DNA of 38,460 nucleotides from Bacillota bacterium. GTDB lineage: Bacteria; Bacillota; Bacilli; Alicyclobacillales; SLC66. The stretch covers positions 1-38,460 of the forward strand of contig JAKACV010000023.1 in the NCBI GenBank assembly GCA_021821085.1. The letters are read 5' to 3'. The translations under genes were made by a program, and so were the position numbers. Positions within the stretch are counted from its first letter, which is position 1. Every line of letters starts with the position of its first letter. This document shows, in pieces, positions 1 through 38,460 of this stretch. Under the pieces are notes generated by a model, which ran no database searches, was not told the DNA's origin, and saw nothing but the letters and a program-made list of their open reading frames with translations.

Positions 1-380
1 CAAGTTGACCGAATCGAATCGTGGTTTCACCGTTTGCAAGAACAAGTTCCTAATATTCAATGTGTATTTGAAATTTTGGAGCTGGAGAAGATGATTTATT
101 GCGTTTAAAATTTTTGCACACGGAATGGATCAAATTGGACAAAGGATTGATTGATCTTGCAAGTGAAGATGATAATATGCTGGAATTAGTTTGGTGTTTT
201 CAGTATTTCGCAACAAAGAACCACGTGAAAGTCATTTGCGAAGGACTGGGAACGTCAAAGCAAGCACAACTTTTCCGGAATTATGGTATGCAGTATGAAC
301 AAGGCTATCTCTGGAGCAAGCCGTTAGAACGACCTGAATTTTATACTCCATCAGACATGAAAATGGGTGACGAGGAGTAA
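1..380 (+). pseudogene. EAL-domain protein, 3' part, frameshifted
   Basis: This is the C-terminal part of an EAL (cyclic-di-GMP phosphodiesterase-type) domain; its 5' end lies outside the window. Homology runs in frame 1 from the window edge to the TTT at 67-69, then continues in frame 3 from the AAT at 72 to the stop at 378-380. Between them only GA (70-71) is left where one Asp codon is expected. Adding one base there restores VFDNFGAG, the loop-6 motif. Downstream landmarks fit EAL domains: LHTEWIKLDK (metal-site Lys), VICEGLGT (Glu) and QGYLWSKPL. Even when repaired, the usual DDFG reads DNFG, so one metal-binding Asp is gone and the protein was probably already catalytically weak or inactive. 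A sequencing error at 70-72 would give the same picture. The frame-1 reading alone stops at 106-108. Confidence 0.75.
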
Positions 381-640
381 GAGACAATCTTATCATGTGT
401 ACATATATTTTAGGATATACTGGAGATTAAAATGGGGGGAAGTATCAAAACCTCGTCCTTGTTATGCACACATAAAGACGTTTTCATGAATACACTTTCC
501 GACAATTTTACACACTTTTTATATTCCTATAACCTGTTTATTGTGTTAGTTTAATAGTCAGATATATAGATTAAAGTGGATTCGCGCCTCGATTCTCGTT
601 TGATCATAACGCAGTAAATTTTATACGGAGGTGCGTGGTC

Positions 641-1609
641 ATGGAGCCATTATTGAAAGTTCGCAATTTAAAGACGTATTTCATTAGTAAAAATGCCACA
701 GTCAAAGCTGTGGATGGGGTGGATTTTGAGGTCTACCCTGGGAAGGTGCTCGGTATTGTCGGAGAGTCTGGAAGCGGCAAGAGTATGACGTCACTTTCTG
801 TCATGCGTCTCGTTCCAGGGCCGCAAGGAAAAATCGTTGAGGGCGAGATTTTACTTGAAGGCAAAGATCTATTGTATATTTCTGAGCGTGAGATGCGCGA
901 TGTTCGCGGCAATAGAATTGGTATGATATTCCAAGAACCGATGAGTGCGCTGAATCCCGTTTTAAAGGTTGGCGAACAGATTGGGGAGGTTTTGATTCGG
1001 CATCGCAAGTTGACGAAAGCTCAAGCAAAGACGCAGTCGATTTCGCTTTTGCGCAGTGTCGGATTTCCCCGTGCGGAACAGATCGTGGACGAGTTTCCTC
1101 ATCAGCTTTCAGGAGGTATGCGGCAACGCGCCATGATTGCGATGGCGATGGCTTGTGAACCATCGCTCTTGATTGCAGATGAACCGACAACGGCGCTCGA
1201 TGTGACGATTCAGGCTCAGGTGCTAGATCTGATGCGCGCGTTGAAGGATGAGAAGGGGACTGCGATTCTGCTTATTACGCACGATCTTGGCGTTGTCGCT
1301 GAAATGGCGGATGACGTGGTGGTGATGTACGGCGGGCAGGTCGTCGAATCGGCTTCTGCAGATGAGATCTTTGATCGCCCCACGCATCCCTATACGCAGG
1401 CATTGATGGCGTCTATTCCATCGATTGAAGAAGAGCATGAGCGATTACTTACAATTCCGGGAACGGTGCCGAGCGCTGCGCATTTTCCGCAGGGGTGTCG
1501 ATTTGCAGATCGATGTACTTTAGTGGAGGATCGTTGCCGCGAACACATGCCAGCACTGCGAGAAGTGTATCCAGGGCATTCAGTGCGTTGCACTGTGGTC
1601 AACGGGTGA
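641..1609 (+). CDS. Oligopeptide/dipeptide ABC transporter ATP-binding protein (OppD/DppD type)
   Basis: This is an ATPase subunit of a peptide/nickel-type importer, acting on the inner face of the membrane. Visible motifs are Walker A GESGSGKS (about residue 40), Q-loop FQEPMSALNP, signature LSGGMRQR and Walker B LLIADEPTTALD. The C-terminal oligopeptide-type extension has the cysteine-bearing GCRFADRC segment seen in OppD/OppF proteins. ATG 641 is chosen because GGAGGTG (627-633) sits 7 bases ahead; the in-frame GTG at 635 is too close to it. The length of 322 residues is normal for OppD. It is 14 bases upstream of an OppF-type partner and clearly co-transcribed. No permease or solute-binding protein gene lies on either side, so the pair looks orphaned within this window. 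The substrate (peptide or metal) cannot be told. Confidence 0.93.
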   Translation: MEPLLKVRNLKTYFISKNATVKAVDGVDFEVYPGKVLGIVGESGSGKSMTSLSVMRLVPGPQGKIVEGEILLEGKDLLYISEREMRDVRGNRIGMIFQEPMSALNPVLKVGEQIGEVLIRHRKLTKAQAKTQSISLLRSVGFPRAEQIVDEFPHQLSGGMRQRAMIAMAMACEPSLLIADEPTTALDVTIQAQVLDLMRALKDEKGTAILLITHDLGVVAEMADDVVVMYGGQVVESASADEIFDRPTHPYTQALMASIPSIEEEHERLLTIPGTVPSAAHFPQGCRFADRCTLVEDRCREHMPALREVYPGHSVRCTVVNG

Positions 1610-1623
1610 AGGGGGATTTTTAG

Positions 1624-2631
1624 ATGAGTCGTGTGGAGTCGCAACTTACACAGCAGCCTTCGGAGACGCAGCCACTCCTGCAAGTTCGCAATATTAAGAA
1701 GTATTTCCCGATTACAGGTGGTGTTTTGCGCCGTGCAGTGGGGCAGGTAAAAGCGGTTGATGACATTTCCTTTACGCTAAAAGAAGGGGAGACGCTAGGC
1801 CTCGTCGGTGAATCAGGGTGTGGAAAGTCAACGCTCGGACGCGTGATTATGCGCATTTATGAACCGACTGAAGGCACACTTGTAATTGGTGATCACGACA
1901 TCAGCCATGTGAAGGGCGAACAGTTGCGCAAGTTACGCCACAACTTCCAAATGGTCTTTCAAGATCCATATTCATCGTTGAATCCACGTATGAGTGTTGG
2001 AGCTTTGGTGGCGGAGCCACTTCTTGTGAATCGACGTGGTACGCGTTCGCAGATTCAGGAAGAAGTCGTGTCTCTGCTCGCTACGGTGGGCCTTGGTCCA
2101 GAAGCGCGGATGCGCTATCCACACGAGTTTTCGGGTGGACAACGGCAGCGGATTGCGATTGCGCGAGCACTTGCTTTGCGGCCTAAGTTGATCGTGGCAG
2201 ACGAGGCAGTATCCGCATTGGACGTTTCGATTCAAGCACAAATTTTGAATTTGCTTTCTGATTTGCGCAAAGAATTCGGTTTATCTTATGTTTTCATTTC
2301 ACATAATCTTGCTGTAGTAAAACATGTAAGTGATCGCGTAGCTGTGATGTATCTTGGTCGGCTTGTCGAATTGGCACCAAAATTTTCACTCTATACGAAT
2401 CCACTGCATCCATACACGCAGGCTTTACTGTCCTCTGCACCTGAACCAAAACGCCATGTGACACGTGAACGGATCGTTCTTATAGGTGATGTGCCAAGCC
2501 CTGCGAAACCGCCAAATGGGTGTGCATTTCATACGCGTTGTCTAAAAGTGATGGATGTTTGTCGGAGCATTCGACCAGAATTGGTTGAATATGCATCAGG
2601 ACAACATGTCGCATGTCATTTGTATTCGTAA
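1624..2631 (+). CDS. Oligopeptide/dipeptide ABC transporter ATP-binding protein (OppF/DppF type)
   Basis: This is the second ATPase of the pair, expected to form a heterodimer with the upstream OppD-like subunit. It has Walker A GESGCGKSTLG, Q-loop FQDPYSSLNPRM, signature FSGGQRQR and Walker B LIVADEAVSALDVS; Ala replaces the Pro commonly found after the catalytic Glu. The C-terminal oligopeptide-transporter extension contains the PSPAKPPNGCAFHTRC segment. GGGGGA at 1611-1616 lies 7 bases before the ATG. The length of 335 residues matches OppF. It is the last gene of its transcription unit, and a hairpin with a T-rich tail follows at about 2796-2866. The sequence resembles both DppF and OppF, so the substrate class is not assigned. 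Confidence 0.93.
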   Translation: MSRVESQLTQQPSETQPLLQVRNIKKYFPITGGVLRRAVGQVKAVDDISFTLKEGETLGLVGESGCGKSTLGRVIMRIYEPTEGTLVIGDHDISHVKGEQLRKLRHNFQMVFQDPYSSLNPRMSVGALVAEPLLVNRRGTRSQIQEEVVSLLATVGLGPEARMRYPHEFSGGQRQRIAIARALALRPKLIVADEAVSALDVSIQAQILNLLSDLRKEFGLSYVFISHNLAVVKHVSDRVAVMYLGRLVELAPKFSLYTNPLHPYTQALLSSAPEPKRHVTRERIVLIGDVPSPAKPPNGCAFHTRCLKVMDVCRSIRPELVEYASGQHVACHLYS

Positions 2632-2795
2632 TTGTAGAGAATTTCACGGGGGATGGACATTCCCTGAGCTTCAACATGCAGTACAGGCAGTAGTACCACG
2701 ACAGTGGCTCTTATGGTAGCAGTTACGAGCGTGATTGGGGACGAATCTCAACGGGCAATTGAGATTATTTTCTACGTTCTGTTCTATCGTGTAGG

Positions 2796-2866
2796 AAGCA
2801 CCTCTTCCAAAATGGTAGTGTTTAGTCGTACATTCACTATACCAAACGGAGAGGTGCTTTTTATTT
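2796..2866 (+). terminator. Extended hairpin followed by T-rich tract
   Basis: A 10-bp perfect stem (AAGCACCTCT at 2796-2805 with AGAGGTGCTT at 2850-2859) encloses a second pairing (TGGTAGTG near 2813 with CACTATACCA near 2835) and is followed by TTTTATTT. It probably ends the oppD-oppF transcript, although it lies 165 bases past the oppF stop. The intervening sequence has no credible gene. Confidence 0.55.
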
Positions 2867-3380
2867 GTAAATTTCTGATTATAAATCGCTTCGATTCTTG
2901 AGTCTACAATGATTATTTATGAGCATTTTGCGCAGTCTTCATTCTTGTTTTATAAGGCTTTATAAGCCAGTGGATGGGGGAAAGTTATTTTTCGAGGGTA
3001 GACAACCCGCGCTCACACTGGGCTCAACGAACAGCGAAAAACGCTTTTCATGGATGTCACACTGAGAAAGTTCAGTGAAAAAACCTAACATTAATATAGC
3101 AAAAAAGAACTTACGGTTAGCGGTAATGTGATGTTTATTGACATCAAAACAAAAATTGTATTAAAATTAATTACGTTATGTCATGTTATATTACGTAGTG
3201 TCTTTAAAATGGTTTTGCAAGTTATTCGTATTGCAATTATTCATATTGACAACATGTTTATCTGATAATTGTATAAAATGACAAGGACTTTTTTCATGAA
3301 CTACGCTATGATACCAGTTATATGATTTATCTGAATAAAACGATACTAACAATCTGTATGATTATTCCTGAAACGTGATT
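2867..3380. other. A+T-rich intergenic region upstream of the MFS gene
   Basis: I see no convincing gene in this stretch. It contains short dyads that could be operators or hairpins: CACTGA...TCAGTG around 3060-3075, and TGATGT (3129-3134) with ACATCA (3141-3146) spaced by 6 bases. The base composition is clearly more A+T-rich than the flanking genes, as expected for a control region ahead of the transporter/orotate cluster. Confidence 0.5.
3246..3277 (+). promoter_or_regulatory. Candidate promoter for the MFS/orotate cluster
   Basis: A perfect -35 hexamer TTGACA lies at 3246-3251. The -10 is ambiguous: TTGTAT at 3269-3274 gives a 17-base spacer, and TATAAA at 3272-3277 gives 20. It is 220 bases upstream of the MFS start, leaving a long leader that includes the mini-cistron at 3395. 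It was assigned by eye only. Confidence 0.3.
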
Positions 3381-3394
3381 GGGAGGTGACAGTG

Positions 3395-3470
3395 ATGCAA
3401 ATCAAAAATTGAATCGAATGCTGTTGTAGATAGTGATAAAGAATCTGAAGGAATCAGGGAATATTTATGA
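3395..3470 (+). other. Possible leader mini-cistron, frameshifted
   Basis: A strong ribosome binding site (GGGAGGTGA, 3381-3389) is followed at good spacing by ATG 3395 and only four further codons before TGA (3410-3412). If one A is added to the A-run at 3404-3408, the frame opens to TGA 3468-3470 and encodes about 24 residues rich in charge (contains IESNAVVDSDKESEGIR). It could be a short leader peptide as written, a decayed small gene, or a sequencing error in a homopolymer. No family was recognised. Confidence 0.3.
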
Positions 3471-3496
3471 TATAAAAATGGGAGTGATGAGCAACT

Positions 3497-4735
3497 ATGC
3501 CAGAGGCTGCGATTGAGAGTACGACAGTGTTCCAAGTGACTCCTGCGGAACAGAGACGAAATGTATGGGCAGCTGGGTTAGGATACCTAGCTGACGGGTT
3601 GGACCAACTCATTATTTCGTATACAATGCCGGCAATTGTCGCCACCTTTGCATTGACGACCATTCAGGCTGGATCAATCGCTACTGCAACGATGATCGGC
3701 ACATGGTTAGGTGCATATTTATTTGGTTTCTTGGCTGATTATTTTGGCAGGGTGAAAACCTTCACGTATTCAATTTTATTATATGCTTTGGCGACAGGCA
3801 TTTCAGCGTTCTCACCAAGCTATGATTTTCTTATGATTTTGCGTTTCTTTGTTGGGGTCGGTATCGGTGGAGAATTCGGTATTGGGATGGCCCTTGTGAC
3901 AGAAACTTGGCCGAGTAAATGGCGTGCTCGTGCAGGGTCGTATGTGGCGGTGGGGTTTAGTATTGGTACATTGCTAGCTTCCGTAGTGACGCTTTTGGTT
4001 ATGCCGATTTGGGGTTGGCGGGGCGTTATGGTTGTTGGGGTGATTCCGGCTGCATTGGCAGTATGGTCGCGTTTTAAAATCAAAGAACCTGCTTTGTTTG
4101 AACGAAATCGCCAGCGAGAGAAGCGAACGTTTCCTTTAGTTTATTTATTTAACACAACAACTCGTACGAAGACTACCATCGGTCTTTGGTTTATGACCGC
4201 AGTTCAGAATTTTGGCTATTATGGCATTATGATATGGATGCCAACGGCTCTAGCTAAGTACCATCACTATAGTTTGGCTCATACAACGGAGTGGGAATTG
4301 TTCACGACGGCCGGTATGATTGGGGGCATTCTTTTGTTCGGGGTTCTTTGCGACAAAATTGGTCGCAAACCCATGTATATTACTTTGTTCCTTGCGACGG
4401 CTGTCATTATTCCTCTTTATTTCTCCATTTCGAACCCGAGTGTCGTGTTGTTTGGCGGCATCGTTCTCGGGGCTGTTGTCAACGGAGGTATGGGTGGATA
4501 TGGCGCGATTTTATCAGAGCACTATCCCACTGCAGCAAGATCGACCGCTGAAAACTTTATTTTTGGCACGGGGCGCGGAATCGGGGGAGGATTGGGTCCG
4601 CTATTGATCGGATTGCTTGCTGTGCATATGTCCCTTTATGCGGCACTGGGTCTCTTGTTTATCGTCTATCCATTTGCGGCTTTGTTTACTTGGCTTCTGG
4701 TTCCAGAGACGAAGGGTAAAGAGTTACCAGTTTGA
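3497..4735 (+). CDS. MFS transporter, candidate orotate (heteroaromatic carboxylate) importer
   Basis: A 412-residue major facilitator superfamily permease of the sugar/organic-acid porter type, with about 12 membrane segments by eye. The cytoplasmic-loop motif GFLADYFGRVKTF between segments 2 and 3 and its repeat CDKIGRKPMY between 8 and 9 are typical MFS signatures. The segment RFFVGVGIGGEFGIGMALV fits porters for organic anions such as nicotinate or aromatic acids. The start ATG is preceded by GGGAG (3480-3484) at a rather long 12-base spacing. It is the first gene of a same-strand cluster encoding dihydroorotase, PucR-type regulator, M20 amidohydrolase, PyrK and dihydroorotate dehydrogenase homologues. 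From that context I infer uptake of orotate or a related compound. The family alone gives no substrate. Confidence 0.85.
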   Translation: MPEAAIESTTVFQVTPAEQRRNVWAAGLGYLADGLDQLIISYTMPAIVATFALTTIQAGSIATATMIGTWLGAYLFGFLADYFGRVKTFTYSILLYALATGISAFSPSYDFLMILRFFVGVGIGGEFGIGMALVTETWPSKWRARAGSYVAVGFSIGTLLASVVTLLVMPIWGWRGVMVVGVIPAALAVWSRFKIKEPALFERNRQREKRTFPLVYLFNTTTRTKTTIGLWFMTAVQNFGYYGIMIWMPTALAKYHHYSLAHTTEWELFTTAGMIGGILLFGVLCDKIGRKPMYITLFLATAVIIPLYFSISNPSVVLFGGIVLGAVVNGGMGGYGAILSEHYPTAARSTAENFIFGTGRGIGGGLGPLLIGLLAVHMSLYAALGLLFIVYPFAALFTWLLVPETKGKELPV

Positions 4736-4826
4736 GCAAAGAATTCGATGCAAATGAATTTTGCTTGTAAATAATTGCCAAAATAAATAGACGAGCATTA
4801 TGCAAAGTAATGTACGGGTTGAATTG

Positions 4827-4874
4827 TTGCGTTTGAAGGGGGGAGGGGTATACTCTCGTTTTCTTCAAACGCAA
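4827..4874. promoter_or_regulatory. 12-bp perfect inverted repeat between transporter and dihydroorotase genes
   Basis: TTGCGTTTGAAG (4827-4838) and its exact complement CTTCAAACGCAA (4863-4874) flank a 24-base loop that contains a G-rich tract and TATACT, a possible -10. There is no T-run after it, so an operator or attenuator is more likely than a terminator. It lies 63 bases before the amidohydrolase start in a cluster containing a PucR-type regulator, which is a candidate binder. Confidence 0.4.
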
Positions 4875-4937
4875 TAAGAATTTCATATTGTGTGAACAGA
4901 AGTGGCATTCTTTAAATTTTATGCGAGGAGCGAGGAA

Positions 4938-6344
4938 ATGGTCTTCGATTTGATTATTCAGAATGGGTCAATCGTTACTCCTCAATCTACGAGTAGGAAT
5001 GACATTGGTATCATTGCTGGGAAAATTGCTGTTGTGGGTAATTTAGACGGTAGCGAAGCAAAGGAACGGTATAATGCAGCGGGGAAGTATGTGTTCTCAG
5101 GCTTTATTGATGAGCATGTGCATAGTCGCGACCCAGGGTTGACCCGCAAGGAGGATTTTACGCACTCCACGATGTCTGCAGCAGCTGGCGGTGTCACGAC
5201 CATCTTGGAGATGCCAAATAGCATACCTCCTGTTAAGGATGCGGCTTCGTTTCACGCAAGAGCTCACGTGTTAGAGTCTAAAGCTTATGTTGATTTTGGT
5301 TTGTGGGGAATGGTATTGGGTGATTACAATCGAAAGGACTTGCCTGAGTTGGCTGAAGCGGGAGTCATCGGGTTTAAATTTTTCTGGGGCTATGCGCTAG
5401 ACAAAAAGACGTTTGCGCTCATTTATAACTTTTCCGCGTCGGATGATGTCAGGATGCCACCAGACGAAGGAGAAATTTACGATGCATTTCAAGTCATCGG
5501 ACAATTACACAAGCCGGTGGCTATTCATGCCGAGAATAGCCATGTTATTACTCGTTTGACGATTCACGAACTCGCAGCTGGCAATGTCGATTATGCATCA
5601 TTTTTGCGTTCGCGCCCATCCTATTCAGAGGCCATGACGATCCAAAGTGGAATCTTTCTCGCGAAAGCTGCGGGTGTACATCTGCATATTGTGCATATAT
5701 CCTCTGGCGAAGGTGTGGAACTGATTAAGGAAGCGAGAAGAAAAGGGTTGCCTATTACGGGCGAGACGTGTCCCCACTATCTTGTTTTATCTGACGAAGA
5801 CTATCCGCGTGTTACCGGTAACATGAAGATCTATCCGCCTGTGCGGGAGAAACATCATCAAAATCAACTTTGGGAAGGAATTCAGTGTGGTGCGATTCAA
5901 ACGATCGGCTCCGATCACGCGCCTCACGAGGAAAAAGAAAAAAAGGGGGATATTTGGTCTGTGCCAGCTGGTGCCTGCGGGGTTCAAACGCTAGTGCCAT
6001 TGATGTTAAATGCGGCGGCCCAGGGTAGAGTTTCACTTAATCAAGTTGCTGCTCTATTGTCTGAAAATCCAGCACGAATTTGGGGCATGTATGGGCAAAA
6101 GGGCACATTGCTTGCGGGGGCAGATGCCGACATTACGATTGTCGATATGAATGTCAATCGGACATTGCGCAAAGAGGAGTTGTTTTCGAAGAATAAGATT
6201 AATCCGTTTGAGGGTATGAACGTTCAGGGGACACCAATCGCTGCTTTTGTGCGTGGGATTCAGATAATGGAGAATGGGAAGCTGATTTCGGGTCCAATCG
6301 GTCGATTGATAAAGCCATCAACAAGTTGTCAAGCGCAGTGGTGA
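4938..6344 (+). CDS. Dihydroorotase-like cyclic amidohydrolase (catabolic role proposed)
   Basis: A metal-dependent cyclic amidohydrolase of the dihydroorotase/allantoinase/hydantoinase superfamily, 468 residues, expected to open the ring of L-dihydroorotate to N-carbamoyl-L-aspartate. Visible metal ligands are the H60-V-H62 pair in EHVHSRDPG, K147 (carboxylated Lys, in VIGFKFF), H197 (AIHAEN), H253 (IVHISS) and D326 (GSDHAPH). The Arg of HSRDPG (R64) and the Asn of EMPN (N94) are the residues that bind the substrate carboxylate in dihydroorotases; allantoinases and hydantoinases differ at these places. CPHYL is shared with allantoinases. ATG 4938 is chosen because GAGGAGCGAGG lies just upstream and the protein then begins with the family-typical strand; a GTG at 4902 would add 12 residues. 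Allantoinase is the main alternative. Confidence 0.85.
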   Translation: MVFDLIIQNGSIVTPQSTSRNDIGIIAGKIAVVGNLDGSEAKERYNAAGKYVFSGFIDEHVHSRDPGLTRKEDFTHSTMSAAAGGVTTILEMPNSIPPVKDAASFHARAHVLESKAYVDFGLWGMVLGDYNRKDLPELAEAGVIGFKFFWGYALDKKTFALIYNFSASDDVRMPPDEGEIYDAFQVIGQLHKPVAIHAENSHVITRLTIHELAAGNVDYASFLRSRPSYSEAMTIQSGIFLAKAAGVHLHIVHISSGEGVELIKEARRKGLPITGETCPHYLVLSDEDYPRVTGNMKIYPPVREKHHQNQLWEGIQCGAIQTIGSDHAPHEEKEKKGDIWSVPAGACGVQTLVPLMLNAAAQGRVSLNQVAALLSENPARIWGMYGQKGTLLAGADADITIVDMNVNRTLRKEELFSKNKINPFEGMNVQGTPIAAFVRGIQIMENGKLISGPIGRLIKPSTSCQAQW

Positions 6345-6400
6345 ATGCGATACGGTCGAGTGAATATCGGTATGCATTTTGCGAACAAGGGGAATAGAGG

Positions 6401-8041
6401 ATGAGCGTAACGGTCGCAGATGCAATGGTGATTGGAGGACTCGCGCATTGCAGAGTCGTCGCAGGAGCAGAAGGGATGGAGCGGGAAATAGAGTACGTCA
6501 CAGTGATGGAGGTGCCAGATGTAATTGACTGGTTGAACGGCAAAGATTTTCTACTCACTAGCTTATATGCGATTAAGGATGATATGCAGGCGCAGGCAGA
6601 GTTAGTAAAGCAACTGGTTGACAAAGGATGCGCTGCACTCGCCATTAAAACCCATCGGTTCTTTAACGAGATTCCAGAGTGCATTCTCGAAGCAGCTAAT
6701 CTACTGAAATTTCCTATTATCGAAATAGATAAAGATGTGAGATACATTGATATTATTACTCCGTTAACGGGACTTATTCTAGACAAACAAACATTTGAAC
6801 AGGCTCATATAGAAGATTTTTTTCATGTATTAACTGAAATGGCGATGGAGGGGCAAGAGTCAACTGCAATTATTGGAATGGTCGAAAAATTTATTCATAA
6901 CTTGGTTACTTTAGAATCAGATGTTCCGGTGATCCAGGAAAATAACCGTTGGAACAGCGCCGTTGCGCCATTGACAGCAAGTCAGCGAACGGCATTGCTG
7001 AAGTCAAAGCGTTCCTTGGGAATGACTCGTGAATTAGATCAAGTAGTGTTGCCTTGCATTGTTGCACCGATTATTTTGAACGGTGAACTAGAAGGTTACT
7101 TGACATGTTGGCAGACGGTACGAACGTTTACTCAGATGGATCTGGCTGTTCTTGAGCGCGTAATTCCGCTTTTGGCGCTGCAAATCCTCGAGATAAAAAC
7201 GAGAATTGAAGTAGAACAAAAATATAAGAATGACTTCATGTCTGGAATTCTCTTGGGTAATATTCCATCTGGAGAGGAAATAATTGAAAAATCACGCTTA
7301 TATCACTGGGATTTAACCTTGGATTATGTAGTGTCACTTTTTGATACGGATCACTTTGCACGCTTAATCGAAAACCAGTTGCGTGATGAAGTGTCTATTC
7401 AGGGTTTTAAACAAAGATGGTTGCGGAATGTTGAGAGACTGGCTAAAGCTGAATTTCAGAGGGCCATTGTTATTCTATGGAATGATAAGTTTGTCGTGTT
7501 ATGTCCATATGATAGTCGCGAGGATACAGCAAAAGTAATTGATAGAGTTAAAGTTATGATCGAAGGAATACAAAAGAAATTACTGAGAGAGATCCCCGGT
7601 GTCACCTTTACAGTGGGAATATCGAGGCCCTATCCGGGTGTCAGTGGTTTGCGCGAAGGATATGCGGAGGCAACCAAGGCAATTCAACTAGGGCGTCCTG
7701 TATACGGGCGTAACACATGCATTTATTTTGGTGAATTGGGTGTGTATCGTTTTCTCTCACAGGTAAAGGACGATGTGGATTTGAAATCGTTCTATGACGA
7801 GACTGTTGGTCAGTTATTGGCATACGATCTGACACATGATACGCATTTAACGGAGAGTTTGGTCGCTTATTTTAACAAGAATTTCAATGTGGTTGATGCA
7901 GCGAAGGATCTTTTTGTCCATCCCAATACACTCAAATATAGGCTGCAGAGGATCGAGGAAATTACAGGTTGCTATTTACATGAGGCGGAGGGAAGGTTAA
8001 AACTTCATTTGGGGCTAAAAATACGGAAAATATTAGACTAA
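6401..8041 (+). CDS. PucR-family transcriptional regulator
   Basis: A 546-residue regulator. The N-terminal PucR domain (about residues 5-125; VTVMEVPDVIDWL...DFLLTSLY) is followed by a long central region and a C-terminal PucR helix-turn-helix (about 485-545; VVDAAKDLFVHPNTLKYRLQ). Bacillus PucR, the family's namesake, controls purine-degradation genes in response to pathway intermediates. Here the gene sits between the dihydroorotase-like and carbamoyl-amidohydrolase genes, on the same strand, so it probably senses orotate or a breakdown product and controls the cluster. AAGGGG about ten bases upstream supports ATG 6401. A 138-base gap to the next gene suggests a second promoter there; that gap contains the small palindrome AGATATATCT near 8107. 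Whether it activates or represses cannot be read from the sequence. Confidence 0.9.
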   Translation: MSVTVADAMVIGGLAHCRVVAGAEGMEREIEYVTVMEVPDVIDWLNGKDFLLTSLYAIKDDMQAQAELVKQLVDKGCAALAIKTHRFFNEIPECILEAANLLKFPIIEIDKDVRYIDIITPLTGLILDKQTFEQAHIEDFFHVLTEMAMEGQESTAIIGMVEKFIHNLVTLESDVPVIQENNRWNSAVAPLTASQRTALLKSKRSLGMTRELDQVVLPCIVAPIILNGELEGYLTCWQTVRTFTQMDLAVLERVIPLLALQILEIKTRIEVEQKYKNDFMSGILLGNIPSGEEIIEKSRLYHWDLTLDYVVSLFDTDHFARLIENQLRDEVSIQGFKQRWLRNVERLAKAEFQRAIVILWNDKFVVLCPYDSREDTAKVIDRVKVMIEGIQKKLLREIPGVTFTVGISRPYPGVSGLREGYAEATKAIQLGRPVYGRNTCIYFGELGVYRFLSQVKDDVDLKSFYDETVGQLLAYDLTHDTHLTESLVAYFNKNFNVVDAAKDLFVHPNTLKYRLQRIEEITGCYLHEAEGRLKLHLGLKIRKILD

Positions 8042-8179
8042 GTGATTAGGTTTTTGAGGTGGCTTGTTTAACCGGACAATATTTTCCCGATTATTTTAGC
8101 GAATTAGATATATCTATAATCTGCTGTATTCACTACACTATGTACAAAAATAAATGATCCATGTGCGGGAGGACCTCCA

Positions 8180-9439
8180 ATGGCGAAAACCAGTTATCGA
8201 GATGATCACGCGTTTTCCATCCATTTTTTCCTGGAAGTGTTTTCGCGTTTCGGATACGGTGCAAACGGGATCACTCGACTAGCGTACACAGAACCTGAAA
8301 AAATGGCGAAAACTCAATTTGTGAAGTTGTGTGAGAATGAAGGTATGAATGTTCGGTTAGATGCTGCTGGGAATGTCATTGCTAGGCGTTCCGGGGTAGG
8401 AGAAGAGAAATGTGCAGTTGCTTGTGGATCGCATTTGGATTCTGTGATTAACGCCGGGAGTTACGATGGTGTGTTGGGCGTACTAGCGGGTTTAGAAGTG
8501 GTGCGAATGCTTAACAGAAGAAATATTCAAACTAGATATCCCATTGAACTCATTGCGTTTACGTGTGAAGAGTCTAGTAGATTTGGTGTTTCGACTGTTG
8601 GAAGTAAGGCGATGGTAGGATTGTTAGACATGGATGTTCTTGCTCATGTTAAGGATAAAGCAGGCATGTCTTTTGAGGAAGCAGTTCGACTGCAAGGACT
8701 TGATTTTGCTCGTTTGCCGCAGGCACGCCGGAGTCCAGATGAACTAAAGGTGTTCATTGAACTTCATATTGAGCAAGGGCCCGTGCTCGAACAAAACAAA
8801 AAGCAGATTGGCGTGGTCAGCTCAATTGCGGCCCCCACACGATTTCGTTTAAATATTGCCGGAGAAGCTGGTCATTCTGGAACGACAACGATGGAGTTAC
8901 GCAAAGATGCTTTGGTTGGTGCGGCTGAGATCATCCTTGCTGTAGAAAAACTGACAACCCAGGAGCATCATTCTTTTTCTGTAGGGACAGTTGGATCACT
9001 TCATGTGCTTCCTAATTCTACTAATACAATTCCCGGGAAGGTGGAAATGATCTATGAATTTAGAAGCAACGATCGTGAAAGCAAATATCATTTGAACCGA
9101 AGTTTGATTGAGCAAATTAAGGATATCTCGGAACGTAGAGGATTAACTGTCGAAAGTCAACTGTTGAGTGATGAATCACCTGTTGAATTGAACCCGTTCG
9201 TACGAAATGTGATTAAAGAGTCGTGTGAAGTACGTGGCAAATCATTTTTAGAAATGGCGAGCGGAGCGGGTCATGATGCCATGAATATGGCACAACTTTG
9301 CCCGACAGGTATGATTTTTGTTCCATCGGTTCGAGGGGTAAGTCATCATCCTGGTGAATTCACCGAACCATTTGATGTGGAGGCAGGGGTGGATATTTTG
9401 TACGAAACGATGCTTCGTTTAGCCGAACCGATATGTTAA
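8180..9439 (+). CDS. M20-family N-carbamoyl-L-amino-acid/ureidosuccinate amidohydrolase
   Basis: A zinc-dependent amidohydrolase of the M20 HyuC/AllC group, 419 residues. Metal and catalytic motifs are GSHLDS (H85), YDGVLG (D96), FTCEES (E130, E131), ELHIEQGP (H196) and, near the C-terminus, GVSHHPGEFTEP. The dimerisation-domain motif AGHSGTTTMELRKDA is present. Family members hydrolyse N-carbamoyl-L-amino acids, allantoate or beta-ureidopropionate. With dihydroorotase and dihydroorotate dehydrogenase beside it, the fitting substrate is N-carbamoyl-L-aspartate (ureidosuccinate), giving aspartate, ammonia and CO2. This assignment is inference. The start is well supported by GGGAGGA (8167-8173), which lies in a small palindrome GGAGGACCTCC that might affect translation. 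The next gene follows after 30 bases. Confidence 0.87.
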   Translation: MAKTSYRDDHAFSIHFFLEVFSRFGYGANGITRLAYTEPEKMAKTQFVKLCENEGMNVRLDAAGNVIARRSGVGEEKCAVACGSHLDSVINAGSYDGVLGVLAGLEVVRMLNRRNIQTRYPIELIAFTCEESSRFGVSTVGSKAMVGLLDMDVLAHVKDKAGMSFEEAVRLQGLDFARLPQARRSPDELKVFIELHIEQGPVLEQNKKQIGVVSSIAAPTRFRLNIAGEAGHSGTTTMELRKDALVGAAEIILAVEKLTTQEHHSFSVGTVGSLHVLPNSTNTIPGKVEMIYEFRSNDRESKYHLNRSLIEQIKDISERRGLTVESQLLSDESPVELNPFVRNVIKESCEVRGKSFLEMASGAGHDAMNMAQLCPTGMIFVPSVRGVSHHPGEFTEPFDVEAGVDILYETMLRLAEPIC

Positions 9440-9469
9440 TCGTTATTTTAGAGGGAAGGATGCAATGAA

Positions 9470-10255
9470 ATGAAGTTATTGCAAGGTACGGTTTTGTCAA
9501 ATACATGGGTGAGTCCGCGCTATAAGCATATGTCAATTCATGCCCCGGAAATTGTCGAGGAGTGCAAAGCTGGACAGTTTTTTCATCTGAAATGCTCGGA
9601 TAGTTTTTCCCCGTTGCTTAGGCGCCCGATGAGCATCTATAAAATAGTAAAAAAAGAGGGTGAAATACACTTTTTGTATTTGATAAAAGGTGAGGGGACG
9701 AAGTGTTTGGCGAATATGCATCAAGGAGACCAATTGAATATGTTTGGGCCTCTTGGAAATGGATTTACTTTGCAAACGGAGTGGCATTCTCTCTTGATCG
9801 TCGCCCGCGGTGTGGGGTTGGCGACAATGGCACCTTTAATCGATATGGCGACGAAACAGGGTATTGCGACTTACGCAATTCTCAGCGCAAGGACAAAGGG
9901 GGACATTCTGTCTGCGGACTACATGAAAGAGTGTGGCGCTGAGGTGGTTTCATTAACGGATGAAGATCGTGACAGCGATGTGGAGCATGTGAGGAAAATG
10001 GTTGAAAATGTAATCGATAGCAAGTCCATTGATGCGTTGTTTACATGTGGATCAAAACGTTTGACGAATATGCTCAAAGGGATATCCTTACAGCGGAAAA
10101 TACCAGGCCAGGTTGCAATGGAAGAAAACATGGGTTGTGGTTCGGGAATGTGTTTTTGCTGTGTTAAGCCATTCAATCGGGGTGGCGAGATTGTCAATTT
10201 GCGCGTGTGTTCAGAAGGACCCGTATTTCAGTTGGAAGAGGTGATGGAACTGTGA
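9470..10255 (+). CDS. PyrK-like dihydroorotate dehydrogenase electron-transfer subunit
   Basis: An iron-sulfur flavoprotein of the PyrK family, 261 residues, which passes electrons between NAD(H) and a class 1B dihydroorotate dehydrogenase. The FAD-binding motif RRPMS is at residues 51-55, and the nucleotide-binding segment ARGVGLATMAPL is around 112-123. The [2Fe-2S] cysteines are C223, C228, C231 and C247 (pattern C-x4-C-x2-C-x15-C in MGCGSGMCFCC...RVCSEGPVF); C230 is an additional Cys. The ATG has GAGGGAAGGA shortly upstream, and the last four bases overlap the following dehydrogenase gene. NAD coupling makes the reaction reversible, which suits orotate reduction with NADH. The gene is not surrounded by the usual pyr biosynthetic operon, supporting a separate catabolic role. 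Confidence 0.92.
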   Translation: MKLLQGTVLSNTWVSPRYKHMSIHAPEIVEECKAGQFFHLKCSDSFSPLLRRPMSIYKIVKKEGEIHFLYLIKGEGTKCLANMHQGDQLNMFGPLGNGFTLQTEWHSLLIVARGVGLATMAPLIDMATKQGIATYAILSARTKGDILSADYMKECGAEVVSLTDEDRDSDVEHVRKMVENVIDSKSIDALFTCGSKRLTNMLKGISLQRKIPGQVAMEENMGCGSGMCFCCVKPFNRGGEIVNLRVCSEGPVFQLEEVMEL

Positions 10256-11196
10256 ATGAGGTTGACATGAAGGTCTCGATTGGGGGAGTTTCAATGAAAA
10301 ACCCTGTTATGCCAGCTTCGGGTACGTTTGCTGAAGAAACGGCGCAGATTTTTGATCTGAGTGTACTTGGTGCGCTCGTTACGAAGAGTGTGACGAAATA
10401 TCCACGGATGGGCAATCGTGGACCACGAATCGCAGAGACGATTGCTGGTATGATCAATGCGGTTGGTATTCAGAGTAAAGGATCTCAGGTAATTCGGGAA
10501 ACGTCCATTCCTTTTTATCAACAATTTAACAGTCCGTTAATTGTTAGTATTTCTGCCGATACAGCTGACGAATTTGTCGACTTGGCACAGGAACTGTCCG
10601 TGCCTGGAGTTGCTGCACTTGAAATCAATATCTCTTGTCCCAATCTAGAGGATGATGGACGGTCATATGCGATGGATCCAACGCAGACCTATCGTGTGGT
10701 TGATTACATTCGAAAAAGTACACAACTTCCGTTGTACGCGAAGTTAACGCCTAATACGAATGCAATCACTGAAGTCGCAGTTGCAGCTGAGGCAGCTGGA
10801 GCCGATGCGGTGGTGGTGGCAAATACGATGCTTTCAATGGTCATTGATGTTGAGACGAGAAAGCCGAAAGTTGGGAATATCATGGGGGGACTTTCTGGAC
10901 CTTGCACGAAACCAGTGATTTTACGGATGGTATATCAAGTATATAAAAAAGTGGGTATTCCGATCATTGGGTGCGGAGGAATTTGTAGTGCAGAAGATGC
11001 CATCGAGTATATGATTGCTGGAGCATCCGCAGTTCAAGTTGGAACCTATAATTTTGTTAACCCGATCGGGATGGTCGATATTATTCAAGGTATGAAGGAA
11101 TACGCGGTTCGTCATAGGATATCTTCGTTGAGTGATTTGGTCGGGTCGGTATGCGTCGATGAACAAACACGTATCGACAAGGCAGCCGCATATTAG
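10252..11196 (+). CDS. Dihydroorotate dehydrogenase, class 1B (PyrD-like)
   Basis: An FMN-dependent dihydroorotate dehydrogenase catalytic subunit, 314 residues, close to the roughly 310 usual for class 1B. The catalytic Cys is C129 in EINISCPN, and FMN/substrate Lys residues are K45 (VTKSVT) and K164 (YAKLTPN). GGLSGP and the GCGGI phosphate-binding motif near the C-terminus are also present. The start is the GTG at 10252, overlapping the pyrK-like stop by four bases (GTGA), with GAGGTG just ahead, so the two subunits are translationally coupled. It lacks the C-terminal ferredoxin domain of dihydropyrimidine dehydrogenase PreA, arguing against a uracil-reduction pathway. In this context I read it as working in reverse (orotate to dihydroorotate), but a biosynthetic duplicate cannot be excluded. 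Confidence 0.9.
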   Translation: MNEVDMKVSIGGVSMKNPVMPASGTFAEETAQIFDLSVLGALVTKSVTKYPRMGNRGPRIAETIAGMINAVGIQSKGSQVIRETSIPFYQQFNSPLIVSISADTADEFVDLAQELSVPGVAALEINISCPNLEDDGRSYAMDPTQTYRVVDYIRKSTQLPLYAKLTPNTNAITEVAVAAEAAGADAVVVANTMLSMVIDVETRKPKVGNIMGGLSGPCTKPVILRMVYQVYKKVGIPIIGCGGICSAEDAIEYMIAGASAVQVGTYNFVNPIGMVDIIQGMKEYAVRHRISSLSDLVGSVCVDEQTRIDKAAAY

Positions 11197-11281
11197 TGAA
11201 CCCACTGAACAAAAGATTACTGGGGCTGATTGGCCAGATCGTGATATAGGGAAAAATTCCTTCTATCGCGATCCCGAGGAG

Positions 11282-11485
11282 TTAGAATTGGACATTATGG
11301 GAATCTATCTTGAAACACACAGGGTGGAGTTTGACAACTCGGCCGATATCGAACTCCACTAAAGCATTACCGTCTTCAGTAATCGCGCGAATAATACCAT
11401 ATTCCCCCCGGAACGCCACTTTTTCAATCCCTTCTTCATAAATATCATCTATTATCTCGACTCTATCACCGATTTCTATAAACAT
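11282..11485 (-). CDS. Small SH3/KOW-like protein of unknown function
   Basis: A 67-residue protein read from the ATG at 11485, chosen because GAGGAGGGG lies 6 bases upstream. It is mostly beta-strand in character (FIEIGDRVEIIDD, GEYGIIRAI, NALVEFDIGRVVKLHP), resembling small SH3- or KOW-like barrels that often bind nucleic acid or a partner protein. Its first 20 bases overlap the end of the phosphoribosyltransferase-like gene, so the two are probably translationally coupled. I do not recognise the family. Confidence 0.7.
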   Translation of the reverse strand: MFIEIGDRVEIIDDIYEEGIEKVAFRGEYGIIRAITEDGNALVEFDIGRVVKLHPVCFKIDSHNVQF

Positions 11486-12410
11486 TGCTTTCCCCTCCTC
11501 GCGCGTGAATGCCAAAGAATAATGGGAACTCCTCTGCAAATTCGTATGGATCATTCTGTACAAAGGATAGTATGCGATTTTGTTGCGTTTCATCGAGAAA
11601 AATAAATTGGTCTGTTAGTAATCGTTCACAACGAGTCAAAAAATTGTGCGTCCATGATCGAGGAGATTCCATATAAAGCAAGATCTCGTGTAGAGAAAAT
11701 TGGCTAATTAAATTTTTTTTATACGCTTCAACGAAAACAGCTTCGCTTAGATCTAAGGGTGTAAATATTTGAACTCCATTTTGTTCTAGCTTCTGACGAC
11801 CTGGCGTGCCGCGAACTGCGACAGTTAGTGTTTCTTTTAATGAAACACCGATTCCTTCAAGTGTGGGTAACCAGTAGCGTGTGTAGCTTGCTGCAGTATT
11901 AATAATATCGGAAACATGTAACACATTTACATCATTCCATTTGTTATCCGTTAGATTGCCATGGTTATCTAAACTCCAGTAATCACCGTTTTTTAAAATA
12001 AACAGGTGAGGAATTCCCATTACTTTTGCAAAAGGAATAGAAAAAAACCAGTCTCTACGTTCACCACCAGAAATAGCTGAAGGCATCGATCGAGTTGAGG
12101 ATTGATAAAATTGGACTAGTAGAGAGATGGTCTCCATGTAATTCTTGTCGCAATCCAGGTGGCCGATCATGATTTGTGATATTTTCATGGCCTTTTCTCT
12201 TCTATCCAAAGCAGACGAGAGAATGTCGGTGATTTGGGGCAATGCCTGAGAGGCGATATGAGGACCAATCATTTTTTCGACATTGATATAATATGGTCCA
12301 GGAATACAGGAGGTGTACCAATAAGGCATGTCTGTTTCATTCTTTCTGACTCGAATAGCACCCGTTTGCACCAAGCGTTCTAATAGACGATCCTGCATGT
12401 TGATAGTCAT
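11466..12410 (-). CDS. Orotate phosphoribosyltransferase-like protein with altered PRPP loop
   Basis: A 314-residue protein whose first 220 residues follow the order of landmarks of orotate phosphoribosyltransferase: LVQTGAI (14-19), PGPYYINVEKMIG (38-49), SGGERRDWFFSIPFAKVMG (114-132) where PyrE has its substrate-binding loop, HLFILK (135-140), VLHVSDIINTAAS (163-175) at the PRPP-binding loop, and RQKLEQNGVQIFTPLDL. The PRPP loop normally reads like VVDDVITTGGS; here one of the two Asp residues is Ser and TTGG is NTAA, so transferase activity is doubtful. About 90 further residues form an extension I do not recognise. ATG 12410 has GGAGG 8 bases upstream. It converges on the orotate-type cluster, suggesting a ligand-sensing or salvage role. 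The family assignment is by pattern only. Confidence 0.6.
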   Translation of the reverse strand: MTINMQDRLLERLVQTGAIRVRKNETDMPYWYTSCIPGPYYINVEKMIGPHIASQALPQITDILSSALDRREKAMKISQIMIGHLDCDKNYMETISLLVQFYQSSTRSMPSAISGGERRDWFFSIPFAKVMGIPHLFILKNGDYWSLDNHGNLTDNKWNDVNVLHVSDIINTAASYTRYWLPTLEGIGVSLKETLTVAVRGTPGRQKLEQNGVQIFTPLDLSEAVFVEAYKKNLISQFSLHEILLYMESPRSWTHNFLTRCERLLTDQFIFLDETQQNRILSFVQNDPYEFAEEFPLFFGIHARGGESNVYRNR

Positions 12411-12981
12411 AGGCACAACCTCCGCATAGACTCATGAAATATGTCAATTAAAAGTATATCAAATTATTAGAATAAAAGTTACTAGAAAAATAAAACTGCT
12501 CCTCAGATTCTCAGTGCGAAACGGATTCCCGAGATCGTGGATTTTAGTATTCACGTTTGATGAATACGCTGGTCATAATAATAGGCTATCTTGTCAATCT
12601 TCGCATCTAGTTAGATACACATAGTGGAAAATTTGAATATAGATAGGTAAATCGTCCTTGTATAATGGAGCAGTAGCTAAGTAATGTAACTTTCATGAAA
12701 AGAACTTAACATGGAATTATGGTAATCTTATTATCAAGCACTGGAGTTAACTGGTTGTTTAATATTTTAGGGCATGAAGTGAAAGTCTTATTTCAAGTGA
12801 GATAATTCATTCGCCATCTAGGTATGGAGAGTATTAAAGTTATGCTTGAGGAGCTAGATAGTGCAAGACCTGTCATATAGGTGGTTGTCGATGAAACAAG
12901 CAACTCATGCCTCTAAACGAAGGACGGAGAAGTACGCCCGCTGAGGTGCAATCACTAATCAAATAGAGGGAGATGGATTTG
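12411..12981. other. Intergenic region, no recognisable gene
   Basis: This stretch separates the PRTase-like gene from the hypothetical gene at 12982. It is A+T-rich. A TATAAT at about 12661 could be a -10 element for rightward transcription, but no good -35 is seen at the right distance. A short frame near 12824-12880 (contains IKVMLEELDSARPVI) ends in a stop and continues in frame as VVVDETSNSCL, which may be the remains of a small gene. I could not identify it. Confidence 0.4.
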
Positions 12982-13404
12982 ATGTTTGAGTTCATTTTCG
13001 GAAAACGGATTAATGATCATTATAAAGTAAAGAAACACCGAAATGGTACTTTAACACTACATCATTCGCCTAAACACTTCTTTTATTATTTGTCTAAAGA
13101 GGAGTTTTTTGACGTTAGATTAGAAACTTATCATCAAATAGCATCACTTCAGGACTTTCGAAATATAAAGAAAGTTGTTGGGGCGAGTGTCATCATTGAT
13201 TATTCGTTAGATGGATTTAAAGTAGAAAACAGAGAGATACGTATAAAAGATATAATGAACTTCTCGAAAAATTGGCTTGGGAATGCCCACAATTGGTATT
13301 GCAGTCGTGTTTCTAAGTTATTTCAGCATATATGTAAAAATAACGTCTTTGTTGGAAGTATGGATTGGGAGCTATTTAAAAGTAAGTACAAGGTGATTCA
13401 CTAA
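12982..13404 (+). CDS. Hypothetical protein, 140 residues
   Basis: An A+T-rich gene of about 140 codons with no recognised family. The ATG at 12982 is preferred over ATG 12973 because GAGGGA (12966-12971) is about 10 bases ahead of the former and only one base from the latter. The product is basic and aromatic-rich (KVKKHRNGTLTLHH, HFFYYLSKEEFFD, NWLGNAHNWYC), with no membrane segment or signal peptide. The stop codon (TAA at 13402-13404) ends inside the 5-bp target duplication of the first MITE copy, so the insertion sits directly after the gene and may have altered its last codon. Codon usage and composition differ from the flanking operons, which suggests transferred DNA. Confidence 0.6.
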   Translation: MFEFIFGKRINDHYKVKKHRNGTLTLHHSPKHFFYYLSKEEFFDVRLETYHQIASLQDFRNIKKVVGASVIIDYSLDGFKVENREIRIKDIMNFSKNWLGNAHNWYCSRVSKLFQHICKNNVFVGSMDWELFKSKYKVIH

Positions 13405-13406
13405 AA

Positions 13407-13563
13407 GAGCCTGTTCAAAAAGGGTTGAGGTAAGATGCGAGCAGGGGTTTGGTGAAGTCTGGACATGCGCGCGGAGTGTACGATAGGTGGTACATGAGCA
13501 CGCATGTCCAGCACAAGCCGAAGCCCTGCGCTGCAGAGTTCTCGACCCTTTTTGAACAACCTC
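13407..13563. mobile_element. 157-bp MITE, copy 1
   Basis: A non-autonomous element flanked by the 5-bp duplication TAAAA (13402-13406 and 13564-13568). Its ends are imperfect terminal inverted repeats: GAGCCTGTTCAAAAAGGGT on the left, and GAGGTTGTTCAAAAAGGGT when the right end is read on the other strand. Inside is an 11-bp perfect inverted repeat (CTGGACATGCG at 13459-13469, complement at 13501-13511). Further copies are at 16916-17072 (inverted) and 19819-19975. It encodes no protein. Confidence 0.9.
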
Positions 13564-13650
13564 TAAAATTATTTTGAAGTTCCTGCGTCAGAGATCGCCA
13601 CATCTATACTATCTGTTTGATCATTCGTTTGATGTTTAGGCTGACGCCGA

Positions 13651-13692
13651 ATGAAGGCAATGCTCCGTAATGCTACGGAGCATTGCCTTCAT
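13651..13692. repeat. Perfect 19-bp inverted repeat with 4-base loop
   Basis: ATGAAGGCAATGCTCCGTA (13651-13669) is followed by ATGC and then its exact complement (13674-13692). There is no T-run on either side, so it is not a standard intrinsic terminator, although such a strong hairpin could stop or stabilise RNA. It is not part of the nearby MITE. Confidence 0.6.
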
Positions 13693-14052
13693 GAGTTCTA
13701 CTTCAATATTGTTTCATAATCCCCAAGATCTGTCCACCACCTGCTTTGAAGACGCAGGAGCAGATTCCAATACTGATCTGTTCTAACCCATTTTTTGTTG
13801 TGTTCCATCCAAGACATGACGTTCACTTTCATTTTTTTCTTTGATTCAAGTCTTGAACTTCTTTACATTTGCTATGGAGAGTACGGTGTAATTCAATACA
13901 TACAGCGTTTAACTGCGGATATCCATCGTACTTATATCCGTATGTAAAATGTGGATATAAGCATATTTTGAGGGATGAACAACCGCTGTCCATGGCGAGA
14001 GATTATGCAGCAACGTATGATGAATTATTCCTAAGGATAGGAGGTAGGTATT
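13693..14052. other. Intergenic region upstream of the DUF2642 gene
   Basis: No credible gene was found. It holds a 9-bp inverted repeat, CTTATATCC (13931-13939) with GGATATAAG (13953-13961), about 90 bases before the DUF2642-like start, which could be an operator. A 70-codon open frame at 13869-14081 lacks a ribosome binding site and overlaps the real gene. Confidence 0.45.
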
Positions 14053-14259
14053 ATGCACAACTGTATTTCCTTGACTTTTAAGGAGAAGGCAAAGCAGTTG
14101 GTGGGTCATCGCGTGAAGGTGGTCACAACCAATGGGACGTTCAATGGTCGCCTCTATGCGGTTGAAGCTAATTACCTCACGCTGCGCATACTTGTGTATA
14201 AGCGGTACATCAAGACGTTTATTCGACTTGATGAGATTGTTGCACTGCGTCGGGAGTAA
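14053..14259 (+). CDS. DUF2642 (YuzF-like) small protein
   Basis: A 68-residue LSm-like small protein resembling DUF2642/YuzF proteins of spore-forming Bacillota. The pattern LVGHRVKVVTTNGTFNGRLYAVEANYL is split over five short strands, and the end reads FIRLDEIVALRRE. The ribosome binding site AGGAGGTAG lies just ahead of the ATG and is one of the best in the window. It is a single gene with its own terminator at 14297-14332. The function of the family is not established; several members are spore-associated. Confidence 0.75.
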   Translation: MHNCISLTFKEKAKQLVGHRVKVVTTNGTFNGRLYAVEANYLTLRILVYKRYIKTFIRLDEIVALRRE

Positions 14260-14296
14260 TTCGTGGAATTTACTAGCATATAGTTGGAATAGTATG

Positions 14297-14332
14297 GCTC
14301 CTCTGGAGAACCGGAGGGGCAGTCTTTTCTTT
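14297..14332 (+). terminator. Intrinsic terminator after the DUF2642 gene
   Basis: GCTCCTCTGG pairs with CCGGAGGGGC (two G-U pairs) around an AGAA loop, followed by AGTCTTTTCTTTT. It is 40 bases after the stop codon. Confidence 0.85.
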
Positions 14333-14384
14333 TAAGCCACTTCCTGTCTTGATTGAGTTGTCCTATCTGTCTGATCGTTCGTTG

Positions 14385-14639
14385 CTAAGGGGATATCATC
14401 AAGGGACCTGCTTGGGAAAGTGTATGAGCATGTTCACAACCGTGTTTTTCTTTTACTTGCATAATTGATCTGATAAGATCTGCTGACCTGGATTCTTCTT
14501 TCTTACAGAGTAGTGCATAAAGCAGTTGATTTGCTATATCTAGATTCTCCTCCAATGGCTCATTTGGGGTACCGTGACTACACATAGTGAAGATAAACGA
14601 ATGGAGGCAATTCAGTGTATTCAATTCGTCATGTGTCAT
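14385..14639 (-). CDS. Hypothetical protein, 84 residues
   Basis: A small soluble protein of unrecognised family. It is accepted as a gene because ATG 14639 is preceded by AGAGGTGA at correct spacing and because the sequence looks like a helical protein (NTLNCLHSFIFTMC, LEENLDIANQLLYALLCKK, ADLIRSIMQVKEK). The C-terminal part contains a Cys/His-containing EKHGCEHAH segment that might bind metal. It converges on the DUF2642 gene terminator and has no operon partner. Confidence 0.55.
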   Translation of the reverse strand: MTHDELNTLNCLHSFIFTMCSHGTPNEPLEENLDIANQLLYALLCKKEESRSADLIRSIMQVKEKHGCEHAHTLSQAGPLMISP

Positions 14640-15066
14640 AAGGTCACCTCTGTATATTCAATTTTATTCTCTCGCATTTATCAAATAGTCTATCACAATA
14701 TATGCACTCTGTATATTTCAAATAATCATATTATATGCGCGATATCATTCTCTTGTTTTATTTTCGATTTGGTTCTCTTAAATATCCTTAAATATTCTTA
14801 ATAATTCTATCAAATCGTTAGCTGGGATTTTTCCATAGAGTTCCCTTTTACCCGATTTGTGTGGGTGCTTCTTATTGCAGAACGGCGATAGCGCATAAAT
14901 CTCAAACTGTAGGCACAATATACGCTCCGTCTGGCAGAGGCGATACGTAGACGCAAACACGAGGGATTTCGGGCACTTGCTGAACTTTGAAAATACGACA
15001 GCATAAAAAGCTCGTTTTTCAAGAATAGGTTGTATTTTATACACTTCAAACGGCTATCTCGATCCA
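14640..15066. other. Intergenic region upstream of the SOS cassette
   Basis: No supported gene. Open frames on the minus strand at 14778-15044 and 14810-15115 overlap one another, lack ribosome binding sites and run through the SOS promoter, so I treat them as chance. The last part (from about 15040) is duplicated at 17804-18021. Confidence 0.45.
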
Positions 15067-15121
15067 AAACATGTGTTTGATTTTTTGATTTATCGGGATA
15101 TAATAAAGGGAACATATGTTT
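15067..15121 (+). promoter_or_regulatory. SOS promoter with two LexA (DinR) boxes
   Basis: Candidate -35 TTGATT (15077-15082) and -10 TATAAT (15099-15104) are 16 bases apart. Two near matches to the Gram-positive LexA box GAAC-N4-GTTC flank them: AAAC-ATGT-GTTT (15067-15078) overlaps the -35, and GAAC-ATAT-GTTT (15110-15121) sits at the start point. Both are placed so that bound LexA would block transcription of the Y-family polymerase cassette. Confidence 0.7.
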
Positions 15122-15138
15122 GTTGGGAGTGGTGCAAT

Positions 15139-15402
15139 ATGAGACCGCTGGGACAGTTGCGAAGGTATTTAATGCTGCGATTACTGCACGAAAACATCAT
15201 GCAGCTAGGAAAATACACTGCTCAGGAATTGGACGAGAATCACATTGAAATCCTGCACATTGATCAGACTGCAAAGGATTTTCGAATTCAATATCGCGTA
15301 AATAACAAAGAATCCCAAGCAATCTTTATGCGCGTCATGCTGTACTCGGACATAAAAGCAATTCTCCAAACGCTTGATGAGACAGTTGAGATTCCTTCAT
15401 GA
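15139..15402 (+). CDS. Small protein encoded first in a UvrX-type SOS polymerase cassette
   Basis: An 87-residue protein directly downstream of the SOS promoter, with TTGGGAGTGG ahead of ATG 15139. It is probably helical at the N-terminus (PLGQLRRYLMLRLLHENIM) with a beta-rich second half (NHIEILHIDQT, FRIQYRVNNKESQAIFM). Its stop overlaps the polymerase start by four bases (ATGA), so it is translationally coupled to it. A partial second copy lies at 17913-17999. I do not recognise a named family. Bacillus Y-polymerase cassettes often carry small accessory genes, and its position suggests a role in the same damage response. Confidence 0.75.
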   Translation: MRPLGQLRRYLMLRLLHENIMQLGKYTAQELDENHIEILHIDQTAKDFRIQYRVNNKESQAIFMRVMLYSDIKAILQTLDETVEIPS

Positions 15403-16664
15403 TCCAACTTGTATATGGTTTAGTCGATATGCAATCTTTCTACGCCTCTTGTGAAGTAGCTACACGTTCTGAGTTTTCTCGAGGTCGCTTACAACACGAT
15501 GATACAATTGATCCATCGCTTGTCGTCGCAGGCGATCCAGAACATCGTCGAGGCATCATCCTGGCCGCTACACCAGTTGCCAAAGCAAAAGGAATTACCA
15601 CCGCGATGACGCTTGGAGAAGCGCTGCGGTTGGATCGAGGGTTGATCGTTGTAAAACCGCGTATGGAATTGTATCTAGACATCAGCGTGAGAATTCAGCA
15701 AACGATTCAGCAGCATTTCCCTTTACATGAGCAATTCTCAGTCGACGAGGCGTTTTTTGCATTTTCTTATCCAACAGGACTTTTTCGTGATCCAATTATA
15801 GTATCACAAGCCTTAAAGGACGCCATTTGGGACCAGTATCGAATTCGCTGCCGCATCGGTCTTGGTCCGAACAAATGGGTTGCCAAGATGGCCAACAAAG
15901 CCGCAAAGAAAGCAGCTAACGGCGTCATATGGTGGCGTGAAGAACAAGTACAACAGGAACTGGATGGCATCCCCATCTCGGGGATGTGGGGTGTCAAAAG
16001 ACGTGGAGAGATTTTAACACGAGTATTCGGCTGTAAAACGATTGGTGATGTAGCAAACATTTCAGGAGCACGTTTGAAGCAATACTTCGGTAACGCATGG
16101 GGTGAAATCCTATATCGCTGGAGCCACGGTATTGATTTGTCGCCTATCGATCCATACTCCTATGAAGCGCCAAATAAAGGTTACTCACACAAGACGACGC
16201 TTGCACGAGACTTTGAGGAGCGGAGTGAAGTGGCTGTTGTACTGTTAGAACTACTCGATGAGGTGTGTGAACGCGTACGACACAGTGGACAAAAAGGACG
16301 ACGGATCAGTGTAGGGATCACCTACGCAGGATTTGATGGTGGATTTCACAAAGCAAAGACCCTTGGCGAGTATACGGATGATGCAAAGTTGCTCTATCCT
16401 GTTTGTTTATCCCTGTTTGATTGCTTTTGGAACGGGGAACCAGTACGTGCAATTGCTGTCGGTCTCAATGATCTGATTGCGCGAACCGAGATGATCCAGC
16501 TCTCCTTGTTCGAGGACACAATCAAACAGAATCGACTGAACCAGGTTATCGACCATTTGCATGCGCGTTTCGGTGAGATGAGTCTATATAGGGCTTCGAG
16601 TTTACTGCCAGCTGGACAAAGGGAAACCAGAAGTGGGAAAATTGGCGGTCATACGATGGGATGA
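15399..16664 (+). CDS. Y-family DNA polymerase, UvrX/YqjW type (translesion synthesis)
   Basis: A 421-residue error-prone DNA polymerase of the UmuC/ImuB-like UvrX group. The catalytic acidic residues are D10 in GLVDMQSFYASCE and D116-E117 in FSVDEAFF. The helix-hairpin-helix region (about 195-240; ISGMWGVKRRGEILTRVFG) and the little-finger region follow. A beta-clamp-binding motif QLSLF is at residues 367-371 near the C-terminus, showing that the protein is built to join the replication clamp. It is the middle gene of an SOS-controlled unit; it overlaps the genes on both sides by four bases (ATGA at 15399 and at 16661). The yolD-like partner downstream is broken, so regulation of the polymerase may be altered. 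Confidence 0.93.
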   Translation: MIQLVYGLVDMQSFYASCEVATRSEFSRGRLQHDDTIDPSLVVAGDPEHRRGIILAATPVAKAKGITTAMTLGEALRLDRGLIVVKPRMELYLDISVRIQQTIQQHFPLHEQFSVDEAFFAFSYPTGLFRDPIIVSQALKDAIWDQYRIRCRIGLGPNKWVAKMANKAAKKAANGVIWWREEQVQQELDGIPISGMWGVKRRGEILTRVFGCKTIGDVANISGARLKQYFGNAWGEILYRWSHGIDLSPIDPYSYEAPNKGYSHKTTLARDFEERSEVAVVLLELLDEVCERVRHSGQKGRRISVGITYAGFDGGFHKAKTLGEYTDDAKLLYPVCLSLFDCFWNGEPVRAIAVGLNDLIARTEMIQLSLFEDTIKQNRLNQVIDHLHARFGEMSLYRASSLLPAGQRETRSGKIGGHTMG

Positions 16665-17154
16665 TAAAAACGAGAAAATCATTAGACGGAAACTTATTTG
16701 CTTCGATGCGCATCGTTTTGCCTGAACATCGAGAAAAAATGCGAGAGGTGAAATCAGACATGGAAAAACAGCGGATATCTACGAAATAGACGAAACAAAG
16801 TACATTGAGATGCAAGAAACACTAGCAGCAGCACTAGAGTATAGATTACCTATTGAAATTAAGATTCGGAGAGATGCTGATACATATGTGATGTTTTACG
16901 GAATTCCTCATAATAGAGGTTGTTCAAAAAGGGTCGAGAACTCTGCGGCGCAGGGCTTCGGCTTGTGCTGGACATGCGTGCTCATGTACCACCTATCGTA
17001 CACTCCGCGCACATGTCCAGACTTCACCAAACCCCTGCTTGCATCTTACCTCAACCCTTTTTGAACAGGCTCTAATAGAGACAATCGAGTATTTATTGAA
17101 GATCGCGAAGTATCCTTGCAAAACGTAGTGGATGTTCGAAACGCAGCTCAATAA
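16661..17154 (+). pseudogene. YolD-like gene broken by a 1-base deletion and a MITE
   Basis: This is the third gene of the polymerase cassette. It starts at ATG 16661, overlapping the polymerase stop. The first segment (contains MRIVLPEHREKMREVKSDME) runs to a premature TAG at 16787-16789. One missing A in the run 16764-16768 explains this: adding it continues the frame as DIYEIDETKYIEMQETLAAA and on to YVMFYGIPHN. There a 157-bp MITE (16916-17072) interrupts it. Joining across the element and removing one TAATA duplication restores HNRDNRVFIEDREV and a natural end at 17154. The LPEH motif and the acidic helical middle match YolD-like proteins, small partners of Y-family polymerases in Bacillota. 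The gene is therefore doubly inactivated. Confidence 0.85.
16916..17072. mobile_element. 157-bp MITE, copy 2 (inverted), inside the yolD-like gene
   Basis: Same element as at 13407 in reverse orientation, flanked by TAATA (16911-16915 and 17073-17077). Removing the element and one duplication restores a yolD-like reading frame exactly, which defines the element ends and proves insertion. Confidence 0.93.
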
Positions 17155-17199
17155 TGGATGATCCTCTCCCAACTTTAGTCGTCGGGAGAGGATCATCCA
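17155..17199. terminator. Strong hairpin after the yolD-like gene
   Basis: A 16-bp perfect stem (TGGATGATCCTCTCCC at 17155-17170 with its complement at 17184-17199) and a 13-base loop begin immediately after the yolD-like stop. A T-containing stretch (AATTTCCTTT) follows. It is probably the cassette terminator. Confidence 0.6.
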
Positions 17200-17457
17200 C
17201 AATTTCCTTTAAAATAGCGCTGAACCCAGGCCCTCGGTTTTTTGATATGTGCAAAGAATCAGAACGACGAATAAGCGAGTGTTCTTGAAGCAGATAGTTG
17301 GAATTACGAATCAAGGCGATATTATCAGTAATCATGCTTAGTATACCGTGTATTTGATCCAACACTACAACAAGCAAGACCGCGAATTTGAACACCTTTT
17401 TTTAAAAGTGTCCAGTCTATGGGTACCAGTGTAATTCCAAGGTCTTTTCTTTTCTCA
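17200..17457. other. Unidentified sequence, possible decayed gene on the minus strand
   Basis: A minus-strand frame (17093-17395, GTG start) contains plausible protein-like text (ILSMITDNIALIRNSNYLLQ, SAILKEIVDDPLP), but it runs through the 16-bp hairpin and the end of the yolD-like gene. It is at best a fragment of an older gene. I did not recognise a family. Confidence 0.3.
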
Positions 17458-17460
17458 ATA

Positions 17461-17469
17461 TGCTAGAAT
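17461..17469 (+). promoter_or_regulatory. Extended -10 promoter of the small-RNA/peptide locus
   Basis: TGCTAGAAT is a good extended -10 (TGn plus TAGAAT). There is no clear -35. Transcription would begin near 17476 and end at the hairpin at 17750-17778, about 300 nt. Confidence 0.4.
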
Positions 17470-17588
17470 ACAGACAAGGTTAGCACTCGTGTGCTTCCGA
17501 CAAACAATAGGTTTGGCAACTTCATCCCCCGTGAGTCGTGGGGCACAGCGGCATTTGTTAGGATACTAACGAATGGGGGGTGAGGCCA

Positions 17589-17675
17589 GTGCTAAAGGTT
17601 CGTGTACGGCTTTGTCTGATCCATTGGTTTCCCGTACTTACGGTCGAAATCGTTCGATCCATGAAAAGCAAATAG
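17589..17675 (+). CDS. 28-residue hydrophobic peptide, candidate type I toxin
   Basis: A short frame starting at GTG 17589, 8 bases after a G-run ribosome binding site (17575-17580). The peptide has a basic N-terminus, a hydrophobic core (LCLIHWFPVLTVEIV) and a basic tail (RSMKSK), as in small membrane toxins such as TxpA/BsrG, although its sequence is not clearly like them. It may be a decayed member. An upstream in-frame GTG at 17580 would add three residues. The case rests on the RNA context more than on the peptide. Confidence 0.35.
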   Translation: MLKVRVRLCLIHWFPVLTVEIVRSMKSK

Positions 17676-17749
17676 CCGCCCTCGCCAAGGTAACGGCTAT
17701 TATGTCGCGTAACTCTCTTACTGCCTAACGGATGTTGCATGCCTGCCCC

Positions 17750-17787
17750 GCCCATGTCAGTTCGTAGCTGATGTGGGCTTTTTATTA
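17750..17787 (+). terminator. Intrinsic terminator of the small-RNA locus
   Basis: GCCCATGTCAG (17750-17760) pairs with CTGATGTGGGC (17768-17778), including two G-U pairs, around a 7-base loop, followed by TTTTTATT. Confidence 0.85.
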
Positions 17788-17803
17788 CTGTGTACTTGAT
17801 ATC

Positions 17804-18021
17804 TTTATTTTATACACTTCAAACTGCTATATCAACACGAAACATACGTTTGGATTTTTGTTCCATCGGAATATACTAAAGGAAACATATGTTTGTTAGG
17901 AGTGGCTGCAAGATGAGACCGCTGGGACATTTGCGAAGGTATTTAATGCTGCGATTATTGCACGAGAACATCGTCCAGTTGGGGAAACACACTGCTTAGG
18001 AATTGAAAGAGAATCACATTT
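17804..18021 (+). pseudogene. Truncated duplicate of the SOS promoter and first cassette gene
   Basis: This segment is a diverged copy of about 15040-15250: the leading TTTTATACACTTCAAAC, both LexA-box-like sites (AAAC-ATAC-GTTT at about 17841 and AAAC-ATAT-GTTT at about 17884), a TATACT -10 and the start of the 87-residue gene. ATG 17913 reads RPLGHLRRYLMLRLLHENIV, nearly identical to the intact copy, but a TAG at 17997-17999 ends it after 28 codons and similarity stops near 18021. The polymerase and yolD-like genes are missing. It looks like the remains of a duplicated or second cassette and could still act as a transcribed SOS promoter. Confidence 0.85.
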
Positions 18022-18028
18022 CGCGGAA

Positions 18029-18595
18029 TCATTTTGAGGTATATCCATTTACAACCACGTCTAGTTTGCCTGTTTCGGGATCAATCACGAGTCCGTGAAC
18101 GCAAAGCGATTTAGGCAGTAATGGGTGGGTGCGAATGATTCGAACACTTTCGCGTACGCTGTCTGGAATGGAGTCAATTCGTTGCAACCAGGCGTTCAAG
18201 TTAACACCAACGCGTTCTACCGTATCAATAGTATCGCGAGAAATTCCGCTACTGATCATTTTTCCGATTGTTTCATCAGGATTGATGCTGCTCATTCCAC
18301 ATCCGTGATGACCTATAACGCAAATTTCGTCAGCGCCGAGATCGTAGACAGCGACAAGAATACTGCGCATAATACTACCAAACGGGTGCGAAACAACGGC
18401 CCCAGCATTTTTGATGAACTTGGCATCGCCGTTTTTCAGGTTCATTGCACGGGGCAACAAGTCACTGAGTCGTGTATCCATACATGACAAAATCACAAGT
18501 TTCTTGTCAGGGAATTTGGACGTTTGGTATGGTACATATTCACGATTTTCGACAAATTGTTGATTGAACACAAGAATTTCATCTAGACGATTCAT
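18029..18595 (-). CDS. Beta-class carbonic anhydrase
   Basis: A 188-residue zinc enzyme interconverting CO2 and bicarbonate in the cytoplasm. The ligands of the beta class are visible: C38 and D40/R42 in SCMDTR, and H96 with C99 in GHHGCG. The size and the sequence KFIKNAGAVV fit the small Gram-positive type (YvdA-like). ATG 18595 is chosen since AGGAG lies about 10 bases upstream; the GTG at 18604 is too close to it. It is transcribed away from the iron permease gene, and the 136-base region between them holds both promoters. A single-gene unit is likely, because a decayed SOS cassette copy follows it. Confidence 0.93.
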   Translation of the reverse strand: MNRLDEILVFNQQFVENREYVPYQTSKFPDKKLVILSCMDTRLSDLLPRAMNLKNGDAKFIKNAGAVVSHPFGSIMRSILVAVYDLGADEICVIGHHGCGMSSINPDETIGKMISSGISRDTIDTVERVGVNLNAWLQRIDSIPDSVRESVRIIRTHPLLPKSLCVHGLVIDPETGKLDVVVNGYTSK

Positions 18596-18731
18596 TGCAG
18601 GCACACTCCTAAGAAAGTTGGCTAAATCAAGCTTATTATATCATTCCAGATTTGATGTTAGTGATATCAAATTATATAATCACGATATAAAGCTGATCAA
18701 ATCAGTCATGATTGTATAGGAGGTTAATTTT

Positions 18732-19559
18732 GTGCTAGCTTCCTTGCTCATTTTCTTTCGAGAATCATTAGAGGCCTCCATGATTTGTTCCATTATGCTG
18801 GCTTATTTGAATCAAATCGGTCGGCGTGATCGGTTTAAGGACGTTTGGATTGGGATCGTAGCTGCGGTGGCGGTGGCTATCGTTGGCGGAATCGTGGTGT
18901 TTTCAACACTCCGTCATTATGATGGTTCGGATCTCCAGACTAAAATTGAAGGAATCACATACTTCATCGCATGTGGTATTTTAACTTATATGACTTTTTG
19001 GATGAAGAAACAAGGGAAAAATCTCAAAAAAGAGCTATATAACAAAATGGACACAGCGATGAATACAGGGTCCATTGTATCGATCACTCTCATTGCATTT
19101 ATCACAGTAGGACGTGAAGGACTAGAAACGGTTGTATTTATGATTGCGATTGCCTTTCATACAAATCCAATTATGCTTACCATTGGAGCTGCAATGGGTG
19201 TGCTTGCGGGACTGATTTTGAGCTACGTGATTTATATTCTTGGTAAACGTATTAACTTAAAACACTTTTTTGATGTGATGGGAACTTTGCTTGTGTTCTT
19301 TGCTGCAGGTCTATTGGCAGATGGAATAGAGAATTTTCAACAACTGGGTTGGTTGCCAGGGGAACGTGCAGTATGGAATACCACGTCACTGCTCAGCGAG
19401 AATAGTACATTTGGGGACATTCTTCATTCTTTTTTCGGATATGCAGATGGCCCAACGGCGTTACAACTGGTGTTCTACGCAGGATATTTAACTATTGTGA
19501 TTTGGTCCTTTTGGAGGGTAGGAACCAATAAAGACCATCAGCAAATATCGCCGAATTGA
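18732..19559 (+). CDS. FTR1-family high-affinity iron permease
   Basis: A 275-residue membrane protein of the FTR1/EfeU family that moves ferric iron (or iron after oxidation) into the cell. Two REXXE-type iron motifs are present, RESLE at residues 10-14 and REGLE at 128-132, each in a hydrophobic helix. About seven membrane segments are seen by eye. AGGAGG upstream supports the GTG start at 18732. No EfeO or EfeB partner, and no multicopper oxidase, lies nearby, so it may work alone as a minimal iron permease. A 3' hairpin follows at 19596-19647. A Fur-type operator was looked for upstream and not convincingly found. Confidence 0.93.
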   Translation: MLASLLIFFRESLEASMICSIMLAYLNQIGRRDRFKDVWIGIVAAVAVAIVGGIVVFSTLRHYDGSDLQTKIEGITYFIACGILTYMTFWMKKQGKNLKKELYNKMDTAMNTGSIVSITLIAFITVGREGLETVVFMIAIAFHTNPIMLTIGAAMGVLAGLILSYVIYILGKRINLKHFFDVMGTLLVFFAAGLLADGIENFQQLGWLPGERAVWNTTSLLSENSTFGDILHSFFGYADGPTALQLVFYAGYLTIVIWSFWRVGTNKDHQQISPN

Positions 19560-19595
19560 ACTTGAAGTTTTCGCGAATGAATCCATTTTCAGGAA

Positions 19596-19647
19596 TCCGC
19601 GCGGGTAAAGTGATGTTTTTTTGAAAGTGTCACTTTACCCGCGTGGA
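19596..19647 (+). terminator. 18-bp hairpin after the iron permease gene
   Basis: TCCGCGCGGGTAAAGTGA (19596-19613) pairs with 19630-19647 with one G-U, around a T-rich loop. The downstream tail is not T-rich, so termination is likely but not certain. Confidence 0.6.
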
Positions 19648-19818
19648 TCATCCATGATGGGTACGATCGGAGAGTACGGAGCGGGTATCGTATCCAAATA
19701 AGAAACCGCCAACATCTGCAACAACAGATACTAAGGTGATGAAGTCTAGATTGATCGCTTTAGATTCGATTTGATTCTTCGTGCAGATTCTCCCCTTTTA
19801 TAAAATATTCCACTTATA

Positions 19819-19975
19819 GAGCCTGTTCAAAAAGGGTTGAGGTAAGATGCAAGCAGGGGTTTGGTGAAGTCTGGACATGCGCGCGGAGTGTACGATAGGT
19901 GGTACATGAGCACGCATGTCCAGCACAAGCCGAAGCCCTGCGCCGCAGAGTTCTCGACCCTTTTTGAACAACCTC
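19819..19975. mobile_element. 157-bp MITE, copy 3
   Basis: Same orientation as copy 1 and differs from it at only a few positions. It is flanked by TTATA (19814-19818 and 19976-19980). It lies between the iron permease and the GGDEF gene without breaking a recognisable gene. The surrounding 19648-19813 and 19981-20140 stretches contain nothing else I can support. Confidence 0.92.
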
Positions 19976-20152
19976 TTATAAGGCATGAAAAAATTTGGCA
20001 TCTCGCTTGAATGCGCTTTATGATGTAAAATACAAATAGATCATTTGGGTGAACGGATATACTCATCATGTGGAATTTCCATGTGCAGTGAGATAACTTT
20101 TGTGTGGCTTTGTCTCGCTTGTGCTCCATAAGTTAAGTAAGGAAGATTGCCG

Positions 20153-21493
20153 TTGATTCGCGATAGGATTCGAAGCAATTTTCCTTCGTATGGAAACGTT
20201 ACTCAGGGAGTATTGTTTTTAGCATCGAAAGGTGGAGTTGTGAATTACATGCACAAGTGGTTGTTTGAATTAACTGAGGATTTACCTGAAGATGTGTTTG
20301 TTCGGGTTGTAAACGCGAACGGTGATGAGATCTGCGCTACGGAGTCGACTGCGCAATCTCCCTTGCATAGTCAAGATATCATAGTACGAGTATTGAGTGA
20401 ACGAAGCTGGATTGTCGATGAGTGGAAAACACAGCAGCGGTCTTACAGAGAAATGGCTTTGCCGCTTTTCTCATCCAGTGGTGAGTTTGAAGGAGTACTT
20501 TTCATATCTATACCAAAAAATTATAAAAAAGAATTACAACGCTTAAGACATGATCATGAAGTTTTTCATTGGATTTTGGAAATTTCCCGGTATGTGTTAT
20601 TTGAATCGCGCTCCGAGGAGTTATGGAGCCAATTTCGCGATTTGTTCCTGCAACTATTTCAAGTACAGGGAGGAGGATTTCTTCGTATTGCTAATTCTCG
20701 AGTGCAGGACTTTGAATGGTTTGGTCGATTCCAGGTACCAGATGAATTAAGAACGGAAATGACTTTTGCCGCAATGACGATTATCGAGAATGGCGGCAAG
20801 TTGAAATCTATTTATTTCGAACACGAGGAGAAGGTATATCACGTCATTCGCTATGATTGGGTTCGTAATTGTGATAACTGGGATGTGCTGTATCTCTTTC
20901 ACGATCCGATAGACGATGAAGAGGCAACCTTGTTTTTATCTTTAATGAATTTCTATCACTTGGCCGTTCAAGTAGTAGAACAACGCGAGATGTTACAACG
21001 AAAAACGAATGAGGATCCTTTAACGGGAGTGTGGAATCGCAGAGCATTAGAATCTCATATGGAGACATACTATGCATTGCGTCATCCATCGCCTGCCATC
21101 TTTGTTTTATTTGATTTAGATCACTTTAAACAGTTGAACGATACGCAGGGACACCAGACAGGAGATATTGCACTTCAAGAGGTTGCGAGGTATTTTCGCA
21201 CATGTATTCGTAAGGGAGACTGGATTGCGCGGATTGGTGGCGACGAATGGGTTTTAGTTTTGCATGAAGTGGAGCCACAATTGCGGTTTCCGCAGCAAGT
21301 ACGGGAGTGGATGGAGAGTGGACCGTTTGTAGCGCATGGTCTCGGGATAACTGGAGGCTACGTGGAGATTCCTCAGGAAGCTGTCTCTTATCAAGATGCG
21401 TACCGATTAGCGGATCACCGTCTCTACGAAGGAAAGAGAGGTGGAAGAAACCGCGTGGTTGGACCGAATACGATCGTACTGTTAACACCGTGA
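20153..21493 (+). CDS. GGDEF-domain protein (diguanylate cyclase)
   Basis: A 446-residue protein expected to make cyclic di-GMP. The N-terminal 280 residues look like GAF-type sensor modules without membrane segments. The GGDEF domain begins at DPLTGVWNRRALESHM. The active-site motif is GGDEW, a mild change from GGDEF/GGEEF, and an RxxD inhibitory site (RKGD) sits five residues before it, so product feedback is likely. The metal-site Asp of LFDLDHFKQLND is present. TTG 20153 is chosen because GGAAG is about 8 bases upstream; the in-frame TTG 20147 is also possible. It converges on the asparaginase gene. The 208 bases between them show no feature of note. Confidence 0.88.
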   Translation: MIRDRIRSNFPSYGNVTQGVLFLASKGGVVNYMHKWLFELTEDLPEDVFVRVVNANGDEICATESTAQSPLHSQDIIVRVLSERSWIVDEWKTQQRSYREMALPLFSSSGEFEGVLFISIPKNYKKELQRLRHDHEVFHWILEISRYVLFESRSEELWSQFRDLFLQLFQVQGGGFLRIANSRVQDFEWFGRFQVPDELRTEMTFAAMTIIENGGKLKSIYFEHEEKVYHVIRYDWVRNCDNWDVLYLFHDPIDDEEATLFLSLMNFYHLAVQVVEQREMLQRKTNEDPLTGVWNRRALESHMETYYALRHPSPAIFVLFDLDHFKQLNDTQGHQTGDIALQEVARYFRTCIRKGDWIARIGGDEWVLVLHEVEPQLRFPQQVREWMESGPFVAHGLGITGGYVEIPQEAVSYQDAYRLADHRLYEGKRGGRNRVVGPNTIVLLTP

Positions 21494-21701
21494 AGATGTT
21501 ATATATCTGTTCAATTTGTAGCTTCATTGTCGCATGACATAGATGGATATTCAGTAATAAACTCATGAGATAAGTGAAGCTAGACATTCTTTTGGGAGTC
21601 AAACCATCCGGCTTCATGAAGTGCAAGATCGTCTTTATTTTTAACACAAATCAAATGTTCATCAGATGGTCGCCCCTGTAGCGATTACTTCTTCACTTTC
21701 A

Positions 21702-22697
21702 TCAACGTACAAGATCGTAGGCGATGGGTGTTTCCATCACACGTTTGATCGTTTGAATGTCCTGCATTTGGCCAAGAGTCCACATCAGTTTTGGCACGAT
21801 TGCTTCTGTGTTCATATCATAAGAGAGAATAATATTTGGGTTTTGTGCCACTCTTCTCCCTACCTCATATAAACTGAGATCCTCTCCTTCTTGCAGACAC
21901 TGCGTTGTGATCACGATTGCCATCCCGGCGTTCGCGAGTGCTTCAATTTTGGGGAGTAGATTGCGCCGTAGCGAAGGGACACCGCCGTTGCCGAAACTTT
22001 CAATGATGATTCCACGATACAGTGTTCGCAAATGGTCGAAAATTTCCGGTTTGGCACCAGGGTATAATTTTAATAGGAAGATATCTGTGTTTAGTTCTGT
22101 ATGGACTTGTAAAATTTTTGTGGTGGGTTTAGGTGGGAGCCATTGATAAGAAAATTGATAACCGTCCCACTGTGCCACATGGGGATAATTGATACTTTCA
22201 AACGCATCAAAGCTTTTTGTACGCATTTTCACAGCGCGAGTCCCCGCAATCACACGGCTGTTAAAAACGACATATACACCGCCCACATTTTCGCAAGCAA
22301 AATGCAGTGCATCAATCAAGTTTGTACGAGCATCTGTCTTATGTTCGTAGATGGGGACTTGAGATCCGGTTAAAACAACTGGCTTAGTTAGGTGTTGTAA
22401 CATATAGGATAGAGCTGCCGCAGTATAAGCCATCGTATCCGTTCCATGCGTGATGACAAAGCCATCGAACGCATCGATGTTTTCTGCAACACATAAAGCG
22501 ATTTGAGCCCAATGTTCTGGCTGCATGTTGGTGCTATCAAGATTCAGCAATTGTAAATAGTCGACCATGTAGCTATTTTGACTGTCATTTTCGATATAAG
22601 TGGCAAGTTGTTCCGGCGAAAGTCCTGGGGTTAAGCCGAATTGTCCCTGGACAGAGGCGATGGTACCACCTGTCGCAATGAGAAGAATGCGTTTCAT
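21702..22697 (-). CDS. ansA: L-asparaginase, type I
   Basis: A 331-residue asparaginase hydrolysing L-asparagine to aspartate and ammonia in the cytoplasm. The two nucleophile-region signatures are present: ATGGTIAS with T12, and [10 protein letters not shown] with T86 and D87. The catalytic Lys lies in the region [16 protein letters not shown]. There is no signal peptide, which fits the cytoplasmic type I form. The start ATG 22697 has GGGAG upstream and gives the family-typical [11 protein letters not shown]; the longer open frame upstream is non-coding. It is a single-gene unit by position. Confidence 0.92.
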
Positions 22698-22976
22698 ATA
22701 TTTACTCCCATCTAAGTTGGTTTGCTCTCGGATTTTCACTCGTATTGTACTATAGAATAGGAAGAGATGTTCAAATGGTGAGGAAACGGTGAGGAAGGCG
22801 ATCTTAGATCTGGGTTTGAACCGGGTGTTTTCGATAAGGAAAAAGCAGATTGTGCAGATTACCGATTCGATTTGGGCTATTTTTTTAGATATAAAGAGTA
22901 AATCTACGAACAAAAATAGAAGTACTAGCGTCGAATAGAGTAGGTGAACCACTACCCAAGAAAGTGAGGATTGAAG

Positions 22977-23066
22977 ATGAAGGACCAAGACGCGTATCGA
23001 TTTATGCATCGTATGTTTTTTCTCCTGAGTGTACTCCTCGCCGTTTTTGCGGTAGGAAGAACATAG
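22977..23066 (+). CDS. 29-residue single-span membrane peptide
   Basis: A very short gene with a ribosome binding site (GTGAGG, 22964-22969) at correct spacing from ATG 22977, followed by its own terminator at 23099-23134. The peptide has a polar N-terminus with several charged residues, a hydrophobic stretch [13 protein letters not shown] and a GRT tail, so it is a single membrane span. No family was recognised. The combination of good start signal, membrane character and dedicated terminator argues that it is real. Confidence 0.5.
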
Positions 23067-23098
23067 AGAAGTAAAGAGAATTGCGAAGTATAGGTGAT

Positions 23099-23134
23099 AA
23101 AAATAGCGGATAGACTCAGTCTGTCCGCTATTTT
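23099..23134 (+). terminator. Intrinsic terminator
   Basis: AAAATAGCGGATAGA pairs with TCTGTCCGCTATTTT (one mismatch or wobble) and ends in TTTTCT. It separates the 29-residue peptide gene from the DUF3050 gene. Confidence 0.8.
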
Positions 23135-23179
23135 CTATGGTAGGATGAATGAGATACTGAGATGGATGGGGTGAACGTA

Positions 23180-23941
23180 GTGAGTGTAATGCCTGCAGAT
23201 GAGCTTGAGATCATGCGCGATCAATTAGTACAGCATCCGATGTATCAATTGATCCATACGATGGATGAATTGCGCAGTTATATGCAGTTTCACGTGTTTG
23301 CGGTATGGGATTTTATGAGCTTATTGAAACGCTTACAGAAAGATGTCACCTGTGTGGAAATACCCTGGATCCCCTCTTCAAATGCTACGTATGCTCGGTT
23401 TTTGAATGAAATTGTCTTAGGTGAGGAATCCGATGAGGATGGACTTGGTGGCTTTAGCAGTCATTTTGAGCTTTATTTGAGCGCGATGCAAGAGTGTGGT
23501 GCAAACACGAAACCAATTATCCGCTTTTTAGGCGATTTGCACAACGGCATCGCACCTATGATCGCGCTACAACGGGCAGAGGTCCCTGACTTTGTCTACC
23601 GTTTTGTGGCACACACGTTAGAAGTGGCTGAACGGGGGAAAACGCATGAAGTTTGTGCAGCGTTTTTTTACGGAAGGGAAGATATTATTCCTGATATGTT
23701 CCAGAAAATGGTTGACGAATTGAGTAGACAAACAGACATCTCTCGTTTTTTGTACTATTTGCGTCGTCATATTGAAGTAGACAGTGATCAACATGGTCCT
23801 TTAGCAAAACAGTTGCTAGCCGACTTATGTGGAGAGGATCCAAAGAAACTTGAGGATGCACATCAAGCGGCTGCACGCGCACTGAAGGCGAGGGTGGAGC
23901 TATGGGATGGCGTCGTGGAAAACTTGTCGCTAGCTAGATGA
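23180..23941 (+). CDS. DUF3050 protein, heme-oxygenase-like fold
   Basis: A 253-residue protein of the DUF3050 family, recognised from [17 protein letters not shown] and the C-terminal [15 protein letters not shown]. The family has the helical heme-oxygenase-like fold; related enzymes with this fold carry a di-iron site built from Glu, Asp and His residues. Here His in FHVFAVWD, Glu in SHFELYL and Asp/His in DSDQHGP are candidate ligands. The activity is unknown. The GTG at 23180 has GGGGTGA 6 bases ahead and is preferred; ATG 23162 in the same frame has no good site. It is followed after 68 bases by a flavin reductase-like gene, a possible electron source. Confidence 0.8.
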
Positions 23942-24009
23942 AATTTCCTGTTTGATTTGCGATAATAAGGATAAGGATGAGGTAGAGAAGAAAGAGGAGC
24001 GAATACGGT

Positions 24010-24486
24010 ATGGATGAACAGGCGAAAAAAACGGCACTTCGCGGGATTACGTATGGTTTATATGTCATTGGTACAAAAGTAGGGGATAACGTACATGCGT
24101 TTACAGGTAATTGGGTGACGCAGACATCCTTTACGCCTCCCTTGGTGGCAATTGGCGTGAAGAAAGACACCACATCATGCGAAGGGATTCGCGAGAGTGG
24201 TGTTTTCTCCGTTAATGTTCTGGAGACTGGTCAAAAGGATTTAGCCTTTTCCTTTTTTAAGCCGGTTTCACGGGTAGGCAACAAATTTGGCGATGTGGAG
24301 TTCTATACGTCAACAACGGGAAGTCCAATACTCAAGGCTGCCTTATCATGGTTTGAATGCAAAGTTGTCGATATCATCGAGCGCGGTGATCATATCCTCT
24401 ATATGGGAGAAGTGGTTGACGCTGGCATACATAAATCAGGGGATCCATTGACACTTAAAGAGACGGGACTTTTCTATGGCGGGTAA
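24010..24486 (+). CDS. Flavin reductase-like FMN-binding protein
   Basis: A 158-residue split-barrel FMN-binding protein of the flavin reductase family, likely to reduce free or bound flavin with NAD(P)H. Typical pieces are the N-terminal ALRGITYGLYVIGTKVGD, the FMN-loop FTGNWVTQTSFTPPLVAIG and SGVFSVNVL, and the C-terminal DHILYMGEVVDAG. AGGAG is about 10 bases ahead of the ATG. Its product could serve the DUF3050 protein upstream or rubredoxin-like acceptors; some family members act on oxygen. The aminopeptidase gene begins 43 bases after its stop if GTG 24530 is used, or overlaps it by 11 bases if ATG 24476 is used. Confidence 0.9.
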   Translation: MDEQAKKTALRGITYGLYVIGTKVGDNVHAFTGNWVTQTSFTPPLVAIGVKKDTTSCEGIRESGVFSVNVLETGQKDLAFSFFKPVSRVGNKFGDVEFYTSTTGSPILKAALSWFECKVVDIIERGDHILYMGEVVDAGIHKSGDPLTLKETGLFYGG

Positions 24487-24529
24487 GAGCGAGAGACTCA
24501 TTTGGTCAGTTGGGGCAGGGGGAGCGACT

Positions 24530-25759
24530 GTGGGGGATTTTCACCAAGAGTTGACGAAGTATGCAGAAATTACGGTGCGAGTGGGACTTAACTTGCAAAA
24601 AGGTCAAACGCTTTTCATCACAGCACCACTTGAAGCTGTGGAGTATGTGCGTGTGGTAACTCGTGAGGCGTATGTTGTTGGGGCGAAACATGTACATGTT
24701 GAATGGCATGATGAGCAACTCGATTTACTGAAATATCTGCATGCGCCAGAAGAGGCATTCTCGGAGTTTCCTAAGTGGAGAGTGCAACAAGGGGAGCAAT
24801 TGGTCGAGGCTGGTGCGGCGCTCTTGTCGATCTATGCGAGTGACCCGGACCTGTTGCAAGCGGCCGACCCCAAACGTGTGGCCACAGACCAAAAAACGCG
24901 GTTAACTGCAATGGCGAAAATGCGTGAAGCGATCCAGAACATGCGGATTAGTTGGTTGATCGTGTCCATTCCCACAAAGGCTTGGGCAGCAAAAATTTTC
25001 CCGCAGTTAACAGAGAAACAACAGATTGATAAGTTATGGGAGTATATTTTTAAAACAACACGTGTCGATCTTGACGACCCTGTTGCAGAATGGAAAAAAC
25101 ACATTGTCGAATTACAAAAACGAGCTGCATTTTTGAATGAGCATAACTTTAGGAAATTGCATTATCAGGCGCCAGGGACTGACTTGACGATTGAATTTCC
25201 AGAAGGGCATATCTGGATCAGCGCAGAATCAACAAATGCACAAGGTACGATGTTTGTACCGAATATGCCGACCGAAGAAGTATTTACGTTACCAAAGCGA
25301 GATGGAGTTAACGGTGTTGTGACCAGCACCATGCCGCTTCATTACAACGGTGTCCTGGTAGAAAACCTGTCGTTGACATTTGAAAATGGGCGAATTGTAG
25401 AGTTTTCCGCGGATCGGGGCTATGAGGCGATTCAAGGGCTTGTTGAAACAGATGAAGGATCTCATTATCTTGGTGAGGTGGCATTAGTTCCGCATGATTC
25501 ACCGATTTCTAACCTGCACACTCTCTTTTTTAATACGCTGTTTGATGAAAATGCGGCGTGTCACCTTGCAATTGGCTCTGCCTATCCGGTGTGTTTAAAA
25601 GGTGGATCGGAAATGGATGAAGACACCTTGCGACAGCACGACGTAAATCAAAGTGTTGAACACGTTGATTTTATGATTGGTTCTAAAGATCTGCAAATTG
25701 ATGGTCAAACGGTTAAGGGAGAATGGATGCCTATTTTTAGAAATGGCAATTGGGCATGA
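24530..25759 (+). CDS. ampS: Aminopeptidase, M29 family (AmpS/thermophilic type)
   Basis: A cytoplasmic metallo-aminopeptidase of family M29, removing N-terminal amino acids from peptides. From GTG 24530 it has 409 residues, matching AmpS, and begins in the family manner with DFHQELTKYAEITVRVGLNL. GGGGGAG lies 5 bases before this GTG; the alternative ATG 24476 adds 18 residues. Family motifs are NMPTEEVFTLP, EGSHYLGEVALVP, CHLAIGSAYP and SVEHVDFMIGS, which carry the Glu, His and Asp ligands of the two-metal site. It is the last gene of a three-gene group with DUF3050 and the flavin reductase, although these may simply be neighbours. Confidence 0.92.
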   Translation: MGDFHQELTKYAEITVRVGLNLQKGQTLFITAPLEAVEYVRVVTREAYVVGAKHVHVEWHDEQLDLLKYLHAPEEAFSEFPKWRVQQGEQLVEAGAALLSIYASDPDLLQAADPKRVATDQKTRLTAMAKMREAIQNMRISWLIVSIPTKAWAAKIFPQLTEKQQIDKLWEYIFKTTRVDLDDPVAEWKKHIVELQKRAAFLNEHNFRKLHYQAPGTDLTIEFPEGHIWISAESTNAQGTMFVPNMPTEEVFTLPKRDGVNGVVTSTMPLHYNGVLVENLSLTFENGRIVEFSADRGYEAIQGLVETDEGSHYLGEVALVPHDSPISNLHTLFFNTLFDENAACHLAIGSAYPVCLKGGSEMDEDTLRQHDVNQSVEHVDFMIGSKDLQIDGQTVKGEWMPIFRNGNWA

Positions 25760-25782
25760 GGTAGGATTCTGTGAAACGGGAA

Positions 25783-25822
25783 ATGGCATTGTGGAGTCGT
25801 CTTAAGCGTTCCACAATGCCAT
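25783..25822. terminator. 13-bp hairpin after the aminopeptidase gene
   Basis: ATGGCATTGTGGA (25783-25795) and its exact complement (25810-25822) flank a 14-base loop, 24 bases after the stop codon. There is no T-run, so the terminator call is moderate. Confidence 0.5.
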
Positions 25823-25875
25823 CCACGCAATGTTGTTCGATTATTCGATATAATTTTAGGAAATAATGTATAATA

Positions 25876-26140
25876 AACCGCCTATCCTATTTTCAGGGTG
25901 ATGTTGCGTGTGAAAAAGACGCCTAATGGGAACGCGTTATAGCGTGCACCGTAAACCTCGATAAGTTGGACCGTTCCGCATGTTCGTACGGCTTGACTTG
26001 CAATCTCAATGGCCGTAAGGGTGCCGTCTCTGTAAATCAAGCGTGGTTTCTACCTTTTCAACCATGGACATTTTGCCATCAAGTCCAACGCAGTCAATGA
26101 CCACTTCAGTTCCACCATCCGTGGCATCTCATGGGCAATC
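25876..26140 (-). pseudogene. Zinc alcohol dehydrogenase fragment, C-terminal part
   Basis: Minus-strand remains of a zinc-dependent alcohol/formaldehyde dehydrogenase-type gene. One frame reads GGTEVVIDCVGLDGKMSMVE, the coenzyme-binding region. After a one-base slip near 26028-26032 the homology resumes as DGTLTAIEIASQAVRTCGTV and continues to YGARYNAFPLGVFFTRNITL. A stop (TAG at the place of a usual CAG) follows the last Gly. The N-terminal half is missing. No start or promoter is left, so this is a dead fragment next to pepF. Confidence 0.75.
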
Positions 26141-26153
26141 GCATGCCATAATA

Positions 26154-26169
26154 TACACGAGATCGTGTA
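26154..26169. promoter_or_regulatory. Palindromic operator candidate upstream of pepF
   Basis: TACACGA and TCGTGTA flank a 2-base centre, giving a 16-bp dyad about 43 bases before the pepF start and among A+T-rich promoter-like sequence. It may bind a regulator; the XRE gene downstream of pepF is one candidate. Confidence 0.35.
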
Positions 26170-26212
26170 AAATAGGAAGTGTTCACCAGTTCGGATGTAA
26201 GGGGGCAATTAA

Positions 26213-28021
26213 ATGGAAGCATTACGTGAGCGGGATCAAATTGAATTGCACTATAAGTGGGACACGGAGGCCCTATTTGCCACAAATGACAAATGGGAAG
26301 AAGAATTTCAAGCCGTTCGAAAGCTTGTTGAGGACGATCCGTTTGTTGACGATAGAAGTCATCTGCATGAGGGTACGAAGGTTTTGCAACGTTATTTCAA
26401 TGTGAGTGAGTCATTAGGTGAGCGCTTAGGGAAATTGCAGATTTATGCGCATATTCTTGCTGATCAAGATACACGCGTGTCCTTGTATCAGGCAATGCAA
26501 AGTCGGATCCAGATGTTAAGCGCAGACTTCGCACAAAAGGATAGCTTTTTTGAACCTGAACTATTGGCTTTACCGGAAGAACAGTTGGATGCGTATGTGA
26601 AGAATCCAGCCATGAAGGATTATCAGCACTTGTTAGATAATCTGATCCGCAATAAGCCACATGTGTTATCAGATGAGACAGAGGAAGTTCTCGCTTCTTT
26701 GCACGATGTACTAGGTGCGGCAGGACAGGTTTTTAGTCAATTGACAAATGCCGACTTTCAGCATGGTGCATTTACAGTCGATGGCACGGAATATACCGTC
26801 ACTGAGGGACGTCTGGGTTTGTTGCTGCGGAATTCTAATCGCGCTGTGCGTAAATTGGCGTATGAGCATGTATACGATACGTACCTGCATCATAAAAATG
26901 CCATTGGCGCCTTGTATGCAAATAGCGTAAAGACGGATGTCCGTATAGCGCGTGTGCGTAAATTTGAGACAACACGGGAAATGGCGTTTTTTGCAAACCA
27001 TATTCCAACTGCGGTTTATGATGCCCTGATCAAAGGCGTGCGCGATAATATTGCACATCAACATCGCTATATCGAACTGCGGCGGAAATGGTTAGAGCTG
27101 GATCATGTGCGGCTGTACGACAAGTATGTGCCTTTGGCGCAGGCGAGTTTTGACGATTATTCATTTGAACAAGGCTTCGACCTTGTCAAAGAGGGCTTGC
27201 TGGTTCTGGGGGAAGACTATCAAGAGATTTTGGAAAAAGCAGTTGCGGAACGCTGGATCGATGTATTTGAGACACCCGGTAAACGCAGCGGTGCCTATTC
27301 GAGTGGTTTTTATGCTACGCATCCGTATGTATTGTTAAATTACCAGGGCAACTACAACAGCGTCTCAACGTTAGCGCATGAATTAGGGCATAGCGTACAC
27401 ACCTATCTTGCAGGTAAAACGCAACTCCCACACTACTCGAATTATTCGATTTTCCTTGCGGAGATTGCGAGCACGGTAAATGAAACGTTGCTTGTCAATC
27501 ATTTGCTTGATATTACAGAAGATCCCATGGCTCGGGCAACATTGATTAATCAACAGTTAGACAACTTAGGGGCGACGATTTATCGTCAAACCATGTTTGC
27601 AGAATTTGAGAAGGATGCTCACCAGGTGGTAGAGGAAGGGCGAGCGCTGACACACGATTCCTTATCAGAAATGTATGGTGCATTAAATACGGTTTATTAT
27701 GGTTCAGCTTATGCAGAAGATGAACGCTCGGCTGCTGAATGGTCGCGCATACCACACTTCTATCGTGCTTATTACGTCTACCAGTATGCAACGGGGATGA
27801 GTGCCGCTCTCGTTTTTGCGGATCGTATGCGCAAGGAAGGTGCACCGGCGGCAGAAAAATATCTCGGTTTTTTGCGTAGTGGGTCTAAGGATTATCCGCT
27901 CGCTGTGTTAAAAGAGGCTGGACTTGACATGACTGATCCGTCAGTGATTACTCAGGCGCTGACGATTTATGGAGATCTTGTAGATGAGCTTGAATCGTTG
28001 CTTATGAAGAAGAGCCGTTAG
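26213..28021 (+). CDS. pepF: Oligoendopeptidase F
   Basis: A 602-residue cytoplasmic zinc metallopeptidase of the M3 family that cleaves short peptides. The zinc-binding HExxH is H389-E390-L-G-H393 in STLAHELGHSVH, and the third ligand region NYSIFLAEIASTVNE follows about 25 residues later. The length and the N-terminal oligopeptidase domain (to about residue 190) are standard. AAGGGGG lies 6 bases before the ATG. Its last 20 bases overlap the end of the convergent XRE regulator gene. With AmpS and the OppDF ATPases, it adds to a peptide-use capacity in the window. Confidence 0.96.
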   Translation: MEALRERDQIELHYKWDTEALFATNDKWEEEFQAVRKLVEDDPFVDDRSHLHEGTKVLQRYFNVSESLGERLGKLQIYAHILADQDTRVSLYQAMQSRIQMLSADFAQKDSFFEPELLALPEEQLDAYVKNPAMKDYQHLLDNLIRNKPHVLSDETEEVLASLHDVLGAAGQVFSQLTNADFQHGAFTVDGTEYTVTEGRLGLLLRNSNRAVRKLAYEHVYDTYLHHKNAIGALYANSVKTDVRIARVRKFETTREMAFFANHIPTAVYDALIKGVRDNIAHQHRYIELRRKWLELDHVRLYDKYVPLAQASFDDYSFEQGFDLVKEGLLVLGEDYQEILEKAVAERWIDVFETPGKRSGAYSSGFYATHPYVLLNYQGNYNSVSTLAHELGHSVHTYLAGKTQLPHYSNYSIFLAEIASTVNETLLVNHLLDITEDPMARATLINQQLDNLGATIYRQTMFAEFEKDAHQVVEEGRALTHDSLSEMYGALNTVYYGSAYAEDERSAAEWSRIPHFYRAYYVYQYATGMSAALVFADRMRKEGAPAAEKYLGFLRSGSKDYPLAVLKEAGLDMTDPSVITQALTIYGDLVDELESLLMKKSR

Positions 28022-28514
28022 AGTCAGTTGCGTTGGCCTTTTGTATAAATTCGTTCATCAATTGCACCAGTTGTGTGCTCGAGTGACGATGTGCATACAA
28101 GTTGTGGGCGAAGGTCAAATAAGATTCTGCATCCTCATGTAACATGAAGGATAGTGTTTCAGGGCGCAATGTTCGAGTCCATTGAAAAATCTGTTCATCG
28201 CGAGGCGGCAACAGTGGGTTCTCAGTGGATCCGCTGTTGTTTTTGTTGTGTAATGTTTCTGTAGGATAAGTAAAGCTATTCGATTCGGATGGCTGTATAA
28301 CCTTCTGATCCATAAAGTAGTACATCGATACGTGTAGAGCTTCAGAAAGATCATAAATCAAATCGACGGATGGGCTCTTGCGATTTCCAGTTTCAAGGGC
28401 AGACAGGTGGCTAATCGACAACCCTGATCGATGGGATAATTCTTCAAGGGACCAGCCGCGTGTCCGGCGTAATTCCCGGATTTTCGCTCCGTTAAATCGT
28501 GCAACCCGAACCAT
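28002..28514 (-). CDS. XRE-family transcriptional regulator
   Basis: A 170-residue DNA-binding protein. The N-terminal helix-turn-helix (about residues 9-63) contains IRELRRTRGWSLEELSHRSG and the recognition part SISHLSALETGNR. The C-terminal 100 residues are not a recognised ligand domain; they are partly low-complexity (NNSGSTENP, NGSSS). GAGGTG is 6 bases before ATG 28514. The 3' end overlaps the convergent pepF gene by 20 bases, so transcription of one may interfere with the other. Its targets are unknown. Confidence 0.88.
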   Translation of the reverse strand: MVRVARFNGAKIRELRRTRGWSLEELSHRSGLSISHLSALETGNRKSPSVDLIYDLSEALHVSMYYFMDQKVIQPSESNSFTYPTETLHNKNNSGSTENPLLPPRDEQIFQWTRTLRPETLSFMLHEDAESYLTFAHNLYAHRHSSTQLVQLMNEFIQKANATDSNGSSS

Positions 28515-28610
28515 TGAGGCACCTCATTAGATGTGATATTTACCTTATTGTACCTTGATCTATACAAACGTGTAAAGAGGTTATCCATATGTAGAGATCG
28601 CAATGAACAC

Positions 28611-28644
28611 AAAACCCTTCACAGAATAGGCTGTGAAGGGTTTT
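28611..28644. terminator. Terminator of proS
   Basis: AAAACCCTTCACAG (28611-28624) pairs perfectly with CTGTGAAGGGTTTT (28631-28644). It lies 41 bases beyond the proS stop on the minus strand, and the stem itself ends in T residues in that direction. Confidence 0.85.
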
Positions 28645-28685
28645 GCAATGTGGGATGTGATCGTTGATCAGGTGCTTTATTTATT

Positions 28686-30134
28686 TTAGTAGGCGCGGGC
28701 AAACCAAACGGTATACTGAGCTTGCTTGCCACAGGTAACGCAAGTGGTCATTACTTGTGGTGGATCGAATGGGATATTACGGCTTGTGGCCCCTGTTTCC
28801 TCTTTCACTTTTGCTTCACAGATGTCATCTCCGCACCATCCGGCAAGAGCAAAGCTGCGTTTGTTGCGTACAATATCGTGCAATTGTTCAATCGTTTCAG
28901 CTGGTTGCGAACGATCTGTGCGAAATGCTAGGGCGCGATCATACATTGATTTTTGAATTTCACCAAGTAATGAATGGACACGTTCTGTCAGTGAAGATAA
29001 GGGCACGACTTCTTTCTCTCCCGTGTCACGGCGTACGAGCACTGCTTGATTTGCATCAAGGTCGCGAGGACCAAGTTCGAGGCGAAGAGGGATGCCGCGC
29101 ATCTCGTATTCATTGAACTTCCAACCAGGACTTAGATCTTCGCGATCGTCTACGCGAACGCGGATGTTGTGGCTTTTCAATTCGTGAAATACTTCATCCG
29201 TTGCAGCCAGTACTCGTTCTCGCGTTTTAGCAGGTCCAATTGGGATGATCATGACTTGTGTTGGCGCGATGCGGGGTGGAAGTTGCAGTCCGCGATCATC
29301 TCCGTGAACCATGATCAATGCTCCGATAATGCGTGTGCTCATACCCCAAGATGTTGTATACACGTATTTACGTTCATTATCGCGATCGAGAAATTTAATG
29401 TTAAAGCTCCGTGCGAAATTATCGCCCAGATAGTGAGAGGTTCCAGCTTGTATGGCCTTTCCGTCCTTCATGATCGCTTCAATTGAATACGTTGCGATAG
29501 CGCCTGGGAATTTCTCTGAGGGTGTCTTTTGTCCACGGATGATAGGAATACTCAACTCATTTTCGACAAAATCCGTATAGACGTCTAACATCTGACGCGT
29601 TTCGTGTTCGGCTTCCTCTGCTGTAGCATGTGCTGTATGGCCTTCTTGCCATAAAAACTCACTGGTTCGCAAAAAAGGAAGTGTTCTTTTTTCCCAACGG
29701 ACAACATTTGCCCACTGGTTAATTAGCACGGGAAGATCGCGATAGGATTGAATCCATTGACTATACATGTAACCGAAGATCGTCTCTGACGTGGGGCGAA
29801 CAGCCAAACGTTCTTCTAACTTTTCGTCACCTACTTCCGTGACCCAAGGTAGCTCCGGATTGAATCCCTCTATATGTTCCTTTTCCTTCTCAAAGAAACT
29901 TTCCGGGATAAAGAGTGGGAAGTACGCATTGCGATGACCTGTTTCCTTAAACCGACGGTCAAGTTCTCGCTGTACAGCCTCCCAAAGTTCATATCCGTCC
30001 GGTTTAAAGACGATGCACCCACGCACCGGGGAATAATCCATCAAATCCGCTTTGGTAATGGTATCGATGTACCAGCGTGAAAAATCTTCACTTTGCGGTG
30101 TGATTTCTTTTACAAAATCTTTTTCCTTTGCCAT
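28686..30134 (-). CDS. proS: Prolyl-tRNA synthetase
   Basis: A 482-residue class II aminoacyl-tRNA synthetase that charges tRNA-Pro. It is the shorter, archaeal/eukaryote-like type without the bacterial editing insertion. Class II landmarks are AYFPLFIPESF (motif 1 region), FLRTSEFLWQEGHTAHA (motif 2) and GLQLPPRIAPTQVM (motif 3 side). The C-terminal zinc-binding domain has CGDDIC and CVTCGKQ, and the protein ends in the family-typical Tyr. AGGAGG is 6 bases before ATG 30134. It is a single gene; no T-box leader was seen in the region upstream. A tRNA-Pro gene is elsewhere in the window at 38324. Confidence 0.96.
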   Translation of the reverse strand: MAKEKDFVKEITPQSEDFSRWYIDTITKADLMDYSPVRGCIVFKPDGYELWEAVQRELDRRFKETGHRNAYFPLFIPESFFEKEKEHIEGFNPELPWVTEVGDEKLEERLAVRPTSETIFGYMYSQWIQSYRDLPVLINQWANVVRWEKRTLPFLRTSEFLWQEGHTAHATAEEAEHETRQMLDVYTDFVENELSIPIIRGQKTPSEKFPGAIATYSIEAIMKDGKAIQAGTSHYLGDNFARSFNIKFLDRDNERKYVYTTSWGMSTRIIGALIMVHGDDRGLQLPPRIAPTQVMIIPIGPAKTRERVLAATDEVFHELKSHNIRVRVDDREDLSPGWKFNEYEMRGIPLRLELGPRDLDANQAVLVRRDTGEKEVVPLSSLTERVHSLLGEIQKSMYDRALAFRTDRSQPAETIEQLHDIVRNKRSFALAGWCGDDICEAKVKEETGATSRNIPFDPPQVMTTCVTCGKQAQYTVWFARAY

Positions 30135-30221
30135 AGGTTCCTCCTGATTGAACGCCCATCTTTAGCTATCTTGAACTGCATTATACATGAACATACATCT
30201 GCGCGCTTTATCTTCACGGTT

Positions 30222-30794
30222 CTATAGGGTCCGATAATGATGTGAGTCAAGTTGGAAAACAGATGCGTTTTCCCCTGTCTTCCATAGTTCTATTTTAATC
30301 CATTGCGGCAACTGTTCAACTTGTTCGGGGGACAGCAACCTTTTATGCGCAAGTTTACTCATTGCGCGCAGAGATGCGTGATGGTGTGTGGCAATGATTG
30401 CGTACAATGTTTGCACTGAATGGGGGAGGAGTTGAAATAACTGTTCTTTTGCTTGTTTTTGTACGCCCGTCCCTCTGTATGCAGGGGTTATGTACGTTCC
30501 GATGAGTCCGCAGTGTCGCTCGTGATCATAGTGCGTTACGGCAATCATCCCAATGACTCGCGCTTGCTGATGTGCTGTGGTCATGATGGCATACGCGGAT
30601 GGAGTATCCTGATCAATTTGTTGTAGGCGTAGGGAAAATTGTTGTTCACATGCGGCTGTGTGCGAAGAAAACGGCTATTCGCTAAGTCGCCATTGATCGG
30701 TAGGGGAGTCTTTGTAAGCGAAGAATGAACGTCTCACTAAATGGTTGCAATCGTCAACATCATAAGGACGTAAATAAATCGGATAGCCTTCCAA
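30222..30794 (-). pseudogene. GNAT acetyltransferase with in-frame TAG
   Basis: A 190-codon GNAT (RimJ/RimL-like) N-acetyltransferase frame with one internal stop. From TTG 30794 it reads EGYPIYLRPYDVDDCNHLVR, a typical N-terminus, then TAG at 30675-30677 (codon 40), and continues in the same frame with SAYAIMTTAHQQARVIGMI and the acetyl-CoA loop YITPAYRGTGVQKQAKEQL to the stop at 30222. Only the part after the stop (from ATG 30584) would be called as a gene by itself, and it lacks the first strands and helices of the fold. The start site is uncertain; AAGGA lies about 10 bases before the TTG. It is either a recent nonsense mutation or a sequencing error. Confidence 0.8.
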
Positions 30795-30864
30795 AAATCT
30801 CACATCCTTGTATTTCTCTAATGAATATATATGTTATACAATAGAGGAAACGGGGGTGCTGCTC

Positions 30865-31071
30865 ATGAAGGAAACGCTGGGCGCGCGAGTGCGTGAACGT
30901 CGGTTGAAGTTAGGTATGTCAGTTCAGGAACTTGCCAAAAAAGCAGAAGTATCAGCAAGTTACATTTACGCCATTGAATCTGGTGTGCGTGGTTCTCACA
31001 TCGAAAAGTTAACGCGAATTGCCCACTCGCTTGAGACCACGGTGACAGAACTTTGGCCAAGTGATTATTAA
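30865..31071 (+). CDS. Small XRE-type helix-turn-helix regulator
   Basis: A 68-residue protein that is almost only a helix-turn-helix domain: RVRERRLKLGMSVQELAKKA, then EVSASYIYAIESGVRG for the recognition helix. ATG 30865 is chosen because GGGGGTG lies 7 bases upstream; a longer frame from 30808 has no ribosome binding site. It is transcribed divergently from the broken acetyltransferase gene, with about 70 bases between them. No effector domain is present, so it may act with a partner or bind constitutively. Its targets are unknown. Confidence 0.82.
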   Translation: MKETLGARVRERRLKLGMSVQELAKKAEVSASYIYAIESGVRGSHIEKLTRIAHSLETTVTELWPSDY

Positions 31072-31173
31072 GTATCATAGCGATCTCATCCTTAATAGTG
31101 TCCGTATGACTAAATACAATTCCATTGTATTTCCACAATTCTAGTGTATTATACAAATTGAAAAGAGGAAAGT

Positions 31174-31200
31174 AGCGGTTTATGCGAAAACGTAACCGCT
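31174..31200 (+). terminator. Short hairpin upstream of the EthD-like gene
   Basis: AGCGGTT (31174-31180) and AACCGCT (31194-31200) form a 7-bp stem followed by TTCATTTAT. It could end transcription from the small XRE gene or act in the leader of the next operon. Confidence 0.45.
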
Positions 31201-31244
31201 TTCATTTATGAGAACAGTTTGCTAAACGAAAGGGGAACATCTCG

Positions 31245-31550
31245 ATGATCAAGATGGTCGTGTTGTATCGACAACCAGAGAATCGCGAATTGTTTGATGA
31301 AAAATATTTCAATGAACATTTGGACTTAAACGCGTTAACCCCTGGGATAGTACGAACGGAAATTTCGCGTTTCTTTGATTTGCGCGGTGCAGATCCTGAA
31401 TATTATGTCATGGCTGAAATTTATTTTAGTGATCGCGAGACACTCATGCAGGCGTTGAAGTCACCTGAGTCAAAAGCAGCGGGAGCGCAATTGCAGTCGT
31501 TTGCAGCAGGGCTTGCGACATTTCATTTTGCTAAAGTACTTGAAGCGTAG
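31245..31550 (+). CDS. EthD-family protein
   Basis: A 101-residue ferredoxin-like alpha/beta barrel protein of the EthD family, small dimeric proteins often encoded with degradation enzymes. Typical parts are the N-terminal IKMVVLYRQPENRELFDEKY with NEHL and the C-terminal AAGLATFHFAKVLE. AAGGGGAAC precedes the ATG. It begins a same-strand run with PaaG-type hydratase and 2-oxoacid dehydrogenase genes; the next gene starts 14 bases after its stop. Its biochemical role is not established. Confidence 0.85.
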   Translation: MIKMVVLYRQPENRELFDEKYFNEHLDLNALTPGIVRTEISRFFDLRGADPEYYVMAEIYFSDRETLMQALKSPESKAAGAQLQSFAAGLATFHFAKVLEA

Positions 31551-31564
31551 AGGAGGATTATGCC

Positions 31565-32344
31565 TTGGATTCAGTTGTATTACAAGAGCATAAAGACGGA
31601 GTACTTACTTTATGGTTAAATCGCCCGGAGGTATTAAATGCATTTAACCGCGAGTTGGCGACCGGACTTGTGGAAGGGGTACGTCGAGCTGTCGCGGACG
31701 TGAACATTCGGGTCGTTGTGATTCGAGGCAAAGGGCGAGGATTTTGTTCTGGACAAGATTTGTCTGTTGCGTTAGATGAGCGGGCAGGTCGGATTCGGGA
31801 TATTGTTCGTGAAATGTATAATCCACTCATTCAAGCGATGCGTGATTTGCCAAAACCGATCATTGCAAGTGTTGGCGGTGTGGCTGCAGGTGCGGGCATG
31901 AGTTTGGCGCTTGCGGCGGATCTTCGCATTGCGGCGTCGAATGCTCGCTTTGTTTATGGATTTAGCGGGATTGGACTGGCGCCAGATAGTGGCGCGAGTT
32001 ATTATTTACCGCGCATTATCGGTGTGGCGCGGGCGCTTGAATTTTCTATGCTAGGCGGGGCGGTCGATGCGAATCAGGCGCTTGCACTTGGTCTTGTGAG
32101 CAAGGTAGTGTCTGAAGAACAATTGGATGGGGAGACAAGCGCACTCGCACAGCGGTTAGCGGCTGGACCTACTGTCGCGCTTGGTTTGACGAAACGGGCG
32201 ATGTATGAAGGCGCAACGGGTGCCTTGGCAGACGCCTTGGAGCGCGAGGCGTTGTATCAGCAACTCGCATCAGAGTCTCAGGATTTTAAAGAGGGTGTCA
32301 AGGCATTTCTTGAGAAGCGTTCACCACAGTATAAAGGGTGCTAG
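31565..32344 (+). CDS. Enoyl-CoA hydratase/isomerase, PaaG-like
   Basis: A 259-residue crotonase-fold enzyme acting on acyl-CoA substrates. The oxyanion-hole segments are RGFCSGQDLS and GAGMSLALAADLRIA. FSGIGLAPDSGASYYLPR has the Asp and the sequence style of PaaG, the ring-epoxide isomerase/hydratase of phenylacetyl-CoA degradation, rather than a plain fatty-acid hydratase. TTG 31565 is chosen because AGGAGG (31551-31556) is 8 bases away; the ATG at 31560 is in another frame. No other paa genes (paaABC, paaK) are present here, so the substrate stays open. The E1-alpha gene follows after 22 bases. Confidence 0.88.
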   Translation: MDSVVLQEHKDGVLTLWLNRPEVLNAFNRELATGLVEGVRRAVADVNIRVVVIRGKGRGFCSGQDLSVALDERAGRIRDIVREMYNPLIQAMRDLPKPIIASVGGVAAGAGMSLALAADLRIAASNARFVYGFSGIGLAPDSGASYYLPRIIGVARALEFSMLGGAVDANQALALGLVSKVVSEEQLDGETSALAQRLAAGPTVALGLTKRAMYEGATGALADALEREALYQQLASESQDFKEGVKAFLEKRSPQYKGC

Positions 32345-32366
32345 GATTGCGCAGGAGGGAGTCGAA

Positions 32367-33410
32367 ATGAGTATCGATTCAATTCGGGTTTCACTAAAAG
32401 AGGACCACGTTTCCGAAGACATGCTGCAGCGCATGTATGAACTGATGTGGACGATGCGCTACATGGATCGACGGTCAGTAGCTATGCAACGACAAGGCCG
32501 ACTGGGTACCTATGCACCGCTCGAAGGTCAGGAGGCGGCGCAGATTGGCAGTGCACTTGCACTTAGATCGCAGGATTTTGTCTTTCCTTCTTATCGGGAG
32601 CATGGCGTAGCTTATGTTCATGGAATGCCCTTGGAACGCATTTTGCTATATTGGAATGGGCGCTATGATGGATGCATTCCGCCTGATGGAGTGAACTTGT
32701 TCCCTGTATCGGTGCCGATTGCAACTCAGATTCCACATGCTACTGGTGCGGCGCTGGCTGCAAAGATGCGCGCAGATGATCAGATTGTCGTGACGTATTT
32801 TGGGGATGGAGCAACGTCCGAAGGCGATTTTCATGAGGCGATGAATTTTGCTGCAGTGGCTGACTTGCCGCTCATTTTTTTCTGCCAGAACAATGGGTAT
32901 GCAATCAGTGTTCCTTTGCGTAAGCAAACAAAGGTGAAACAAATTGCACAAAAGGCTGCGGCTTATGGAATGGAAGGCATCACGGTAGATGGTAACGATG
33001 TGATTGAAGTGTACTTAGCGATGAGATCTGCTGTAGAAAAAGCGGCGAACGGTGGGGGGCCGACGTTACTAGAGGCCATTACATATCGCATTGGCTCGCA
33101 TACGACAGCAGATGATGCGAGCCGTTATCGCGATGCGAGCGAAGTTGAGATGTGGAAGGCCCGAGATCCAATTGCGCGTTTAGAAAAAGTGCTGCGCGAA
33201 CGGGACATTTTTTCTGATACGTGGGTGAAGGAATTACGAGAACGAGCGGAGTCGGTCGTAAACGAGGCAATCGTTGCCATGCAAAGTGAGCCGCCAGTCA
33301 GTCTTGATCAACTTTTTGATTACGTATATCAGGATATGCCGGAAGAATTAGCGATGCAAAAGCAAACGGCTCTTTTGCGGCAAACAAAAGGGGTGGATGG
33401 ACGTGGCTAA
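32367..33410 (+). CDS. 2-oxoacid dehydrogenase E1 component, alpha subunit
   Basis: A thiamine-diphosphate enzyme subunit, 347 residues, decarboxylating pyruvate or a branched-chain 2-oxoacid as part of a multienzyme complex. The ThDP-binding motif is GDGATSEGDFHEAMNF (from residue 146) ending in the NN pair at 175-176. RQGRLGTYAPLEGQEAAQIG and the phosphorylation-loop-like GSHTTADDASRYRD are typical of E1-alpha. AGGAGG precedes ATG 32367. It overlaps the beta subunit gene by 14 bases. Pyruvate and branched-chain forms are not reliably told apart by eye; the short N-terminus would fit either. Confidence 0.92.
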   Translation: MSIDSIRVSLKEDHVSEDMLQRMYELMWTMRYMDRRSVAMQRQGRLGTYAPLEGQEAAQIGSALALRSQDFVFPSYREHGVAYVHGMPLERILLYWNGRYDGCIPPDGVNLFPVSVPIATQIPHATGAALAAKMRADDQIVVTYFGDGATSEGDFHEAMNFAAVADLPLIFFCQNNGYAISVPLRKQTKVKQIAQKAAAYGMEGITVDGNDVIEVYLAMRSAVEKAANGGGPTLLEAITYRIGSHTTADDASRYRDASEVEMWKARDPIARLEKVLRERDIFSDTWVKELRERAESVVNEAIVAMQSEPPVSLDQLFDYVYQDMPEELAMQKQTALLRQTKGVDGRG

Positions 33411-34401
33411 TACGACCATCATTGGAGCCATTGCGGATGCGCTGCGAGTTGCGATGCGGCGAGATGAACGAGTGATGATTCTTGGCGAAGATGTTGGAGT
33501 AAATGGTGGGGTCTTTCGCGCAACGGAAGGATTGCAGGAGGAATTCGGTGAGGCGCGTGTGATGGACACGCCGCTTGCGGAGTCGGCGATCATTGGTGCA
33601 TCGGTTGGGCTCGCTGTAAATGGGATGATTCCTATCGCGGAAATTCAATTTTTAGCGTTTGTGTACCCAGCCTATGAACAGCTTGTATCGCATGTGGCGC
33701 GAATTCGCATGCGATCGCAAGGACGATTTACTGTACCGCTTGTTGTGCGGGCGCCGTATGGCGGTGGGATTCGCGCACCGGAATTACACTGCGATAGTCC
33801 CGAAGTGATCTTTGCTCATACACCTGGGCTGAAAGTGGTGGTGCCTTCTACCCCATATGATGCAAAAGGGTTACTTTTGGCAGCTATCGCCGATCCTGAT
33901 CCTGTCCTCTTCCTTGAGCCGATGCATATATACCGATCGTTTCGCGAAGAGGTGCCGGAAGAATATTATACGGTGCCTATCGGGAAGGCGCGCTTGGCGC
34001 AAAGCGGGACGGATTGTTCTCTGTTTGCGTGGGGGGCTATGTTGCAAGTCGCGATGCAGGGGGCAGATATGGTTCGGAAGACGCATGGGGTTTCCGTAGA
34101 GGTGATTGATCTTCGCACCCTTTCACCACTGGATCGAATGGCGATTCGCGATAGCGTTCTAAAAACCGGCCGTGCAGTGGTTTTGCATGAAGCGCCGCGT
34201 AATGCTGGACTTGGTGCAGAAATTGTCGCGACAATCAATGATCTGGCGCTTGATGCGTTGATGGCTCCTGTCATTCGCGTCACGGGATATGACACACCGT
34301 ATCCGCTGTTCGCGCTGGAGGATGTCTATGTGCCGGATGCCGCACGGGTTGCACAAGGAATTATGCAGGCGATGAATTATGAAATTGGAGCAAGGTTATA
34401 G
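33397..34401 (+). CDS. 2-oxoacid dehydrogenase E1 component, beta subunit
   Basis: A 334-residue E1-beta subunit that completes the thiamine-diphosphate active site at the alpha/beta interface. Family landmarks are AIADALRVAMRRDERVMILG, EDVGVNGGVFRAT, DTPLAESAIIGASVGLA and VVVPSTPYDAKGLLLAAI. The catalytic Glu of the TPP-activating region lies in IPIAEIQF. The start is either ATG 33397 or GTG 33403; the GTG is better spaced (9 bases) from AAAGGGG at 387-393 of this kilobase. Overlap with the alpha gene indicates translational coupling and 1:1 production. Confidence 0.92.
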   Translation: MDVANTTIIGAIADALRVAMRRDERVMILGEDVGVNGGVFRATEGLQEEFGEARVMDTPLAESAIIGASVGLAVNGMIPIAEIQFLAFVYPAYEQLVSHVARIRMRSQGRFTVPLVVRAPYGGGIRAPELHCDSPEVIFAHTPGLKVVVPSTPYDAKGLLLAAIADPDPVLFLEPMHIYRSFREEVPEEYYTVPIGKARLAQSGTDCSLFAWGAMLQVAMQGADMVRKTHGVSVEVIDLRTLSPLDRMAIRDSVLKTGRAVVLHEAPRNAGLGAEIVATINDLALDALMAPVIRVTGYDTPYPLFALEDVYVPDAARVAQGIMQAMNYEIGARL

Positions 34402-34418
34402 AGCGGAGGACATGCAGG

Positions 34419-35678
34419 ATGAGCGATATCTTTTGCTTGTCAGATGTAGGAGAAGGTATTCATGAGGCGGAAATCGTGCGTTGGCTTATTGCTGTGGGCG
34501 ATATGGTAGAGACCTTTCAACCGCTGGTAGAAGTTCAAACAGATAAAGCGATCGTTGAATTGTCTTCGCCACAACATGGAAAGATTGTAGAGCGTTGCGG
34601 CGACGTTGGAACGATCATACGCGTGGGCGATATGGTAGTACGATACGAATCGCAGGCAAACTGCGGACAACAAGTACAAGTAGCAGGAGACGCGATTGCG
34701 ATTCGTGATAGCAGCATCGATGCGGCAAGCCCTACAATGAGTATGATGGATAGGTCAAAACGAGTCTTGGCGGCACCTGCTACACGCAAATATGCAAAAC
34801 AGCATGGATTGGATTTGACAGTCATTATAGGGACAGGTCCACATGGTAGAATTACAAGACAGGATGTACAACTTGCACTAGGTGCTTCAAGCCAAACAAG
34901 TCGTGCCCCGGTGATCGTAGAACCTGTGACACAGGGACAGGCTCCCTCCGTTATAGAAGTAGATTTGCTAGAGCCGGAGGTTGAACGAGTTTCTCTTCGT
35001 GGATTGCGGCGCGTAATCGCGGATCACATGGTCAAATCTGCATTTTCTGCACCTCATGTGAGCGCATTTGACGACTGTGACGTGACAGAGCTTGTCGCGA
35101 TCCGTCAACGACTGCTAGGTCGGATGCGTGAAGTGGATTCTACGGCGCGTTTGACATACCTTCCCTTTTTCATAAAGGCTGTTCTCGCTGCACTGCGAAT
35201 GTATCCAGAGTTTAGTGCGCATATGGATGAAGAGAAACAAGAACTGTTGGTTTTTAAACACCCGCAAATCGGGATCGCTGTGGATACGAAAGATGGATTA
35301 CTGGTTCCTGTCTTGCGAAACCCCGAAGGAAAGACGATCGCGAAAGTACAAGATGAGTTACATGAGTTGGTTGAGCGTGCGCGTACACGCCGTTCTTCAC
35401 CTCATGAACTAAAAGGGAGTACATTTACGATTACAAATGTGGGTGCAATCGGGGGAATCTATGCGACACCCATTTTAAATCACCCTGAAGTGGCGATTTT
35501 TGGTTTCCATAAAATCGAACAACGTGCAGTGGTTCGCGAAGGCCAGATTGTTATTCGCGAGATGATGACGATGTCAATGTCATTTGATCATCGAGTAATT
35601 GATGGTGCAAAAGGCGTCCGCTTTATGAATGAGATTAAAAAATGGTTGGAAAATCCGGAGTTACTTATGCTGTATTGA
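34419..35678 (+). CDS. 2-oxoacid dehydrogenase E2 component (dihydrolipoamide acyltransferase)
   Basis: A 419-residue core protein of the complex. It has one lipoyl domain (about 1-78) with the lipoylated K43 in VQTDKAIVEL, a peripheral-subunit-binding domain (about 110-150; APATRKYAKQHGLDLTVIIG), a linker, and the acyltransferase domain with the active-site H391 and D395 in SFDHRVIDG. GGAGG lies before the ATG. It is the last gene of the EthD-PaaG-E1-E2 run. No dihydrolipoamide dehydrogenase (E3) gene follows, so E3 must come from elsewhere in the genome. The acyl group is undetermined. Confidence 0.93.
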   Translation: MSDIFCLSDVGEGIHEAEIVRWLIAVGDMVETFQPLVEVQTDKAIVELSSPQHGKIVERCGDVGTIIRVGDMVVRYESQANCGQQVQVAGDAIAIRDSSIDAASPTMSMMDRSKRVLAAPATRKYAKQHGLDLTVIIGTGPHGRITRQDVQLALGASSQTSRAPVIVEPVTQGQAPSVIEVDLLEPEVERVSLRGLRRVIADHMVKSAFSAPHVSAFDDCDVTELVAIRQRLLGRMREVDSTARLTYLPFFIKAVLAALRMYPEFSAHMDEEKQELLVFKHPQIGIAVDTKDGLLVPVLRNPEGKTIAKVQDELHELVERARTRRSSPHELKGSTFTITNVGAIGGIYATPILNHPEVAIFGFHKIEQRAVVREGQIVIREMMTMSMSFDHRVIDGAKGVRFMNEIKKWLENPELLMLY

Positions 35679-35795
35679 TGGACCATTGTAGTTGGAGGCT
35701 ATCCCTCCAGATTGCCCGTCTCGTCATAAGGTTCCAACGATATTCGTTTGCAACTCATGAGCGTGGCGGACTACAATGGGAATGAGGTGGTATCC

Positions 35796-36227
35796 ATGCA
35801 AACAGAAGAATACATGTTGGAGCTAAAGGATCGTGGTTATCGCTTAACGGGCAAGCGTCGAGAAATCCTTGAGTTTTTATTGCTCCATAATCGATATATT
35901 AGCGCGCGAGAACTCATTGAGTATATGAAAGAAAAATACCCGACGATGAGTTATGAAACGGTGTATCGCAACCTGAAGACGTTGCGGGATGAAGGGATGA
36001 TTGAAGAGTCGCGCTTTGAAGACAATGAAACGAAGTATCGCATTGTCTGCCAGACTTCGCATCATCATCACTATATCTGCATTCGATGTGGGAGAACCAT
36101 GGTGATCGAACATTGTCCAATGCCGGAATTGAGCGTTCCGAACGGGTTTCACATTTTGCAGCATCGGTTTGAGGTGTTGGGATACTGTGATGAATGCCAA
36201 AGTGATATGCAACATGTACAGGCGTAA
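35796..36227 (+). CDS. zur: Fur-family zinc uptake regulator Zur
   Basis: A 143-residue Fur-family metalloregulator. The winged-helix DNA-binding domain (about 1-80; RGYRLTGKRREILEFL, TMSYETVYRNLKTL) is followed by the metal-binding domain. The sequence CQTSHHHHYICIRCG and HCPMPEL matches Bacillus Zur more closely than Fur or PerR. The structural zinc cysteines are C95, C98, C131 and C134. ATG 35796 has GAGGTGG ahead; an upstream open extension of 16 codons lacks such a site. It would repress zinc-uptake genes when zinc is replete. No zinc transporter genes are adjacent. It is followed closely by a YerC-like gene. Confidence 0.85.
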   Translation: MQTEEYMLELKDRGYRLTGKRREILEFLLLHNRYISARELIEYMKEKYPTMSYETVYRNLKTLRDEGMIEESRFEDNETKYRIVCQTSHHHHYICIRCGRTMVIEHCPMPELSVPNGFHILQHRFEVLGYCDECQSDMQHVQA

Positions 36228-36260
36228 TACAGTATGGACTGAAGTAAAGGGGTGGTTCGG

Positions 36261-36551
36261 GTGCAGTTAGACAAATTGCGTGATCGTCTTGTCGATCAAC
36301 TATTTGAGGCGATTTTGCAACTTGAAACAGTAGAAGAATGTTACCACCTTTTTGATGATCTTTGTACGGTGGGCGAAGTACAATCGCTAGCTCAACGGAT
36401 GGAGGTTGCTCGGATGTTGCGCCAAAGGATGACCTATAGTCACATTGAAGGGGAAACAGGGGCGAGTACCGCCACAATTAGTCGGGTGAAACGCTGTCTA
36501 AACTACGGGGCGGACGGATACAACCTTGTACTTGATCGTCTTAAACAGTGA
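36261..36551 (+). CDS. yerC: YerC/YecD-type TrpR-like regulator
   Basis: A 96-residue protein with a Trp-repressor-like fold. The helical N-terminus (LVDQLFEAILQLETVEECYHLFDDLCT) and the helix-turn-helix (SLAQRMEVARML, YSHIEGETGASTATISRVKR) match the YerC/YecD family conserved in Bacillota. AAAGGGG (36246-36252) lies 8 bases before GTG 36261. It follows zur by 33 bases and probably shares its transcript. Its target is not established; a link to tryptophan is by fold only. Confidence 0.92.
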   Translation: MQLDKLRDRLVDQLFEAILQLETVEECYHLFDDLCTVGEVQSLAQRMEVARMLRQRMTYSHIEGETGASTATISRVKRCLNYGADGYNLVLDRLKQ

Positions 36552-36598
36552 AACCTTTTTCCTTGCAACGGCGTCTATCTTAGAAGAGGGTAACCGCA

Positions 36599-37414
36599 GT
36601 GGCAACCGTGCTAGCATGGATTGCAGCGGTGTCTCAATGGCCAAGGGGGCGTCGGATTTTGTTTAGTAAAGACTACATATGGAAAGGAACTGCTTTACTT
36701 CTCCTTCTCGTCACAATCGGAATGGCAAGCGTACTCGGTCGGAACGTTGCAATGGCGCAAGCAACGACCAAAGCGTATGCGCACACGGTGACTGTTACTG
36801 GATTTGCGCGTGAATATTTCCCCGTTTCAGCCACTCGTCTCACGATTAGCCTCGATGGACAACAATCATCTCCTACGCAGATCGCGCAGCAACTAGAAGA
36901 TACAGCAAAGGGAATTGACGGAGCTTGGCGGCAGACGCAGATTGCTTCGAATGCCATTCGCGTCCATAAACTTACCATCTGGTCACAACAGCATCACGTC
37001 TATAATGCCTCCATGCAATTGACAGTGACATTAGCTACAACCCAAGCTGCCCTGAAAGCACTTGCTACAGCAGATCATGCGACAGTACACTCTTTACAGG
37101 GGATTACATTTGAGGACCAAATACAGCAAGTAGCGATCCCGACCTCGTCTATCCGGTCGCACTTGCTTCAGTCGGCGCTATTAGATGCCAAGCAACAGGC
37201 GTTGACTCTTGCGAAACAAGCTGATGAGAAGTTAGGCGCGATCACAAAGCTGAAAACAGTACCTTATCCTACTTCGTCTCAACAGGGGCTGAGTGCGTCA
37301 CCTACGTGGATTGGCGGCGTACAAGTTGTACCCACTGCGGGAGAGGCTGCGGAGGCCTTGGTTAGTGCAGTGTCCGTTACATATCAGCTGACCCCTTCGA
37401 CCACCGCGCGTTGA
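36599..37414 (+). CDS. SIMPL-domain (DUF541) membrane-anchored protein
   Basis: A 271-residue extracytoplasmic protein. One membrane segment or uncleaved signal anchor is at about residues 29-52 (GTALLLLLVTIGMASVLG), and the rest is a SIMPL domain: VTVTGFAREYFPVSATRLTI, DAKQQALTLAKQADEKLGAI and the closing VSAVSVTYQLTP. These domains form oligomers at the cell envelope; their function is unknown. GTG 36599 has AGAGGG 8 bases upstream. It ends 11 bases from the convergent HAD gene. Confidence 0.9.
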   Translation: MATVLAWIAAVSQWPRGRRILFSKDYIWKGTALLLLLVTIGMASVLGRNVAMAQATTKAYAHTVTVTGFAREYFPVSATRLTISLDGQQSSPTQIAQQLEDTAKGIDGAWRQTQIASNAIRVHKLTIWSQQHHVYNASMQLTVTLATTQAALKALATADHATVHSLQGITFEDQIQQVAIPTSSIRSHLLQSALLDAKQQALTLAKQADEKLGAITKLKTVPYPTSSQQGLSASPTWIGGVQVVPTAGEAAEALVSAVSVTYQLTPSTTAR

Positions 37415-37425
37415 CTACAGGTTTA

Positions 37426-38199
37426 CTATGGATTGGTGGATGAGGTGTAAATCTGCGTTAACTGCGCAATGAGTTCTTCGCTCGTCTCTACTTCGTAGGT
37501 TGATTTCCGTGGATGGGATACGTGATGGCGATTGATAAAAAGGGTGTCTGCGCCAAAAGCAAGGGCGGGATCAATATCATTGAAATAATGATCTCCCACA
37601 CAAAGCATTCGATTCGGTGGAACATGGTGGCGAGAGCTAACTTGTTCAAGAATTTCACGTGCATGCGTTGGTTTTCGCGCATTGCAGATGACTTGCGAAA
37701 AATGGGGATATACACCTAGTTGCTGAAGAATCGAAACACTGTCAGGTTGAGGGCTATTGGTAGCTAGAATGACAATCGGATGTTGCGCATCGTACGCATG
37801 CTGTAGCCACTCTTTTAAACCAAGTACGAGATGAATTTCATCTGTGTGAGTCATCATATAGTCACGTGTGCGAAAGAAGCTATCTGTAAGTTGTTGCTCA
37901 GTGGCGCCTATTGTATATCCAAGCATATAGATGATCCACCAATAATCTCCCATATAGTACTTTCCAGCAGATGAATTATTCTCGTCAAATGGTTTTGAGT
38001 TTTTTGCATTTGGATCATACCATTCGCCTACGCGAAGAATGCCCTGTCCTTCACGCGTGCGCTCGTACATATGGCGTAATTGATCAGCATGGGATGGTTC
38101 TAGTTGCTCGCAAATCATATCGATATAGGTCGTGAAGTGGGTCTCTGAATCGTATAGTGTACCATCAAAGTCAAATAGGACTAGATCGTAGCCTTTCAT
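37426..38199 (-). CDS. HAD-family hydrolase
   Basis: A 257-residue haloacid dehalogenase-type phosphatase. Motif I is LFDFDGTLYDSE with the nucleophile and acid Asp, motif II ILATNS, the motif III Lys in ARKPTHAREI, and motif IV CVGDHYFNDIDPALAFGAD. A helical cap (about 15-120) sits between motifs I and II. ATG 38199 is chosen because AAGGGGAGG precedes it. It resembles phosphoglycolate phosphatase or nucleotidase-type enzymes, but the substrate cannot be deduced. It is a single gene ending against the SIMPL gene. Confidence 0.92.
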   Translation of the reverse strand: MKGYDLVLFDFDGTLYDSETHFTTYIDMICEQLEPSHADQLRHMYERTREGQGILRVGEWYDPNAKNSKPFDENNSSAGKYYMGDYWWIIYMLGYTIGATEQQLTDSFFRTRDYMMTHTDEIHLVLGLKEWLQHAYDAQHPIVILATNSPQPDSVSILQQLGVYPHFSQVICNARKPTHAREILEQVSSRHHVPPNRMLCVGDHYFNDIDPALAFGADTLFINRHHVSHPRKSTYEVETSEELIAQLTQIYTSSTNP

Positions 38200-38281
38200 G
38201 AGTGAATGCCTCCCCTTTCCTCTATTTTCCCCTAAGATGCTGATTGAAATCAAGTCTCAAAGATGGCAGACATCCTTGAAT

Positions 38282-38311
38282 TTGACGAGAGAACGCTACA
38301 AATGGTATATT
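38282..38311 (+). promoter_or_regulatory. Promoter of tRNA-Pro
   Basis: TTGACG (38282-38287) and TATATT (38306-38311) are 18 bases apart. The -10 ends 12 bases before the tRNA, so the transcript would start about at the tRNA 5' end. Confidence 0.7.
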
Positions 38312-38323
38312 ATCAGTTGTCGG

Positions 38324-38400
38324 CGGAATGTAGCTCAGCTTGGTAGAGCGCACGGTTCGGGACCGTGAGGCCGCAGGTTCGAATCCTGTCATTCCGACCA
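38324..38400 (+). tRNA. tRNA-Pro(CGG)
   Basis: A complete 77-base cloverleaf. The acceptor CGGAATG pairs with CATTCCG, followed by A and an encoded CCA. The D arm is GCTCAGCTTGGTAGAGC. The anticodon stem CACGG/CCGTG encloses TTCGGGA, giving anticodon CGG. The T arm GCAGGTTCGAATCCTGT is normal. It is a single tRNA gene with its own promoter and terminator. Confidence 0.97.
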
Positions 38401-38420
38401 TTGAGCATGAATGTAACAGA

Positions 38421-38458
38421 AAAGAGGACAGGCAGATTGGGTGCCGTCCTCTTTCTTC
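38421..38458 (+). terminator. Terminator of tRNA-Pro
   Basis: AAAGAGGAC (38421-38429) pairs with GTCCTCTTT (38446-38454), with an inner GGCA/TGCC pairing and an A bulge, running into TTTCTTCTT. It is 20 bases after the tRNA. Confidence 0.85.
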
Positions 38459-38460
38459 TT

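Follow-up and report, generated by a model that had tools for sequence, protein, structure and literature searches.

The six genes located at positions 3497-11196 of the window (i.e., the whole stretch of 38,460 nucleotides that was analysed) very probably form a PucR-controlled catabolic module for orotate, apart from pyrimidine biosynthesis (estimated probability of roughly 0.88). The following route is proposed: (i) an MFS carrier would import orotate; (ii) PyrK/PyrD, fed by NADH, would reduce orotate to L-dihydroorotate; (iii) a cyclic amidohydrolase would open the ring to give N-carbamoyl-L-aspartate; (iv) an M20 enzyme would split the latter into L-aspartate, NH3 and CO2. The cell would gain a C4 skeleton and two nitrogens, and the PucR regulator would act at TTGT-N8-ACAA motifs located upstream of the transporter gene and of the M20 gene. 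Read from the genes, the families of an orotate-reducing dihydroorotate dehydrogenase, a dihydroorotase and a carbamoylaspartate hydrolase are found together and apart from biosynthesis. The original prediction of an orotate degradation route is thus supported by a separate pyr operon, the recurrent linkage to PyrKD, the dihydroorotase-type residues of the amidohydrolase and its exchange for PyrC. Orotate is fermented in this manner by Clostridium (Zymobacterium) oroticum, with an NAD-linked dihydroorotate dehydrogenase, a dihydroorotase and a ureidosuccinase. The ureidosuccinase step (EC 3.5.1.7, hydrolysis of N-carbamoyl-L-aspartate) was described in the 1950s.

All six open reading frames are intact and lie on the + strand, and the profile matches confirm the families predicted for them. 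The MFS carrier (3497..4735; PF07690) is of the aromatic acid:H+ symporter type and is the predicted orotate importer. Its best NCBIfam match is TIGR00895 (247.7 bits, under the cut-off of 418.55), and its gene is kept in the cluster of relatives with 48-89% identity. A role of the opp ABC genes located upstream (635-2631) as orotate transporter is not supported, as they are missing from the cluster of the congener (G057). A strong RNA hairpin (4820..4878, + strand, z −7.5) occupies the gap that separates the MFS gene from the dihydroorotase gene; in the congener, a hairpin of other sequence, followed by a T run, is located at the equivalent place.

The cyclic amidohydrolase (4938..6344; TIGR03178 and TIGR00857 over cut-off), the predicted catabolic dihydroorotase, has its probable start at ATG 4938, which is preceded by a good ribosome-binding site, rather than at GTG 4902. 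The PucR-type transcription regulator (6401..8041; PF07905, PF17853 and PF13556) is conserved in the cluster. The M20 carbamoylase (8180..9439; TIGR01879) is the predicted N-carbamoyl-L-aspartate amidohydrolase (ureidosuccinase), as suggested by its clade, its neighbourhood and residue R221. PyrK (9470..10255), the FAD/2Fe-2S electron-transfer subunit, matches PF10418 over cut-off and PyrK of L. lactis (1ep1/1ep3/5ksw). The class 1B PyrD subunit (10252..11196; TIGR01037 and NF005574 over cut-off) probably starts at GTG 10252, with a 4-base overlap with the pyrK stop, and not at 10207. Its best PDB match is PyrDB of L. lactis (1ep1/5ue9), and the alignment to 1ep1 indicates that the class 1B catalytic Cys and the NAxGxQ motif are retained. 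The pair has the features of a class 1B dihydroorotate dehydrogenase, i.e., a TIGR01037 PyrD with the catalytic Cys and a PyrK with a 2Fe-2S domain. The claim that no other pyr gene is present at the locus has to be completed by a divergent homologue of PyrE (OPRT), located just downstream at 11466-12416 on the − strand.

Co-occurrence of the M20 gene with pyrK and pyrD, as expected from the prediction, was found in all nine order-mates whose M20 has about 50% identity or more (one cluster is split across two contigs and another is seen only as M20 and its neighbours). In 21 order-mates with an M20 of at most 43% identity, neither PyrK nor PyrD is present within about 1.5 kb. The loci are related and these counts do not represent independent events. 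Four of the clusters (G025, G007, G039 and G040) have no allantoinase-like gene; a PyrC-type dihydroorotase, 44-48% identical to biosynthetic PyrC, is inserted between M20 and PyrK. A second PyrC is present elsewhere in G025, G007 and G040 and was not found outside the cluster in G039. In G053 and G054, the cluster is devoid of its own dihydroorotase and adjoins the pyr operon.

A scan of named genomes revealed the core also in Alicyclobacillus fastidiosus (strain DSM 17978), Paenibacillus senegalensis (PyrC type, with ABC-transporter genes alongside), Halalkalibacter oceani and Lysinibacillus telephonicus (both with TRAP genes), Bacillus sp. EB01 (MFS), Streptomyces sp. SID9727 (PyrC type) and Pseudonocardia sp. 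MH-G8 (allantoinase-like type). On the M20 tree, the linkage to PyrKD requires at least 6 changes, thus the assembly or loss of the module took place more than once. In G020 (L049 13873-18642), genes encoding an asparaginase, an MmgE/PrpD protein and a member of the ornithine cyclodeaminase family are interspersed among those of the MFS carrier and the amidohydrolase, and a CapA-like (PGA_cap) protein gene lies inside two Bacillaceae orotate clusters (L066 14419-15693; L068 8649-9956).

In known dihydroorotases, an Arg, an Asn and a His bind the carboxylate of dihydroorotate. All three are present in the window enzyme, i.e., Arg of HxHxR, Asn of MPN and His of DHAPH (R76/N106/H342, numbering from 4902). 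Among 34 related amidohydrolases compared, the triad is found in every amidohydrolase adjacent to PyrKD, whether of the allantoinase-like or of the PyrC-like type; the allantoinase-like neighbours of other M20s have mostly Asn, Asn and Cys/Ser/Ala. Dihydroorotate rather than allantoin as the substrate is thus supported by these residues and by the replacement with PyrC in relatives.

Another acid leading to N-carbamoyl-L-aspartate, e.g., L-5-carboxymethylhydantoin, could be the true substrate of the route, orotate being a side branch. A carboxymethylhydantoinase was described from the orotate-fermenting C. oroticum itself, and the PDB entry that the amidohydrolase matches best is an L-hydantoinase. 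However, this explanation is improbable: it leaves PyrKD without a role, and it is at odds with the presence of PyrC in place of the amidohydrolase in relatives.

An allantoin-allantoate pathway, in which PyrKD would be present by chance or for another purpose, is suggested by the annotation. The first library match labels the amidohydrolase allantoinase, and its score against TIGR03178 (allantoinase AllB) is 378.7 bits, over the cut-off of 357.85. Moreover, the best match of the M20 enzyme is annotated allantoate amidohydrolase, and in B. subtilis the catabolism of purines is under the control of PucR. Nevertheless, this pathway is very improbable, being contradicted by the residues of the site. 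Solved allantoinases have HTHISEPG/MPLN/DHSPC, whereas the window enzyme has HVHSRDPG/MPN/DHAPH; the allantoinase pattern (no Arg in HxHxx, and DHSP[CS]) is absent from it. In the same way, the M20 enzyme reaches only 288 bits against the 598 of the allantoate deiminase model (AllC, TIGR03176), and PyrC occupies the place of the amidohydrolase in relatives. It must be added that allantoin catabolism (PucR, AllB/PucH, AllC/PucF) involves homologous regulator, amidohydrolase and M20 families, but differs from the present cluster by the lack of PyrKD and by other residues at the substrate site.

The M20 enzyme belongs to the hydantoinase/carbamoylase family (TIGR01879, 413 bits for a cut-off of 204). 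R221 is invariant among the M20s of the clusters and is a candidate ligand for the second carboxylate of N-carbamoyl-aspartate. This residue is also present in 32% of the other M20s, i.e., about a third, thus the specificity of the M20 enzyme is not readable from sequence. Close M20s of Bacillaceae (45-48% identity) often have no PyrKD nearby, hence the family also occurs outside the route and, taken alone, was rejected as a marker of it. In Metabacillus fastidiosus (L062 4092-11212), a close M20 relative directly follows pyrB-pyrC-pyrF-pyrE and a carbamate-kinase-like gene. In Desulfosporosinus (L075 2888-17304), an M20 and an amidohydrolase with the Arg/Asn/His triad are found beside molybdenum-hydroxylase-like genes, without PyrKD; this locus counts against the orotate reading.

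The genome (2.85 Mb, 97.5% complete) was searched for another pyrC, pyrD and pyrK, whose absence would have made the cluster genes the biosynthetic copies. A full set is found on contig C34, in a complete pyr operon (pyrR-pyrB-pyrC-carA-carB-pyrK-pyrD-pyrF-pyrE). At least one further full-length PyrD is present in each of the 8 cluster genomes tested. The PyrK Fe-S domain was scanned in 59 genomes of the order, i.e., 18 of family f1 and 41 of family f2. Most f1 genomes have one match; more than one is found only where the cluster is present, cluster genomes having two to three (three in G052-G054). Among the 41 f2 genomes, matches are restricted to five cluster genomes (G007, G020, G025, G039 and G040) and G038. 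The three families are biosynthetic elsewhere, but a second biosynthetic pyrC-pyrK-pyrD set is barely credible: it is contradicted by the complete operon on C34, the M20 hydrolase and PucR belong to the same set, and most f2 genomes live without PyrK.

Predicted operators of the palindromic form TTGT-N8-ACAA are located upstream of the MFS gene (3269..3284, TTGTATAAAATGACAA, in a block of 48 bases that is also conserved in G057) and of the M20 gene (8064..8079, TTGTTTAACCGGACAA). The three sites of the window are by number alone not unusual, thus the support for the operator comes from placement and conservation. Over nine related loci (158 kb), 9 of the 11 exact sites fall in predefined intergenic DNA before transporter and M20 genes (5.2 kb in total), for a Markov expectation of 0.17; the relatedness of the loci means that the counts are not independent and that the binomial value is only loose. 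Only the spacer of 8 is enriched (other spacers give 0 to 3 sites). Lysinibacillus telephonicus, outside the defining set, has two sites, one between the PucR and TRAP genes and one before M20. The motif was not found in L061, L066, L068, L085 and L115, and a scan for consensus promoters and terminators gave no more matches than chance. PucR is probably the regulator that acts at these operators.

The OPRT-like gene (11466..12416, − strand) is convergent to the cluster and probably starts at ATG 12410. Its PyrE score is weak. A profile of the protein searched against the PDB finds an OPRT (E 9e-7), and OPRTs are the best PDB matches of its AlphaFold2 model (pLDDT 86.8; Z 19.6, rmsd 2.6, 208 aligned). 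The predicted model thus has the OPRT fold. The catalytic signatures are not retained: the PRPP motif is degenerate (HVSDIINTAASY for VIEDTISTGGSS), and the protein has no RxKxKxHG loop. A motif resembling the orotate-side loop, WYTSxxPGPxYIN, is conserved. The product is probably a non-catalytic orotate-binding protein, as far as the model and the alignment indicate. Among 299 genomes of the class, the gene is found only in Alicyclobacillales. In G024 and G026, where no cluster was detected, it is retained with alr on one side and a penicillin-binding-protein gene on the other, and it cannot be considered as strictly pathway-bound; in G025, the cluster is located exactly between alr and the penicillin-binding-protein gene. 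The link of this gene to the orotate route is good but not exclusive. Beside it, a conserved small protein of 67 aa is encoded (11282..11485, − strand; 48-66% identity in L048, L049, L050 and L052), whose gene is near the orotate cluster in four other genomes. Neither the OPRT-like nor the 67-aa protein has a Pfam match over cut-off.

A broader proposal can be put forward, more tentatively and with somewhat less than even odds. The M20 gene would be a ureidosuccinase gene and would mark a second catabolic route for pyrimidines, leading from orotate to aspartate, that is widespread in Bacillota and Actinomycetota and was assembled repeatedly, forming a PucR regulon with TTGT-N8-ACAA as operator; in Alicyclobacillales, the route would be accompanied by an OPRT-derived orotate-binding pseudoenzyme that senses or buffers orotate. 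If the orotate reading of the cluster is right, (i) ureidosuccinase becomes a testable gene; (ii) probable annotation errors (allantoinase, allantoate amidohydrolase, biosynthetic pyrD/pyrK) would be corrected in several genera; (iii) the pathway swaps its dihydroorotase and transporter between lineages, PyrK, PyrD and M20 being constant.

The predicted steps of the cluster are the same as those known from the biochemistry of orotate fermentation in C. oroticum, the comparison covering the reaction steps. The present system differs in that the PucR regulator, MFS carrier, M20-type hydrolase and cluster layout are defined, and in that it concerns another class of Bacillota as well as Actinomycetota. 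In the open literature (subscription papers and preprints being outside the scope), no gene named for ureidosuccinase and no orotate-catabolic operon were found. The gene set, the operator and the ureidosuccinase gene candidate thus appear, provisionally, to be new; the chemistry is old. Barba et al. (PMC4016543) compared the catabolic routes of purines and of pyrimidines and the biosynthesis of pyrimidines as parallel modules, and the parts of that article consulted describe no orotate-catabolic module.

The same genome also contains a hydantoinase/M20/NCS1 set (contig C55) and a reductive uracil pathway (contig C101). The latter (PreTA, dihydropyrimidinase and beta-ureidopropionase) follows a parallel logic, i.e., dehydrogenase, cyclic amidohydrolase and carbamoyl hydrolase, the notion of such reaction modules being found in PMC4016543. 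It differs from the orotate cluster by the use of PreTA, dihydropyrimidinase, a nitrilase-type hydrolase and an NCS1 carrier, and has none of the orotate enzymes. Its dihydropyrimidinase gene is broken by an in-frame TGA (L016 7969-7971), which reflects either an error or decay.
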